Under the pieces are notes generated by a model. It had not been told where the DNA came from. It worked only from the letters and a program-made list of their open reading frames with translations, and searched no databases. Source: Xanthomonas arboricola (lineage in GTDB: Bacteria; Pseudomonadota; Gammaproteobacteria; Xanthomonadales; Xanthomonadaceae). Taken from it: 64,000 nt of DNA. Shown in pieces: positions 1 to 64,000 of this stretch (position 1 is the first letter of the stretch; each line of letters starts with the position of its first letter). The stretch covers positions 663,573-727,572 of the forward strand of contig NZ_MIGY01000003.1 in NCBI RefSeq assembly GCF_002940665.1, written 5' to 3'. The translations under genes were made by a program, and so were the position numbers.

Positions 1-94
1 GACAGCGATGCTGTCTGTCGAACCCGGGGCTTCTCACGCCCCCAATGCCGCCGGCGAAACTCACGCGGCACTGGCACAACTGCTCGCCTCAATC

Positions 95-185
95 TGGCGG
101 AGAGGGGGGGATTCGAACCCCCGAGGCGCTATAAACGCCTGCCTGATTTCGAGTCAGGTACATTCAACCGCTCTGCCACCTCTCC
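95..185 (-). tRNA. tRNA-Ser (CGA)
   Basis: Read on the minus strand this is a complete class II tRNA with a 7-bp acceptor stem (GGAGAGG pairing with CCTCTCC), a long variable arm and a T-loop TTCGAAT. The anticodon loop reads CTCGAAA, giving anticodon CGA for serine UCG codons. The 3' CCA is encoded in the DNA. It stands alone, with no neighbouring tRNA in the window. Confidence 0.95.
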
Positions 186-382
186 AGATGGTCCCAGGTG
201 TCCCGGGGCCGTGCATCATACGGGCACGGGCGCCAAGCCACAAGCGGCCCGGGCCGGCATCGCCGGCACGACCGCAGGTCCGGGCGTGAACCCGCCCTGC
301 GGCATCGGCGATCGGCGTGTTGCTGCGGGCCGGCCGCCCCGCGATGATGGTCACGCACTTCCTTCCTTGGCGACCCGCCCCC

Positions 383-1087
383 ATGCTCGAATTCGGACAC
401 CTTACCCATGTCGGTCTGCGCCGTGACCTCAATGAGGACACGTACTACGGCGACAGCGAGCTGGGGCTGTGGCTGGTGGCCGATGGCATGGGCGGGCACG
501 CCTGCGGCGAAGTGGCCAGCGCCCTGGCGCGCGAAACCATCGTGCGCGAGGTGCGCGCAGGCACCCCGCTGGCCCAGGCGGTACGCATCGCCGACGAAGA
601 GATCATCAAGACCTCGCGCCGCTGCAACGACACCCTACCGATGGGCACCACCGTCGTCGCTGCGCGCGTGCTGGGCCAGCGCTTCGAAGTGGCCTGGGTC
701 GGCGACAGCCGCGCCTACCTGTGGCGCGACGGGCGGCTGGCGCAGCTGAGCCAGGACCATAGCTACGTGCAGGAACTCATCGCCCAGGGCACGCTGACCA
801 GCGAGCAGGCGCGTGCGCATCCGCATCGCAACGTGGTGACCCAGGCGCTGGGCGTCACCGATCCGGTCCACCTCAATGTCGCCACCATGCAGGGCGAGCT
901 CAAATCCGGCATGCAGCTACTGCTGTGCAGCGACGGCCTCACCGAGGAGGTCGACGATACCGCGATCGCCGCGACCCTGTCGCAGGCCGACTGCAGCGCG
1001 CAGGAATGTGTCGAATGCCTGGTCGCCGCCGCACTCGATGGCGGCGGCTCGGACAACATCACCGCGATATTGGTGCGCAGCTACTGA
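383..1087 (+). CDS. PP2C-type Ser/Thr protein phosphatase (Stp/PrpC family)
   Basis: This is a 234-residue single-domain bacterial PP2C phosphatase, which would remove phosphate from Ser/Thr residues using two metal ions in the cytoplasm. The visible motifs are RDLNED at residues 14-19, DGMGGH at 34-39 (D34 is a metal ligand), GTTVVAA, WVGDSRAYLWR, HVVTQALG-like NVVTQALG, CSDGLTEE and DNITAILV, so all conserved metal ligands appear present. I chose the ATG at 383 because it begins just before the family's N-terminal strand; an upstream in-frame start at 317 would add an arginine-rich leader unlike the family. No Hanks-type kinase gene lies next to it, so its partner is unknown. Confidence 0.9.
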   Translation: MLEFGHLTHVGLRRDLNEDTYYGDSELGLWLVADGMGGHACGEVASALARETIVREVRAGTPLAQAVRIADEEIIKTSRRCNDTLPMGTTVVAARVLGQRFEVAWVGDSRAYLWRDGRLAQLSQDHSYVQELIAQGTLTSEQARAHPHRNVVTQALGVTDPVHLNVATMQGELKSGMQLLLCSDGLTEEVDDTAIAATLSQADCSAQECVECLVAAALDGGGSDNITAILVRSY

Positions 1088-1143
1088 AAGCAGCCAATCG
1101 ACGCGTAGCGAGCGCCGGCGGGCGGTGAGTGCACTCGACTGGT

Positions 1144-1245
1144 CCTTGCCCGCCCACCGTCGCGGGACCTTACGCGGCATGGATGCCGCGTAAGAGCCTA
1201 CACGCACGCACTTGCGGCGTGTCCTGCGAGGGTAAGCGGGCAAGG
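1144..1245 (+). repeat. Dispersed palindromic intergenic repeat, copy A (complete)
   Basis: The unit is bounded by perfect 10-bp inverted ends (CCTTGCCCGC at 1144-1153 and GCGGGCAAGG at 1236-1245). It contains a central perfect 11-bp inverted repeat with a 2-base loop (1170-1193). Two related sequences occur near 48 kb, one of them in opposite orientation. It lies in the gap between the PP2C gene and dnaQ. I infer a REP/MITE-like dispersed element; no protein is encoded. Confidence 0.8.
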
Positions 1246-1484
1246 ATCCCGCAGCCAGGCCGCAGATCACCGGCCTGCGGCGAAGAGCAAGATCATCCCG
1301 CTCCGCAATAGACCGGATTGAAGGAGCTGTTAGCCGCGCCAAGCGCGGACATCGAATCTGCATGGCAGTCATCCTGTGCGCGCTGCTCGCGCCCAGAACC
1401 GCCAGGCTTCAGCGGCGCACTGCACTCCCACACATCGCCACGCCGCGCCGCGCGACAGCCGGACACCAGTTGCCGAAAGCCGCA
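1246..1484. other. Non-coding gap between palindromic repeat and dnaQ
   Basis: I see no convincing gene, RNA or terminator here. The short open frames lack a plausible start and family resemblance. It follows the 3' end of dnaQ and may simply hold transcript ends. Confidence 0.5.
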
Positions 1485-2219
1485 CTACCCGGCAGCAGCC
1501 ACCTCTTCGACCGGCGCATCCCACAACGCGCGCCCGGCCTTCTTGCGTAGGTACGCCAGGCGCGCCTCGTGCGCCTGTGACTCCGACGCGGTTACCACCA
1601 CCCGTGCGCGCGGCAACAGCAGCGCCGGATCGAAGGTGATCATGCCCTCGCCATGCTCGCTGCGCTGGCCGGTATCGGCGCTGGCAAAGCCGATCTCTTC
1701 CTGGCCCGAGGTCAGCGCGATATACACATCGGCCAGGATCTGCGCATCGAGCAAGGCGCCATGCAACTGGCGATGCGAGTTGTCCACGCCCAGGCGCTTG
1801 CACAAGGCATCCAGCGAGTTGCGCTGCCCCGGGTAGCGCTCGCGCGCCATCATCAGGGTATCCACCACGGTGGCGCGCTCGACGATGCGGCCGTAGTTGT
1901 CGCCCAGCAGCGACAGCTCGTTGTCTAGGAATCCCAGATCGAATGCGGCGTTGTGGATGATCAGCTCCGCGCCGTCGATGTAGGCCAGGAACTCCTCGAC
2001 CACATCGGCAAACAGCGGCTTGTCGGCCAAGAACTCCAGGGTCAATCCGGTCACTTCCTGCGCACCCGGTTCGAAATCGCAATCGGGCTTCAGGTAGCGA
2101 TGGAAGTTGTTGCCGCTCGGGCGCCGCTCCAGCAGCTCCACCGCACCGATTTCGACGACGCGGTTGCCCTTGCGCCATTCCAGGCCGGTGGTTTCGGTAT
2201 CGAGAATGATCTGACGCAT
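1485..2219 (-). CDS. dnaQ: DNA polymerase III epsilon subunit (3'-5' proofreading exonuclease)
   Basis: This 244-residue protein is the proofreading exonuclease of the replicative polymerase, a DEDDh-type nuclease acting in the Pol III core with the alpha and theta subunits. Exo I is visible as DTETTG near residue 6, Exo II as HNAAFDLGFLDNEL, and Exo III as HGALLDAQILADVY with the catalytic histidine. The C-terminal part of about 60 residues would bind the alpha subunit. The start MRQIILDTETTG fits the family exactly; an upstream in-frame start would add 34 residues overlapping rnhA. It lies 19 bases downstream of rnhA, so both are probably transcribed together. Confidence 0.96.
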   Translation of the reverse strand: MRQIILDTETTGLEWRKGNRVVEIGAVELLERRPSGNNFHRYLKPDCDFEPGAQEVTGLTLEFLADKPLFADVVEEFLAYIDGAELIIHNAAFDLGFLDNELSLLGDNYGRIVERATVVDTLMMARERYPGQRNSLDALCKRLGVDNSHRQLHGALLDAQILADVYIALTSGQEEIGFASADTGQRSEHGEGMITFDPALLLPRARVVVTASESQAHEARLAYLRKKAGRALWDAPVEEVAAAG

Positions 2220-2238
2220 GAATCCTCTTGCTGATTGC

Positions 2239-2691
2239 TTATGCGGTTGCGCTGCCAGCGCGCTGGGCGATGGCCTGATTGCGGGCGAGCACGTCGACAC
2301 GCTCGTTGTCCGGGTCGCCATTGTGGCCTTTCACCCAACGCCAATCGATGCTGTGGCGTTGCGTGGCCGCATGCAGCCGCTCCCACAGTTCACGGTTCTT
2401 GACCGGATCGCCGCCGGCGGTTTTCCAACCGCGACGCACCCAGCCGGACATCCACTCGGTAATGCCCTGGCGCACGTATTGCGAGTCGGTATGCAGCACG
2501 ATCTGGCATGGCTCGGTGAGCGTTTCCAGCGCCATGATCGCCGCCATCAATTCCATGCGGTTGTTGGTGGATGTGGCTTCGCCGCCGGACAATTCCTTTT
2601 CGCGGCCGTTGTAACGCAACAGGGCCGCCCAACCGCCCGGCCCGGGATTGCCGAGGCAGGAGCCGTCGGTATGTACTTCAATGGATTTCAT
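2239..2691 (-). CDS. rnhA: Ribonuclease HI
   Basis: This 150-residue enzyme cleaves the RNA strand of RNA-DNA hybrids, for example R-loops and primers. The length matches E. coli RNase HI closely. The DEDD metal-binding residues are recognisable in [17 protein letters not shown] (first Asp), the [10 protein letters not shown] glutamate, the [12 protein letters not shown] aspartate, and the NERVDVLAR aspartate near the end. The basic protrusion [12 protein letters not shown] used for hybrid binding is present. The start [11 protein letters not shown] is the family start; the open frame extends upstream over the methyltransferase end but is not needed. Confidence 0.97.
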
Positions 2692-2723
2692 CAGCTTCTG
2701 GTATGTGGAAAAGTGGTCGGTCA

Positions 2724-3380
2724 TCAGATCGTGGCCACGGGCTGCGGCCAGCGCGAGGGCATCGCGATCGGGGTCGGCCCGATCGAAGCGGCGGCGCGCT
2801 TTTCCACTTCGAGCAGATACACCGCGCGCCAGGGGGTGCGATCGGTGCCGGTGGCGGCACGCCCGGTGCGCCAGACCGGCCCCAGATAGCGTTCGGTCTC
2901 CACGCATTGCAGCCCTGCACGCTGCGCCAGCAGCCGCCAGCGATCCGGCCGCAACGCCACCGGGCCACGCCGCGCCCAGCGGAAACGATACGGGCTCAGC
3001 GGATTGAGCGTGAACAGCCATAGCCGGCCGCCGGGCATCAGCAGCCGCTCGCATTCGGCCAGAAATTCCGCCGCGCCGCCCACCACCGCGTGCTGCACCA
3101 CGATGGCCTGCAGGCTTTCGGTCGACAACGGAAACGGCAGGGCGCAGCGCGCGTCGCCCGCAAAGCGGCCGGCGCTGCGACACAACCGCAGCCCACGCCC
3201 CTGCAGGAGCTCGCGCGGCGGCAGCTCGGGCGTTGGCGTCAGCCACAACCAGGGCTGCGACGGACGTGTCTGCAACGCAGCAAGTGCCAATTTGCGCTCC
3301 AGCAGGAGCAGGCTGCGCCCCGCACCCGTTTCAAACCAGGATGAGACGCCAGCTTGACGGGAGAATGGCGTGGCAGGCAT
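2724..3380 (-). CDS. SAM-dependent methyltransferase, YafS-like
   Basis: This 218-residue protein sits where yafS sits in E. coli: gloB divergent, rnhA and dnaQ downstream. It has features of a class I methyltransferase: an acidic/hydrophobic motif I region is poorly conserved, but [19 protein letters not shown] resembles the post-motif region and [24 protein letters not shown] is a typical motif III/post-III strand with a Pro-Gly-Gly turn. The substrate is unknown. The start [11 protein letters not shown] was chosen because the upstream extension would run far into the divergent gloB gene. It overlaps the divergent promoter region so that the starts are only 12 bases apart. Confidence 0.8.
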
Positions 3381-3392
3381 GGTCCCAATTCT

Positions 3393-4160
3393 ATGCGACT
3401 GACCGCCCTGCCCGCATTCGACGACAACTACATCTGGGCGCTGGTCGCCAGCGGTGGCCGTGCAGTCATCGTCGATCCCGGTCAGGCCGAGCCGGTGTTC
3501 GCCGCCGCAGAGCGCGAAGGCTTCAGCCCCAGTGCCGTCCTGCTGACCCACCACCATGCCGACCACACTGGCGGCGTGGCAGCGCTGCAGCAGCGTTGGC
3601 CGGACCTTGCGCTGTACGGTCCGGCCGACGAGCGCATCCCCGCAGACGTCCGCCAAGTGGGCGAGGGTGAGCGCTTGAGCCTGCTTGGCAGCAGCTTCGA
3701 CGTGCTGGAGGTGCCCGGCCATACCCGCAGTCACATTGCCTTCGTCACCGACCACCATCTGTTCAGCGGTGATACCCTGTTCAGCCTAGGCTGTGGGCGG
3801 ATGTTCGAAGGTACCGCTCCTCAGATGTTCGACTCGTTGCAGCGCCTGGCTTCCCTGCCTGGCGAAACGCTTGTGTGTTGCGGCCACGAATACACCCTGG
3901 CCAACGCGGCCTTTGCGCTGCACGTCGATCCCACCAACGCTGCCTTGCAGCGCCGTCAACAGGAAGCCCAGGCCATGCGTCATGCAGCCCGTCCTACCCT
4001 GCCGATTTCGCTCAAGAGTGAACTGGCCACCAATCCGTTTTTACGCACCAGCAGTCCCGCAGTCCGCGCCGCCGTGGCCTCGCGAGCAACCGGCGCACTT
4101 TCCTCTGAGGTTGACGTTTTCGCCGAACTTCGGCGCTGGAAAGACGAATTCCGCGCATGA
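3393..4160 (+). CDS. gloB: Hydroxyacylglutathione hydrolase (glyoxalase II)
   Basis: This 255-residue metallo-beta-lactamase-fold enzyme hydrolyses S-lactoylglutathione to lactate and glutathione, the second step of methylglyoxal detoxification. The binuclear metal site is visible: THHHADHTGG (HxHxDH), GHTRSHIAF, FSGDTLFSLGCGRMFEGT with the bridging Asp, and CCGHEYTLANA. The C-terminal segment carries the glutathione-binding lysine/arginine region (SLKSELATNPFLR). The start MRLTALPAFDDNYIW is the family start. The stop codon overlaps the ATG of the next gene by 4 bases (ATGA), so translation of the two is probably coupled. Confidence 0.96.
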   Translation: MRLTALPAFDDNYIWALVASGGRAVIVDPGQAEPVFAAAEREGFSPSAVLLTHHHADHTGGVAALQQRWPDLALYGPADERIPADVRQVGEGERLSLLGSSFDVLEVPGHTRSHIAFVTDHHLFSGDTLFSLGCGRMFEGTAPQMFDSLQRLASLPGETLVCCGHEYTLANAAFALHVDPTNAALQRRQQEAQAMRHAARPTLPISLKSELATNPFLRTSSPAVRAAVASRATGALSSEVDVFAELRRWKDEFRA

Positions 4161-5341
4161 GGCGCCTGCTTCTGGCAGTGCTGACCGCGTCAGTGGTCAT
4201 TGCACCCGCAGCCGCATCGTCCAACGACGCAAGCCGCTACAAACCCGCAGAAAGTTCGATCACCCAGACCGCCGCACCCCAGGTGCGCAATGGTCGGGAG
4301 ATCTTTTCGTTGTTTCTGGACGGCCGCGCCGACCCCGGCTGCGACAGCGAACACAGCGATACACGCTGGGAACAACATTTCTCGCGCGCGCCGGCTCGCC
4401 TGGCGGACGACGCACAGGATGTGTTGCCGCTGTTCGGCTACGTGGTCGATGAATTGCGCGAAGCCGACATGCCGACCGAATTTGCGCTGATTCCATTTGT
4501 CGAAAGCGGCTATCGCCCAGGAGCCCGCAACGGCAGCGGCCCCGCCGGCCTCTGGCAGTTCATCGCAACCACTGCCCGCAACCACCATGTGCCGGTTGGC
4601 GCGCAATACGACGGCCGCCTCTCGGCAGTGGATTCCACGACGGCGGCGGTGCGTTATCTGAAGACGTTGTACGGCATGTTCGGAGGCGATTGGCGCCTGG
4701 CCCTGATGGCTTACAACGCTGGGGAGTATCGGGTGCTGCAGGCCATGCGCAGTGCAGGCATGAACGCGCAGAACGCTCGCCCGTCCGAATTGCCGGGCAT
4801 GTCCAAGGTCACCTATGAGTACGTGGAAAAGCTGCACGCGCTCGCCTGCGTGCTCGACCATGCGCAGCAGCAAGGCAACTTGCTGACCTCGCTCGATCGC
4901 CCTGTATCGGTACTCACCGAACATGCGTTGCCGGTCGGCACCAGCCTCAACGCCTTTGCAGGACAGCGCGCCATCGAGCCGCAACTGCTGGCCCGGCTGA
5001 ATCCGGCGCTGGCCGGCGCGCGCGCCGCACCACGCGGCGTGCACGTACTCGCCCCGATCGCGCCCGCGCAGCCTGGTGCAACAGGCAGCATGGCCGCCTC
5101 CGCCGAGACGGGCGGCATCGCCGACGTCGACGCGGCCGCTCCCACGGTCGTTGCCGCCGCGGCGACGAAGGCATCCAAGTCACAGGCGCGCACGACACAT
5201 ACGGTGCGCAACGGCGAATCCGCGTGGGCCATCGCACGCCGCTACGGCGTCACGGTCACGACACTGCTGGCCAGCAATGGCCTGGACAGGCGCGCCGTGC
5301 TGAAGCCCGGCATGGTGTTGTCGTTCGACGACACGCCCTGA
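4157..5341 (+). CDS. Membrane-bound lytic murein transglycosylase D-like, SLT + LysM
   Basis: This 394-residue exported protein would cleave glycan strands of peptidoglycan to 1,6-anhydro products. Residues 1-20 form a signal peptide (MRRLLLAVLTASVVIAPAAA). The SLT domain spans about residues 95-210 with the catalytic-glutamate motif IPFVESGYRPGARNGSGPAG, then GLWQFI and MAYNAGEYRV. A degenerate LysM-like segment at about 245-300 is followed by a clear C-terminal LysM (HTVRNGESAWAIARRYGV, about 347-392). It is shorter than E. coli MltD (452 residues) and has one fewer clear LysM. There is no lipobox cysteine, so membrane anchoring is uncertain. It overlaps gloB by 4 bases. Confidence 0.92.
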   Translation: MRRLLLAVLTASVVIAPAAASSNDASRYKPAESSITQTAAPQVRNGREIFSLFLDGRADPGCDSEHSDTRWEQHFSRAPARLADDAQDVLPLFGYVVDELREADMPTEFALIPFVESGYRPGARNGSGPAGLWQFIATTARNHHVPVGAQYDGRLSAVDSTTAAVRYLKTLYGMFGGDWRLALMAYNAGEYRVLQAMRSAGMNAQNARPSELPGMSKVTYEYVEKLHALACVLDHAQQQGNLLTSLDRPVSVLTEHALPVGTSLNAFAGQRAIEPQLLARLNPALAGARAAPRGVHVLAPIAPAQPGATGSMAASAETGGIADVDAAAPTVVAAAATKASKSQARTTHTVRNGESAWAIARRYGVTVTTLLASNGLDRRAVLKPGMVLSFDDTP

Positions 5342-5594
5342 CGTAAGCCACCTGCCCCAGGCCGTGTTCCGGCCCGCCGCCCCTGCAGCGGCGCCGTCCT
5401 TTGCCCGATGCTGCGCAATGGCGCGCTGCGCAGAAGGCCGGATGCGAAAAGAGCGGATGCGCACGACGTCAGATCGGCTTCCGCAGGCATCGCCAGTGCC
5501 TGGCCCACGCGACCGCAGACGCGCTGCGCTAGCAGCCGGGACGTCCGGATGCTTTGCAAAAGACGCTGGCACCCGCCCACGGCATCGGCCAACG
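5342..5594. other. Non-coding gap between convergent transglycosylase and ppiD genes
   Basis: No gene is supported here. The small open frames are proline/arginine-rich chance frames. The ppiD terminator follows at its right edge. Confidence 0.5.
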
Positions 5595-5620
5595 AAAAAG
5601 CCCGTTACCCGGGCTCTTTC
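5595..5620 (-). terminator. Rho-independent terminator of ppiD
   Basis: On the minus strand a 6-bp G+C stem (AGCCCG/CGGGCT) with a short loop is followed by TTTTTCG. It lies about 20 bases past the ppiD stop. Confidence 0.75.
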
Positions 5621-5642
5621 TCCACCAGTCGAACAGCAGCTG

Positions 5643-7613
5643 TTACAGCTGCGCTTCTTCGACCTGGATCTTGTAGCGCTTGCGCATTTCCTTGACGTAC
5701 GCCTGCGCCGCGTTGTTGCCGTCGATCTGGCTCAGCTGCTCGCGCAGCATGGTCTGCTGCTCGGCCGGCATCTGCTTCAGATCGCCCGGAATCGCCTTGC
5801 TGATGACGAACACCGCAAAGCGCCCGCCATCCAGCTCCACCTTGCCCACCGACGGCTTGCCTTCGGTCGGGCGCGGCGCGCTGAAGATGGCGCGGTTTGC
5901 CGCCGGTGTCGGAATCGGCGCGGTACGCGGCAAGCCCGGGATAGGCTGCACCTGCAATTTCTCGCTGGCGGCCAGTGCCTGCAGGGTCTCGCCTTTCTGC
6001 ACACGTGCCAGCAATGCGTCGGCAGCCGCCGCGGCGGCCTTCTCGGTGCGGTCCGCGCGGACCGCGACGATCACCTTATCGCGCACCTTGTCCAACGGCA
6101 GGGCCGCCTCGGCGGTGTGATTGGTTACGCGCAGCACCACACTGTGGTTCGGCGCGATGGTGATCGGATCGCTCACCGTGCCGTCCTGCACCAGCGTTTC
6201 GGAGAATGCCGAACGCAGCACCGCCGGATTGGCCGCGATCCCGCTGGCATCGGCGCGCGAGAACGGGCCCAGCGTCTGCACCGGCAGGCCGACCTGCTTG
6301 GCTGCCGGCTCCAGTGCGGTGGGATTCTTGTAGACCTGGTCCACCAGCTTGCCGCTCACATCCGTAAACGCCTTATCGGCATCGGCCTTGAGCTGCTCGG
6401 CGGCAAGCTGATCGCGCACCTGCTCGAACGACTTGCCCTGGCCGCCCTTGACCTCGCGCAACTGGATCACGTGGTAGCCGAACTCGCTCTTGATCGGGCC
6501 GACCACCTCGCCTGCCTTCATCGCGAACAAGGCGTCTTCGAACGGCTTGACCATCGTGCCCTTCTCGACCCACCCAAGATCGCCACCGGCGCCCTTGGAA
6601 CCGGGATCCTGCGAATTGGCCTTGGCCAACGCGGCGAAATCGGCGCCCGGCTGCTTGGCCTCCGCAGCCAGCTTGGCCGCTTTTTCCTCGGCGGCTTTCT
6701 GCGCGGCAGGATCGCTACCGGCGCTGATCAGGATGTGCGATGCCAGACGCTGATCCGGCTCGACAAAACGCGCCTTCTCTTCGTCGTAGCGCTTGCGCAG
6801 CGTCGCCTCGTCAGCGGCGGTTGCCGGCGGCAACTTGGCGGCATCGAGCTCGACATACTCGATCGTCACCGTCTCCGGTTGACGGAAATCCTGGGTATGC
6901 CCGTCGTACCACTGCTTGATCTGCGCACCGCTGACCGACGCGGTATCGGCGGCCGGTGGCGGCAGCATTGCCAGCTCCACATCGCGCGTTTCGCCCATCA
7001 GCTTGAGCAAGCGCTCGAACTCGGCCTTGGTCGCAAAGCCCGACTCGGCAATTGCCTGCGGAATCACCGACTGCTGCAAGCTGTCGCGCACCAGCGCATC
7101 GAACTGCGCCGGCGTGCGCGGCGGCGTGCCTTGCGCAAGTGCAGCGCGATACTGGTCGGGACTGAATTTGCCGTCGACCTGGAACGCCTGAATGCCGGCG
7201 ATGTAGTCGCGCACCGTCGCATCGCCGATCACGATGCCGGCATCTTCGGCACCCAGACGCACGACCTGCTCGTCGACCAACTGGTCGAGCACCTGCAATT
7301 TGTTTTCGCGGGATTCGAACGTGCGCGGATCGAAATTCTCGCCCTGGCGCTGCCGTTCCTGCATGCGCGCCTGCTCGAAGCGGGAGCGGAAATCCTGCGT
7401 GCTGATTTCATGGTGCTGCCACAGCAGCGACACCGGCCACCACGACGGTGCCGATTTCCACCACGTCGGTGGCGCCTGCACCTTGGCCACGTTATTGGCG
7501 CCAATGCCGCCGAGGTAGCTGTTGTCGATGACGAACAGGAACGGAATCATCAGCAACCCCAGGATGGCGGTAGCGATCCAGCCTGACGTCTTGTCGCGAA
7601 GTTTCTGCAGCAT
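5643..7613 (-). CDS. ppiD: Periplasmic folding chaperone / peptidyl-prolyl isomerase PpiD
   Basis: This 656-residue protein is anchored in the inner membrane by one N-terminal helix (about residues 13-33, GWIATAILGLLMIPFLFVID) and exposes a SurA-N-like chaperone region and a parvulin PPIase domain to the periplasm. The parvulin domain is around residues 265-365, seen as ASHILIS, FAALAKANSQDPGSKGAGGDLGW, and GPIKSEFGYHVIQL. A second, degenerate PPIase-like region follows. It helps outer-membrane proteins emerging from the Sec translocon. The start MLQKLRDKTSGW is the conserved family start; upstream in-frame codons belong to the leader. It follows the lon-HU-tRNA block, as in other gammaproteobacteria. 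Confidence 0.95.
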   Translation of the reverse strand: MLQKLRDKTSGWIATAILGLLMIPFLFVIDNSYLGGIGANNVAKVQAPPTWWKSAPSWWPVSLLWQHHEISTQDFRSRFEQARMQERQRQGENFDPRTFESRENKLQVLDQLVDEQVVRLGAEDAGIVIGDATVRDYIAGIQAFQVDGKFSPDQYRAALAQGTPPRTPAQFDALVRDSLQQSVIPQAIAESGFATKAEFERLLKLMGETRDVELAMLPPPAADTASVSGAQIKQWYDGHTQDFRQPETVTIEYVELDAAKLPPATAADEATLRKRYDEEKARFVEPDQRLASHILISAGSDPAAQKAAEEKAAKLAAEAKQPGADFAALAKANSQDPGSKGAGGDLGWVEKGTMVKPFEDALFAMKAGEVVGPIKSEFGYHVIQLREVKGGQGKSFEQVRDQLAAEQLKADADKAFTDVSGKLVDQVYKNPTALEPAAKQVGLPVQTLGPFSRADASGIAANPAVLRSAFSETLVQDGTVSDPITIAPNHSVVLRVTNHTAEAALPLDKVRDKVIVAVRADRTEKAAAAAADALLARVQKGETLQALAASEKLQVQPIPGLPRTAPIPTPAANRAIFSAPRPTEGKPSVGKVELDGGRFAVFVISKAIPGDLKQMPAEQQTMLREQLSQIDGNNAAQAYVKEMRKRYKIQVEEAQL

Positions 7614-7744
7614 TGGCAAATCACGGCCTGTGGGCGAGCCGCGCAGTGTAACGCGCCTGACGCCGGGCACCCAGCCCAATCCCGCACCGCATCGGGTTCG
7701 GCATGGCTTTCGGCGCACAATTGCCGCCATAGCGGCCAAAAAAA

Positions 7745-7769
7745 AGCCCCCGGCACGGAGCCGAGGGCT
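7745..7769 (-). terminator. Terminator downstream of tRNA-Asp copy 1
   Basis: On the minus strand a stem AGCCCTCGGC/GCCGGGGGCT is followed by a run of eight T residues. It lies 10 bases beyond the mature tRNA end. Confidence 0.85.
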
Positions 7770-7778
7770 GTGTACAAC

Positions 7779-7855
7779 TGGCGGAGCGGACGGGACTCGA
7801 ACCCGCGACCTCCGGCGTGACAGGCCAGCATTCTAACCAGCTGAACTACCGCTCC
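7779..7855 (-). tRNA. tRNA-Asp (GTC), copy 1
   Basis: A 77-base cloverleaf with acceptor GGAGCGG/CCGCTCC, anticodon loop CTGTCAC (anticodon GTC), T-loop TTCGAGT and encoded CCA. It is identical to the copy at 7951-8027. Confidence 0.97.
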
Positions 7856-7915
7856 GCTTTAAACTTGGACTGCTGCTTCCCCACCATTTCCGCACTGCGA
7901 ATGCGGTGGAGAAAA

Positions 7916-7943
7916 CGAAGCCCCCAATCGCTCAGGGGCTTCG
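7916..7943 (-). terminator. Terminator between the two tRNA-Asp genes
   Basis: On the minus strand the stem CGAAGCCCC/GGGGCTTCG (9 bp, loop about 10) is followed by TTTTC. It ends the transcript of tRNA-Asp copy 2, so copy 1 may need its own promoter or read-through. Confidence 0.7.
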
Positions 7944-7950
7944 GTATAAC

Positions 7951-8027
7951 TGGCGGAGCGGACGGGACTCGAACCCGCGACCTCCGGCGTGACAGGCCAG
8001 CATTCTAACCAGCTGAACTACCGCTCC
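7951..8027 (-). tRNA. tRNA-Asp (GTC), copy 2
   Basis: A complete 77-base tRNA identical in sequence to the copy at 7779-7855, anticodon GTC, CCA encoded. It lies 28 bases from tRNA-Val and forms a tRNA cluster between HU and ppiD. Confidence 0.97.
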
Positions 8028-8055
8028 GCGCTTGAAACATGTGCCTGGTGCTTAA

Positions 8056-8130
8056 TGGTGGGTGCTGAGGGTTTCGAACCCCCGACCCTCTCCGTGTAAG
8101 GGAGACGCTCTACCGCTGAGCTAAGCACCC
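8056..8130 (-). tRNA. tRNA-Val (TAC)
   Basis: A 75-base cloverleaf with acceptor GGGTGCT/AGCACCC, anticodon loop CTTACAC (anticodon TAC), T-loop TTCGAAA and encoded CCA. It begins 11 bases downstream of the HU stop codon, so it may be co-transcribed with HU. Confidence 0.97.
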
Positions 8131-8141
8131 TACCGAGTCGA

Positions 8142-8414
8142 TTAGTTTACTGCATCCTTCAGGGCTTTGCCAGCCTTGAATGCAGGATTCTTCGAAGCAG
8201 CGATCTTGATGCTGTCGCCCGTCTTCGGATTGCGGCCGGTACGCTCAGCGCGCGCGCGGACCTGGAAGGTGCCAAAGCCAACGAGGGTGACGGCATCGCC
8301 CTTCTTCAGCGCCTTGGTGATTTCGCTCACAACCGCGTCAACAGCACGGCCGGCCTCAGCCTTGGAGATGTCAGCGGCAGCGGCAACGCCATCGATCAAT
8401 TCGGTTTTATTCAT
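8142..8414 (-). CDS. hupB: DNA-binding protein HU
   Basis: This 90-residue histone-like protein binds and bends DNA as a dimer. [21 protein letters not shown] is the typical N-terminal helix pair, [19 protein letters not shown] is the beta arm with the conserved intercalating proline, and [13 protein letters not shown] is the C-terminal helix. It follows lon directly, the position of hupB in E. coli. The start at 8414 gives the exact family length; an upstream in-frame extension of 42 codons has no family support. Confidence 0.97.
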
Positions 8415-8628
8415 TCTTGAAACTCCCTTTGCGGCAGATGCCGCGGAATCGACAATCGGCGCTCTTGCCGTTAGCGAAGAACCCGACACAAGTGGTATCG
8501 CATGACGCATCACAATTTGCCGCGCCCACGAGTCGTGCATTTATACCAGCGCCCCCAACAGCACGCAAGCCAAAACCCAATAACGACGCGGGTTTTGGCT
8601 TGTTTTGCCTGGGTTTAGACAAGCGGTT

Positions 8629-11100
<2,472 letters not shown>

Positions 11101-11133
11101 GGGGCGCTCCGCAGGAATGGGGGTTTGCGGCAT

Positions 11134-11169
11134 AAAAAAAGCCGATGGCCCCGTTATGGGGCCATCGGC
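11134..11169 (-). terminator. Strong terminator between clpX and lon
   Basis: On the minus strand a perfect 12-bp stem (GCCGATGGCCCC paired with GGGGCCATCGGC, loop of 5) is followed by seven T residues. It ends the clpP-clpX transcript before lon, so lon should have its own promoter within the roughly 35 bases between the hairpin and its start, or depend on read-through. Confidence 0.9.
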
Positions 11170-11244
11170 GAAGTGTTGCAAGTAGCGTTTGGAAACCCTT
11201 TATCCGCGAGCGAGGCCGTGGCCCGGCGCAGCGGCATCGGGGAC

Positions 11245-12531
11245 TCAATCGCCGGAGGCGGCCTTGGCCGGAGCCGGTTGCGCCTGGTAGATCAGGTACG
11301 GCTCGGATTTGTGCTCGATCACCGACTCATCCACCACCACCTTGCTGACGTTTTCCTGCGAGGGAAGCTCGTACATGGTGTCCAGCAGCACCGATTCGAC
11401 GATGGTGCGCAACCCACGCGCGCCGGTCTTGCGCTTGAGCGCCTTCTTGGCGATTGCAGACAGGGCGTCGGGACGGAACTCCAGCTCCACGCCTTCCATG
11501 TCGAACAGCTTCTTGAACTGCTTGGTGATGGCGTTCTTGGGCTCGGTCAGGATCTTGATCAGCGCCGGCTCGTCCAGTTCCTCGAGCGTGGCGACCACCG
11601 GCAGACGGCCGACGAACTCGGGGATCAGGCCGAACTTGATCAGATCCTCCGGCTCGACCTCGGCCAGGATCTTGCCGACTTCCTGCTTGCGCTCGCTGCT
11701 CTTGACCTTGGCACCGAAGCCGATACCGCCGGCATCGTTGGAACGCTGCTGGATCACCTTGTCCAGGCCGGCGAAGGCGCCGCCACAGATGAACAGGATG
11801 TTCTTGGTGTCCACCTGCAGGAATTCCTGCTGCGGATGCTTGCGCCCGCCCTGCGGCGGTACCGAGGCCACCGTGCCTTCGATCAGCTTCAGCAGCGCCT
11901 GCTGCACACCTTCGCCGGACACATCGCGGGTAATCGACGGGTTCTCGCTCTTGCGCGAGATCTTGTCGATTTCGTCGATGTAGACGATGCCCTGCTGGGC
12001 CTTCTCGACGTCGTAATCGCACTTCTGCAGCAGCTTCTGGATGATGTTTTCCACATCCTCGCCGACATAACCTGCCTCGGTCAGCGTGGTGGCATCGGCG
12101 ATCGTGAACGGCACGTTGAGCAAGCGTGCCAGCGTTTCGGCCAGCAGCGTCTTGCCCGAGCCGGTCGGGCCGACCAGCAGGATGTTGGATTTTGCCAGCT
12201 CGACGTCATCGTTCTTGCTGCGGCTCTCGATACGCTTGTAGTGGTTGTACACCGCCACAGCGAGCGTCCGCTTGGCGCGCAACTGCCCGATCACGTATTG
12301 ATCCAGCACCTCGAGAATCTCGCGCGGCTTGGGCAGACTGGAGCGGGCCGACTGCGCCTTCTCTTCGAGTTCCTCGCGGATGATGTCGTTGCACAGCTCA
12401 ACGCACTCATCGCAGATGAATACGCTGGGACCGGCAATCAGCTTACGGACTTCGTGCTGACTCTTACCGCAAAACGAGCAGTAGAGAATCTTGTTGCTGT
12501 CGCCGGAACGACCTTGGCGGTCTTCGCTCAT
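11245..12531 (-). CDS. clpX: ClpX ATPase, unfoldase of ClpXP
   Basis: This 428-residue AAA+ unfoldase recognises tagged substrates and threads them into ClpP. The N-terminal zinc-binding domain has two CxxC pairs (CSFC and CDEC, residues about 18-42). Walker A is [12 protein letters not shown], Walker [11 protein letters not shown], the RKH-type pore loop region and sensor 2 (KTGARGLR) are present, and an IGF-type ClpP-contact loop is expected in the segment with IGFGAKV. It lies 125 bases downstream of clpP in the same direction. Confidence 0.98.
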
Positions 12532-12656
12532 GCTTCTGTTACCCAGTTACCCCACCCGATGCACGGGGGTTCGATTTCGAGAATAGCACAGGGTCGGGAG
12601 GACATCCGCCCAGCCCGACCCTGCCGGTTTTTCCTGCAATTTCAGCAATCTGGCGC

Positions 12657-13283
12657 TCAGGACGGCTGGATCGACTCTTCCGGACGACGTTCCAGCACCT
12701 GATCGACCAGACCGTAGGCTTGCGCATCGACCGCACTCTTGAAGTTGTCGCGCTCGGTGTCGCGCGCGATGGTCTCCAGGGATTGCCCGGTGTGCTTGGC
12801 CAGGATCTCGTTCAAGCGCGAACGCAAGGTCAGGATCTCGCGCGCATGGATATCGATATCGGTGGCCTGGCCCTGGAAGCCGCCCAGCGGCTGGTGGATC
12901 ATCACGCGCGAATTGGGCAGCGCATAGCGCTTGCCGGCCGCACCCGATGCGAGCAACAACGCGCCCATCGAGGCCGCCTGGCCGACGCAGATGGTGCTCA
13001 CGTCCGGCTTGATGTACTGCATGGTGTCGTAGATGGCCATGCCGGCGGTGACCACACCGCCCGGCGAATTGATGTAGATGCTGATGTCCTTCTCGGGGTT
13101 ATCCGCTTCCAGGAACAGCAGCTGGGCCACGATGACGTTGGCCATGTGGTCGTCGATCGGACCGACCAGGAAGATCAGACGCTCCTTCAGCAGACGCGAG
13201 TAGATGTCATACGCACGCTCGCCGCGGCTGGTCTGTTCGACCACCATCGGCACCAGGTTCAGGGCTTTGGTCACAATGCTCAT
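12657..13283 (-). CDS. clpP: ATP-dependent Clp protease proteolytic subunit
   Basis: This 208-residue serine peptidase forms the tetradecameric chamber that works with ClpX or ClpA. The catalytic triad is visible as S105 ([10 protein letters not shown]), H130 ([11 protein letters not shown]) and D179 (TERDN). YINSPGG (oxyanion region) is intact. The start [26 protein letters not shown] fits the family, including a short propeptide before the processing site. It lies between tig and clpX, the standard order. Confidence 0.98.
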
Positions 13284-13381
13284 CAGTCTTCCTGTAATGG
13301 CAGCGGCTTGCGCCGATGCCCGGGTTTGACATCCGCATCCCAGCCATCGGGATGCGGGTTGGTGTCTCGCGATCGCTTACC

Positions 13382-14674
13382 TTAGACCCGAATGGCGTCC
13401 TGGAACGACAGCGACTGCTCGGTGTGCTGTGCGCGCTCGGCGATCCAGTCGATCACCTGCTCTTCCATGACACGGCTCTGCAGTCCACTCATCAGTTGGG
13501 GGTCGTTGCGGTACATCTCAATGACCTGTTCCGGCTCTTCGTAGGTCGAGGCGATCAGACGCAGCGTTTCGCTGACGCGCTTGGATTCAAGGCGCAGCTC
13601 GTTGCGACGGGCCACTTCCCCCACCAGCAGCCCGACCAGCACGCGCTTGGCAGCCGCATCCATGAAACCATGATGGGCATCGGCCGGAATCTCGCCCGGA
13701 TTGCGGCCGCTGCGGCGGACCTGCTCGACCTGCTGCGCCAGCATCGAACGGGCCTCGTTCTCGACCAGACGCGGCGGCATTTCAACGTGCGCATAGGCGG
13801 CGATCAGCTGCTCGCCCACTTCGCGACGCAGGCGGTTCATCAGCGCGCCCTTGAGCTCGCGCTCCAGGTTGGTGCGGATGTCGGCCCGGAACTGCTCGGC
13901 GTCCCCACTCTTCACGCCGAAGCTCTTGATGAACTCCTTGTCCACCACCGGCAACACCGGCTCGGAGACCTCGACGGCCTTGACGTGCACCTGCACGGTC
14001 TTGCCGGCCAGCTGCGGCACGCGCCACTCGGCCGGGAAGTCGATGGTCAGGGTCTTGTCCTCGCCCTTGGCCAGACCTTCCAGACCCTTTTCGATCTGGT
14101 CGAACATCACGCCCGAGCCCAGCACGCTGCTGCCGGTCTCCACGCCTTCGGCGGGCAGACGCTCGTCGCCGGCCTGCGACCAGGTCTCCAGTGCCACCAG
14201 GTCACCGACCTGCGCGCCGCGCTCGACCGGGTTCCAGGTGCGGCGCTGCAGACGCAGGTTCTCGATCATCTGGTCGATGTCGGCATCGGTCACTTCGGCG
14301 GCATGACGCACCACCGACAGCGTAGCCACGTCGATATCACCGAAGTCCGGCACCACTTCGAAGGTGGCGACGAAGTCGAAATCGCTCTCGCCCTGGTCGA
14401 TGCGCGGGTTGCCGGCCAGGCGCAGCGAATGCTCGCGCACCGCCGAATCGAAGGTCTCACGCAGCAGGCCTTCCATCGCCTCGGCACGCACCTGCTGGCC
14501 AAAGCGCTGCTCGATGACCTTGGTAGGCACCTTGCCGGGGCGGAAACCCTTGATGCGCGTGGTCCGCGCAAGTTCGCGCAGGCGGCCACCGACATGGGTC
14601 TCCAGGCGATCCTGCGGCAGGGTGAAGGTCAGGCGGCGTTCCAGATTGCCGGTGGATTCGATCGATGCTTGCAT
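13382..14674 (-). CDS. tig: Trigger factor, ribosome-associated chaperone
   Basis: This 430-residue chaperone binds nascent chains at the ribosome exit. The N-terminal ribosome-binding domain contains the signature GFRPGKVP (residues about 43-50). A FKBP-type PPIase domain in the middle begins around [14 protein letters not shown], and the C-terminal helical arms end with [10 protein letters not shown]. The start [17 protein letters not shown] is the family start; an upstream extension would run into tRNA-Leu flanking sequence. It heads the tig-clpP-clpX block. Confidence 0.97.
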
Positions 14675-14873
14675 GTTGACTCCTGCCACCGACTGCACAA
14701 GCGTCGGCACGAGATGGAAGATGCGGGTTGACGGATGGCGGGAAAGCCGCCGAGCCTTGTAGTTTCGCCGATAACGGCGGCCGCTACCAGCGGAACACGC
14801 GTCACTGCATCGCGCGATGGAAAGACCCCAAGCCTGTACTGGAATGGCCGGAACACGCACGGCCACACTGCAT

Positions 14874-14958
<85 letters not shown>

Positions 14959-15230
14959 GATACTGCAGTTCCCCGTCCATTGTTGCAGGGATACCGGGAA
15001 AGAAAAAGCATCGCGCGAGCGATGGCGCCGCCGAATGTGGTCGCGGCTCGCGTGCTGCACGCGTACGCGGGCAGCATGATGGTGGTCGGCCCTGACTCGG
15101 GCACACTTGAAGGTAAATACATTCATCAAGCGACTGGGTGAACGCTAGCGTCCCTTACGCGCACTTTGCTGGCGCTGGACAACGCTGTTTCGCTAAAATT
15201 CCGTTAACAACAGTGAGGGCAGTCATCGCG

Positions 15231-16526
15231 ATGAGAGATCGGTATCGGCAGATCGTGGCCCTGTCACGCGACTGCATCAAGGAGATCGACCTCGACGGGC
15301 GGATTACCGCAATCAACGTCAATGGCCTGGCCGAATTGGGCGCCAGCCATCAGGATCAGTTGATCGCGCGGCCATGGCGCGATCTATGGCCACCGGAGGC
15401 GGGCGAACTGGTGGAGACGGCGATCGCCGGCTCCCGTGCCGGTTCGATTCAGGAATTCGAAGCCGCCAGCGTGAACTTCGCCGGCGTGCGCCAGATCTGG
15501 CAGGTCGTCACCAGTCCGCTGTTCGATGCACTTGGCAAGGTCGAAGCGATCCTGGCGGTGAGCAGAAACATCTCTGATCGCCGGGCGCTGGAGACCGCCT
15601 TTCACACACTGGATTCCACCCTGACCGCAGAGCGCGCATTTTCCAGTGGCGCGCTGCGGCTGGCGCGCGCGCGCGAACATTCGCTGTCGACCGAACTGCA
15701 CAGCCTGCGCGACCTGCGAGAGCGCATCGAAGGCGATCTGGACATTGCGCGCGCCGCGCAGAGCGCTGCCGAAAAGATCTCCGAGCAGGCGCAAAAAGGC
15801 GAAGCGGTGGGACAACTGCTGGCCGGCGTCGTGCACGATTTGAACAACGTGCTGCAGGCAGCAACCTCGGCCATCGAGCTGGTGGTACAGCGCGCCAGGA
15901 TCGATGCGCACGACACCAAGCTGTTGAGCGTGGCCGCCGCCGCGCTTCAACATGGCTCGGTCATGGCACAGCGCCTGGTCGGGTTTTCGCGGCAGTATCC
16001 GTACAGCCCGGAACCGGTGGATCTGGCCGCCCTGACCCAACAGCTCGGCCCGTTGCTCGAACAGGTGCTCGGCGCAGATCTGCAATTGCAGCTGCGCACG
16101 GGCGAAGGCGGATGCTGCTCAATGGTGGATCGCCACACGGTGGAACGCGCCATCTTGAACCTGGTGATCAACTCACGCGATGCCTGCCAACGTGGCGGCG
16201 TCATCCGCGTGGAGACAGGCGACGCCGTGGTCGCTGAAGAACAGGCCAAGCTGACCAGGCCGGCCGGGCGCTATGTCACCATCGCCGTGGCCGACAACGG
16301 GCATGGCATGGATGCACACGTACAGGCGCACCTGTTCGAAGCGTATTTCACCACCAAGGATGCCGACAAAGGCGCGGGGCTGGGGCTGGCACAGGTGTAT
16401 AGCGCGGTCCGTCAGGCAGGTGGCTTTGTCGAAGTGGCATCGGCGCCCGGCCAGGGCGCGCGCTTTACGCTGGCATTTCCACGCATCCAGCAACGCCCAG
16501 CGCCCGCACCCGTTGCGTCGCCGTAA
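15231..16526 (+). CDS. PAS-domain sensor histidine kinase (orphan, HDLNN-type)
   Basis: This 431-residue protein has a PAS domain at about 1-125 (DCIKEIDLDGRITAINVNGL, then RNISDRRALE), a coiled-coil linker at about 130-195 (LHSLRDLRERIEGDLDIARAAQ), and a kinase core. The phosphoacceptor is H202 in GVVHDLNNVLQAATS, a variant H-box like that of hybrid kinases of the CckA kind (HDFNN). The ATPase domain shows N-box NLVINSRDAC, G1 VADNGHGMD, F-box and G2 GAGLGLAQVYSAV. No transmembrane segment and no receiver domain are present and no response regulator is adjacent, so it is an orphan cytoplasmic sensor. The ATG at 15231 starts just before PAS; an upstream ATG at 15138 is possible. Confidence 0.85.
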   Translation: MRDRYRQIVALSRDCIKEIDLDGRITAINVNGLAELGASHQDQLIARPWRDLWPPEAGELVETAIAGSRAGSIQEFEAASVNFAGVRQIWQVVTSPLFDALGKVEAILAVSRNISDRRALETAFHTLDSTLTAERAFSSGALRLARAREHSLSTELHSLRDLRERIEGDLDIARAAQSAAEKISEQAQKGEAVGQLLAGVVHDLNNVLQAATSAIELVVQRARIDAHDTKLLSVAAAALQHGSVMAQRLVGFSRQYPYSPEPVDLAALTQQLGPLLEQVLGADLQLQLRTGEGGCCSMVDRHTVERAILNLVINSRDACQRGGVIRVETGDAVVAEEQAKLTRPAGRYVTIAVADNGHGMDAHVQAHLFEAYFTTKDADKGAGLGLAQVYSAVRQAGGFVEVASAPGQGARFTLAFPRIQQRPAPAPVASP

Positions 16527-16655
16527 GCGACCACGGCAGTAGTTGCCCGCAGCCGAGCAGGCACGGCGCATCGCCATCTGACGTATACAAAGCGCCATCC
16601 AACGCCGCAAAGAACATCTTCCTGCACATGCTGATGGACGCTGCCTGGCGACCGG

Positions 16656-17120
16656 TCACCCGGCGTGGGGCGACACTGCCAGGGGCGACCACATCAGCCA
16701 GACAAGCACGGCGCAGGCGCCACCTGCCGCCAACCCACACTGCAGCAGCGTCAGCATCACCGCGCGATCGGACATCATCGACCAGCCGCCGATGATCGCC
16801 AGCAGCAGCACCATCACCCCGGCCGAGAGCAGGCCACCCAACGCACCGATACCAATGTGGGCCAGCGGGTTGGGCCGGCGTCCGCGATACAGCCAGGCGC
16901 AGGTGCGCGCACATAGCCACCCCGCAGCAGCGCAGGCAATCACCGGCAACACCAGGCCGTACGACCAGACAACCACCGACAACGCGGTCTGCAGATCGAA
17001 CCGAGCCCACCGCACAAAGCCCAGCAGCCCGCCGATCGGAGGACCGACGATTGCGAAAAGGCCGACCTGGCGCAGGATCGAATGCCGCAACGCTCCAGAC
17101 ACATCAGTGCTCATTCGCAT
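16656..17120 (-). CDS. Small hypothetical inner-membrane protein
   Basis: This 154-residue frame has about four hydrophobic segments: VGLFAIVGPPIGGLLGFV, TALSVVVWSYGLVLPVIACAAAGW, IGIGALGGLLSAGVMVLLLAIIGG, and CGLAAGGACAVLVWLMW. Short basic loops (RGRRPNPL) separate them. I do not recognise the family. The start MRMSTDVSGALRHSIL was chosen because the longer frame adds a cysteine/arginine-rich leader. It stands alone between the orphan kinase and the tRNA cluster. The regular membrane pattern argues against a chance frame, but confidence is moderate. Confidence 0.55.
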   Translation of the reverse strand: MRMSTDVSGALRHSILRQVGLFAIVGPPIGGLLGFVRWARFDLQTALSVVVWSYGLVLPVIACAAAGWLCARTCAWLYRGRRPNPLAHIGIGALGGLLSAGVMVLLLAIIGGWSMMSDRAVMLTLLQCGLAAGGACAVLVWLMWSPLAVSPHAG

Positions 17121-17280
17121 TCGCTCATCCGGGCGGCCGCCAGTGGCGATTGCGCGCATGCCGCAGGCAAGACATCGCGCCAGGCCCAGACGAACACCGC
17201 GCTCGGGCAGTCGCCGACCGAGACGACAGCAAAGCTGCAACCAATTGCTTGCGCCATCTCTTTATCCTCAGCACAAAAAG

Positions 17281-17312
17281 AAAAGCACCTAGGCGAATGC
17301 CTAAGTGCTTTT
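17281..17312 (-). terminator. Terminator of the tRNA-Pro/Arg/His/Lys cluster
   Basis: On the minus strand AAAAGCACTTAGGC pairs with GCCTAGGTGCTTTT (one G-T), followed by CTTTTTG. It lies 4 bases past the tRNA-Lys 3' end. Confidence 0.85.
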
Positions 17313-17315
17313 GTT

Positions 17316-17391
17316 TGGTGGGCCGTCAAGGATTCGAACCTTGGACCTATTGATTAAGAGTCAACTGCTCTACCAACTGAGCTAACGGCCC
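17316..17391 (-). tRNA. tRNA-Lys (CTT)
   Basis: A 76-base cloverleaf with acceptor GGGCCGT/ACGGCCC, anticodon loop ACTCTTAAT (anticodon CTT), T-loop TTCGAAT and encoded CCA. It is the last gene of a four-tRNA minus-strand cluster. Confidence 0.96.
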
Positions 17392-17475
17392 TGAAACTGG
17401 TCGCACAGTGTATGCGCGTTTTTGCTTCGTTGCAACACCCCGCGATGCATCGGGTCCAACTTTTCCTGCAATCAG

Positions 17476-17553
17476 TGGGGTGGCTGAGGGGACTCGAACC
17501 CCCGACATCTGGAATCACAATCCAGTACTCTAACCAGCTGAGCTACAGCCACC
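17476..17553 (-). tRNA. tRNA-His (GTG)
   Basis: The acceptor is GTGGCTG/CAGCCAC with the extra 5' G opposite a C discriminator that is diagnostic of tRNA-His. The anticodon loop TTGTGAT gives GTG. CCA is encoded. Confidence 0.96.
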
Positions 17554-17583
17554 ACTGAAACCTACTTCCTACCGCCCCGCCGA

Positions 17584-17660
17584 TGGCGCGCCCGACAGGA
17601 CTCGAACCTGTAACCGCCGGCTTAGAAGGCCGGTGCTCTATCCGGTTGAGCTACGGGCGC
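17584..17660 (-). tRNA. tRNA-Arg (TCT)
   Basis: A 77-base cloverleaf with acceptor GCGCCCG/CGGGCGC, anticodon loop CTTCTAA (anticodon TCT), T-loop TTCGAGT and encoded CCA. Second member of the four-tRNA cluster. Confidence 0.96.
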
Positions 17661-17703
17661 CCGGACCGAACTTCGCATTCCCACGCCGCCAAGAGCCTCG
17701 GAA

Positions 17704-17780
17704 TGGTCGGGGTAGAGGGATTCGAACCCCCGACATCCTGCTCCCAAAGCAGGCGCGCTACCAGACTGCGCTATACCCCG
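17704..17780 (-). tRNA. tRNA-Pro (TGG)
   Basis: A 77-base cloverleaf with acceptor CGGGGTA/TACCCCG, anticodon loop TTTGGGA (anticodon TGG), T-loop TTCGAAT and encoded CCA. It is first in the cluster (Pro-Arg-His-Lys reading the minus strand), resembling the argX-hisR-leuT-proM grouping of enterobacteria. Confidence 0.96.
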
Positions 17781-17932
17781 GCGGGACCTTTCCATCCCGA
17801 AGGCTGGAAAGGTCGGCTATTTTGGGAATGATTGGCCTTGCTGTCAATCACTCTGTGTAAATCCGATGATCCGGTATCCTCGCGACATCGCTCGCCAAGT
17901 CGGCAGGCATCTATATTTCATGGAGAACACGC

Positions 17933-18694
17933 ATGCGTAGCGGCAATCCCGCCCTTCGGGAATCCACCTTCCTCGACCTGGGTTCCGGCTCGGTGGTCAC
18001 GCACGACGGTCAGGCGATGACCCTCAACGGCACCGTCAACAAGACCGGACTGCTGTTGCTGATGGCGGTGGTCACCGCCGCTTTTGCCTGGTCGCAGTCG
18101 ATCGGGGCCGACGGCGTTCCCTTGCCTGCCGCGCGCCTCTACATGATTGCCGGCGCGATCGGTGGGCTGGTGTTTGCGCTCGCGACCAGCTTCAAGCCGA
18201 CCTGGGCTCCGGTCACCGCGCCGCTGTACGCGCTGGTGGAAGGCTTTTTCCTGGGCTCGATCTCGGCGGTCTACGAGGCGCGCTTCAATGGCATCGTGTT
18301 CCAGGCGGTACTGCTGACCTTCGGCACCATGTTCGCTTTGCTGTTCGCCTATCGCAGCGGCATGATCAAGGCCACCGAGAACTTCAAGCTGGGCGTGGTG
18401 GCGGCCACCGGCGGCATCGCGCTGGTATATCTGGCGACCATCGTGCTGGGCTTGTTCGGCGTGCGCATTCCCTTCATCCACGACTCGGGCCTGATCGGGA
18501 TCGGCTTCAGTCTGTTCGTGGTGGTGGTGGCGGCACTGAACCTGGTGCTGGACTTCGACTTCATCGAAAGCGGTGTGGAACAGGGCGCTCCCAAGCACAT
18601 GGAGTGGTACGGCGCGTTCGGCCTGATGGTGACGCTGGTGTGGCTGTACATCGAATTCCTGCGCTTGCTGTCGAAGCTGCAGTCGCGTAATTGA
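17933..18694 (+). CDS. Bax inhibitor-1 / YccA family membrane protein
   Basis: This 253-residue polytopic inner-membrane protein belongs to the BI-1-like (TMBIM) group. Seven hydrophobic segments are visible from about residue 40 (TGLLLLMAVVTAAFAW) to the C-terminus (AFGLMVTLVWLYIEFLRLL). The conserved acidic loop DFDFIESGVEQGAPKHMEWYGAFGLMV precedes the last helix, as in the large YccA subgroup. Members have been linked to calcium leak or FtsH interaction; no specific role can be read here. A GGAG ribosome site lies 7 bases before the ATG. It is a single-gene transcript ending at a strong hairpin. Confidence 0.92.
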   Translation: MRSGNPALRESTFLDLGSGSVVTHDGQAMTLNGTVNKTGLLLLMAVVTAAFAWSQSIGADGVPLPAARLYMIAGAIGGLVFALATSFKPTWAPVTAPLYALVEGFFLGSISAVYEARFNGIVFQAVLLTFGTMFALLFAYRSGMIKATENFKLGVVAATGGIALVYLATIVLGLFGVRIPFIHDSGLIGIGFSLFVVVVAALNLVLDFDFIESGVEQGAPKHMEWYGAFGLMVTLVWLYIEFLRLLSKLQSRN

Positions 18695-18697
18695 GCC

Positions 18698-18726
18698 GGG
18701 AATCGAGAGTCGGGATTGGGGAGTCG
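18698..18726 (+). repeat. GGGATTCG-like intergenic motif, site 1
   Basis: Three imperfect head-to-tail copies of a GGGAATCG/GGGATTGG/GGGAGTCG octamer-like motif occur immediately after the preceding stop codon. Related arrays occur near 20150, 28770-28885 and 30720. Confidence 0.6.
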
Positions 18727-18762
18727 TAAAAGCGGTTCCCTCCAGCATCCGGATTGCGAGCA

Positions 18763-18792
18763 AAAGAAAGGGCGCCTGGGCGCCCTTTCTTT
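18763..18792. terminator. Bidirectional terminator between convergent genes
   Basis: A 13-bp stem (AAAGAAAGGGCGC paired with GCGCCCTTTCTTT, loop CTGG) has T-rich tails on both strands, so it can end both the Bax-inhibitor gene and the isocitrate dehydrogenase gene. Confidence 0.88.
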
Positions 18793-18810
18793 TTGCTGTC
18801 GCCGTGTCGC

Positions 18811-19818
18811 TCAGAGGCGGCTGGCGATCGCCTTGGCGAAGCCCATGGTGTTGCCGGTGCCGCCCAGGTCGGGAGTCAGCGCGTCCTTGGCTTCCAGCGT
18901 GGCCACGATCGCTTCGCGCAGGCGCTCTGCGTTCTGCGGCTGGCCGATGTGGTCCAGCATCTGCGCGGCACCGAGCAGCAGCGCGCACGGGTTGGCCTTG
19001 CCCTGCCCTGCGATGTCTGGCGCCGAGCCGTGCACGGCCTCGAAGATCGCCGCGTCTACACCGATATTGGCGCCCGGGGCCAGGCCCAGGCCGCCAACCA
19101 GACCGGCGCACAGGTCGGAGATGATGTCGCCGAACAGGTTGGTGGTCACGATGATGTCGAACTGCTCCGGACGCATCACCAGCTGCATGCAGGTGTTGTC
19201 GACGATCATTTCCTGGAATTCGATTTCCGGGTACTGCGTGGCCACATCGCGTGCCACCTTCAGGAACAGGCCCGAGGTCGACTTGATGATGTTAGCCTTG
19301 TGCACCGCGGTGACCTTCTTGCGGCCGGTGGCGCGCGCCAGGTCGAAGGCGTAGCGCACGATGCGCTCGGAGCCCTTGCGGGTGACGCGGGCGCCGGAGA
19401 ACGCGGTCTCGCCGTCCTCGGACACGGTCTGGCCTTCGCTCAGGTAGGCGCCTTCGGTGTTCTCACGCACCGTGATCAGGTCCACGCCATCGGCGAAACG
19501 CGACTTGGTGTTGGGGAACGACTTGGCCGGACGCACGTTGGCGTACAGGTCGAACTTGCGACGCATGGCGACGTTGATCGAGCTGAAGCCCTCGCCGACC
19601 GGGGTGGTCAGCGGGCTTTTCAGGGCCACCTTGTTCTTGGTGATCGAGGCCAGGGTGGACTCGGGCAGCAGATCGCCGTGCTTCTCCAGCGCGACCAGGC
19701 CAGCGTCGGCGTACTCGTAGGTCAGGCCAGCCTGCAGCGCGTCGAGCACGAACAGCGTGGCATCCATGATCTCCGGGCCGATACCGTCGCCGCGGATGAC
19801 CGTGATTGTCTGCGTCAT
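18811..19818 (-). CDS. Isocitrate dehydrogenase, NAD-dependent type
   Basis: This 335-residue protein belongs to the isocitrate/isopropylmalate dehydrogenase family and would oxidise isocitrate to 2-oxoglutarate in the citric acid cycle. Visible motifs are TVIRGDGIGPEI at the N-terminus, VRENTEGAYLSEGQ (substrate and phosphorylation-loop region), the RVTRKGSERIVRYAF arginines, and FGDIISDLCAGLVGGLGLAPGANIG with metal-binding aspartates. The length is that of the short eukaryote-like NAD enzyme and not the 416-residue E. coli Icd. A homoisocitrate or isopropylmalate role cannot be ruled out from sequence alone. The start MTQTITVIRGDG is clear. Confidence 0.88.
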   Translation of the reverse strand: MTQTITVIRGDGIGPEIMDATLFVLDALQAGLTYEYADAGLVALEKHGDLLPESTLASITKNKVALKSPLTTPVGEGFSSINVAMRRKFDLYANVRPAKSFPNTKSRFADGVDLITVRENTEGAYLSEGQTVSEDGETAFSGARVTRKGSERIVRYAFDLARATGRKKVTAVHKANIIKSTSGLFLKVARDVATQYPEIEFQEMIVDNTCMQLVMRPEQFDIIVTTNLFGDIISDLCAGLVGGLGLAPGANIGVDAAIFEAVHGSAPDIAGQGKANPCALLLGAAQMLDHIGQPQNAERLREAIVATLEAKDALTPDLGGTGNTMGFAKAIASRL

Positions 19819-20177
19819 AACGTTGGGTTTCCGAACTTGAAGGGGGGAGCGCCAGCCGCAGTACCCGGCAGAGCGGCGCAAGGAGGTTTCACAGGCAATT
19901 ATGCCCGATGCCGGTGAAGGCGCCCAAACCGACCTTGGTCTAAGAGGCTACAGCTGCGCACGACGGCCATTCGGTGCAGCGAACGGCGGCAGAAACGGCC
20001 GCGCGTACCAGCGCATGCAGGCATAACTTCAGTGCAGATGCCCTGAAAGCACCGGCCCCTAGCCAGCGGCCGGTGCCGAAATCGGACCGCCCAAGGCAAC
20101 GCCGCCAACAAAAGGCGGCACGCCCACCCCGCCCGCCGTTACGAATCCCGAATCACCACTCCCCACTCCCGCCCCAA
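19819..20177. other. Gap between isocitrate dehydrogenase and AhpD-like genes
   Basis: No gene is supported. The right third (20141-20173) holds ACGAATCCCGAATCACC-type tandem motifs, the second site of the GGGATTCG family read on the other strand. The left part contains the promoter region of the isocitrate dehydrogenase gene. Confidence 0.5.
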
Positions 20178-20573
20178 TCACCCGTGCGCGTGCTGCTCCG
20201 GTGCCGGCGCGCCGTCCTCGAGCTGGTCGAGGAAGTCGACCGCGCGGCGCAGATGCGGGATGACGATGGAGCCGCCAACCACCAGGCCGACCGAGAAGGT
20301 TTCGAAGAATTCCTCGCGCGTCACGCCGGCGTCCTTGCACTGGGCGACGTGGTAGCTGATGCAGTCGTCGCAGCGCAGCACCATCGAGGCAACCAGACCG
20401 AGCAGTTCCTTGGTCTTCACGTCGAGCGCGCCGGCCTGGTAGGTCTGGGTGTCCAACGCGAAGAACCGGCGCACCACCTGGTTCGGCTCGGCCAGGATGC
20501 GCTGGTTCATGCGCTGGCGAAATTCGGTGAACTCGCGCAGCCGGTCGTCGCTGCCGTTGCCGGTCTCGCTCAT
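20178..20573 (-). CDS. AhpD-like carboxymuconolactone decarboxylase-family protein
   Basis: This 131-residue protein has the all-helical AhpD/CMD fold. The core motif is CDDCISYHVAQCKDAGVT (CxxC followed by a histidine three residues later), the pattern of alkylhydroperoxidase AhpD active sites. The following helix EEFFETFSVGLVVGGSIVIPH is typical. A peroxidase or disulfide-reductase role is likely. Its ATG overlaps the TGA of the upstream glutaredoxin gene by 4 bases, so the pair is translationally coupled and probably functions in the same thiol redox pathway. Confidence 0.88.
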   Translation of the reverse strand: MSETGNGSDDRLREFTEFRQRMNQRILAEPNQVVRRFFALDTQTYQAGALDVKTKELLGLVASMVLRCDDCISYHVAQCKDAGVTREEFFETFSVGLVVGGSIVIPHLRRAVDFLDQLEDGAPAPEQHAHG

Positions 20574-20878
20574 GCCTGGCCGCCTATAGCGCCGGCCAGC
20601 AGCGGTTCGAGCTTGCCGGCACGGTGCATCGCCATCATGTCGTCGTAGCCGCCCACATGGACGTCGCCGACGAAGATCTGCGGCACGCTGGTGCGCTTGG
20701 CCAGCGCGACCATCTTGTTGCGCTCGGCCGGGTCCAGGTCGATGCGCACCTCGGTCCAGGTCCGGCCCTTGCTCTTGAGGAAGTTCTTGGCCGCCACGCA
20801 GTACGGGCAGATCGCGGAGGAATACAGGGTGATCTGCGGGCCGCTGGCCGCATCCTGCACGTTGGTGTCTTGGCTCAC
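20570..20878 (-). CDS. Glutaredoxin, dithiol CPYC type
   Basis: This 102-residue thioredoxin-fold protein reduces disulfides with glutathione. The active site is SAICPYCVAAKNFLKSKG, followed by the TSVPQIFVGDVHVGGYDD cis-proline and glutathione-binding loop, as in GrxC. I chose the GTG at 20878 since a GGAG ribosome-binding site stands 6 bases upstream; the frame is open further upstream only from a TTG at 20911 without a good site. The stop overlaps the AhpD-like start (ATGA). Confidence 0.92.
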   Translation of the reverse strand: MSQDTNVQDAASGPQITLYSSAICPYCVAAKNFLKSKGRTWTEVRIDLDPAERNKMVALAKRTSVPQIFVGDVHVGGYDDMMAMHRAGKLEPLLAGAIGGQA

Positions 20879-21026
20879 GGGAAACTCCGTGGTTGGTCTG
20901 AGGTCTGACAATGGTACCGGGCGACTGGAATTTCCATGTCGTCACCGCAACACTGTGGATTAACCGATGATTCACGCCATCGCGCCGTGCTGCCCGCATG
21001 CTCCGCGCACCACCTGGGAGTTCCAC

Positions 21027-22673
21027 TTGCGCCTGCTACCGCTCGCCACCGCCCTCACGCTGGCCGTTGCCATGGGGGTGGCACCCGCGCAGGAAAACCG
21101 CCTGCCCGACATCGGCTCGTCAGCCGGCGAGCTGCTGACACCGGCGCGCCAGGCCGAGTACGGCAAGATGATGCTGGCCGAGTTGCGCAATTACGACTAC
21201 GTGCTGGACGACCCGCTGATCACCGACTGGCTGCAGACCATGGGCACCCGGCTGGGTGCCAACAGCGACCAGCCGCAGCAGCCGTTTACGTTTTTCATGC
21301 TGCGCGACCGCCAGATCAATGCCTTCGCCACGCTGGGCGGGTATGTCGCGGTCAATGCCGGGCTGGTGTTGACCGCCGAGCGCGAAGACGAGGTGGCCGC
21401 GGTGCTGTCGCACGAAATCGCCCACGTCACCCAGCAGCATGTGCTGCGCGGGGTGGAACGGGCGCAGCGCGACCAGATCCCGATCCTGCTCGGCATGCTG
21501 GCAGCGGTGGTCGCCGCGCAACAGGCCGGCGGCAATTCCAGGGGCGATGCCACCATGGCCGGCATCACCAGCGCGATGGGGCTGATGCAGCAGCGCCAGA
21601 TCGACTATACCCGCTCCAACGAATCCGAGGCCGACCGGCTGGGCATCCGCACGCTGGTGCGCAGCGGCTACGACGTGGATGCAATGGCCGGCTTCTTCGA
21701 GCGCATGTCGGTGGCGATGCGCGCCAACGAGGGCGGCTACAGCGCGCCGGACTTTCTGCAGACCCACCCGGTCACGGTCACCCGCATCAGCGAGGCCAAG
21801 GCGCGCGCAGAGCAGATGAAGAAGAACACCGTGGTGCTGACCACCTCGGTGCCCGGCGGAACGCGCCAGGAACGGGTGGACCCGGCCGACCCGTCGCTGT
21901 CCGAACCGTTGAGCCGCAACGGCAACGCGCTGCTGCCGTATGCGCTGCGGCTGCCGGTGGATGCGCTGAGCCGAGGCGGCGACCAGCAGAACTTCGACTG
22001 GGCCAAGGAGCGCCTGCGCGTGCTCAGCGCGGCCACGCCGGATGCGGCCATCCGCGAATACGAGACCCTGCGCCGCAGTGCCAAGCACGGCCTGACCGAT
22101 GCCCAGCGCTACGGACTGGCACTGGCGCGCCTGCGCAACAGCGGCGGCCGGCCGGGCGAGCCGGTGGCCGAACTGACCAGCCTGCTGGAAGCGCACCCGG
22201 ACAACCTGTGGCTGACGCTGGGGCTGAGCGAGGCGCAGGCGCGGGTGGGCCAGCGCGAGGTGGCCAATGCGCGTTTCGACGCGCTGCTCAAGCAATTGCC
22301 GAACAACCGCGCGGTGGCGCTGACCTATGCCGGCGCGCTCAACGAGCAGGCCGGCAAGGAGTCCGGCCAGCGCGCGCGCCAGGTACTGGAGCCGTTACTG
22401 CATCGCAGTAGCGAAGACCCCTTGTTGCAACAGACCTACGCCCGCGCCTGCGAGCTGTCCGGCGACCATCTGCGCGCCAGCGAAGCGTACGCCGAATCTG
22501 CGTACTTGAATGGACGCCCGGAACAGGCGCTGATCCAGCTGGAAGCGTTGAAGAAGAAAGATCTCGACTATGTGACAAGGGCGCGGGTGGACGCACGCAT
22601 CGCGGCGATCACCCCGACCGTGCTGGAGCTGCGCCGGCAAGGCATCCGCGACCCGGATCTGTCGACGCGCTAG
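21027..22673 (+). CDS. Periplasmic M48 metalloprotease, BepA/YfgC-like
   Basis: This protein of about 548 residues is a periplasmic zinc protease with a TPR-type C-terminal half, like BepA, which promotes or degrades LptD and other outer-membrane proteins. The zinc motif is SHEIAHVTQQH (HExxH) with the third ligand in NESEADRLGI. The C-terminal half has repeated helical pairs (NNRAVALTYAGALNEQAGK). The TTG start at 21027 gives a clean signal peptide (LRLLPLATALTLAVAMGVAPAQ) and follows a GGAG site by 6 bases; the ATG at 20967 would put 20 extra residues before it. Either start is possible. Confidence 0.88.
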   Translation: MRLLPLATALTLAVAMGVAPAQENRLPDIGSSAGELLTPARQAEYGKMMLAELRNYDYVLDDPLITDWLQTMGTRLGANSDQPQQPFTFFMLRDRQINAFATLGGYVAVNAGLVLTAEREDEVAAVLSHEIAHVTQQHVLRGVERAQRDQIPILLGMLAAVVAAQQAGGNSRGDATMAGITSAMGLMQQRQIDYTRSNESEADRLGIRTLVRSGYDVDAMAGFFERMSVAMRANEGGYSAPDFLQTHPVTVTRISEAKARAEQMKKNTVVLTTSVPGGTRQERVDPADPSLSEPLSRNGNALLPYALRLPVDALSRGGDQQNFDWAKERLRVLSAATPDAAIREYETLRRSAKHGLTDAQRYGLALARLRNSGGRPGEPVAELTSLLEAHPDNLWLTLGLSEAQARVGQREVANARFDALLKQLPNNRAVALTYAGALNEQAGKESGQRARQVLEPLLHRSSEDPLLQQTYARACELSGDHLRASEAYAESAYLNGRPEQALIQLEALKKKDLDYVTRARVDARIAAITPTVLELRRQGIRDPDLSTR

Positions 22674-22779
22674 CGCATGTGACGGTCGGCGCAGTGGTCA
22701 TTTCAGCGTACGTCAAAGCGTTCAGCACTGCACGGGTGACTGGCACAGGCCGCTTTGGTCGCGGTCGCAGCCGTCGGGG

Positions 22780-22797
22780 ATGTCACATTGGAGTCAC
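22780..22797 (+). promoter_or_regulatory. Putative Pho box upstream of phoB
   Basis: ATGTCAC-ATTG-GAGTCAC has the 7+4+7 direct-repeat architecture of a PhoB site (consensus CTGTCAT repeated at 11-base spacing), with 5 of 7 matches in each half. It lies 49 bases before the phoB start, which is expected for PhoB autoregulation. Identified by eye only. Confidence 0.55.
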
Positions 22798-22846
22798 AAA
22801 ACCGTAGTCTACTGGCGATCAACCAAAGCCAGACGGTAAGCCCCGC

Positions 22847-23536
22847 GTGCAAAAACGCATTCTGATCGTCGACGACGAACCCGCGATTCGCGACATGGTG
22901 GCATTCGCGCTGCGCAAAGGGGAGTTCGAACCCATCCACGCCGGCGATGCCCGCGAGGCGCAGACTGCCATCGCCGACCGCGTGCCGGACCTGATCCTGC
23001 TGGACTGGATGTTGCCAGGCACCAGCGGGCTGGACCTGGCGCGGCGCTGGCGCAAGGAACAGCTGACCCGCGAGATTCCGATCATCATGCTGACCGCGCG
23101 CGGCGAAGAGAACGACCGCGTCGGTGGCCTGGAAGCCGGGGTCGACGATTACGTGGTCAAGCCGTTCTCGGCGCGTGAGTTGCTGGCGCGCATCCGTGCG
23201 GTGATGCGCCGCACCCGCGAGGACGACGAAGACGGCAGCGTGGCCGTGGGACGCCTGCGCATCGACGGCGCTGCGCACCGGGTGTTTGCCGGCGACGCGC
23301 CGGTGCCGATCGGCCCGACCGAATACCGCCTGCTGCACTTTTTCATGACACATCCCGAACGCGTGTATACGCGCACCCAGCTGCTGGATCATGTCTGGGG
23401 CGGCAGCGTGTATGTGGAGGAGCGCACCATCGACGTGCACATCCGCCGCCTGCGCAAGACGCTGGAGCCGTTCGGTCTGGAAAACATGGTGCAGACCGTG
23501 CGTGGCTCGGGCTACCGTTTCTCTTCGGCAACTTAG
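22847..23536 (+). CDS. phoB: Phosphate regulon response regulator PhoB
   Basis: This 229-residue OmpR-family regulator activates phosphate-starvation genes. The receiver domain (1-120) has the acidic pair DD at 9-10, the phospho-acceptor D53 (ILLDWMLPG), T in MLTARG and K in VKPFS. The winged-helix domain (about 130-229) contains PTEYRLLHFFMTHPERVYTRTQLLD and RTIDVHIRRLRK. The start codon is GTG. It is followed by phoR 76 bases later and then ppk and ppx, so phosphate sensing and polyphosphate metabolism are grouped. Confidence 0.96.
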   Translation: MQKRILIVDDEPAIRDMVAFALRKGEFEPIHAGDAREAQTAIADRVPDLILLDWMLPGTSGLDLARRWRKEQLTREIPIIMLTARGEENDRVGGLEAGVDDYVVKPFSARELLARIRAVMRRTREDDEDGSVAVGRLRIDGAAHRVFAGDAPVPIGPTEYRLLHFFMTHPERVYTRTQLLDHVWGGSVYVEERTIDVHIRRLRKTLEPFGLENMVQTVRGSGYRFSSAT

Positions 23537-23612
23537 TGGTTGCCGCACGGCCGGTCGCCCATAGGGCCGGCCGGTTCGCACGCCTACCTGACGCTCCGTG
23601 GTAACGCCTTCC

Positions 23613-24941
23613 ATGCCTCGACATATCCGTTCCGCCTGGCTCAAGACGCTCGGCACTCTCGCGCTGTTGCTGGGCGCTGCCGTGCTGGTCGGCATGCTGA
23701 TCGGGCATGTGTGGATGGCGTTGACGCTCACCGCGCTGGGGGCGCTGGCCTGGCATTACTGGCGGCTGCGTCAGGTGCTGCGGCGCCTGACCGCGCGCCA
23801 GCGCGCCGAGCCGGCCGCCGGGATCGGTGCATGGAACGAACTGGATCGCCTGCTCTATCGCAGCCAGGCCGAAATGCGTGGGCGCAAGCGTCGCCTGATC
23901 GAGATGCTGCGCACCTACCGCGCCGCCGCACAGGCGCTACCGGACGCGGTGGTGGTAGTGGATCGCAACAGCCAGCGCGTACAGTGGTTCAACCGGGCCG
24001 CAGGCGGGCTGCTGGGCCTGCATCATCCTGGCGACATGGGCGTGTCGGTGGTGGAGCGGTTGCAGCCGTTGCCGTTGGCGCACTGGCTGGCGGCCGGTCG
24101 GAATGCCGAACCCATGCTCGACGCCGCCTCGCCTGTGGATCCGGATCTGCGCCTGAATCTGCGCCTGATCCCCTACTCCGACGACTACTGGCTGCTGGTG
24201 GCGCGCGATGTCAGCAAGCTGCTGCGGCTGGAGCAGGTACGCCGCGACTTCGTGGCCAACGTCTCCCACGAACTGCGTACGCCACTGACGGTGGTGCACG
24301 GCTATCTGGACATGCTCGACCCGGAAGACTTTCCCGATTCCGGCCCGATGCTCGCCGAGATGCGCAAGCAATCGCAGCGCATGGCCCAGCTGGTCGAAGA
24401 CCTGCTGACGCTGTCGAGGCTGGAATCGCAGGAAGAACTCGGCGAGGAACACGTGGCGATGGCGCCGATGCTGTCGACGCTGCGCCGCGAGGCCGAAGCG
24501 CACAGCCAGGGCCGCCACACCGTGGAAGTGTTCGACGAGGCCGGCGTGGACCTGCTCGGCTCCAACAAGGAACTGCATAGCGCCTTTTCCAACCTGGTCA
24601 CCAACGCGGTGCGCTACACCCCCGGCGGCGGCACGGTGACGATCCGCTTCGTGCGCGAGGGCGATGGCGCGGCCCTGGCGGTGCGCGACACCGGCTACGG
24701 CATTCCCGCCTCGCATCTGCCTCGCATCACCGAGCGCTTCTATCGCGTGTCCAGCAGCCGCTCGCGCGAGAGCGGCGGCACCGGGCTGGGGTTGTCGATC
24801 GTCAAGCACATCCTGGGACTGCACCAGGCGCGTCTGGAAATCGAAAGCGAGGTCGGACGCGGTAGCGAATTCTCATGCCATTTTGTCGCTGCGCGCATCG
24901 TGCAGCGCGATCAGTCCCTGCCACTGTCACGTTCGGCGTGA
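23613..24941 (+). CDS. phoR: Phosphate regulon sensor histidine kinase PhoR
   Basis: This 442-residue inner-membrane kinase phosphorylates PhoB when phosphate is scarce. Two N-terminal hydrophobic helices (about 12-27 and 30-46) have almost no periplasmic loop, typical of PhoR. A PAS domain follows at about 95-200, then HisKA with H219 in NVSHELRTPLTVVHGYLDML, and HATPase with NLVTNAVRYTPGGG, VRDTGYGIP, and GGTGLGLSIVKHIL. I chose the ATG at 23613; an in-frame GTG at 23598 is an alternative. Confidence 0.95.
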   Translation: MPRHIRSAWLKTLGTLALLLGAAVLVGMLIGHVWMALTLTALGALAWHYWRLRQVLRRLTARQRAEPAAGIGAWNELDRLLYRSQAEMRGRKRRLIEMLRTYRAAAQALPDAVVVVDRNSQRVQWFNRAAGGLLGLHHPGDMGVSVVERLQPLPLAHWLAAGRNAEPMLDAASPVDPDLRLNLRLIPYSDDYWLLVARDVSKLLRLEQVRRDFVANVSHELRTPLTVVHGYLDMLDPEDFPDSGPMLAEMRKQSQRMAQLVEDLLTLSRLESQEELGEEHVAMAPMLSTLRREAEAHSQGRHTVEVFDEAGVDLLGSNKELHSAFSNLVTNAVRYTPGGGTVTIRFVREGDGAALAVRDTGYGIPASHLPRITERFYRVSSSRSRESGGTGLGLSIVKHILGLHQARLEIESEVGRGSEFSCHFVAARIVQRDQSLPLSRSA

Positions 24942-25063
24942 TATGTAAGGGGTGCGCGCCGCACTGCGGTGCGATGCGCGCGCGCACGACGCGCTGCATT
25001 GCCTGCGCTGCACCTGGCGCGCTGCCATGCCGCACACCATCTCCGTCTTGATGACCGACTCCA

Positions 25064-27166
25064 ATGGGCCACGCCAAAGAACTGCACGACGTCACACCTT
25101 CCGAGGATATCGCCACCGATCCGTTGCGCGATCCGGCGCTGTACATCAACCGGGAACTGTCGCAGCTGGACTTCAATTTCCGGGTGCTGGCGCAGGCACT
25201 GGACGAGCAGGTGCCATTGCTGGAACGGCTGCGGTTCCTGTGCATTTCCTGCACCAACCTGGATGAATTCTTCGAGATCCGCGCGGCCACCGTGCGGCAT
25301 GCGCAGGAGTTCGGCCTGCCGCCGGCGCCGGATGGCCTGAGCCCGACCGCCATCCTCAACGCGGTGCACGACCGCGCCGCCAAGCTGGTCGAACAGCAGT
25401 ACCACGCATGGAATGAAGTGCTGCGCCCGGCGATGGAAGATGCCGGCGTGGCGGTGCTCAGCCGCACGGCGTGGACCTCACGTCAGAAACGCTGGCTGCG
25501 GGCGTACTTCCGCAACGAGATCATGCCGGTGCTGTCGCCGCTGGGCCTGGACCCGGCGCATCCGTTTCCGAAGATCCTCAACAAGACCTTGAACATCGTG
25601 GTGGTGCTGGAGGGCCAGGACGCATTCGGCCGTGCCGGTCATCTGGCCATCGTGCGTGCGCCGCGTTCGTTGCCGCGTATCATCCAGCTGCCGGCGAGCC
25701 TGTCGCCGGAGGGTACGCAAGGCTTCGTGTTCCTCTCCTCGGTGCTGTCCGAGTTCGTCGACGAACTGTTCCCCGGCATGCAGGTCAAGGGCTCGTATCA
25801 GTTCCGCGTCACCCGCAATTCCGAGCTGGTGGTGGACGAGGAAGAAGTGGAGAACCTGGCGCTGGCCTTGCGCGATGAACTGGTCACCCGCGGTTATCGC
25901 CCGGCAGTGCGTCTGGAGATCGCGCACGACTGCCCGGCGCCGATCATGCGCACCCTGCTGCAGAACTTCGGCCTGAACGAAAACGCGGTGTATCGCATCG
26001 TCGGGCCGGTCAACCTGAGCCGCGTCACCCAGGTCTACGATCTGGTGCAGCGCCCGGAGCTGAAGTATCCGTTGTTCAACCCGCGCACCTTGCGCGACAA
26101 CGACGGCATCTTCGAGATCGTCAACAAGGGCGATGTGCTGTTGCATCACCCCTTCGATGCGTTCACTGCGGTGCTGGACGTGATCCGTCAGGCCGCGGTC
26201 GACCCGAACGTGCTGGCGATCAAGCAGACGCTGTACCGCACCGGCAAGGACTCGCTGATCGTCGATGCACTGATCCTGGCCGCGCGCAACGGCAAGGACG
26301 TCACCGTGGTGGTGGAGTTGCGCGCGCGCTTCGACGAGGAGGCCAACCTGGGCCTGGCCGACAAGCTGCAGGAAGCCGGCGTGCAGGTGGTGTACGGCGT
26401 GGTCGGCTTCAAGACGCACGCCAAGATGCTGCTGATCGTGCGCCGCGAGGGACGCAAGCTCAAGCGCTACGTGCATCTGGGTACGGGCAACTACCACAGC
26501 GGCACCGCACGCCTGTATACCGACATCAGCCTGATCACCGCGGATGTGGAAATCGGCAACGACGTGCACATGCTGTTCCAGCAGTTGTCAGGGCTCGCCC
26601 CGCGCATGAAACTGGAACAGTTGCTGCAGTCGCCCTTTACCCTGCACGCCGGTGTATTGAAGCGGATCGAGCGCGAAACGCGGCTGGCCCGCAACGGCCG
26701 CCCGGGCCGCATCATCGCCAAGATGAATGCCCTCAACGAGCCGCAAGTCGTGCGTGCGCTGTATACCGCCTCGCAGGCCGGTGTGCAGATCGACCTGATC
26801 GTGCGCGGCGCCTGCACGCTGCGGCCGGGCGTGCCCGGCGTATCCGACACTATCCGCGTGCGCTCGATCGTGGGGCGTTTTCTGGAACATAGCCGCGTCT
26901 ACTGGTTCGGCAACGATGGCGCGGCAGAGTTGTACTGCGCCAGCGCCGATTGGCTGGAACGCAACCTGCTGCGGCGCGTGGAGACCTGCTTCCCGATCCT
27001 GGACCCGGATCTGGCCAAGCGCGTCTATCGCGAAGTGCTGCAGAACTACCTGGACGACAACGTCAACGCCTGGGAGCTGGATGCCGACGGCGTCTATCAC
27101 AAGCGCGTACCCGGCCCCGGGGAGCCGGCGCATTCGGCGCAGATGACCTTGCTCGAGCGGATCTGA
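25064..27166 (+). CDS. ppk1: Polyphosphate kinase 1
   Basis: This 700-residue enzyme makes polyphosphate from ATP. The N-terminal domain begins with YINRELSQLDFNFRVLAQALDE. The catalytic region contains the phospho-histidine motif VGFKTHAKMLLIVRREG, the second histidine motif in HLGTGNYHSGTARLYTD, and ATP-binding KQTLYRTGKDS. The length is normal for the family (about 690-720). It lies 122 bases after phoR and 57 bases before ppx; a small hairpin (GGCCCC/GGGGCC at about 27184-27200) lies between ppk and ppx. Confidence 0.97.
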   Translation: MGHAKELHDVTPSEDIATDPLRDPALYINRELSQLDFNFRVLAQALDEQVPLLERLRFLCISCTNLDEFFEIRAATVRHAQEFGLPPAPDGLSPTAILNAVHDRAAKLVEQQYHAWNEVLRPAMEDAGVAVLSRTAWTSRQKRWLRAYFRNEIMPVLSPLGLDPAHPFPKILNKTLNIVVVLEGQDAFGRAGHLAIVRAPRSLPRIIQLPASLSPEGTQGFVFLSSVLSEFVDELFPGMQVKGSYQFRVTRNSELVVDEEEVENLALALRDELVTRGYRPAVRLEIAHDCPAPIMRTLLQNFGLNENAVYRIVGPVNLSRVTQVYDLVQRPELKYPLFNPRTLRDNDGIFEIVNKGDVLLHHPFDAFTAVLDVIRQAAVDPNVLAIKQTLYRTGKDSLIVDALILAARNGKDVTVVVELRARFDEEANLGLADKLQEAGVQVVYGVVGFKTHAKMLLIVRREGRKLKRYVHLGTGNYHSGTARLYTDISLITADVEIGNDVHMLFQQLSGLAPRMKLEQLLQSPFTLHAGVLKRIERETRLARNGRPGRIIAKMNALNEPQVVRALYTASQAGVQIDLIVRGACTLRPGVPGVSDTIRVRSIVGRFLEHSRVYWFGNDGAAELYCASADWLERNLLRRVETCFPILDPDLAKRVYREVLQNYLDDNVNAWELDADGVYHKRVPGPGEPAHSAQMTLLERI

Positions 27167-27223
27167 AAGCGGCGTGGGCGCGGCCCCTCACGGGGCCAAC
27201 GGCCCATCGGCTACCATGCGCCC

Positions 27224-28750
27224 ATGCCAATGCCCCCCCCCACGGTCCCGCCCCTGCGCGATGGCGATTTCCTCGCCGCCATCGACTTAGGATCCAACAG
27301 CTTCCACATGGTCATCGCGCGCTACCTGATGGGTCAGCTGCGCGTGGTCGATCGCCTGCGCGAAACCGTGCGCATGGCTGACGGCCTGGATGGCAAGGGC
27401 GGCATCTCCAACGAAGCGCGCCAGCGTGCGCTCGAATGCCTGGCGCGCTTCGGCCAGCGCATCCGGGACGTGCCGTCGTTGCGCGTGCGCGCGCTGGCCA
27501 CCAACACGGTGCGTCAGCTGCGCTCGCCGCAGGCGTTTCTGATGCCGGCCGAAACCGCGCTCGGGCATGCGATCGAGGTGGTCAGCGGACGCGAGGAAGC
27601 GCGCCTGATCTATCTTGGCGTGGCACATGCGCAACCTCCCAAACCCGACCAACGCCGGTTGGTGATCGACATCGGCGGCGGCTCGACCGAGTTCATCATC
27701 GGCCGTGGGTTCCAGACCCTGGAACGCGAATCCCTGCAGGCCGGCTGCATCGCCAGCACGCGACGCTTCTTCCCCGGCGGCAAGCTGTCGAAGAAGAAAT
27801 GGAAGGATGCGCTGACCGAGATCGGCGCCGAGTTCCAGCAGTTCGCCAATCAGTACAAGGCGCTGGGCTGGCATGAGGCAATCGGTTCGTCCGGCACGCA
27901 CAAGGCCATCGGCGAGATCTGTGCGGCGATGAAGCTCACCAAGGGCGCGATCACTGCCGAGGCGTTGCCGGCGCTGCGCGAGGAACTGCTCAAGGCCAAG
28001 CGCATCGAAGACATCCAGCTACCTGGCCTGGCCGCCGAACGGCGGCCGATCATCGCCGGCGGCATTCTGGTGCTGGAAGCGGCATTCCAGGCCCTGGGGC
28101 TGGAGAAGCTGATGGTCAGCAAGGCGGCGATGCGCGAAGGCATCCTCTACGACATGCTCGGCCGCGGCGGCGAGAACGACCCGCGCGACAGCTCGGTGGC
28201 CTCGCTGGTGCAGCGCTACGGCATCGACGAAGTGCAGGCGCAGCGCGTGGAAGCCACTGCCTGCCGCCTGTTCGACCAGGTCTGCGAATCCTGGCAGCTG
28301 GATGGCGACGACGCGCAGGTGTTGCGCCGCGCTGCGCGCCTGCACGAGCTGGGCCTGATCATCGCGCACAGCCAGTACCACGTGCACGGCAGCTACATTC
28401 TGGAGCACTCGGATATCGCCGGTTTCTCGCGGCAGGAGCAGCAGGTGCTGGCATCGCTGGTGCGCACGCACCGGCGCAATGTGCCCAAGACCGCGTTCGA
28501 GGCGCTGCCCGATCGCTTGCTGCTGCCAACCCGACGCAAGGCCGCACTGCTGCGGCTGGCGGTGCTGCTGCATCGCGCGCATGAGTCCGACCCGATTCCG
28601 ACCCTGGAACTCACCGCCGATGACGCACGCCTGTCATTGATCCTGTCGCAAAGCTGGATCGACTCGCGCCCGCTGCTGCGCGCCGACCTGATCGGCGAAG
28701 TCGAAAGCATGGCCGGGCTGGGGATCGCGTTCAAACCGTTTGTGACCTGA
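27224..28750 (+). CDS. ppx: Exopolyphosphatase (Ppx/GppA family)
   Basis: This 508-residue enzyme hydrolyses polyphosphate from the ends and may also act on pppGpp. The ASKHA-fold N-terminal domains show AIDLGSNSFHMVIARY and VIDIGGGSTEFIIGRGF. The C-terminal half, from about residue 320, is an HD-like helical domain (RLHELGLIIAHSQYHVHGSYILEHSDIAG). A proline-rich stretch precedes the first strand, so the true start may be slightly downstream. A perfect 7-bp hairpin (TGAGGCC/GGCCTCA) begins at the stop codon. It forms the last gene of phoB-phoR-ppk-ppx. Confidence 0.95.
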   Translation: MPMPPPTVPPLRDGDFLAAIDLGSNSFHMVIARYLMGQLRVVDRLRETVRMADGLDGKGGISNEARQRALECLARFGQRIRDVPSLRVRALATNTVRQLRSPQAFLMPAETALGHAIEVVSGREEARLIYLGVAHAQPPKPDQRRLVIDIGGGSTEFIIGRGFQTLERESLQAGCIASTRRFFPGGKLSKKKWKDALTEIGAEFQQFANQYKALGWHEAIGSSGTHKAIGEICAAMKLTKGAITAEALPALREELLKAKRIEDIQLPGLAAERRPIIAGGILVLEAAFQALGLEKLMVSKAAMREGILYDMLGRGGENDPRDSSVASLVQRYGIDEVQAQRVEATACRLFDQVCESWQLDGDDAQVLRRAARLHELGLIIAHSQYHVHGSYILEHSDIAGFSRQEQQVLASLVRTHRRNVPKTAFEALPDRLLLPTRRKAALLRLAVLLHRAHESDPIPTLELTADDARLSLILSQSWIDSRPLLRADLIGEVESMAGLGIAFKPFVT

Positions 28751-28764
28751 GGCCTACGGCCTCA

Positions 28765-28885
28765 GACGGGATTCGGGATTTGGCATTCGGGATTTGTTGA
28801 TCGCGGCACGTGATGTACTGCGTGCTCGCCCAGATGCGCGAAGGCCGCTTTTGCGAATCTCCAATCCCGAATTCCCAATCCCGTC
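28765..28885. repeat. Inverted pair of GGGATTCG-type arrays, site 3
   Basis: The left arm (28765-28795) carries three GGGATT-type motifs and the right arm (28854-28885) carries the same motifs in reverse orientation (AATCCCGAATTCCC type). The outer ends are GACGGGATT and AATCCCGTC, a perfect 9-bp inverted match. The arms enclose about 58 bases. The whole could fold as a long imperfect hairpin. Confidence 0.7.
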
Positions 28886-28966
28886 GCACTTGTCACCCCC
28901 GCGACTTGTGCGCGCAACATCCATGCCATCGCCCTCCCGGAAGCTAGCGAAAACCGGAGAACGGGC

Positions 28967-30103
28967 ATGCGCTACGCGATCGTTACCGAAACCTATCCGC
29001 CCGAAGTCAACGGTGTAGCGCTGACCGTGCACGGGCTGGAAACCGGCCTGCGCGCACGCGGACACCAAGTGGACGTGGTGCGTCCGCGGCAGAGCAGCGA
29101 TACCGACGCGGCCATGGCACTACTGGTGCGCGGCGCATCGCTGCCGCGCTACCCGGGACTGAAGTTCGGGTTGCCGGCAACGCAACGTCTCGTCCGTCAT
29201 TGGGCAGGCTCGCAACCGGATGCGGTCTATGTGGCCACGGAAGGCCCCTTGGGCTGGTCGGCGATGCGTGCGGCACGCCGGTTGGGCATTCCAGTCGCCA
29301 CCGGCTTCCATACGCGCTTTGACGAGTACCTGCCCGACTACGGTGCCGCCTGGCTGCAGGGCACTGCGTTGCGCTGGATGCGTCGCTTCCACAATCAGGC
29401 CGAAGCCACCCTGGTGCCTACCCGCGAGCTGCAGCAGTTCCTGCGCGACGGCGGTTTCGAGCGGGTGCAATTGCTGGCGCGCGCAGTGGACAGCCAGCAG
29501 TTCGATCCGGCCCGACGCGATCCTGCCTTGCGTGCCGACTGGGGCATCGAAGGCGAAGGCTTCGCCGCGATCTACGTCGGACGCATCGCGAACGAAAAGA
29601 ATCTGCCGCTGGCGATTCGCGCCTTCCGCAAGCTGCAGCAGATCCGCCCGAAGGCACGCTTCGTCTGGGTCGGCGATGGCCCGGCACGCGAAAGGATCGC
29701 GCACGAGAATCCGGATTTCGTCTTCTGCGGCATCCAGCGCGGCGAGGCGCTGGCGCGCCACTTCGCCAGCGGCGATCTGTTTCTGTTCCCCAGCCGCAGC
29801 GAGACCTTCGGCAACGTGACCCTGGAGGCGATGGCCAGCGGTGTGGCCACCGTGGCCTTCGACTACGGCGCCGCACGCGAGTATCTGCGCAGCGGCCACA
29901 GCGGTGCGGCGGTGGACGACGACGAGGCGTTCATCCAGGCCGCCGTCGCACTCACCGACGACGATGCGATGCGCCAGCGCCTGGGTGCGGCGGCCGCGCA
30001 GGCAATGAAGAAACTGCATCCGGACAATGTGGTCTCCGACTTCGAGGCCTTGCTGATGGGCATCACTGCGGCACGGGGGCGTTATGTCGGCAACGCGGCT
30101 TGA
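28967..30103 (+). CDS. Glycosyltransferase family 4 (mannosyltransferase-like)
   Basis: This 378-residue GT-B enzyme probably transfers a hexose from a nucleotide-sugar donor to a lipid or glycan acceptor at the membrane. The N-terminal domain opens with TETYPPEVNGVALTVHGLETGLRARGH and contains ATGFHTRFDEYLPDYG. The C-terminal donor domain has YVGRIANEKNLPLAIRAF, WVGDGPARERI and the E-x7-E motif FPSRSETFGNVTLEAMASG. It resembles the MgtA/PimB group of alpha-mannosyltransferases, but the donor is not proven. It overlaps the PAP2 phosphatase gene by 20 bases, so the two are likely functionally linked. Confidence 0.88.
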   Translation: MRYAIVTETYPPEVNGVALTVHGLETGLRARGHQVDVVRPRQSSDTDAAMALLVRGASLPRYPGLKFGLPATQRLVRHWAGSQPDAVYVATEGPLGWSAMRAARRLGIPVATGFHTRFDEYLPDYGAAWLQGTALRWMRRFHNQAEATLVPTRELQQFLRDGGFERVQLLARAVDSQQFDPARRDPALRADWGIEGEGFAAIYVGRIANEKNLPLAIRAFRKLQQIRPKARFVWVGDGPARERIAHENPDFVFCGIQRGEALARHFASGDLFLFPSRSETFGNVTLEAMASGVATVAFDYGAAREYLRSGHSGAAVDDDEAFIQAAVALTDDDAMRQRLGAAAAQAMKKLHPDNVVSDFEALLMGITAARGRYVGNAA

Positions 30104-30626
30104 ACTTCTGCGCGGTCGCGAAGCGCGCTGGTGCCGGCGCGCCAACCACTGGTGCCGCCGCCACCCGGTGCGGCGCGCGTTCGCCACCATCAGCCGGCTC
30201 GGCGACGGCATGTTCTGGTACGGCCTGATGGGCTTGCTGGTGCTGCTCGACGGCATGGACGGCGTGCGTGCATCTGCGCACATGGCCGCCACCGGCGTGC
30301 TGGCGTTGACCTTGTACAAAGCGCTCAAGCGCTGGACGCGGCGGCCACGCCCGTATGCGGCCGACGTGCGCATCCGCGCCTGGGTGGCGCCGCTGGACGA
30401 GTTCAGTTTTCCGTCCGGCCACACGCTGCACGCGGTGTCCTTCAGCATCGTGGCACTGGCCTACTACCCATGGTTGGCGCCCCTGCTGGTGCCGTTTTCG
30501 GCCGGCGTGGCGCTGTCGCGCGTGGTGCTGGGCCTGCACTATCCCAGCGATGTGCTGGCTGCCACGGCGATCGGCGTGGTGCTGGCCAGTCTGTCGCTGT
30601 GGGGATTGCCGGTACTGCTTGGCTAA
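30084..30626 (+). CDS. PAP2-family membrane phosphatase
   Basis: This 180-residue integral membrane phosphatase has the three-part PAP2 signature: KALKRWTRRPRP (motif 1), FPSGHTLHA (motif 2), and SRVVLGLHYPSDV (motif 3), with hydrophobic helices between them. It would dephosphorylate a lipid phosphate such as undecaprenyl pyrophosphate, phosphatidate or a lipid A phosphate. It starts inside the end of the glycosyltransferase gene (20-base overlap), suggesting a common transcript and a shared lipid-linked pathway. Confidence 0.9.
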   Translation: MSATRLELLRGREARWCRRANHWCRRHPVRRAFATISRLGDGMFWYGLMGLLVLLDGMDGVRASAHMAATGVLALTLYKALKRWTRRPRPYAADVRIRAWVAPLDEFSFPSGHTLHAVSFSIVALAYYPWLAPLLVPFSAGVALSRVVLGLHYPSDVLAATAIGVVLASLSLWGLPVLLG

Positions 30627-30717
30627 AGAGTGAGCGCTGCCACCGCCGAGTTACCCTGACCAGGCAGATGACCCCTCGTCACCGTAGCTGGCCGCTCGCT
30701 GCGCGATGCAACGCTCT

Positions 30718-30750
30718 ACCGATTCCCATTCCCCGATTCCCGTCCCGCGC
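30718..30750 (+). repeat. GGGATTCG-like intergenic motif, site 4
   Basis: TACCGATTCCCATTCCCCGATTCCCG-type repeats (the motif read on the minus strand) lie 20 bases upstream of lpxH. Confidence 0.55.
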
Positions 30751-30770
30751 TCCCGCCGTACAATGGCGCA

Positions 30771-31514
30771 ATGACGACACTGTTCATCTCCGACCTGCAT
30801 CTGGATCCGGCCCGGCCGGCGATCACCGAGCTGTTTCTGGACTTCCTGCGCACGCAGGTGCCCGGTAGCGACGCGCTCTACATCCTCGGCGATCTGTTCG
30901 AAGCCTGGATCGGCGATGACACGCCATCGACCGCTGCCGATGCGGTGGCCGTGGCGCTGCATGCGGTGGCCGATAGCGGCGTGCCGGTGTACTTCATGCC
31001 GGGCAACCGCGACTTCCTGGTCGGCCAGGCGTATGCGCAACGTGCGGGCTTGCGCATCCTGCCCGACCCCACCGTGGTCGATTTGTACGGGCATCCGACC
31101 TTGCTGATGCATGGCGATCTGCTGTGCACCGACGACACCGCCTACCAGGCGTTCCGTGCGCAGACGCGCGATCCGGTCTTTCAGGCGCAGTTCCTGGCGC
31201 AACCGCTGGCTGCGCGGGTGGCCTTCGCGCAACAGGCACGCGCTGCCAGCCAGGCGCGTCATGCAGAACTCAAGCAGGGCGACCAATCGCGCTTCGAGAC
31301 CGTCACCGATGTCACCCCGGCCGAGGTGGAAACCACCTTCGTGCGGTATGGCCTGGACCGCCTGGTCCATGGCCACACCCATCGCCCTGCGATCCACACC
31401 CTTCAGGCCGGTGGCCAGACTTGCACACGCATCGTGCTGGGCGACTGGTACGAACAAGGCTCGGTATTGCATGTGGATGCCGACGGCGTGTCGCTGGAGC
31501 AGTTGCCGCTTTAA
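30771..31514 (+). CDS. lpxH: UDP-2,3-diacylglucosamine diphosphatase
   Basis: This 247-residue calcineurin-like metallophosphoesterase cleaves UDP-2,3-diacylglucosamine to lipid X and UMP, the fourth step of lipid A synthesis, at the inner membrane. The metal-binding motifs are ISDLHLD (D8, H10), [12 protein letters not shown] (D41), [18 protein letters not shown] and [11 protein letters not shown]. The helical insertion after [16 protein letters not shown] matches the family. It follows glycosyltransferase and phosphatase genes, consistent with an envelope cluster. Confidence 0.95.
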
Positions 31515-31767
31515 CGTGGCTGTCAGCAGCTAGCGAGCGGCGCCCGCCGGGCACAGGCTGCTCGCTCGGAACCAGTCTGCGGGCGGCAGACGCGATGGGC
31601 ATCGGCCGCGCCGTCTGCAGGTGAGCGCTGTGGTTTCGAGATCAGGCCTGCGCACGCTCGGTGTGCTGCCCACCCGTGCTGGAATGCAGCTGGACGCGCT
31701 GTCGGCACGCCTGATCGCGCCAGCCTGCTGAAACGCAACCGCACCGTCCCTGCGGCATTCAGAAGTG

Positions 31768-32187
31768 TCACTGCGTGCTGCGCGCATGCTCGGCGTAGTC
31801 GACGAAGTCGGCGTTGACCACGTCGTACCAGAGCACCGTCCCATCGGCCTGCACGCGGAAACGATCGCGCACCGGGCTGGTCTGCGGGTCGCCGGGGCAC
31901 TCGTTGCCATGCCGCTCGTGCACCGCGAATTCGAATGCATCCGGCGTCGGCGCAGCGTCGTCTTCGGCGATGATGCTGATGCAGTTGTCCGGATAGAAAT
32001 GGTCGCCCTGCAAGCGGGTTTCCAGCACGTGCAGCGCGCGAGCCCGGGCATCGTTGCCGGTCGTCGCTGCCGGTGCGGACACGGCCGGTTTGGGTACCGA
32101 AGGGGCTGGGTCGGCAGGTTGCTGTTTGCAACCGGCGACCGCCAGCGCGGCCAGGCACAGCGCCGCATAACGCAGGGACTTGGACAT
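31768..32187 (-). CDS. Putative lipoprotein, conserved hypothetical
   Basis: This 139-residue protein has a type II signal peptide ending in ALAVAGCKQQ (lipobox, Cys20 region). A Pro/Ala-rich stalk (residues about 25-45) is followed by a compact domain with two cysteines (NCISIIAEDD and GNECPGDPQ) that could form a disulfide, then FRVQADGTVLWYDVVNADFVDY. I do not recognise a functional family. The longer upstream frame would hide the signal peptide, so the ATG at 32187 was chosen. Confidence 0.8.
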   Translation of the reverse strand: MSKSLRYAALCLAALAVAGCKQQPADPAPSVPKPAVSAPAATTGNDARARALHVLETRLQGDHFYPDNCISIIAEDDAAPTPDAFEFAVHERHGNECPGDPQTSPVRDRFRVQADGTVLWYDVVNADFVDYAEHARSTQ

Positions 32188-32322
32188 GGATGCTCCGCTC
32201 CGCAGGACACGCCGGCGGCTGCCGGCAATGCCTCTAGTCTGCGCGATCACGGCGCCTGCGTGTAGCGGCAATGGCCCGGCACCTGCGGTGCCGGGCCGAC
32301 AGCGGAACGATCAACCTGGTAC

Positions 32323-33576
32323 TCAGCGGAAGCCGGCGATGGTGGCCTTGGTGTTGACCAGCACGCGCTGATTGTCGGCGGTGCTGGCATTGCCCATGGG
32401 CACGCCGTTGTAGCTGATGTTGGGGTTGGACCAGTAGTTCAGGCGCGGGCAGCTGCTGCTGCAGTCGTAGGCCATGATGGTGCGCCAGCTGTTGCCGTAG
32501 CGATAACCGTGCCCGTAGGCATACGGCGAGGTGCTCGGGTCGTTGGTGGCGTCGTGCCGGGCGCTCTGCAGATGGCCGATTTCATGCGCGAAGCTGTAGT
32601 AGCCGGTGGCGCAGTCCCAGTACACCGAGGCAAACGCGGTCGCCGCGGTGGAGCCGATGCCCGATGCCAGGCCGCAGTAACTGCTGTTGTCCAACACGAT
32701 CACGCCCACATCGGCGGTGTAGGTGTTGCGACTGGTGTGGATGCTGTCCATGTAACCGTCGTTGGTCACGCGGAAGCGCTGCAGATCGGTGGTGAAATTG
32801 CCGGTTTCGCTGTAGCTGGTGGTCTCGTAGCGCGCCAGCTGCAAGGTGATGCCGACGTTGCTGTTGACGTAGCCCTGGTTGGCCTCGGCCACTGCCAGTT
32901 GCACCAGCGACTGCATGTTGCCGCCGTATGCGGTCACTGCCTGATTGGTGGCGACCACCAGCACACGGATAGTCGCCGGGCTGCCCGACGACGCGGCGGC
33001 CGCGGTGACGCGCCCGTCGCTGGGCATGTCGATCTTCGGCAGCAGGCTGTATTCGGCCGGGTGCTCCTGCGGCAGGCGGCTTTCTTCCACCTGCACCAGC
33101 ACATGGCGGCCATCGGCGAGCGGGCGTAGCCGATACAGCTTGCCGGCGTAACGAATGGTGCCGGTGACGGTGTCGCCGCTGCGCACCAGGATGGCCGAGT
33201 TCAGCGGATCCACACCCGACAGCGTGCGTGCACGGGTGCCGGCGCGCGGGCCGAGGTTGCCGTACCACACGCTGTCGCCGCCTTCCAGGGCATCGACCTT
33301 GGCCTGGGTGGCGGTGATGGTCTGGCCGTCCAGCTGCAGTTCCAGCAGCTTCTCCGAAGCGGTGACGGCTTCGGCGTCGAGCTGGACCACCTGCGCGTTG
33401 GCGGTGGACGGTGCGCTGAGCAGGCGCTGCAACGAGGGTTCGGCGGCTGCGGTGGCGCTCGCGCTGCGGCTCAGCGCAGGGCCGGATTGATACAGCGGCT
33501 TGCCGGCAGCGGCGGCCGAACCGGCCAGACACATGGCGATCAGACCCACCGTGGTGCACATCGACTTGGACTTCAT
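32323..33576 (-). CDS. Secreted metzincin protease, peptidyl-Asp endopeptidase (M72)-like
   Basis: This 417-residue secreted zinc protease has a signal peptide (residues about 1-24, MCTTVGLIAMCLAGSAAAA), a propeptide of about 160 residues, and a catalytic domain starting near ATIRVLVVATNQAV. The metzincin zinc motif is HEIGHLQSARHD (HExxHxxxxxHD), followed by the IMAYDCSSSCPRLNYWSNP Met-turn region. Cysteines in SSYCGL, YWDCATGY and CSSSCP suggest disulfides. The layout resembles peptidyl-Asp metalloendopeptidases (AspN-like). An AAGGAG site precedes the ATG at 33576; the ATG at 33597 overlaps that site and is less likely. Confidence 0.85.
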   Translation of the reverse strand: MKSKSMCTTVGLIAMCLAGSAAAAGKPLYQSGPALSRSASATAAAEPSLQRLLSAPSTANAQVVQLDAEAVTASEKLLELQLDGQTITATQAKVDALEGGDSVWYGNLGPRAGTRARTLSGVDPLNSAILVRSGDTVTGTIRYAGKLYRLRPLADGRHVLVQVEESRLPQEHPAEYSLLPKIDMPSDGRVTAAAASSGSPATIRVLVVATNQAVTAYGGNMQSLVQLAVAEANQGYVNSNVGITLQLARYETTSYSETGNFTTDLQRFRVTNDGYMDSIHTSRNTYTADVGVIVLDNSSYCGLASGIGSTAATAFASVYWDCATGYYSFAHEIGHLQSARHDATNDPSTSPYAYGHGYRYGNSWRTIMAYDCSSSCPRLNYWSNPNISYNGVPMGNASTADNQRVLVNTKATIAGFR

Positions 33577-34030
33577 CGTCTCTCTCTCCTTAGACATGGA
33601 AGCAACGGATGTGAAACACCGGGCCCCTGCCCCCGGGACGTCATTAAGGCGCGCCTGGCCGTACCGATTGCAAGTCGTTACAAAAGAAAATTACAGTTCT
33701 GTGATGTCGGCCGTGAATGGATACGATTTCGGCAGCTGTGCCGGAGGACCCAGCGCACAGTCCGGTGAGCGAAGGCGCGTTGCCGCGCAGGTGGCCTGTC
33801 ACGTGTTGTCGGCATCCGAGCGCGGGCACGACGTCATCACGACGGGCAGCGATGCACGTCGATCCAGCGCGCTGCGATCGCTCCGCCACGCACTGAGCTC
33901 ATCGCTCACGCGCGACGCTGCGAATGTGCATCACCCAGCGTGGCGTCGGTACTGGCCGATTCGATCTGCACGCAAGCGGCGAGCGACAGATCGCGCACTG
34001 CGGCCCGCCCATGCACCCATCACCGGCCGC
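33577..34030. other. Gap between metzincin and DUF455 genes
   Basis: It holds the metzincin promoter region (the A/T-richer patch at about 33670-33715) and the 3' end side of the DUF455 gene. I see no convincing open frame or RNA. Confidence 0.4.
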
Positions 34031-34843
34031 TCAGCCGGCCTGCTCCACCAGATCGGCCAGTTCGTCCTCATCGAAACCGGCAAGCAGCCGCGCCTGCAGA
34101 TTGAACGGCCCATGCAGGTAACCACCGGCGTATTCGTGCAGCAGTGCCTTGAAGCGCGCGCGCGGCTCGATGCCGGCCTGCGCGCAATACCAGCGGTACC
34201 AGCGCGAGCCGGCGGCCACATGCGCCACCTCTTCGCGCAGGATGGTGTCCAGCACCTCGGCCGTGGCGGTATCGCCGAGCGAGCGCAGCTTGACGATCAT
34301 CGCCGGTGTCACATCCAGGCCACGCGCTTCCAGCACGCGCGGCACCAGCGCCATGCGTGCCAGGCCATCGTGCGCGGTCTTCTCGCACATTTCCCACAGG
34401 CCGTTGTGCGCGGCGAAGTCGCCGTAGTCGTGGTCGTGCGCGTGCAATCGTGCGTGCAGCAGCATGAAATGGCGCGATTCGTCGTCGGCCACGCCAACCC
34501 AGTCGGCATAGAACGCCGCCGGCAGCCCACGGAAGCGATACACCGCATCCCAGGCCAGATCGATGGCGTTGAGCTCGATATGCGCGATGGCGTGGATAAA
34601 GGCGGCGCGGCCTTCCGGGTTGCCCAGCCCACGCCGCGGCACCTGCCGCGGATGCACCAGCACCGGCCTTGCAGGTCGGCCAGGCATGCGGATCGGCTCC
34701 GGGGGCGCCGCCTGCGGCGGTGGCAACGGCAACGTGCCGGCACGGAACGCGGCTGCATGTCGCTGCGTCAACGCGACCTTCTCCAGCGGATCGGCCGCTT
34801 GCAGGCAGGCGTATGCGGCTTGCAGAAGATCCATCGTGTCCAT
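34031..34843 (-). CDS. DUF455 ferritin-like protein
   Basis: This 270-residue protein has the ferritin-like diiron pattern: HIELNAIDLAWD, DDESRHFML (ExxH), then LREEVAHVAAG (second ExxH) separated by helices. It belongs to the DUF455 family of proteins related to bacterial tRNA hydroxylase MiaE-like folds; the biochemical role is not established. A proline-rich segment at about residues 38-60 precedes the diiron domain. The start is ambiguous between ATG at 34843 (MDTMDLL) and 34834 (MDLL). It is convergent to nothing close and follows purF on the same strand. Confidence 0.85.
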   Translation of the reverse strand: MDTMDLLQAAYACLQAADPLEKVALTQRHAAAFRAGTLPLPPPQAAPPEPIRMPGRPARPVLVHPRQVPRRGLGNPEGRAAFIHAIAHIELNAIDLAWDAVYRFRGLPAAFYADWVGVADDESRHFMLLHARLHAHDHDYGDFAAHNGLWEMCEKTAHDGLARMALVPRVLEARGLDVTPAMIVKLRSLGDTATAEVLDTILREEVAHVAAGSRWYRWYCAQAGIEPRARFKALLHEYAGGYLHGPFNLQARLLAGFDEDELADLVEQAG

Positions 34844-35100
34844 CACTCCATCGTTGCGGTAGCCGCTAAATCGACAACTGGCGCTTCGATCTGCAGCGGC
34901 GATCAAGACCACCACGCAGCCGTCGCAGGTGCGGTCTGGGACCAACCGGCGGCTGGCGCCACTATCGAACCAGTGCAGCGCACCCGCTTGTCGATCGGCG
35001 GCACCCAAATCGCGCGATCGCCACGCAGGTACTCCTGCGTGGCACAGCGGGCTCTAGGCCACGTCTTGGTAGCGCCGAGCTGTAGCGCTACCGCATACCC

Positions 35101-36567
35101 TCACGCGCGGCGACGCTTCTTGGCATCGTCCGAGCGCAATTGCTGGATGCGTTCGAAATAGCCCGGTTCGATGCCGGTGATGTACTCGCCGTTGAAGCAC
35201 GAGGAATCGAACTGCCGGATGTCCGGGTTGCCTTCGCGCACGGCCACTTCCAGGTCTTCCAGATCCTGGTAGATCAGCCAGTCGCAGCCCAAAAATTCCT
35301 GGATTTCCAGCTCGCTGCGGCCATGGGCGATGAGTTCTTCGGCCGCCGGCATGTCGATGCCGTAGATATTGGGATAACGCACCGGCGGCGCGGCCGAGGC
35401 CAGATACACCTTGCGCGCGCCGGCATCGCGCGCCATCTGCACGATCTGCCGGCTGGTGGTGCCGCGCACGATCGAATCGTCGACCAGCAGCACCACGCGG
35501 TTGCGGAATTCCAGGTGGATCGGATTGAGCTTGCGCCGCACCGACTTCTGACGCTCGCCCTGCCCCGGCATGATGAAGGTCCGGCCCACGTAGCGATTCT
35601 TGACGAAGCCCTCGCGGTACTTCACCCCGAGCACGTTGGACATCTCCAGCGCTACATCGCGCGAGGTGTCCGGGATCGGAATGATGGTGTCGATATCATG
35701 GTCCGGGCGCAGCCGCAGGATCTTCTCGCCCAGTTTCAGGCCCATGCGCATGCGCGCCTTGTGCACCGAAATGTTGTCGATCATCGAATCGGGACGCGCA
35801 AAGTACACGTACTCGAAGATGCACGGCGCGTTCATGGTCGGCGCGGCGCAGACTTCCGAAAACAGCTCGCCACGCGCGGTGATCACCATCGCCTCGCCGG
35901 GACGCACGTCGCGCACGCGCTGGTAGCCGAGGATGTCCAGCGCGGCCGATTCGGAGGAGACGATGTACTCGGTGCCTTCGGCGTGCTCGCGCTTGCCCAG
36001 CACCAGCGGACGTATGCCGTGCGGGTCGCGGAAGGCCACCAGGCCCAGGCCCAGCACCACGCTGACCACCGCATAGCCGCCCTTGCAGCGGCGGTGCACG
36101 CCGGCCACCGCGCGGATCGCCGCCTCGGGGGTGAGCATGCGCTGCGCGTCCAGCTCGTAGGCGAACACGTTCAGCAGCACTTCGCTGTCCGAATCGGTGT
36201 TGATGTTGCGTCGGTCCGCCTCGAACACCTGCTGGCGCAAGGCCTCGGTGTTGATCAGGTTGCCGTTGTGCGCCAGCGCGATGCCGTAGGGCGAGTTGAC
36301 GTAGAACGGCTGCGCCTCGTCCATGCCTTCCGAGCCGGCGGTCGGATAGCGGCAATGCGCGATGCCGACACGGCCTTCCAGCACCGCCATCTTTTTTTCG
36401 TCGAAGACATCGCGCACCAGCCCGTTGGCCTTTTGCACGCGCAGGCGCGTGCCGTCTGCGGTGGCGATACCTGCGGCGTCCTGCCCACGATGCTGCAGGA
36501 CGGTCAGGCCGTCATACAGCTGCCCGGCGACGTTCTGGTTGCCGACAATACCGACGATGCCACACAT
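35101..36567 (-). CDS. purF: Amidophosphoribosyltransferase
   Basis: This 488-residue enzyme transfers the amide nitrogen of glutamine to PRPP, the first committed step of purine synthesis. The N-terminal nucleophile is Cys2 of MCGIVGIVG, followed by glutaminase motifs [11 protein letters not shown] and HCRYPTAGS. The PRTase domain has [19 protein letters not shown], the PRPP loop. It is the E. coli PurF type without a propeptide. Gene order folC-SPOR-cvpA-purF matches E. coli folC-dedD-cvpA-purF, and the 30-base gap suggests co-transcription with cvpA. Confidence 0.97.
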
Positions 36568-36597
36568 GGTGCGCGTTCTCCGCTACGGCTTGCGCCG

Positions 36598-37344
36598 TTA
36601 CTGTGAAGGGGGCCGTGCCTGGCCTTGGGACTCGACCCGGGCTGGGTCGCTTTCTCCGCCGCGAACCTGCGCCGGATCGATATTGGCCGGCATCGCCTGC
36701 GCCGGATCGCGTCCGTCGCTGGCGGCTTTACCGGGTTGCCCGAGCGCACGCGTGATGGTGTCGCTCAGACCGGACCCGGACAGCGCCTTGCCCAGGTCCG
36801 TATTATCGCCTGCCGAGGGCAACTTCCCCAACTCCGTTGGCAAGTTGCCAAGTTCCATCGATGGCATGTCCATCGACGGCATCCGCCAGGCCGGCAGTTG
36901 CGCCCGCATCCAGCTCGCGCCCGGCGACAGCATCGGCATCAGCATCGACTGGCGCCAGGAAGCCTCGCGCGGCAGCGGCGTGAAGCTCATCAGCAGCACC
37001 AGCACACTGGCCAGAAAGCCGCCGCGCACCAGGCCCAGGCCGAACCCGAGCATGCGGTCCATCCCGCCCAGACGCACCGCGTCCACGCCAGCGCGGATCA
37101 CCATGCCGGTCACCGCCACGGTGATCAGCACGCCGACGAACACCATCGCGTAGCCGCCAAACGATTCGGTGGCCGACGGGTGCTTGCCGTCGGCAATCCA
37201 GCCCGCGGCCGGGCCGCCGAACTGGAACGTCGCCCAGCCTGCCAGCAACCACGACAGCGTGCCGACCACGATCGCGACAAACCCGCGCAGCAAGCCCAAC
37301 AGGGCCGACACCAGGATGATGACGCCCAGCACCATGTCGATCAT
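36598..37344 (-). CDS. cvpA: Colicin V production family membrane protein
   Basis: This 248-residue protein has the CvpA domain with four transmembrane helices in residues 1-150 (MVLGVIILVSALLGLLRGFVAIVVG, SWLLAGWATFQFGG, GYAMVFVGVLITVAVTGMV, GLVRGGFLASVLVLLM). The C-terminal part of about 100 residues is a low-complexity Met/Pro/Gly-rich tail ending in SQGQARPPSQ, longer than in E. coli CvpA (162 residues). The start MIDMVLG is the family start. Confidence 0.93.
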   Translation of the reverse strand: MIDMVLGVIILVSALLGLLRGFVAIVVGTLSWLLAGWATFQFGGPAAGWIADGKHPSATESFGGYAMVFVGVLITVAVTGMVIRAGVDAVRLGGMDRMLGFGLGLVRGGFLASVLVLLMSFTPLPREASWRQSMLMPMLSPGASWMRAQLPAWRMPSMDMPSMELGNLPTELGKLPSAGDNTDLGKALSGSGLSDTITRALGQPGKAASDGRDPAQAMPANIDPAQVRGGESDPARVESQGQARPPSQ

Positions 37345-37568
37345 TGCCCACTTCTCCGCGCGGCAGTCGTGCCGCTGGTCCAACCTGGCTTGGTGTTCAT
37401 TGCGCTCCCCTCCATGGGCGTGAGGCGATCAGGAAATCCGCTCGCCGCTGGCGATACCACGCAAGCGGCGATCAGGCGTGCAGCGGACGGGCCGCACTGC
37501 GCGCAGCGGACCGACCGTCATGCCGATCTCCAGCATGCACCGCGCCCGCCCGATGGCGGCGCGGTGGT

Positions 37569-38636
37569 TTACGGATGCGGACGCACCATGCCGGAAATGC
37601 CGACCTTGGCCGCCACCTGCGCACGCAACTGTTCGGCATCGCTGCGGTTGGCTACCGGGCCGACACGCACACGGTTGAGCGCGCCCTTGTCGGTACGCAC
37701 CTGCTCGACAAAGGCGCTGAAGCCGGCGGCGCGCACGCGGTCGCGCAAGGCGTCGGCGTCTTCGGCGCGACCGAAGGCGCCCAACTGCACCGCAAAGCCG
37801 ACCGAACTGGCCGCAGGGGCTGCCGGCGCGGCAGGTGCCGCGACGACCGGCTTGGCAGGCTCGGGCTTGGCAGGCTCCGTTTTCGCCGCCTCCGGCTTGG
37901 CCGGTGCAGGCGTGGGCGCTTCGGCCGGCTTGGGCGTGGCGGCCACCGGTTTGGCCGGCTCCGGTGGCAGGCTCTCGGTCCTGGTCGGGGCGGCGGTGCT
38001 GGCGGCGGCCACGCTGCTGTTGGGCTTGGCGGCCGGTGCCGGCGCCGGTGTGCTGGCTGCAGGCGCTGGCGCGGCGGCGTTGGCATCCAGCGTCACCACC
38101 TGGGCGTTGACGTCGCTGCGCACCTTCACTGCCTGCAGGCGCGCCGATTCGGCCTGCGCCTGGTCGACATACGGCCCCACGCGCACGCGCCAGGCCGGGC
38201 GGCCGTTGATCTGGGTCTTTTCGCTGAAACCGGGCAGCTGCGCCTGCTTGAGCCGCGCCAGCACCGCGTCGGCGTCGGCGCTGGTGGCGTAGGCGCCGAA
38301 GTTGACCGCGTAGTTGCCGGCCGCCACCTCAGGCGCCGACGGCGCGCTGGACGGGTTGGCCAGGTCGGCCGCATCCGGGTTGTCCTGCACCGCAGCCGGC
38401 GCCGGGGCGCCGCCGCGCATGCCCAGCGCGCCACCGGCCGGCGCATCGCCCGGGGTGACCAGCGGCAATTCGCGGGTTTCGAACTCGCCATTGGCCGGTG
38501 CGGCAGGCGCCTCCAGCGGCACATCGGCCACGCCGCTCGACGGCGCAGGGCCCTTGACCAGCATCGGCAGGAAGATCACGGCAAGCGCCACCAGGACGAT
38601 GGCGCCAATCAGTCGCTGTTTCAGAGCAGTATCCAC
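37569..38636 (-). CDS. SPOR-domain membrane protein (DedD-like)
   Basis: This 355-residue protein has one N-terminal membrane helix (LIGAIVLVALAVIFLPMLV, residues about 9-28), a Pro/Ala-rich periplasmic linker and two SPOR-like domains: one near 110-185 (YAVNFGAYATSADADAVLARL) and one at the C-terminus about 275-355 (FAVQLGAFGRAEDADALRDRV). SPOR domains bind denuded septal peptidoglycan. The linker between them is a Lys/Pro/Ala low-complexity tract. The start is GTG at 38636, since the upstream frame lies inside folC. It occupies the position of dedD in E. coli but has a duplicated SPOR domain. Confidence 0.9.
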   Translation of the reverse strand: MDTALKQRLIGAIVLVALAVIFLPMLVKGPAPSSGVADVPLEAPAAPANGEFETRELPLVTPGDAPAGGALGMRGGAPAPAAVQDNPDAADLANPSSAPSAPEVAAGNYAVNFGAYATSADADAVLARLKQAQLPGFSEKTQINGRPAWRVRVGPYVDQAQAESARLQAVKVRSDVNAQVVTLDANAAAPAPAASTPAPAPAAKPNSSVAAASTAAPTRTESLPPEPAKPVAATPKPAEAPTPAPAKPEAAKTEPAKPEPAKPVVAAPAAPAAPAASSVGFAVQLGAFGRAEDADALRDRVRAAGFSAFVEQVRTDKGALNRVRVGPVANRSDAEQLRAQVAAKVGISGMVRPHP

Positions 38637-38695
38637 GTAAAGAGACGAGAGGCGGCGTGGCGGGATGCCGCGGCGATTATAAGGCCGCAGCCGGG

Positions 38696-39988
38696 CTACC
38701 GACCCGGGTGGACTGAACGAAGTGCGTTTAGCGCGTCGGCAACAGTCTGAAACGAGCCGAACACCAGCACCCGATCGCCCGGTGAGGCCTGCGCCAGCAC
38801 CGCGCGCAGTGCGCCCGCCACATCGCCATGGCAGGCCGCCTGCGCTGCGGCACTGCCCTGCAGACGGGCCTGCAGGGCCTGCGCCGACTGCCCACGTGCG
38901 CCATCCAGCCCGGCCAGGGTCCAATGGTCGACCTGCGCGGCCACCGCCTCCACCACGCCCAGCACATCCTTGTCCGCCAGTGCGGCGTAGATCGCATGGG
39001 TGCTGCCGGTGTGCGCCTGCGCGCCGAGTGCATCGGCCAGCGCGCGCGCGGCCTGCGGGTTGTGGCCGACATCCAGCAGCACCTGCACGCCATCGATGTC
39101 GCTGCGCTGCAGGCGCCCGGCCACCCGTGCATTGGCAATGCCCTGCGCCCAGGCGGCCTCGGGCAGGTCCGCCGGCAGGGCCTGCAGCGCGGCGATCGCC
39201 GCCGCGGCGTTGGCCAGTTGCACCGGCGCCTGCAAGGCCGGCATCGGCAGCTCCAAGGTCACCGCGACATCGCGCCAGCGCCACTGCGGCGCGTCCGAGT
39301 GCTGCGCCTCGATCGGCTCGAAGAAATAATCGCTGCCGGCGCGGATCGCATTGGCGCCCACCTGGTAGGCCCGCCGCAACACGCTCGACGGTGGGTCAAT
39401 TTCGCCCAGCACCACCGGCTTCCAGGCGCGGATGATGCCGGCCTTCTCGGTGCCGATCGCCTCGCGGTCCTCGCCCAGCCAATCGGTGTGGTCGATGTCC
39501 ACGGTGGTGATCACCGCCACATCCGAATCAATGAGGTTGACCGCATCCAGGCGCCCGCCCAAGCCGATTTCCAGCACCGCCAGATCCAGCCCGGAGCGCT
39601 GCAGCAGCCACAGCGCCGCCAGCGTGCCATATTCGAAATACGTCAGTGCGGTCTGGCCACGCGCCGCCTCGACGGCGGCAAAGGCGTCCACCAGTTGCGC
39701 GTCGCCGGCCTCGTTGCCGTCGATGCGCACGCGCTCGTTGTAGCGCAGCAGATGTGGCGAGGTGTAGCTGCCCACCTTCCAGCCGGCGGCCTGCGCGATC
39801 GCCTCGATAAAGGCCACGGTGGAGCCTTTGCCATTAGTGCCGCCTACGACAATGACATGCCTGGCTGGCGCTTCAATCTGCAACCGCGCAGCGACCTCGC
39901 GCACGCGCTCCAGGCCCATGGCGATGTTCTGCGGATGCTGCTGCTCGATGTAGGCGAGCCAGTCGGAGAGGGAGTCGGTCGCGTTCAC
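38696..39988 (-). CDS. folC: Bifunctional folylpolyglutamate / dihydrofolate synthase
   Basis: This 430-residue Mur-ligase-like enzyme adds glutamate to dihydropteroate and to folates. The P-loop is VVGGTNGKGSTVAFIEA, the VTTVDIDHTDWLG segment and EKAGIIRAWKPVVLGE follow, and the C-terminal domain has LDVGHNPQAARAL. The start codon is GTG at 39988. It lies 59 bases upstream of the SPOR gene and heads the folC-SPOR-cvpA-purF series. Confidence 0.95.
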   Translation of the reverse strand: MNATDSLSDWLAYIEQQHPQNIAMGLERVREVAARLQIEAPARHVIVVGGTNGKGSTVAFIEAIAQAAGWKVGSYTSPHLLRYNERVRIDGNEAGDAQLVDAFAAVEAARGQTALTYFEYGTLAALWLLQRSGLDLAVLEIGLGGRLDAVNLIDSDVAVITTVDIDHTDWLGEDREAIGTEKAGIIRAWKPVVLGEIDPPSSVLRRAYQVGANAIRAGSDYFFEPIEAQHSDAPQWRWRDVAVTLELPMPALQAPVQLANAAAAIAALQALPADLPEAAWAQGIANARVAGRLQRSDIDGVQVLLDVGHNPQAARALADALGAQAHTGSTHAIYAALADKDVLGVVEAVAAQVDHWTLAGLDGARGQSAQALQARLQGSAAAQAACHGDVAGALRAVLAQASPGDRVLVFGSFQTVADALNALRSVHPGR

Positions 39989-40137
39989 GGTCAGGGCTAT
40001 GCGAGAAGAACCGCATTATCGCCGTTTGCCGGCGTGCAGCGCACATCACCAGGCATGCCTGAAGATCGCGCGCCATCACGTGAATCGACAGGGTGCGCGC
40101 GCCTCAGCGAGCAACTGGGGAGCGCTGTCGCCCGCAT

Positions 40138-40704
40138 TCAAGGGACATCGGAAATGGATGCAATGCGCATGCCCAACACCGAGCGTTGACCGCGCAACAG
40201 CACCGAGACACGCTGCTCGGGATGACGCCGATACAGCGATTCGTCGATGCACAGATGGCCCGGGAAACGATGCGCGAGCGGCCCGCCACTCAAGCGGTAT
40301 TTGCACGCCCGCGCGTTGGGCATGGAGGTGGTCTGCATGACATGCGTTTGTTCGAAATCGACGCCGACGATGCGGGTGTAGACCCAGGGTCCGCCTCTGG
40401 CCAGCACCAGCCAGCACAGCAATCCCAAGAGCGGCGGCGCCAGGCAGATCGCCAGCATGGTGTTGAACAGCTGCTTGCCGACGACCGCCTTCCACCCGCC
40501 GATGCGATAGGCCGGCGCGACGATCAACACCGTCAATCCGCTTCCCGCCAGCAACATCGGCGCTATCCAGGCCCGACCGGACAGGAAAGGTGCGGGAATG
40601 AAGTCGGAGAACGCGCCCAGCGCCAACAGGCCGGACACACTGCCCAACGCAGCGTACCGAAACGCCTTGGGCCACTTGGCAATCGTGCCGATATGACGGA
40701 CCAC
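40138..40704 (-). CDS. Hypothetical membrane protein
   Basis: This 188-residue frame has three or four hydrophobic segments in its first half (ALGSVSGLLALGAFSDFI, IAPMLLAGSGLTVLIVA, AICLAPPLLGLLCWLVLARG) followed by a polar, arginine-rich C-terminal part. The start is GTG. I do not recognise a family. It stands alone between folC and the histidine phosphatase, so it could be a small accessory gene; confidence is moderate because the C-terminal half resembles a chance extension. Confidence 0.5.
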   Translation of the reverse strand: MVRHIGTIAKWPKAFRYAALGSVSGLLALGAFSDFIPAPFLSGRAWIAPMLLAGSGLTVLIVAPAYRIGGWKAVVGKQLFNTMLAICLAPPLLGLLCWLVLARGGPWVYTRIVGVDFEQTHVMQTTSMPNARACKYRLSGGPLAHRFPGHLCIDESLYRRHPEQRVSVLLRGQRSVLGMRIASISDVP

Positions 40705-40736
40705 AGCCTCATCCAGCGTCCGTGCCGAGCATTGCC

Positions 40737-41381
40737 TTACAGCGCCCGATGCTTGGCTTCACCGAAGAACGGCGTGTGGTGCGCGCAGTCGTTGAGCCGC
40801 ACCACTTCCAGGTGATCCACGTCCTCGCCTTCGAGCAGGTTGAGCGTGGTCGGCGCCTGCCGGAAGGTCCACAGCCGGGACAGCGGCAGGCCCAGGATCT
40901 TGCACAGGATCACGCGGTTGACCGCATCGTGCGCGACCACCAGCAAGGTGTCGTCGGCGCCCAGGCCTTCGGCCGCGCGCGCCAGGCCGCGCCAGCTGCG
41001 ATCCAGCACCTGCCGCAGGGATTCGCCGCCGGGCATCAGCACGGTATCGGGCTCGTCGCGCCAGGCGCGCAGACGTGCCGGATCCTTGTCGTTGATCTCG
41101 CTGGCCAGCAGGCCTTCCCATTCGCCGTGGGCGATTTCCTGCAGGTCCGCATCGGTCTGCAGCAGGCGTTCGCGGTCGTTGCCCAGCGCCAGCCTGGCGG
41201 TGGCCTGCGCACGCGACAGCGGCGACGCCACCGCGCGGGTGATCTGCAACGACTGCAGCCGCGCGCCGAGCGCGGCGGCCTGGCCTTCGCCGACCGGCGA
41301 CAGCGGGATATCGATCTGGCCCTGGTAACGGCCTTCGGCGTTCCACGGCGTCTCGCCGTGACGGGCAAGCAGGATGCGCAT
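40737..41381 (-). CDS. Histidine phosphatase family protein (phosphoglycerate-mutase-like)
   Basis: This 214-residue enzyme has the RHG motif LLARHGETPWNAEG at residues 4-17 with the phospho-histidine, the SPLSRAQATARLAL segment, the catalytic acid region LQEIAHGEWEGLLASEI, and the second histidine in LLVVAHDAVNRVIL. It resembles GpmB/CobC-type phosphatases. The true substrate cannot be named. The open frame continues upstream in the same phase for 92 codons into an S46 peptidase-like remnant, but the family N-terminus is clearly at MRILLARHGE. Confidence 0.9.
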   Translation of the reverse strand: MRILLARHGETPWNAEGRYQGQIDIPLSPVGEGQAAALGARLQSLQITRAVASPLSRAQATARLALGNDRERLLQTDADLQEIAHGEWEGLLASEINDKDPARLRAWRDEPDTVLMPGGESLRQVLDRSWRGLARAAEGLGADDTLLVVAHDAVNRVILCKILGLPLSRLWTFRQAPTTLNLLEGEDVDHLEVVRLNDCAHHTPFFGEAKHRAL

Positions 41382-41444
41382 GCGCGAGAGATTCCTTGGG
41401 GGAAGGGGCCGGCTCGCCGCAGCGAAACGGGAGCGCATGATAAC

Positions 41445-41660
41445 CCCTCCCGCTGCGGTGCCGGCTGCCCGCGTCAGCGCACCCGGAAGTTCCTGCAACA
41501 GCTGCGCCGGAGCGACTTCCGTCATGACCCAGCGCAAATACCGGCTATCCGAGGCGCTCATGCGCGTCATCGCAGGATCGAAGACCCAGCTGCTGCTTAC
41601 CGACTCCCAGCTGCCGTCGAAGGCCAGGCCGACCCGCCTGCCCTGCGCGTCCATCACTGG
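41445..41660 (-). pseudogene. C-terminal remnant resembling S46 dipeptidyl-peptidase
   Basis: Reading the minus strand from about 41660, the frame gives PVMDAQGRRVGLAFDGSWES followed by SSSWVFDPAMTRMSASDSRY and LRWVMTEVAPAQLLQEL. From family knowledge this matches the C-terminal signature of S46 (DPP7/DPP11-like) peptidases: PVL(N/D)..G..VGL.FDG(N)WES, FDP..TR, and the VDSRY..WVM segment with the catalytic serine lying in the lost upstream part. The first roughly 600 residues are missing; the phospholipase C gene ends at 41672 only a few bases away. There is no stop codon before the histidine phosphatase start, so it reads into that gene. Confidence 0.6.
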
Positions 41661-41671
41661 CCGGCGCCGGC

Positions 41672-43753
41672 TCAGGCGCGCCCGAATGCCGGATCGCTGC
41701 GGCTGGGCCTGCCTGTTTCCAGATGCCCGGCCAGGCGGCGGCGGAATGCGGCTCCCGGTTGTTCCAGCACCACGTCGTACCAGTGATCACTGGCAGCAAG
41801 CGCCAGACGCACGGTCTGACGTTGACCTGCGGCCAGATGCAACGACCGCACGGCCGGATCTGCGTAGTCCAGCGCGCGCAGCTGCAGGGTGCACGGCTGC
41901 TGCCCGGCGTTGCCAATTTCAAGCACCAGCACGTCGCCATCCTGCCGCGCCTCCAACCACGGCGCTGCCGATTGCGTCCCGGCTGCAGCGAGGTCGCCAG
42001 CGAATTCGCGCAGGAAGCCATTGGGTCCATGCACGCTCAACGCATAGGCGCCGTCATGCGCAGCGCCGGCCGGCACATCGTCGAGCCGGGTGCCGGGCAA
42101 CACGGTGTAGTACCACGGGCCGCCGCTGGCAGCGCTGGTGTAGACATTGAACGCGGCCGCCGCGGCGCCGCTGTTGACGAACTGCAGCTGCACGCCGCTT
42201 TCGTCCTGCACGCGCGCATGCACGTGCAAGGCATACGGCAGCGCGCGTGCCGGACGTTGTCCCGGCTCCTGTCGCGGCATGCTGGGCCGGGCCGGCGGCA
42301 CCGGTAGCGGCTTGCTGCGCACCGCAGCGGTGCGCGCGCGGTAGTCGTCGACCGACGGCAATGCGCTCAGTGCCGAATCGTCCGGCTTGCGGAAATCGAA
42401 CACGCTGGTCAGATCGCCACTGACGGCGCGACGCCACGGGCTGATGTTGGGTTCGGCCACACCGAAGCGACGTTCCAGCAAGCGCAGCACCGAGGTGTGA
42501 TCGAACACCTGCGAATTGACCCAGCCACCGCGCGTCCAGGGCGAGATCACCAGCATCGGCACGCGGATGCCCAAGCCCATCGGCACGCCCTCGTAGACCT
42601 CCCCGCGCGTATCGACATTGCTGCGCCCCATGCGCGCGTCCAGGGCCGGCAGCGCTGCGGGCACGTGATCGAAGAAGCCGTCGTTCTCGTCGTAGTTGAT
42701 GATCAACGCGGTCTTCGCCCACACCTGCGGATTGGCGGTGAGCGCGTCGATCAAGCGCGCCACCAGCGATTCGCCGTAGGCCGGCGGCGCTTCCGGATGT
42801 TCGCAGTACGCGGTGGGCGGCACGATCCAGGACACCTGCGGCAAGCGATCGGCCTGCACATCGGCGGCGATTGCGGCGATCAGATGCTCGGCCTGCGTGG
42901 TGGCGGCATTGTCTGCAGTGGACCCGGGCACGCAGGCACGTGCGCGTCGATAACGTTCGTCGCTAGGGTGCAGATCGCGGTAGTGCGAAAAATACGCCAG
43001 CGAGTTGCAGCCGAAGTTGTCGTACTCCTGGTACACGCGCCAGTCCACGCCTGCGGCCTGCAGGCGTTGCGCATAGGTGGTCCAGTCCATCGCGGCATAG
43101 CCGGGCTTGTCGCGCGCCATGTCGGCGGTCCAGTTGCCATCGTCGGCATTGGTCACCGCCTGCGCGCCGAGATTGCCCACGCTCGGGCCGCTGGTGCCGG
43201 TGAACAGGTACATGCGATTGGGATTGGTCGGCCCGTGCAGCGAACAGAAGTAAGCATCGCAAATGGTGAACGCATCGGCCAGCGCGTGGTAGTACGGGAT
43301 GTCGTGACGCTGGAAATACCCCATCGTCAATTCGCCCTTGTACGGCACCCAGGCGTCGTACTCGGCCCAGCGTGCCGGGTCCTGCCCGTGGCCGGCTTTC
43401 CACGAATGATCCAGGCTCTTGATCAACGGCGCGCAGGTGTCTTGCGAATTAAAAGCGAACGGCAGCAGGCGACGCCCGTCTGCGGCCGGCTGGCTCCATA
43501 CCGGGTGACCGTCGCGCAGCTGCAACGGACGCGGATCACCGAAGCCACGCACGCCGCGCAGCACACCGAAGTAATGATCGAAGGAGCGGTTTTCCTGCAT
43601 CAGGATCACCACGTGTTCGATGTCGCGCAGCGTGCCGGTGCGCGAGTTGGCCGGCAGCGCGAGTGCGCGGCCGATCGAGGACGGCAAGACGCCGGCGGCA
43701 GTGAGCGCGGCGACGCGCTTGAGGAAATCGCGGCGCGAGGGGGAGGACGTCAT
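41672..43753 (-). CDS. Tat-exported phosphocholine-specific phospholipase C
   Basis: This 693-residue protein has a Tat signal (SRRDFLKRVAALTAAGVLPSS, residues 6-26). The phosphoesterase domain of the PlcH/PlcN/acid phosphatase AcpA type begins with IEHVVILMQENRSFDHYFGVLRG, with further motifs GPTNPNRMYLFTG, YDENDGFFDHVP and SPWTRGGWVNSQVFDHTS. The C-terminal 190 residues form two beta-rich DUF756-like domains (ALPYALHVHARV, then APWLEARQDGDVLVLEI). It hydrolyses phospholipids to diacylglycerol and a phospho-head-group. The start MTSSPSRRDF sits just before the twin arginines. It diverges from a TonB-dependent receptor gene, with Pho-box-like sites between them. Confidence 0.93.
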   Translation of the reverse strand: MTSSPSRRDFLKRVAALTAAGVLPSSIGRALALPANSRTGTLRDIEHVVILMQENRSFDHYFGVLRGVRGFGDPRPLQLRDGHPVWSQPAADGRRLLPFAFNSQDTCAPLIKSLDHSWKAGHGQDPARWAEYDAWVPYKGELTMGYFQRHDIPYYHALADAFTICDAYFCSLHGPTNPNRMYLFTGTSGPSVGNLGAQAVTNADDGNWTADMARDKPGYAAMDWTTYAQRLQAAGVDWRVYQEYDNFGCNSLAYFSHYRDLHPSDERYRRARACVPGSTADNAATTQAEHLIAAIAADVQADRLPQVSWIVPPTAYCEHPEAPPAYGESLVARLIDALTANPQVWAKTALIINYDENDGFFDHVPAALPALDARMGRSNVDTRGEVYEGVPMGLGIRVPMLVISPWTRGGWVNSQVFDHTSVLRLLERRFGVAEPNISPWRRAVSGDLTSVFDFRKPDDSALSALPSVDDYRARTAAVRSKPLPVPPARPSMPRQEPGQRPARALPYALHVHARVQDESGVQLQFVNSGAAAAAFNVYTSAASGGPWYYTVLPGTRLDDVPAGAAHDGAYALSVHGPNGFLREFAGDLAAAGTQSAAPWLEARQDGDVLVLEIGNAGQQPCTLQLRALDYADPAVRSLHLAAGQRQTVRLALAASDHWYDVVLEQPGAAFRRRLAGHLETGRPSRSDPAFGRA

Positions 43754-43828
43754 GGCTATGGGACCTGCAGGAAATACGTGTACATCGCCGCGCAGCGCGG
43801 CTGGGTACCACACGTATAGCGGGCAAGC

Positions 43829-43846
43829 ACGACAGTTTTGCGACAG
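43829..43846 (-). promoter_or_regulatory. Putative Pho box for the phospholipase C gene
   Basis: On the minus strand CTGTCGC-AAAA-CTGTCGT has 7+4+7 spacing and matches the CTGTCAT repeat consensus in 5 and 6 of 7 positions, plus an A-tract spacer as in the E. coli consensus. A TATACG -10-like hexamer (43813-43818) lies 10 bases further along that strand. Confidence 0.65.
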
Positions 43847-43849
43847 CCC

Positions 43850-43867
43850 CCGTCATCAATGTTTCAT
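43850..43867 (+). promoter_or_regulatory. Putative Pho box for the TonB-dependent receptor gene
   Basis: CCGTCAT-CAAT-GTTTCAT has the same 7+4+7 architecture (6 and 5 of 7 matches) and faces the receptor gene, only 3 bases from the oppositely oriented site. A TTGACA hexamer follows at 43874-43879 but I see no good -10. Confidence 0.5.
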
Positions 43868-43947
43868 ACGTCGTTGACACCCTGCGTCGCGAAACGCCGG
43901 TCCTGCACCGTGCGTTGCCCTCAGCCGTGCTCGAACAGGATTCCCCC

Positions 43948-46293
43948 ATGACTTCCGCTCGCCGTTTCCATGTCACTCCGCTGGCGCTTGCCCTGGCCGC
44001 GCTGCTTCCCGTCATCGCCTCTGCCGCCACACCGGCGGCCGACCCGGTTGCCGGTGCAGACGCGCCGGTAGCCGATGCCCCGGTCACCGCGGCCGATGCC
44101 GCCACCAATGCCACCCAGCTGGATGCGATCAACGTGGTGTCGCAAGGCAGCACCCGCCAGGTCCAGCGCATCAGCCGGCAGGACATCGAGCAGCTGACAC
44201 CGGGCAGCAGCGCCTTCAAGGCGGTGGAAAAACTGCCGGGCGTGCAGTTCCAGTCGGCCGATCCGTTCGGCACCTACGAGTGGTCCACGCAGGTGACCCT
44301 GCATGGCTTCGATCAGAGCCGCCTGGGTTACACGCTTGATGGCATTCCGCTCGGCAACATGAGCTACGGCGTCACCAACGGCCTGCATATCACCCGCGCC
44401 ATCATTTCGGAAAACCTCGGCTCGGTGGAAATCGCGCAAGGCGCCGGCGCGCTCGGCACTGCATCCAACACCAATCTCGGCGGCACCATGCAGTTCTACT
44501 CGGCCGACCCGCAGACCACGCCCGGCCTGCGCCTGGTGCAGACGGTCGGCAGCGATGCCACGCGCCGCACCTTCGTGCGCGGCGACACCGGCGATCGCAA
44601 CGGCCTGTCGGCGTACCTGTCTTATGCCAATGCCAGTACCGACAAATGGAAAGGCTTCGGCGACCAGCAGTCCGAGCAGGCCAACCTCAAGACCGTCTAC
44701 CAGTGGGGCGACGGCAACCGTCTGAGCCTGTTCGTGGATACCTCGCGGCGCAAGGAGTACGACTACATGGACCTGTCGTTGACCAGCCAGCGCGCGCTGG
44801 GCTGGGACTACGACTATCTGCAGCCGGATTGGGCCACGGCGGTACAGATGGCGCGTGCGTATCAGAACACCGGTGCCACCAGCGGCGTGGCCAACGGCTA
44901 TCCGCAATCGCTGGCCGGGCTGCCCGACGATTACAGCTGGCTCGATGCCAGCTACTACGCCGGCGGCGGCCTGCGCCGCGACAACCTTGCCGGGCTGTCG
45001 GGCACGTTCGTGTTCGGCGGCGCCACCCTGGATGCCACCGGCTACTACCACGGCAATCGTGGCGAAGGTCAGTGGGTAACGCCGTATGTACCGACGTCTG
45101 CGCAGGTTCCGCTGTCCATGCGCACCACCGACTACGGCCTGGATCGTTATGGCGGGACCAGCGCACTGAAATGGTCGTGGGGCAACCACGATCTGGAAGC
45201 GGGCCTGTGGGCGGAAAACGCACGTACCACGCAGCAGCGCAACTACTTTGCGCTCGGCAACGAGGGCTACACCTCGCTGTACGACGTGTACGAAGTGCAG
45301 ACCCCGTTCCGTCGCGATTTCCTGCAGCGCTATACCACCCAGACCCGCATGCTGTACCTGCAGGACACCGTGCGCCTGCTCGACGATCGACTGACCCTCA
45401 ACTACGGCGCAAAGGCGCTCAGCACCACCACGCGCGCACAATCGCTGGTGCCGACCACCGCACTGGCGCAGGGCCGTATCCGTGCCGAGGACAACTTCCT
45501 GCCGCAGGTCGGCGTGAACTACAAGCTGGACGAGCGCCAGGACCTGTACGCCTCCTACAGCAAGAACATCGCCGCCTTCGGCTTCACTCCGTTCGGCACC
45601 TCGCAGGCCGCCTTCGATCGCAGCCGTTCCACGCTGGAACCGGAAGAATCACAGACCGTGCAGGTGGGTTACCGCGTGCAGGATGCGCAGTTCCAGCTCT
45701 CGGCCGACGCCTACTTCACCAAGTTCTCCAACCGCTTGTTGACCACTTCGCCGTGCACCGCGGTGCAGACCTGCGCGGCGATCCTGAGCAATGTCGGCGC
45801 CGTGCATAGCGCGGGTGCCGACCTGGCCTTGATGTGGCGCCCGCTGGAAGGCCTGAGCTGGTTGAACTCATTGTCGTGGAACCGCTCGCGTTATCAAGAC
45901 GATTACCTCAACAACGGCGTGGTCGCCACCTCCGGCAAGGACGTGGTCGGCATCCCCGCGTTGATGTTCTCCTCCAGCGCCAGCTACCAGCTCGGCAAAC
46001 TGCGCCTGGATCTGGACGGCAAGTACGTCGACAAGCGCTACATCACCTTCCTGAACGATTCGCAGGTGCCCTCGTACTGGCTGTTCAATGCGGGCGCGCG
46101 TTACGACTTCGGTCGCGTGGGCGGGGTGGCCGACGTGGCGCTGGCGCTCAACATCACCAACCTCACCGACAAGCGCTATTTCGCCAGCACCGGCACCAAC
46201 GGCTACGTCGCCTCCGATCCGGATGGCTACAACCAGACCATGGTGGTCGGCGCACCGCGGCAGACCTTCATGAGTCTGGATGTGAAGTTCTGA
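43948..46293 (+). CDS. TonB-dependent outer-membrane receptor
   Basis: This 781-residue receptor takes up a substrate across the outer membrane using TonB energy. A signal peptide (LALALAALLPVIASA) is followed by an Ala/Asp-rich stretch and a TonB-box-like LDAINVVSQG. The plug domain (about 65-190) includes AVEKLPGVQFQSADPFG and TLDGIPLGNMSYG; the beta-barrel extends to the C-terminal signature TFMSLDVKF with terminal Phe. Aromatic girdles and repeated GYTLDG/GARYDF strands are visible. Substrate unknown. The position opposite a phospholipase C gene suggests a phosphate- or choline-linked substrate, an inference only. Confidence 0.92.
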   Translation: MTSARRFHVTPLALALAALLPVIASAATPAADPVAGADAPVADAPVTAADAATNATQLDAINVVSQGSTRQVQRISRQDIEQLTPGSSAFKAVEKLPGVQFQSADPFGTYEWSTQVTLHGFDQSRLGYTLDGIPLGNMSYGVTNGLHITRAIISENLGSVEIAQGAGALGTASNTNLGGTMQFYSADPQTTPGLRLVQTVGSDATRRTFVRGDTGDRNGLSAYLSYANASTDKWKGFGDQQSEQANLKTVYQWGDGNRLSLFVDTSRRKEYDYMDLSLTSQRALGWDYDYLQPDWATAVQMARAYQNTGATSGVANGYPQSLAGLPDDYSWLDASYYAGGGLRRDNLAGLSGTFVFGGATLDATGYYHGNRGEGQWVTPYVPTSAQVPLSMRTTDYGLDRYGGTSALKWSWGNHDLEAGLWAENARTTQQRNYFALGNEGYTSLYDVYEVQTPFRRDFLQRYTTQTRMLYLQDTVRLLDDRLTLNYGAKALSTTTRAQSLVPTTALAQGRIRAEDNFLPQVGVNYKLDERQDLYASYSKNIAAFGFTPFGTSQAAFDRSRSTLEPEESQTVQVGYRVQDAQFQLSADAYFTKFSNRLLTTSPCTAVQTCAAILSNVGAVHSAGADLALMWRPLEGLSWLNSLSWNRSRYQDDYLNNGVVATSGKDVVGIPALMFSSSASYQLGKLRLDLDGKYVDKRYITFLNDSQVPSYWLFNAGARYDFGRVGGVADVALALNITNLTDKRYFASTGTNGYVASDPDGYNQTMVVGAPRQTFMSLDVKF

Positions 46294-46832
46294 GTCGCTG
46301 GCGCCCTTTGCCTCTCCCCGGGACGGGAAGGCACGGCTTGCGCGCCACCGGCACGCGCCTTAGAGCGCCCCGCTGCCAGAGCGGGCAGGGGCGCGGAGCG
46401 GGGGTTTTGAGGGTGAGGGTGACGCCGACGATTCACCCTGGCGACGCGTGGCGACGCGCTTGCCGTCGCAGGCGGTGACAGATCTCGAGGCGCCCTTCAT
46501 CCGGCGCTTTGCGCCACCTTCGCCTCGTGAAGAGGCCAATGTCCCGGAGGGAGAAGGAAGATCAAAGCTCCTCTCCCTTCGGGAGAGGGGTTGGGGTGAG
46601 GGTACGGTGCGAAGCTCTTGTGTATTCCAACCGCACGAGGCGTCGCTCGCCCCCGCATCCGGCGTTGCGCGCCATCTTCTTCCGATGGGAGACGGGCGGC
46701 ACCGGCCCTAACCCGCCATGATCCGTGTCGGCCAACACCGCCATTCCCGCACCGCCGCATGGCACCGACCTCGCGCCGCATATAATCGGCGCCTTACTTT
46801 CACTCAGCAGGTCCCGCCAGATGGCGCAGACG
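46294..46832. repeat. Intergenic region with REP-like hairpin repeats
   Basis: Two similarly oriented units end in GAGGGTGAGGGTG (about 46407-46422) and GGGGTTGGGGTGAGGGTAC (about 46587-46605). The second has a perfect CTCTCCC-TTC-GGGAGAG hairpin (46571-46587). The first is preceded by a G+C-rich imperfect stem (CGCCCC/GGGGCG around 46356-46393). The short open frames here have no family features. I infer a degenerate REP/BIME-type element between the receptor gene and tdh. Confidence 0.6.
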
Positions 46833-47855
46833 ATGAAGGCGCTGGTCAAGCGCGAAGCGAACAAGGGCATCTGGCTGGAACAGGTCGCCGTCCCCAGCCC
46901 CGGCCCCAACGAGGTGCTGATCAAGCTGGAAAAGACCGCAATCTGCGGCACCGATCTGCATGTCTACCTGTGGGACGAATGGAGCCAGCGCACCATCAAG
47001 CCCGGCCTGACCATCGGCCATGAGTTCGTCGGCCGCGTGGCCGAGCTCGGTTCGGCGGTGACCGGCTACCAGGTCGGCCAGCGCGTGTCGGCCGAAGGCC
47101 ACATCGTCTGCGGGCATTGCCGCAACTGCCGCGGCGGCCGCCCGCACCTGTGCCCGAACACGGTCGGCATCGGCGTCAACGTCAACGGCGCCTTCGCCGA
47201 ATACATGGTGATGCCGGCCAGCAACCTGTGGCCGATCCCCGACCAGATTCCCTCCGAACTGGCCGCGTTCTTCGACCCTTACGGCAACGCTGCGCATTGC
47301 GCGCTGGAATTCGACGTGATCGGCGAGGACGTGCTGATCACCGGCGCCGGCCCGATCGGCATCATTGCAGCTGGCATCTGCAAGCACATCGGTGCGCGCA
47401 ATGTGGTGGTTACCGACGTCAACGACTTCCGCCTCAAGCTGGCGGCCGACATGGGCGCCACGCGCGTGGTCAACGTATCCAAGACCTCGCTCAAGGAAGT
47501 GATGGCCGACCTGCACATGGAAGGCTTCGACGTGGGCCTGGAAATGAGCGGCAATCCGCGCGCCTTCAATGACATGCTCGACTGCATGTACCACGGCGGC
47601 AAGATCGCCATGCTCGGCATCATGCCGCGCGGCGCCGGTTGCGACTGGGACAAGATCATCTTCAAGGGCCTCACCGTGCAAGGCATCTACGGCCGCAAGA
47701 TGTACGAGACCTGGTACAAGATGACGCAACTGGTGCTATCGGGCTTCCCGCTGCACAAGGTGCTGACCCATCAATTGCCGATCGACGACTTCCAGAAGGG
47801 TTTCGACCTGATGGAAGAAGGCAAGGCCGGCAAGGTCGTGTTGAGCTGGAACTGA
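46833..47855 (+). CDS. tdh: L-threonine 3-dehydrogenase
   Basis: This 340-residue zinc-dependent medium-chain dehydrogenase oxidises threonine to 2-amino-3-ketobutyrate with NAD. The catalytic zinc residues are in [11 protein letters not shown] and IGHEFVG, and the structural zinc site is [15 protein letters not shown]. The cofactor fold is [15 protein letters not shown]. Length matches E. coli Tdh (341). I chose [14 protein letters not shown] at 46833 as the family start; MAQT at 46821 is an alternative. Its pathway partner kbl is 4.6 kb away, separated by the sulfate operon on the other strand. Confidence 0.96.
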
Positions 47856-47872
47856 TCGGCCAATGCGTTTCA

Positions 47873-47904
47873 ACACAAAAGGCGCCGCAAGGCGCCTCTT
47901 GTGT
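47873..47904 (+). terminator. Terminator of tdh
   Basis: ACACAAAAGGCGCC pairs with GGCGCCTCTTGTGT (one mismatch, GCAA loop), 18 bases after the tdh stop. The tail is only weakly T-rich. Confidence 0.7.
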
Positions 47905-47965
47905 GTCCATCTTCAGAGCGCAGCTGACGCAACAGGCAAAGCTCACTGGTCGAGCGCGCGGCGCA

Positions 47966-48054
47966 CTTGCCGCACTCGGGACAGGCCGTGAATCCGTTCC
48001 TGGAGGCTTCGTGGCGGCATCCATGGCGCCGAGGGTCCCGCAACCGGCAAGGAC
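47966..48054 (-). repeat. Dispersed palindromic repeat, copy C (inverted, degenerate)
   Basis: Reversed, it begins GTCCTTGCC, keeps GCGGGACC, the central GCCATGGATGCCGCC core and AAGCCT, and ends near GTCCCGAGTGCGGCAAG. These match the order of blocks in copy A at 1144-1245, but the outer inverted ends are eroded. Confidence 0.6.
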
Positions 48055-48452
48055 ACCGCCCGAGAGTTGGTGGGTTGCTGCTTGAAAGCTTGTCCGTCGA
48101 TCCGCTTGCATTAGTAACACGACTGGACGCGGCGTTATCCGAGCAGCGGACGTTGTGCCTGCTCGCACCACACCCACCGACCATCTCGACGGGCCCTTGT
48201 CCGCCTACCGTCGCGGGGCCATACGCGACATGGATGCCGCGTAAGAGCCTACATGGACGTACTTGCGCTCGCTGGTGTCGTAATAGCCCACGTTCAAGCC
48301 CCTGCGGACCGAAGGCCTTGCCACCATTCACGCCGAAGTCGTTGTAGTCATATCTACCTCACTCAACGAGAAGGTATAGACGCCAGCTCCGCACGGGATT
48401 TGCTAAGGCCAAGCGCATCGCTGCCAATCCGAATCATCAATCCCAGCCTCAA
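48055..48452. other. Non-coding region between repeats and cysA
   Basis: Besides the repeat copy B I see no supported gene. Small open frames here (for example one ending in PRKSLHGRTC) run through the repeat itself, and one similar frame runs through copy A, so they are repeat-derived. Confidence 0.5.
48194..48270 (+). repeat. Dispersed palindromic repeat, copy B (truncated at its right end)
   Basis: It shares CCTTG(T/C)CCGCC, ACCGTCGCGGG, ATGGATGCCGCGTAAGAGCC and a following TACATGGACGTACTTGCG-type stretch with copy A, then diverges. The right inverted arm is missing, so it cannot form the outer stem. Confidence 0.7.
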
Positions 48453-49484
48453 TCAGGCTGGGAACACGCCAAAATGCCGCGCGGCCAGCAACAACTGCTG
48501 CCCGGGCTGAAAGCTCCCCGCCGATGCCGGCAGCTCCACTTCTATTTCATTACCAGCCGGCTCCAGCGTTGCGCGCAGACGCAGACGCGCACCGCTGCGC
48601 TGCGACCAGGCCACCGTGGCCGGCCATCCAGCGTCGTCCGGCACCAGATCTTCCGGCCGCACGTAGACCTCTACCGGGCCGGCCGCCAGCGCGGTGTCGG
48701 CTGCCGGCAAGGCATGCCCGGCGACCTGGATCTGGCCTTGCGCCAACACACCGGGAATGCGGTTCACCGCACCCACGAACGAATACACGAACGGCGAGGC
48801 CGGCTTGTCGTAGATCATCGCCGGCGTGTCGAGCTGCTCGATACGGCCACGGTTGAGGATCGCCACCCGGTCGGCCAGCTCCAGCGCCTCTTCCTGGTCG
48901 TGGGTGACGAACACCGTGGTCAGGCCGGTCCGTTCGTGCAGCTCGCGTAGCCAGCGGCGCAGGTCGCGGCGCACCTGCGCATCCAGCGCACCGAACGGCT
49001 CGTCCAGCAGCAGCACGCGCGGCTCGATCGCCAGCGCGCGCGCCAACGCCACGCGCTGCCGCTGACCGCCGGACAGCTGGGTGGGATAGCGCTGCTCCAG
49101 ACCCTGCAACTGCACCAACGCAAGCAGCTCCTCCACACGTGCGCGGATACGCGCTTCGGCCCAGCGCTCGGGACCGCGTCGCACCCGCAGGCCGAAGGCG
49201 ATGTTTTCGAACACGTCCATATGCTTGAACAGCGCGTAATGCTGAAACACGAAGCCGACCCGGCGCGACTGCACGCTCATGCGGGTGGCGTCTTCGTCGC
49301 CGAACAGCACCTGCCCGCCATTGGCATGCTCCAGCCCGGCCATGATCCGCAGCAAGGTGGTCTTGCCCGAACCGGACGGCCCCAGCAAGGCCAGCAACTC
49401 GCCCTGACGCACGTCCAGGGTGATGTCGTCCAACGCGGTAAACGTATCGAACTGCTTGCGCAGGCGGTGGATGCGGATGCCCAT
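48453..49484 (-). CDS. cysA: Sulfate/thiosulfate ABC transporter ATP-binding protein
   Basis: This 343-residue ATPase powers sulfate import. Walker A is [21 protein letters not shown], the ABC signature is [16 protein letters not shown], Walker B is [13 protein letters not shown], and the switch histidine is in [13 protein letters not shown]. The C-terminal TOBE-like regulatory domain starts near [12 protein letters not shown]. Its start follows the cysW stop by 7 bases, making it last in the cysP-cysU-cysW-cysA operon. A hairpin of CCCAGCCT/AGGCTGGG overlaps the stop codon. Confidence 0.96.
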
Positions 49485-49491
49485 GTTCACC

Positions 49492-50445
49492 TCAATGTCG
49501 GTGGTTGGCGGCAAGCGAATCGCCATGCCGCCATTCCAGATACGTCTTCAGCGCCAGCGTCAGCAGCGCGGTCAGCGCCAGCAACGAGGCACACGCGAAC
49601 GCGGCGCTGTAGGCGTATTCGTTGTAGAGAATTTCCACGTGCAAGGGCAGCGTGTTGGTACGCCCGCGGATATGCCCGGACACCACCGACACTGCACCAA
49701 ACTCGCCCATAGCACGCGCCGCGCACAGCAACACGCCGTACAGCAGGCCCCAGCGGATGTTCGGCAAGGTCACCCGCCAGAACATCTGCCAGCCGTTGGC
49801 GCCCAGGCTCAATGCAGCCAGTTCTTCGTCGCTGCCTTGCTGTTCCATCAGTGGCATCAGCTCGCGCGCGATGAACGGGAACGTGACGAAAGTCGTCGCC
49901 AGCACGATGCCGGGCAACGCAAACACGATGCGCGGCAGCTGGATCAGCATCTCGCCAAAGAACGGCAACTGCAGCCGCCAGCCTTCGTCGATCAACGGCC
50001 ATGCCCAGCCACTGCGGCCGAAGATCAGCACGAAGATCAGACCCGCCACCACCGGCGATACCGAGAACGGCAGGTCGATCAGGCTGATCAGCAAGCGTTT
50101 GCCGGGAAATCGATGCTTGCTGACGGCCCACGCCGCCGCCACGCCGAACACCAGATTCAGCGGCAGCACGATGGCAGTGACGATCAGGGTCAGCCTGATC
50201 GCCGACAACGCGTCCGGGTCGACGATCGCGCGCAGGAAGGTGTCCCAGCCACCGCGCAGCGCCTCGGCGAACACCAGCACCAACGGCAGCAACAAAAACG
50301 CCAGCAGAAACAGCAGCGCCCCCGCAATCATCAACCACTGCACCCAACGCGGCTCGTTGGTGGCCGACTCGGTGATGCGGCGCGCCTGTTCGGTCATCTG
50401 GCGGGTGTGCAACATGGCGGGCAGCGGCGAAACAGCATCGTTCAT
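49492..50445 (-). CDS. cysW: Sulfate ABC transporter permease CysW
   Basis: This 317-residue inner-membrane permease has six predicted helices starting with [27 protein letters not shown]. The conserved cytoplasmic EAA loop is [28 protein letters not shown], which contacts CysA. The start ATG at 50445 overlaps the cysU stop codon by 4 bases (ATGA). Long upstream readings of this frame are only shadows of cysU and cysP. Confidence 0.95.
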
Positions 50446-51302
50446 GCAGTCCTCCGTTGATAACGCAGCAGGCGTGCCTGCAGCGTATTGACCACCAGCA
50501 GGACCACGAACGACAGCAGCAGCATCGCCGCGGCAATCGCGGTGGCACCGGCGTAGTCGAACTCTTCCAGCCGGATGGTGATCAGCAGCGGTGCGATCTC
50601 GGTGGAATTGGGCAGGTTGCCGGCAATGAAGATCACCGAACCGTACTCGCCAACCCCACGCGCGAACGCCAGCGCAAATCCGGTCAGGACCGCCGGCCAC
50701 AGTCCCGGCAGCACCACCCGCCACACGGTCTGCCAACGCGACGCGCCCAGCGTGGCGGCGGCCGCTTCCAGCTCGCGTTCGCTTTCGGCCAGCACCGGCT
50801 GCACCACCCGCACCACGAACGGCAACCCTACGAACACCAGCGCCAGCACGATGCCCAACTGGGTGTAGGCGACCTTGATGCCGATCGCCTCCAGCCAACG
50901 CCCGACCCAGCCGTTGCCGCCGTACAACGCGGTCAGCGCGATGCCGGCCACCGCAGTCGGCAACGCGAACGGCAGGTCGATTACCGCATCGAACAAGCGC
51001 TTGCCCGGGAAGCTGTAGCGCACGAACACCCATGCCACCCCGGTGCCCATCACCGCATTGAAGGCGCCGGCCGCAAATGCGGTGCCGAAGCTCACCCGCA
51101 GCGCCGACAGCACGCGCGGCTCGCTCCATACCCGCCACAGGCCATCCCAGCCCAATCCGCTGGTCTTGATGAAGACGCCCAGCAGCGGGATCAGCACGAC
51201 CAATCCCAGCCAGGTCAGCGTGATTCCAAGACTCAAGCCCAGCCCCGGCATCACGCGTCGGCGCGGTGACGGCGCTGGGTGGGGTGCAACCGACATCGGC
51301 AT
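50442..51302 (-). CDS. cysU: Sulfate ABC transporter permease CysU (CysT)
   Basis: This 286-residue permease pairs with CysW. Helices begin with [24 protein letters not shown]; the EAA loop is [28 protein letters not shown]. An N-terminal basic stretch [16 protein letters not shown] precedes the first helix, and the ATG at 51302 or the one at 51296 may be the real start. It follows cysP by 3 bases. Confidence 0.95.
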
Positions 51303-51305
51303 TGC

Positions 51306-52325
51306 CTACTTTTTTGCCTGGATCTGATCGAATACGCCGCCGTCGGCGAAGTGTTCCTGCTGCGCCTTGTCCCATGACCCGAACGCATCCTGGATGGTTA
51401 CCAGCTTGATGTCCGGGAACCTTGCCAGGTCGGCAGGGTCGGCAAATTCCGGATGACGCGGGCGATAGAAATGCTTGGCCGCCAGCTTCTGCCCCTGCGG
51501 CGCGTACAGGTAGCGCAGATAGGCCTCGGCCACCTCGCGGGTGCCGTGCTTGTCGACGTTCTTGTCGACCAGCGCCACCGACGGCTCGGCCAGGATCGAC
51601 AGCTTGGGCACCACGATTTCGAACTTGTCCTTGCCCAGCTCTTCGCGTGCCAGCAGGGCCTCGTTTTCCCAGGCCAGCAACACATCGCCGATGCCACGTT
51701 GCACGAACGTGGTGGTGGCGCCGCGCGCACCGGTATCCAGCACCGGCACGTTGCGGAACAGCGCCTGCATGTAGCGCATGATGCGCTCGCGGTCGCCCTT
51801 GAAGATGTGGTCGGCATAGGCCCAGGCGGCCAGGTAATTCCAGCGCGCGCCACCGGAGGTCTTGGGGTTGGGCGTCACCACCGCCACGCCGGAGCGCAGC
51901 AGGTCCGGCCAATCATGGATGTTCTTCGGGTTGCCCTTGCGCACCAGGAACACGATCGTCGAGGTGTAAGGCGCGCTGTTGTCGGGCAGGCGCTTTTCCC
52001 AGTCGCTGTCGATCAGCTTGGCTTTTTCGGCGATCGCATCGACGTCGTAGGCCAGCGCCAGCGTGACCACATCGGCCTCGATGCCGTCGATCACCGCACG
52101 TGCCTGTTTGCCGGAGCCGCCGTGCGAGGTCTCCACCGTGACGGTGTCCTGCGGATGCTGCTGCTTCCACTGCGCGGCAAACGCGTTGTTGTAGTCGCGG
52201 TAGAACTCGCGGGTGGGATCGTAACTGACATTGAGCAGGCCGATGTCGCGCGCGCCTGCCGGGCCGGCCAGGACCAGCAGGCTGCACAACACAGTCGCCA
52301 TAAGACGGAAGCGGGGGTGGGTCAC
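51306..52325 (-). CDS. cysP: Periplasmic sulfate-binding protein
   Basis: This 339-residue binding protein captures sulfate or thiosulfate for CysUWA. The signal peptide is [22 protein letters not shown]. The mature part has [38 protein letters not shown] and [22 protein letters not shown], the sulfate-binding signature regions of Sbp/CysP. The start is GTG at 52325, with GGAG 6 bases upstream; the open frame extends further but lacks a ribosome site. It is the first gene of the operon. Confidence 0.96.
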
Positions 52326-52495
52326 AGCAATCTCCAGACCGTTGGGGCGCAGCTGAACAGCAAGCATGCCATGCTGCGCAGCGGCACGCAGGCGGTGAAA
52401 TGACATCAAGGCCGCACCTTATGCCGATTTTGCATGACGTAGTGGTATGCCACCGTGATCGTTAAAATCATGCGTCTCCTGCCACTGCGACCGCC

Positions 52496-53704
52496 ATGAC
52501 CAACGCTCCCGCTGCGCTGACTGCCCATTACGCCGCCGAACTGGAAACCATCCAGGCCCAGGGCCTGTTCAAGTCCGAGCGCATCATCACTGGCCCGCAG
52601 TCGGCCCGGATCACCCTGGCCGATGGCCGCAGCGTGCTCAACTTCTGCGCCAACAACTATCTGGGCCTGGCCGACCACCCAGACATCATCCAGGCCGCCA
52701 AGAACGCGCTGGACACGCACGGCTTCGGCATGGCCTCGGTGCGCTTCATCTGCGGCACCCAGGACCTGCACAAACAGCTAGAGCGCACTATTGCCGACTT
52801 CTTCGGCACCGAGGACACCATCCTCTACGCGGCCTGTTTCGATGCCAACGGCGGCCTGTTCGAACCGCTGCTCGGCGAAGCGGACGCGATCATTTCCGAC
52901 GCGCTCAACCACGCCTCGATCATCGACGGCGTTCGCCTGTGCAAGGCCAAGCGCTTCCGCTACGCCAACTGCGACATGGCCGACCTGGAAGCGCAGCTGC
53001 AGGCCGCCGATGCGGCCGGCTGCAAGACCAAGCTGATCACCAGCGACGGCGTGTTCTCGATGGACGGCTTCATCGCCCCGCTGGACGAGATCACCGCCCT
53101 CGCCCGCAAATACAATGCGCTGGTGCATATCGACGAATGCCATGCCACCGGCTTTCTCGGCGCCACCGGCCGCGGCTCGGCCGAGGTCAAGGGCGTGCTG
53201 GACCGGATCGACATCATCACCGGCACGCTGGGCAAAGCGATGGGCGGCGCACTGGGCGGCTTCACCACCGCCAAGCGCGAAGTCATCGAACTGCTGCGCC
53301 AGCGCTCGCGTCCCTACCTGTTTTCCAACTCGCTGCCGCCGCACGTGGTGGCCGCCGGCATCAAGGCCTTCGAGATGCTGGAAGCCGCCGGCGAGCTGCG
53401 TACGCACCTGGTCGACAACACCCGCTACTTCCGCGCGCGCATGACCGCCGCCGGCTTCGACCTCAAGCCCGGCGTGCATCCGATCAGCCCGGTGATGCTC
53501 TACGACGCGCCGCTGGCGCAAAGATTCGCCGAGCGGCTGCTGGAAGAAGGCATCTACGCGATCGGCTTCTTCTTCCCGGTGGTGCCCAAGGGCCAGGCGC
53601 GCATCCGTACCCAGATCAGCGCCGCGCACACCCGCGAGCAGCTGGATCAGGCGATCGACGCGTTCATCAAGATCGGGCGCGAACTCGACGTGATCCAGCA
53701 CTGA
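52496..53704 (+). CDS. kbl: Glycine C-acetyltransferase (2-amino-3-ketobutyrate CoA ligase)
   Basis: This 402-residue PLP-dependent enzyme converts 2-amino-3-ketobutyrate and CoA to glycine and acetyl-CoA, completing threonine degradation after Tdh. The alpha-oxoamine synthase features are [42 protein letters not shown] and the PLP lysine in [15 protein letters not shown]. It is divergent from cysP with a 170-base shared upstream region. Its stop overlaps the next start by 1 base (TGATG). Confidence 0.97.
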
Positions 53705-54093
53705 TGCGCACGGCGCTGCGCCAACGGCTGCTGCTGGCGGCGCAGACCGACACCCAGGCGCAGCTGTTGGACGGCAACTGGGAAACCCGCTGCCTGCATT
53801 GCCGTCGGCGCCTGCAGCTGCGCGCCGATGGCGAGCCGCACGGGCACACCACGCTGGAACACGTGGTCCCGCAGGCCTGGTTCGGCCGTCGCGCGGCGAC
53901 GGCACTGTGCGCGCTGGTCGGCGACGATGCGAATGCGGCGCGCAATCTCGCCCTGGCCTGTGCCGGCTGCAATCACGCCAAGGCTCGGCACCACGATGCC
54001 AATGGTGCCGGCGACGCCCGCGCCGTCGAGGTGGTCAGCGCCTTGCTCAGCGCGCGCCTGGCGCGCTGGCGGGAGCCACCGTCAGCGCACTGA
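53704..54093 (+). CDS. Small HNH endonuclease-fold protein
   Basis: This 129-residue frame has two zinc CxxC-type pairs, LHCRRRLQL (CxxxR rather than CxxC, a possible deviation) and CAGCNHAKARHH, with the HNH core LEHVVPQAWFG between them. This matches the small HNH endonuclease (HNH_5-like) pattern. A nicking or endonuclease function is inferred from the motif only. Its ATG overlaps the kbl stop (TGATG), so it is translationally coupled, and its last 47 bases overlap the convergent pseudouridine synthase gene. Confidence 0.7.
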   Translation: MRTALRQRLLLAAQTDTQAQLLDGNWETRCLHCRRRLQLRADGEPHGHTTLEHVVPQAWFGRRAATALCALVGDDANAARNLALACAGCNHAKARHHDANGAGDARAVEVVSALLSARLARWREPPSAH

Positions 54094-54898
54094 CTTCCTC
54101 TGGGCTGAGCATCCGCCACGTCCCCTTGCCCAGCTCGCCCATCGCCAGCGACCCGATCGCCACCCGCACCAGGCGCAGCACACCGATCTCCACCGCGGCC
54201 AACAAGCGGCGAATCTGCCGATTGCGGCCTTCGTCCAGCACGATCTCCAGCCACGCATTGCGCTCGCCTTCGCGCAGCACGCCGACCCGCTTGGCACGCA
54301 GCAGCACGCCCTCGCCGTCCGGATCGGGGTCGATCATGCCGGCCTGCAGCTGCGCCAGTTGCGCAGCGCTCGGGCGGCAATCGATCTGCACGTGATAGGT
54401 CTTGTCCGGCCCGGTCGCCGGGTCGGTCACTGCCGCCGCCCATTGCGGGTCGTTGCTGAAGAGCAGCAGGCCTTCGCTGGCCTTGTCCAAGCGCCCGACC
54501 GGGGCGATCCACGGCAAGCCGGCGCCATCGAAGCAGCGATACACCGTGTCCCTGCCCTGCTCGTCGCGTGCGGTGGTGACCACGCCGCGCGGCTTGTTGA
54601 GCATCAGGTAGCACCGCGCCGGCCCGGCCAACGGCTGCCCATCGACACGGATGGCCGATTGCTGATCGGCACGGATCGGATATTCGGGATCGTGCACCAC
54701 ACGTGCCGCCACGCTGACTCGCCCGTCGGCGATCCAGCGCGCCGCTTCGGTACGCGAACACACACCCAGTTTGGACAGCACGCGCGCCAGCCCATGGCGT
54801 GGCGCGGTGGTCGCCACGGTCGTAGTGGAGACGCGCGACGGGCCCGCCGGACCACGCGTGCGCTGCCGGGACGTCGCCGGCGCATGCCGCCGGGTCAT
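54047..54898 (-). CDS. RsuA/RluB/RluE-family pseudouridine synthase
   Basis: This 283-residue enzyme converts uridine to pseudouridine in rRNA. An S4 RNA-binding domain is at about 35-85 (GLARVLSKLGVCSRTEAARWIADGRV). The catalytic domain has LMLNKPRGVVTT, the aspartate motif VGRLDKASEGLLLFSND and the C-terminal EGRNRQIRRLLAAV. The N-terminal 30 residues are Arg/Thr-rich and low complexity. The start at 54898 (MTRRHAP) is plausible but a later start at the S4 domain cannot be excluded. The particular rRNA position cannot be named. Confidence 0.9.
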   Translation of the reverse strand: MTRRHAPATSRQRTRGPAGPSRVSTTTVATTAPRHGLARVLSKLGVCSRTEAARWIADGRVSVAARVVHDPEYPIRADQQSAIRVDGQPLAGPARCYLMLNKPRGVVTTARDEQGRDTVYRCFDGAGLPWIAPVGRLDKASEGLLLFSNDPQWAAAVTDPATGPDKTYHVQIDCRPSAAQLAQLQAGMIDPDPDGEGVLLRAKRVGVLREGERNAWLEIVLDEGRNRQIRRLLAAVEIGVLRLVRVAIGSLAMGELGKGTWRMLSPEEVSALTVAPASAPGAR

Positions 54899-54917
54899 GC
54901 CGTCCCGACCGCGCCGC

Positions 54918-55433
54918 TTACTTGTTTTCGACCGACTTGGCGTCGGCCGCAGGCGTTGCAGTTGCCGCAGCAGCCGGCGCCGGCGCCGCCACCGGACGCG
55001 CCTTGACCACACGCACGCCACGCGCCTTCATCCAGGCGTCGAATTCTTCGGCGGTCATGCGCTTGCCGTTCTGGCTCATGTCAAAGCGCCACGGGGTGTT
55101 GTCGAATGCGGTGGTGGCCTTGTAGGCAGCCGGATCGTTCGGATTGACGGTGCCACCGGGCGGAATGACCTTGGCCAGATCCTGGCAGCCTTCTACGCGC
55201 AGACGCAGCAACACGCGGTCCACCGACTGCTCGGTGGTGTAGGGCTGTGCCAGCACGCCGGTGGGCATGCCCAGCTGCACGCTACGGGTGTAGAACTCGG
55301 CGGCTGCCGGCGCAATGACGGTAGCGGGCAACGGCAGTGGCTGGGACACCGTGCTGCCGGCGCAGTTCGGAGCGGCGTAGGCGGCGGGAATCAAGGCGAG
55401 ACAGAGCAATCCTGCCGTGGCGGTACGCAGCAT
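54918..55433 (-). CDS. Exported hypothetical protein with Ala-rich tail
   Basis: This 171-residue protein has a signal peptide (MLRTATAGLLCLALIPAAYAA) and two mature cysteines (PNCAGS and EGCQDLAK) that may pair. The middle part (about residues 30-115) looks TonB-C-like in pattern (AAEFYTRSVQLGMPTGVLAQP, LLRLRVEGCQDLAKVIPPGG), and the end is an Ala/Pro-rich tail. I do not assign a function. It lies 19 bases upstream of the pseudouridine synthase gene on the same strand, so the two may be co-transcribed. Confidence 0.75.
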   Translation of the reverse strand: MLRTATAGLLCLALIPAAYAAPNCAGSTVSQPLPLPATVIAPAAAEFYTRSVQLGMPTGVLAQPYTTEQSVDRVLLRLRVEGCQDLAKVIPPGGTVNPNDPAAYKATTAFDNTPWRFDMSQNGKRMTAEEFDAWMKARGVRVVKARPVAAPAPAAAATATPAADAKSVENK

Positions 55434-55577
55434 CGGGTTCTTCCAGTTAGGAGTGTGGTGGTGACGCGGCGAGTGTAGGCAGCGATGAACGCCGTTTCAA
55501 CCGGTACCGTGCCTGGATGGCAACGCAGACAGGATTTGCACCGCCCAGGCGCAAAGTTTTCCGGTTCCCACAAAGAC

Positions 55578-55602
55578 AAAACCCGGCGCAAGGCCGGGTT
55601 TT
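55578..55602 (-). terminator. Terminator of the OmpA-family gene
   Basis: On the minus strand AAAACCCGGC pairs with GCCGGGTTTT (loop about 5) with T residues following. It lies about 24 bases beyond the OmpA-like stop. Confidence 0.85.
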
Positions 55603-55625
55603 GTATGCAACAGCTAGCGGTCCAA

Positions 55626-56723
55626 TTAGTTCTGGACGTTCAGCTCGGTACGACGGTTCTTCGCACGGCCTTCCGGATTGTCGGAACCATCCGGGTTGGC
55701 GTTCGGAGCAATCGGACGGCTCTCGCCGTAGCCGATCGGGCCGACCAGACGCGACGCATCGACGCCGTTCTTGGTCAGGTAGTCGTACACGGTGGTCGCA
55801 CGACGCTCGGACAGCTTCTGGTTGTACGCGTCGGTACCCTTCGAGTCGGTGTGACCAGCAACCTCGACCTTCAGGTCGGGGTAACGCTTCAGGATCTCGG
55901 TCGCTTCGCTCAGGATCGAGACAGCGTCCGGACGCAGGGTCGACTTGTTGAAGTCGAAGTTCACGCCCTTCAGATCGATCGACACAGGCACCGGGCAACC
56001 GTCCGGACCGATGGTCTGGCCAGGCTGCGAAGCCGGGCACTTGTCGTCGCAGTTGTTGACGCCGTCCCCGTCGTCATCCAGATCTGCACAGCTCGGAGCA
56101 ACCGGAGCCGGAGCCGGCGGCGGAGCGGTCGACGGAGCCGGTCCCAACGGGATCACGACGCCGACCGAAGCCAGCACGTCGCCGAACCAGTCTTCCTGCG
56201 GAGCAGCAACGCTCTGGTCGTTGAAGTCAGCGCGGTAGGCCAACTCCGCACGCACGGCGACGCGCTTGTCGAAGGTGGTCTGCAGACCGACACCAGCCTT
56301 GGCGGCAAAGTTGCCGTCCTTCTGCTGACCCGGCGACACCGGGTTCGGAGTGGCGTCGAACTCTTCTTCCGAACGCTGGTAGCCCAGACCGAACAGCAGG
56401 TAGGGGTTCCAGCCGCGGCCTTCCTGGATGAAGTGGCGACGCAGGTCGAACGAGATGCCGTACTGGCTCCAGTTCTGATCCTGGTTGGCATCGAAATTCG
56501 GGTTCTGATAGTTCAGCTCGCCGTCGATCGACCAGTTCGGGCTGACGAACTTGCCCAGACCCAGGGTGACGAACGGGGCATCATTGGTCAGACGATCGCT
56601 GTCCTGGAAGTTGAAGCCAGCGCTACCGGTCAGGTACCAACGGTCATCGAACTCCTGCGCGGAAGCAGCCTGGGCAACCGCCAGACCACCGAGCAACGCG
56701 GCAGTGAGAATTTTCTTGTTCAT
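55626..56723 (-). CDS. OmpA-family outer-membrane protein
   Basis: This 365-residue protein has a signal peptide (MNKKILTAALLGGLAVAQAASA), an N-terminal eight-stranded beta-barrel (about 22-190, WYLTGSAGFNFQDSDRL through GVVIPLG), a Pro-rich linker, a thrombospondin-type-3-like calcium motif (DLDDDGDGVNNCDDKCP), and a C-terminal OmpA domain that binds peptidoglycan (KVEVAGHTDSKGTDAYNQKLSERRATTVYDYL). GGAG lies 10 bases before the ATG. It is a single-gene unit, probably highly expressed, and terminates at a clear hairpin. Confidence 0.95.
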   Translation of the reverse strand: MNKKILTAALLGGLAVAQAASAQEFDDRWYLTGSAGFNFQDSDRLTNDAPFVTLGLGKFVSPNWSIDGELNYQNPNFDANQDQNWSQYGISFDLRRHFIQEGRGWNPYLLFGLGYQRSEEEFDATPNPVSPGQQKDGNFAAKAGVGLQTTFDKRVAVRAELAYRADFNDQSVAAPQEDWFGDVLASVGVVIPLGPAPSTAPPPAPAPVAPSCADLDDDGDGVNNCDDKCPASQPGQTIGPDGCPVPVSIDLKGVNFDFNKSTLRPDAVSILSEATEILKRYPDLKVEVAGHTDSKGTDAYNQKLSERRATTVYDYLTKNGVDASRLVGPIGYGESRPIAPNANPDGSDNPEGRAKNRRTELNVQN

Positions 56724-57139
56724 GTGTATACAGCTCCTTCTTTGGGAGATAAAACCGATAGAGGCGTTGTTCTTGGTAAAGATGCTCGTCACATCCAGAG
56801 CCATCGGGGCGCAGATTAAGCCGGCCTTAGTGAAGATCGCGTTAACGGTCATATAACATGTGAAAGCAATCACCAAGGCCGACGTTCCCTTTCAATACTA
56901 CGTATACAGTTTCATGAAGGAAAGGACCGGGCACGCAGTTTGCACATTTCGCCTGCATGAACCGCAGCCCAATTAAGTCAGTTGAATACGGTGACGGCTC
57001 TACCCCGCCGGTGGGCTGCGCGGTGAAGCGAAAACCACATTGGTGAACGCCAAGCCCTGTCCGAGCTGAATTATGGAGGAGGTGGTTGCAGCGCGCCTGC
57101 TCCACAACGCACCCTGAACCTCCCACATGGAGCGACCCG
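56724..57139. other. Long upstream region between OmpA-like and QOR genes
   Basis: This region, more A+T-rich than its flanks in its left half, is the divergent promoter region for the OmpA-family gene and the zinc-type dehydrogenase gene. I see no supported open frame or RNA. Confidence 0.4.
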
Positions 57140-58162
57140 ATGAAAGCTGTCGTCATCACCCGTCATCTTCCAATCGACGATCCCGCCGCGTTGCTTGACA
57201 TGGAACTTCCGGCCCCGTCGGCCCCTTCCGGGTACGACTTATTGGTGCGTGTCGAGGCGATCTCGGTCAATCCGGTTGACACCAAGGTGCGCGCTCCCAA
57301 GCCGCAACCGCTGGATGCGCCGAAGATCCTGGGCTATGACGCGGCCGGAGTCGTCGAAGCGGTAGGTCCCGATGTCACCGCGTTCGCGGTTGGCGATGAG
57401 GTGTATTACGCGGGCGATATCGGACGACCTGGCAGCAATGCGCAATATCAGTTAGTCGATGCGCGCATCGCCGGCTGCAAGCCCACCTCGCTCAGCTTCG
57501 CCCAGGCAGCGGCCCTGCCGCTGACCACGTTGACCGCGTGGGAGCTGCTGTTCCATCGCATGCCGTTCTCTTTCGACGGCGCACGCAATCGCGGCAGGCA
57601 CGTACTGATCATCGGTGGCGCGGGCGGCGTGGGTTCGATCGCCATCCAGCTGGCGCGGCATGCCGGCTTCAGCGTGATCGCCACGGCCTCGCGGCCGGAA
57701 ACGATCGAATGGGTGCGGCAGATGGGCGCCCAGCATGTCATCGACCATCACCAGCCGTTGCATCCGCAGTTGCGGGCCCTGGGGATGCAGAACGTGGACG
57801 TAGCGCTCAACCTGGCCGACACCGACCGCTACTGGGAGCAGTTGGGAGAGATCCTGGCACCGCAGGGGCATGTCGGCTTGATCGTGGAGCCGCGTGGCCC
57901 GCTGTCGATCGGCGATCCCTATAAATCCAAATGCATCGGCATCCATTGGGAACTGATGTTTACCCGCGCCCGCTACGCAACCGAGGACATGGTCGAGCAG
58001 CACCGCATTCTCAACCGCGCCGCCAGCCTGATCGATGCGGGCGAGTTGCGCACCACGCATACCGAGACACTGTCGCCCATCGATGCGCAGCAATTGCGCG
58101 AGGCACATCGACGCCTGGAAAGCGGCAGCACGATCGGCAAGCTGGTACTGGCGGGGTGGTGA
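57140..58162 (+). CDS. Zinc-type alcohol dehydrogenase-like quinone oxidoreductase
   Basis: This 340-residue medium-chain reductase belongs to the zinc-independent QOR-like branch: the N-terminal domain lacks the zinc cysteines, shows VNPVDTKVRAPKPQPL and GYDAAGVVEAVGPDV, and the NADPH-binding fold is VLIIGGAGGVGSIAIQLARHAG. It would reduce quinones or enones with NADPH. A GGAG site lies 7 bases before the ATG. It is followed after a 316-base gap by an oxidoreductase of another fold. Confidence 0.9.
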   Translation: MKAVVITRHLPIDDPAALLDMELPAPSAPSGYDLLVRVEAISVNPVDTKVRAPKPQPLDAPKILGYDAAGVVEAVGPDVTAFAVGDEVYYAGDIGRPGSNAQYQLVDARIAGCKPTSLSFAQAAALPLTTLTAWELLFHRMPFSFDGARNRGRHVLIIGGAGGVGSIAIQLARHAGFSVIATASRPETIEWVRQMGAQHVIDHHQPLHPQLRALGMQNVDVALNLADTDRYWEQLGEILAPQGHVGLIVEPRGPLSIGDPYKSKCIGIHWELMFTRARYATEDMVEQHRILNRAASLIDAGELRTTHTETLSPIDAQQLREAHRRLESGSTIGKLVLAGW

Positions 58163-60518
<2,356 letters not shown>

Positions 60519-61752
60519 CGCGCGTTGCCGCGAAGCGCTGAAAGCCACAGCAGCCTGCTCGCGATACCGGCACGAACCCGTGTGCGAGTGTCGTGGCGCC
60601 TGACTCACTCAACGTCAACGCTAGTAATGGCGTTAGTGAGCGATGACCGATCCATCCGTCCGATGCCGGCGCGAGTTTGTAGGCCGAGATCCGAGTGGCC
60701 AGATCGGTGCGAACCCCGACGCTGCCATCGATCGCGCCGGTGACAATGCGAATGCCGCTGGTCTGCATGTCTGCATGTCTGCATGTCTGCATGTCTGCAT
60801 GAAATCATCTCGCACCGTGTCGAACTTGATGCGTGTGATTCAACACGCCTGATACGTTCGAACATGCACAGCGTAAATGAGCAAAGGTGCAGCAGGCGTG
60901 CGATGCAGTCGCCACCTGGTCAACGCAGATGCGCCACTGATATCGTCGAAAAAATCGTACCGATAGTTCTGGCGACTTCGGCTGCATATCTTGGTGCGGA
61001 CATTACAGCCCATCTGAAACGCCATTGAGTCATTGCTGCGGGTTGTGCACGCAAGCTTTGGCGAGCGACTTGATGATGCAGTGCGAGAGCAAACAGCCTT
61101 GTGGCGCTTTTTGCCTATCTCCATCAATTTTGCGTCGGGCGATTCGGCTGCCTCCTTTAGTGCGTGCAACCCCGGATTCTGCGATGCGCAAGCAAGCGCG
61201 CAATGCGCGATCCCATTAGCAGCAGACATCGGGCACTGACAGTGCCTTCATGCACCTGCGTGTGCATCTCGATGTGTAGCCACTACTGCAAGACGCCAGC
61301 GCACAAGCACATTCATCGGTGACGATGATGTGTAATCCAGACTGGAGATGGTGCCGCATCTGTAGTCCAGCGCAACGCATGACGTCTCGCTGACAACTAC
61401 GCAAACGCACACCGTTGCATGCACCCTGCGCCAAGATGTCTTGCGACACCCGCTGTCGCCACCGCGATGCGACGCATTCAACGAAGGGTCGCGTTGTGTG
61501 AGCGAGCAAAGCCGTAGATGCCCCAAGCGATCACACGCGTCAACCTGCCTATTCAGCCGCGATTCTGTGATCGACGCCTACCTTGCGCCAACTTTTTGAC
61601 CCGCCGCATCTGGCGGGCACCTCCGGTAGATCCTCTTTCGCCGGAGACCGGGCGACCCGTGGCAGGTCGCCTCCCCATGACGCCAAGCCCTCTGCACTGG
61701 TGCATCCACATTGGATGCCCTGCGGATCGGCCCATACGGAGCAAGGAGTTAT
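60519..61752. other. Accessory gap of lower G+C content, no confident gene
   Basis: About 1.2 kb separate fadH from the cell-wall hydrolase gene. Base composition in 60800-61500 is visibly lower in G+C than the flanking genes. A five-copy octamer microsatellite sits at 60761-60800. Several overlapping open frames on both strands (for example one ending IVEKIVPIVLATSAAYLG near 61000) have no family motif that I recognise. Their overlap and cysteine/serine-rich composition suggest chance frames or a decayed gene. Confidence 0.5.
60761..60800 (+). repeat. Octamer microsatellite, five perfect copies of GTCTGCAT
   Basis: Five exact tandem copies of GTCTGCAT occur. A unit of 8 is not a multiple of 3, so any gene spanning it would change frame when copies are gained or lost; no convincing gene spans it. 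Confidence 0.95.
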
Positions 61753-62214
61753 ATGAAACTGGTTTGGATACTTTGGCTGTCGCAGTTGTTGCCGCAGCCG
61801 GCTGCAGATTCGTTGTGCTTGAGCACCACCGTGTACCTGGAAGCGCGTGATCAGACCTTGCGCGGCCAGCAAGCCGTCGCCGAAGTTGCGTTGCGTCGGC
61901 TGGATAGCGGTTTGTGGGGCGATTCGATGTGCCAGGTGGTCACCGCGCGCAAGCAGTTCGCGCCCACCATCGTGGCTCCGGGAACGCAGCTGAAAAACGA
62001 CGATGCCTGGAACAAGGCGCTGGATGTGGCGATGGCTGCAGAGCGCAACTGGGCACTGCCGGTCGGGCAACGCAAGGAAATCGTGCCGGGCGCCAGTCAC
62101 TTTGCCGCAAGCGCGATCGCAAGCCCAAGCTGGCGCAACGCGTACCAGGTGGCCACCATCGGCGACCACACGTTCTATCGCGTACAGAAGCTGCGCCCGC
62201 GCACCGCATCCTGA
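61753..62214 (+). CDS. Cell-wall hydrolase, SleB/CwlJ-like (Hydrolase_2)
   Basis: This 153-residue protein has a short hydrophobic N-terminus (MKLVWILWLSQLLPQPAA) that is probably an export signal, then the SleB/CwlJ catalytic core TTVYLEARDQTLRGQQAVAEVALRRL with the conserved glutamate. SMCQVVTARKQFAP, GASHFAA and GDHTFYR motifs of the Hydrolase_2 family follow. It would hydrolyse peptidoglycan. AAGGAG precedes the ATG at the usual distance, which decides the start over upstream alternatives. Confidence 0.88.
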   Translation: MKLVWILWLSQLLPQPAADSLCLSTTVYLEARDQTLRGQQAVAEVALRRLDSGLWGDSMCQVVTARKQFAPTIVAPGTQLKNDDAWNKALDVAMAAERNWALPVGQRKEIVPGASHFAASAIASPSWRNAYQVATIGDHTFYRVQKLRPRTAS

Positions 62215-62276
62215 CGCCGCCCTGCACTCACGCGTTGCCGCTAAGCTTGCGTCTTCGTTCCTGTGCGGAAATTCTC

Positions 62277-62891
62277 ATGAAGCTGTACACCAAGCCGGGC
62301 GCGTGTTCGCTGGCGGATCACATCGTGCTGCGCTGGTCGGGGCTGCCCTTCGATCTGCAGGTGGTCGACGCCGCCACGATGAAGTCCCCCGAGTATCTGC
62401 GCCTCAACCCGGCCGGCGCCGTGCCGCTGCTGGTCGTCGACGACTGGGCACTGACCCAGAACGCCGCCATCCTCAACTACATCGCCGACATCGCACCGCT
62501 CACCGGCCTGTCCGGCGATGGCACCGCGCGCAGCCGTGCGGAGATCAATCGCTGGATCGCCTTCGCCAACGCCGATGTGCATCCGGCCTTCAAGCCGATC
62601 TTCGGCAGCACCGCCTATCTGCAGGACGACGCACTGATCGCGCGCAGCCATGACGACGCACGCAGCAAGTTGCGCACCTTGTACAAACGTGTCGACACGC
62701 ATCTGCAGGGGCGCAACTGGCTGGCAAGCGATACCCACACCGGCGCCGATGCGTATCTGTTCGTGACGCTGCGATGGGCGCAGAAGGTGGGCGTGGACCT
62801 GAGCGGCCTGAGCGCGGTGGATGCGTTCGTGCAGCGCATGCTGGACGATGCAGATGTGCAGGCCGCATTGAAGGCCGAAGGCCTGGCCTGA
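62277..62891 (+). CDS. Glutathione S-transferase
   Basis: This 204-residue protein has an N-terminal thioredoxin fold (MKLYTKPGACSLADHIVLRWSGLPF, with Ser/Cys near the thiol-binding site; NPAGAVPLLVVDD cis-proline; LTQNAAILNYIAD). The C-terminal helical domain follows (LKAEGLA end). It resembles beta-class bacterial GSTs with a CSLADHI motif. Its substrate is unknown. Confidence 0.93.
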   Translation: MKLYTKPGACSLADHIVLRWSGLPFDLQVVDAATMKSPEYLRLNPAGAVPLLVVDDWALTQNAAILNYIADIAPLTGLSGDGTARSRAEINRWIAFANADVHPAFKPIFGSTAYLQDDALIARSHDDARSKLRTLYKRVDTHLQGRNWLASDTHTGADAYLFVTLRWAQKVGVDLSGLSAVDAFVQRMLDDADVQAALKAEGLA

Positions 62892-63023
62892 GTGCATCGC
62901 ACCAGCCGATCGGTGCGGTGGCCACACGTCTCGCACCGGTTTTGCAACATCGATGGACATGCCTGTGTCCTTTCCGCGCCGCAGCCACCGCGTCTCGCGC
63001 ACTGCATAGCATAAGCGCACATA

Positions 63024-63052
63024 AAAAACGCCGGGCACTGCCCGGCGTTTTT
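63024..63052. terminator. Terminator between GST and malate dehydrogenase genes
   Basis: AAAAACGCCGGGC pairs perfectly with GCCCGGCGTTTTT (loop ACT). It has T-runs on both strands and can serve both convergent genes. Confidence 0.92.
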
Positions 63053-63075
63053 GCTACAGCAGCAAGGCGAGAAAC

Positions 63076-64000
<925 letters not shown>

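What the first reader, a model, noticed from the sequence alone, without database searches (positions are those of the whole stretch)
43754..43947. Phospholipase C and TonB receptor share a divergent promoter with two opposite Pho boxes
Between the divergent genes two 7+4+7 direct repeats lie 3 bases apart and face opposite ways: CTGTCGC-AAAA-CTGTCGT toward the phospholipase C gene and CCGTCAT-CAAT-GTTTCAT toward the receptor. In Pseudomonas, plcH/plcN-type phospholipases are known PhoB targets. PhoB itself is encoded about 20 kb away with its own putative box. The arrangement suggests a phosphate-starvation unit in which a Tat-exported enzyme releases phospho-head-groups and a dedicated outer-membrane receptor imports a product. 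The receptor pairing is the part I have not seen described.
Basis: partly seen in the sequence, partly recalled or inferred. Interest (0 to 1): 0.72.

Follow-up and report, generated by a model that had tools for sequence, protein, structure and literature searches.

The report
Phosphate-starvation enzyme–receptor pair, back-to-back switches
In Xanthomonas, a secreted phospholipid-cutting enzyme and an outer-membrane uptake receptor are read in opposite directions from one short control region that carries a probable phosphate-starvation switch for each gene, and the same design occurs a second time in this genome with a different phosphate-releasing enzyme.

Summary
The 194-bp gap between a phosphocholine-specific phospholipase C (plc) and a TonB-dependent receptor holds two 7+4+7 Pho-box-like repeats, 3 bp apart, facing outward. 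They are the only sites of at least 11/14 in the window; their number is not above chance, but their placement and conservation are. Both boxes and the divergent order are kept in 35 of 35 genomes of the genus and in two other genera, where the boxes lie 16 or 10 bp apart. A -10-like hexamer lies 10 bp after each box. In nine further genomes the genes sit tail to tail: plc keeps a box, the receptor's is weak. A receptor paralogue (46% identical) in the same genome is divergent from a PAP2 acid phosphatase, again with two outward boxes (21 of 21 genomes examined). Of 75 named loci of the receptor family, 61 have a phosphoester hydrolase within 5 kb. Best reading: two PhoB-controlled enzyme–receptor modules for organic phosphorus. 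The ligand, and whether substrate or product is imported, is not shown. Phosphate-induced TonB transporters beside phosphoesterases are known in Flavobacterium and PhoB-controlled TonB receptors in Caulobacter, so this is a new variant of a known kind.

The parts
41672..43753 (-). Phosphocholine-specific phospholipase C (plc, 693 aa), PF04185 + PF05506, Tat signal (SRRDFLK)
   Evidence: TIGR03396 887.6 bits, cut-off 580.25; TIGR01409 Tat signal 21.9 bits, cut-off 16.7; Pfam
43813..43818 (-). Putative plc -10 hexamer TATACG, 10 bp after the plc box
   Evidence: sequence; strongly conserved in the 35-genome alignment; TATACC in G076
43829..43846 (-). Pho box facing plc: CTGTCGC-AAAA-CTGTCGT, 11/14
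   Evidence: 11, 10 and 9 of 14 in 22, 12 and 1 of 35 genomes; 1 of 400 shuffles reach its composite score
43850..43867 (+). Pho box facing the receptor: CCGTCAT-CAAT-GTTTCAT, 11/14
   Evidence: 11 and 10 of 14 in 32 and 3 of 35 genomes; 0 of 400 shuffles reach its composite score
43878..43883 (+). Putative receptor -10 hexamer CACCCT (A2 and T6 kept), 10 bp after the box; a weak match to TATAAT
   Evidence: CACCCT in 33, CAATCT in 1, CAACCT in 1 of 35 genomes; CACGCT in G076, CACTCT in G063
43948..46293 (+). TonB-dependent receptor (781 aa), plug PF07715 + barrel PF00593; no N-terminal signalling domain among its Pfam hits
   Evidence: predicted fold matches TonB-dependent transporters
22780..22797 (+). 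Putative Pho box of phoB, ATGTCAC-ATTG-GAGTCAC, then 10 bp, then TCTACT
   Evidence: sequence; 9/14; 21 of 400 shuffles reach its composite score
22847..23536 (+). phoB, phosphate-regulon response regulator
   Evidence: TIGR02154 372.3 bits, cut-off 296.2
23598..24941 (+). phoR, phosphate-regulon sensor kinase
   Evidence: TIGR02966 413.7 bits, cut-off 334.2

Best explanation
This is a phosphate-starvation module. When phosphate is low, PhoR phosphorylates PhoB, which binds two back-to-back Pho boxes. Each box sits 10 bp upstream of its own -10 element, so PhoB switches on plc leftward and the TonB-dependent receptor rightward. The PLC leaves the cytoplasm by Tat and cuts phosphocholine phospholipids. 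The receptor carries a phosphoester-containing compound (enzyme product, or uncut substrate to be cut in the periplasm) across the outer membrane at the expense of TonB energy. Shown here: box anatomy, conservation, linkage in three gene orders, a second copy of the design with a PAP2 phosphatase, and association of the receptor family with phosphoesterases. Inferred: PhoB binding, induction and the start sites. Not shown: the ligand.
For: Boxes and -10s conserved in 35 of 35 genus genomes, with the PLC N-terminus divergent from the receptor in all 35. G076 ([Pseudomonas] boreopolis) and G063 (a Lysobacterales MAG) keep both boxes although the gap between them is 16 and 10 bp. Of 20 sampled family genomes with a receptor of >=60% identity, all 20 have a PLC beside it: 11 divergent, 9 tail to tail (G029 and G063 by the PLC N-terminus at a contig end; in G040 the two are 1.5 kb apart with room for another gene). 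Promoters of this plc score above shuffles in 8 of 8 tested, at most 1 of 400. A receptor paralogue / PAP2 pair has two outward boxes in 21 of 21. A phosphoester hydrolase lies near the receptor in 61 of 75 named loci, and in none of 5 other window tiles and 11 other loci used as a small control. Receptors of 44-50% identity: 5 of 10 genomes examined have PLC, PhoD or GDPD + phosphodiesterase nearby. The pst locus has sites of the same kind.
Against: No expression or binding data. Sites of 11/14 are common genome-wide (137, against 63 for the reversed pattern); of ten genes downstream of the best sites that I checked, two are plainly phosphorus genes (PAP2, PhoX-like) and eight are not, or not plainly. 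Where the genes are tail to tail the receptor box is weak (5, 14, 45, 75, 78, 80 of 400 shuffles reach it), and in the five Rhodanobacteraceae receptors tested 10 to 386 of 400 do. The second PLC-receptor pair of this genome has no box (383 and 115 of 400). 14 of 75 named loci (five Luteibacter, eight Alphaproteobacteria, one cut contig) and 5 of 10 of the 44-50% class (all genus g16) have no phosphoesterase that my queries find. Phosphocholine is small enough for porins (general knowledge), so a dedicated receptor for it is not obviously needed.
Confidence: 0.72

Rival explanations
1. Both boxes serve plc (or one box is incidental): PhoB controls the phospholipase, while the receptor is transcribed from another promoter under another regulator.
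For: The receptor -10 is a poor match (CACCCT). The receptor box is weak when the gene loses the shared region. A strongly conserved stretch beyond the -10 (GCGTCGCGAAACG) is unexplained.
Against: The receptor box is the most conserved part of the region. The box and its 10-bp distance to CANNCT hold in three genera although the inter-box gap varies. The paralogue repeats the design. G079, with receptor and PLC in one orientation about 20 bp apart, has a box before the receptor (1 of 400).
Confidence: 0.15
2. The receptor imports a metal (iron, calcium or zinc complex) that phosphatases need, not a phosphorus compound.
For: Known TonB receptors are mostly for iron complexes. PhoX, PhoD and purple acid phosphatase are metalloenzymes (general knowledge), and some receptor loci hold them. 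Solved structures nearest by fold include FhuA, FecA and PiuA.
Against: PAP2 phosphatases need no metal (general knowledge), yet one is paired with the paralogue in 21 of 21. No Fur-like site in the intergenic region (best 8 of 19 to a recalled consensus; most tiles of the window reach 9 or more). The score for the siderophore-receptor subfamily is under its cut-off (151 against 223.5). The top fold match is YncD, and PqqU bound to PQQ is fourth, so a non-metal ligand is possible in this fold.
Confidence: 0.1
3. Ordinary neighbourhood: plc is a plain PhoB target as in Pseudomonas, and the receptor merely lies beside it by descent.
For: plc boxes are strong in every lineage tested; plcH/plcN control by PhoB is known (recalled).
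Against: Adjacency survives three different gene orders. Receptor relatives sit beside GDPD, type I phosphodiesterase, PhoD, PhoX and PAP2 in other groups.
Confidence: 0.08

Closest known systems
Phosphate utilisation systems (PusCD and low-phosphate TonB transporters) of Flavobacterium (PMC8115612, passages seen)
   Same: TonB-dependent outer-membrane transporters, low-phosphate response, genes next to phosphodiesterases and phosphomonoesterases
   Different: PusCD uses a SusC-like channel with a SusD-like lipoprotein; here a single receptor whose flanking genes are plc and tdh, in a different phylum, with divergent Pho boxes
PhoB regulon of Caulobacter crescentus (PMC11208175, passages seen)
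   Same: PhoB controls several TonB receptors, a phospholipase C and phosphodiesterases
   Different: The passages seen describe no pairing of one receptor with one enzyme at a shared region; the receptors were not compared with this one
XanT-XanP xanthosan uptake of Xanthomonas (PMC12807533, passages seen)
   Same: A TonB-dependent transporter paired with a phosphodiesterase for use of a phosphodiester nutrient in the same genus
   Different: XanP is a 2H phosphoesterase, the genes form one operon in the avrBs2 cluster, and the ligand is a cyclic sugar phosphodiester; XanT was not compared with this receptor by sequence
PlcH/PlcN phospholipases C of Pseudomonas (recalled)
   Same: PC-PLC family with Tat signal; PhoB control
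   Different: No linked TonB receptor is recalled there; not checked here

Membership tests
Pho regulon (PhoB-activated promoters) | Two direct half-sites CTGTCAT-like with an 11-bp period | tested here: met
   11/14 for both boxes, kept at 9-11/14 in 35 of 35
Pho regulon (PhoB-activated promoters) | -10 element about 10 bp after the box (geometry recalled) | tested here: met
   TATACG and CACCCT at exactly 10 bp, conserved; the receptor hexamer is a weak -10 match
Pho regulon (PhoB-activated promoters) | PhoB binding and PhoB-dependent induction in low phosphate | not testable with these tools
   no experiment; no expression data for this pair seen in the search listings or in the passages of the X. 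citri Pho paper (PMC5439949: no 'TonB' or 'phospholipase' in its main text)
PC-PLC (TIGR03396) | Score above the curated cut-off; PF04185 plus PLipase_C_C domains; Tat signal | tested here: met
   887.6 bits against 580.25; PF05506; TIGR01409 over its cut-off
PC-PLC (TIGR03396) | Phosphocholine-lipid hydrolysis | not testable with these tools
   no assay
TonB-dependent transporter | Plug domain plus beta-barrel domain | tested here: met
   PF07715 and PF00593 over cut-off; predicted fold (pLDDT 73) matches YncD, FhuA, FecA
TonB-dependent siderophore receptor (TIGR01783) | Score above the curated cut-off | tested here: not met
   151.1 bits against 223.5
Phosphate utilisation system PusCD | SusC-family channel with SusD-like lipoprotein | tested here: not met
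   SusC/RagA model 23.3 bits against 368.25; the flanking genes identified are plc and tdh

The most novel reading that the evidence does not exclude
The receptor belongs to an undescribed family of TonB-dependent transporters for organic phosphorus, spread through Xanthomonadales, Sideroxydans and sphingomonads. Its members are shuffled between different phosphoester hydrolases (PC-PLC, PAP2, GDPD, type I phosphodiesterase, PhoD, PhoX), and in Xanthomonas two such modules are wired to PhoB by outward-facing double Pho boxes.
Probability: 0.45. Interest if true: 0.68.

Novelty: new variant of a known kind. Interest (0 to 1): 0.52.

Why it matters
Xanthomonas genomes carry very many TonB receptors (72 predicted in one strain, abstract start of PMC1790865), most without a known ligand (general knowledge). 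This gives two of them a testable role in phosphorus scavenging. It also suggests that in these bacteria uptake of organic phosphorus across the outer membrane is active and matched to particular hydrolases, rather than left to porins. The pairing in three gene orders and the duplicated promoter design make the hypothesis directly testable with a few deletions and a phosphate shift.

Tried and rejected
Rejected: Fur/iron control of the receptor (no site). Rejected: the bare count of boxes as evidence (2 in the window against 3.6 expected). Rejected: the two boxes as one fixed composite operator (gap 3, 16 and 10 bp in three lineages). Rejected as support: the Rhodanobacteraceae receptor promoters (5 of 21 loci tested) and one phosphodiesterase promoter there (136 of 400), and the second PLC pair, which show no convincing box. 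The composite score (box plus -10 at 10 bp) was weighted after I had seen the alignment, so its shuffle counts favour this reading somewhat; phoB itself, the positive control, reached only 21 of 400. The phosphoesterase queries were taken mostly from loci of the same set, many loci are close relatives (28 of 75 are Xanthomonas), and the control is small (5 window tiles, 11 loci). The genome-wide list shows 100 of 137 sites, so I could not count all divergent pairs. The fold model is of middling confidence (pLDDT 73) and says nothing on the ligand. Genera g7 and g18 are unnamed in the tool; I guess early-branching Xanthomonas relatives for g7, untested. Papers: ten searches (several listings capped at 8-20 rows) listed no paper whose title or abstract start describes this pair; one found nothing; papers of most subscription journals are not held. 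Passages of PMC5082522 and PMC2996285 gave nothing on this pair; the Caulobacter receptor Cc0171 in the latter is described as constitutive.

Full report
WHAT IS THERE. The region 43754-43947 lies between a plc gene (41672-43753, minus) and a TonB-dependent receptor gene (43948-46293, plus). The enzyme is a phosphocholine-specific phospholipase C with a Tat signal (TIGR03396, 887.6 bits against a cut-off of 580). The receptor has plug and barrel domains and falls under the cut-off of the siderophore-receptor subfamily (151 against 223.5). The two 7+4+7 repeats are exactly as reported: CTGTCGC-AAAA-CTGTCGT on the minus strand (43846-43829) and CCGTCAT-CAAT-GTTTCAT on the plus strand (43850-43867), 3 bp apart and facing away from each other. 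After each box, exactly 10 bp on, lies a hexamer that can serve as a -10 element: TATACG for plc, CACCCT for the receptor. A 10-bp distance is the usual geometry of PhoB promoters (recalled). phoB itself (TIGR02154 over cut-off) lies 20.2 kb away.

CHANCE. Two sites of 11/14 in 64 kb are not more than chance; shuffles give 3.6 on average. In the whole genome there are 137 such sites, against 63 for the pattern read backwards. What is unlikely is their placing: they are the only two in the window, back to back in one intergenic region; 2 of 300 random 64-kb sequences held a pair that good.

CONSERVATION. In 35 of 35 genomes of the genus the receptor is present with the PLC N-terminus divergent from it (in G029 only 104 residues of PLC are on the contig), and both boxes are kept: the plc box at 11, 10 and 9 of 14 in 22, 12 and 1 genomes, the receptor box at 11 and 10 in 32 and 3. 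Non-consensus cells are 0.8 and 1.6% in the receptor half-sites, 7.3 and 4.9% in the plc half-sites, 28.6% in the 3-bp gap, 11.7 and 16.3% in the two 10-bp spacers. The 4-bp spacers inside the boxes are held as well as the half-sites (0.7 and 1.4%), so within the genus it is the 18-bp blocks that stand out, not the half-sites alone. The -10-like hexamer of the receptor is CACCCT in 33 of 35, with A2 and T6 in all 35. The boxes are therefore kept as separate units while their distance drifts.

GENE ORDER. In a sample of 198 family genomes, 39 have a receptor match at the threshold used. Of these, 20 have at least 60% identity and all 20 have a PLC beside it. In 11 the two are divergent (9 of the genus, G076, G063; G029 and G063 end in a contig break and were assigned by the PLC N-terminus). 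In 9 (eight of g7, one of g18) they are tail to tail and share no promoter region; in one of these, G040, they are 1.5 kb apart with ORFs between. Of the other 19 genomes (44-50% identity) one, G079, has the PLC adjacent, in the same direction, about 20 bp from the receptor. In the nine tail-to-tail genomes plc keeps a box of 10 or 11 of 14; in the five of them put to the shuffle test, and in tail-to-tail Pseudoxanthomonas composti L150, 0 of 400 shuffles reach the plc score. The receptor box there is weak (g18 5 of 400; four g7 genomes 14, 75, 78 and 80; L150 45). In g7 an 11-bp-periodic set of repeats upstream of the receptor is visible in the alignment, but the test does not establish it.

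THE DESIGN OCCURS TWICE. A receptor paralogue (46% identity) at G000:C1:1421414-1423690 is divergent from a PAP2-type acid phosphatase gene (PF01569). Between them lie CTGTCGC-AGCA-CTGTCAT toward the receptor and CTGGCAT-GCAG-ATGTCAT toward the phosphatase, the latter with TAATCT 10 bp on. In 21 of 21 genus genomes examined (of the 35) the phosphatase is there and both directions hold a site of at least 11/14. This copy was found by the genome-wide pattern search. Of ten genes downstream of the best genome-wide sites that I checked by Pfam, PAP2 and a PhoX-like phosphatase are plainly phosphorus genes; the rest (among them RelA/SpoT-type, glutathione peroxidase, sulfate permease) are not. The pst locus has sites too.

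RECEPTOR FAMILY. Among 75 named loci that encode relatives, 61 have a phosphoester hydrolase within 5 kb: Xanthomonas 28 of 28 (PLC), other Xanthomonadaceae 2 of 3 (the third, L131, ends in the contig with the PLC N-terminus), Rhodanobacteraceae 16 of 21 (GDPD and/or type I phosphodiesterase), Sideroxydans 2 of 2 (a PF04185 phosphoesterase and PhoX; in L162 also a TonB gene and an ExbB/TolQ-like gene), Alphaproteobacteria 13 of 21 (PhoD, PhoX, GDPD, type I phosphodiesterase, purple acid phosphatase, metallophosphatase). The 14 without are five Luteibacter loci, eight Alphaproteobacteria (some on short contigs) and L131. Among unnamed family genomes with receptors of 44-50% identity, 5 of 10 examined have one nearby (PLC in G079, GDPD and phosphodiesterase in G161, PhoD in G103, G154 and G206) and five, all of genus g16, have none found; the flanks held are short; none of the ten has the PAP2 gene there. 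A small control (5 window tiles, 11 other loci) has none, nor has the locus of a more distant receptor paralogue (L040).

RESULTS AGAINST. The second PC-PLC of this genome (L038:4697-6847) also follows a TonB receptor (30% and 24% identical to this one over two stretches), yet no box precedes either (383 and 115 of 400 shuffles). Rhodanobacteraceae receptors: 10, 43, 192, 196 and 386 of 400. phoB itself, as a positive control, 21 of 400. The predicted fold (pLDDT 73) is nearest to YncD, FhuA, PiuA, PqqU and FecA and does not tell the ligand.

HOW IT PROBABLY WORKS. Low phosphate, PhoR and PhoB, both boxes filled, both genes on. The PLC is exported by Tat and cuts phosphocholine lipids; the receptor brings a phosphorus compound through the outer membrane. 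Because relatives of the receptor sit with phosphatases and phosphodiesterases of several kinds, import of the uncut or half-cut compound followed by cleavage in the periplasm is as likely as import of a product. Everything beyond sequence anatomy, conservation and linkage is inference.

KNOWN AND NEW. PhoB control of TonB receptors and of a phospholipase C is reported for Caulobacter (PMC11208175, passages). Low-phosphate TonB and SusCD-like transporters beside phosphoesterases are reported for Flavobacterium (PMC8115612, passages). A TonB transporter plus phosphodiesterase for a sugar phosphodiester is reported for Xanthomonas itself (PMC12807533, passages). I found no paper on this pair in ten searches (listed in Tried and rejected). 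What I have not seen described is the pairing of one receptor family with several hydrolases, the outward double box with its conservation, and its repetition in one genome.

Noticed in passing
L039:2412-5767 (G000:C1:1421411-1424766): Receptor paralogue (46%) divergent from a PAP2 acid phosphatase with two outward Pho boxes; both boxes and phosphatase in 21 of 21 genomes examined.
   Followed up: yes
L038:2010-6847 (G000:C1): A second PC-PLC (42% identical) directly downstream of a distant TonB receptor, same strand, without a Pho box upstream of either.
   Followed up: partly
window 43884-43896: Strongly conserved stretch (GCGTCGCGAAACG) downstream of the receptor's putative -10 in the 35-genome alignment; unexplained, perhaps in the 5' leader.
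   Followed up: no
window 22780-28750: phoB-phoR-ppk-ppx cluster by family models, with a weak Pho box before phoB.
   Followed up: partly
window 40737-41657: ORF downstream of plc joins 57 residues like the C-terminus of a peptidase S46 to a histidine phosphatase domain; probably a peptidase remnant before the phosphatase gene.
   Followed up: partly
L143, L138, L142 and other Dyella/Rhodanobacter loci: Receptor relative in a cluster with GDPD, type I phosphodiesterase, YhhN and a fatty acid hydroxylase (Pfam-checked in L143; GDPD/phosphodiesterase by BLAST in the others), suggesting phospholipid turnover or replacement.
   Followed up: partly
L162:389-7697: Sideroxydans MAG: TonB gene, receptor, ExbB/TolQ-like gene, PF04185 phosphoesterase and PhoX in one row, a self-contained uptake cluster.
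   Followed up: partly
L056, L057, L108 (genus g29): Receptor relatives (48% identical) beside a PhoD-like phosphatase gene.
   Followed up: partly
   Followed up: no
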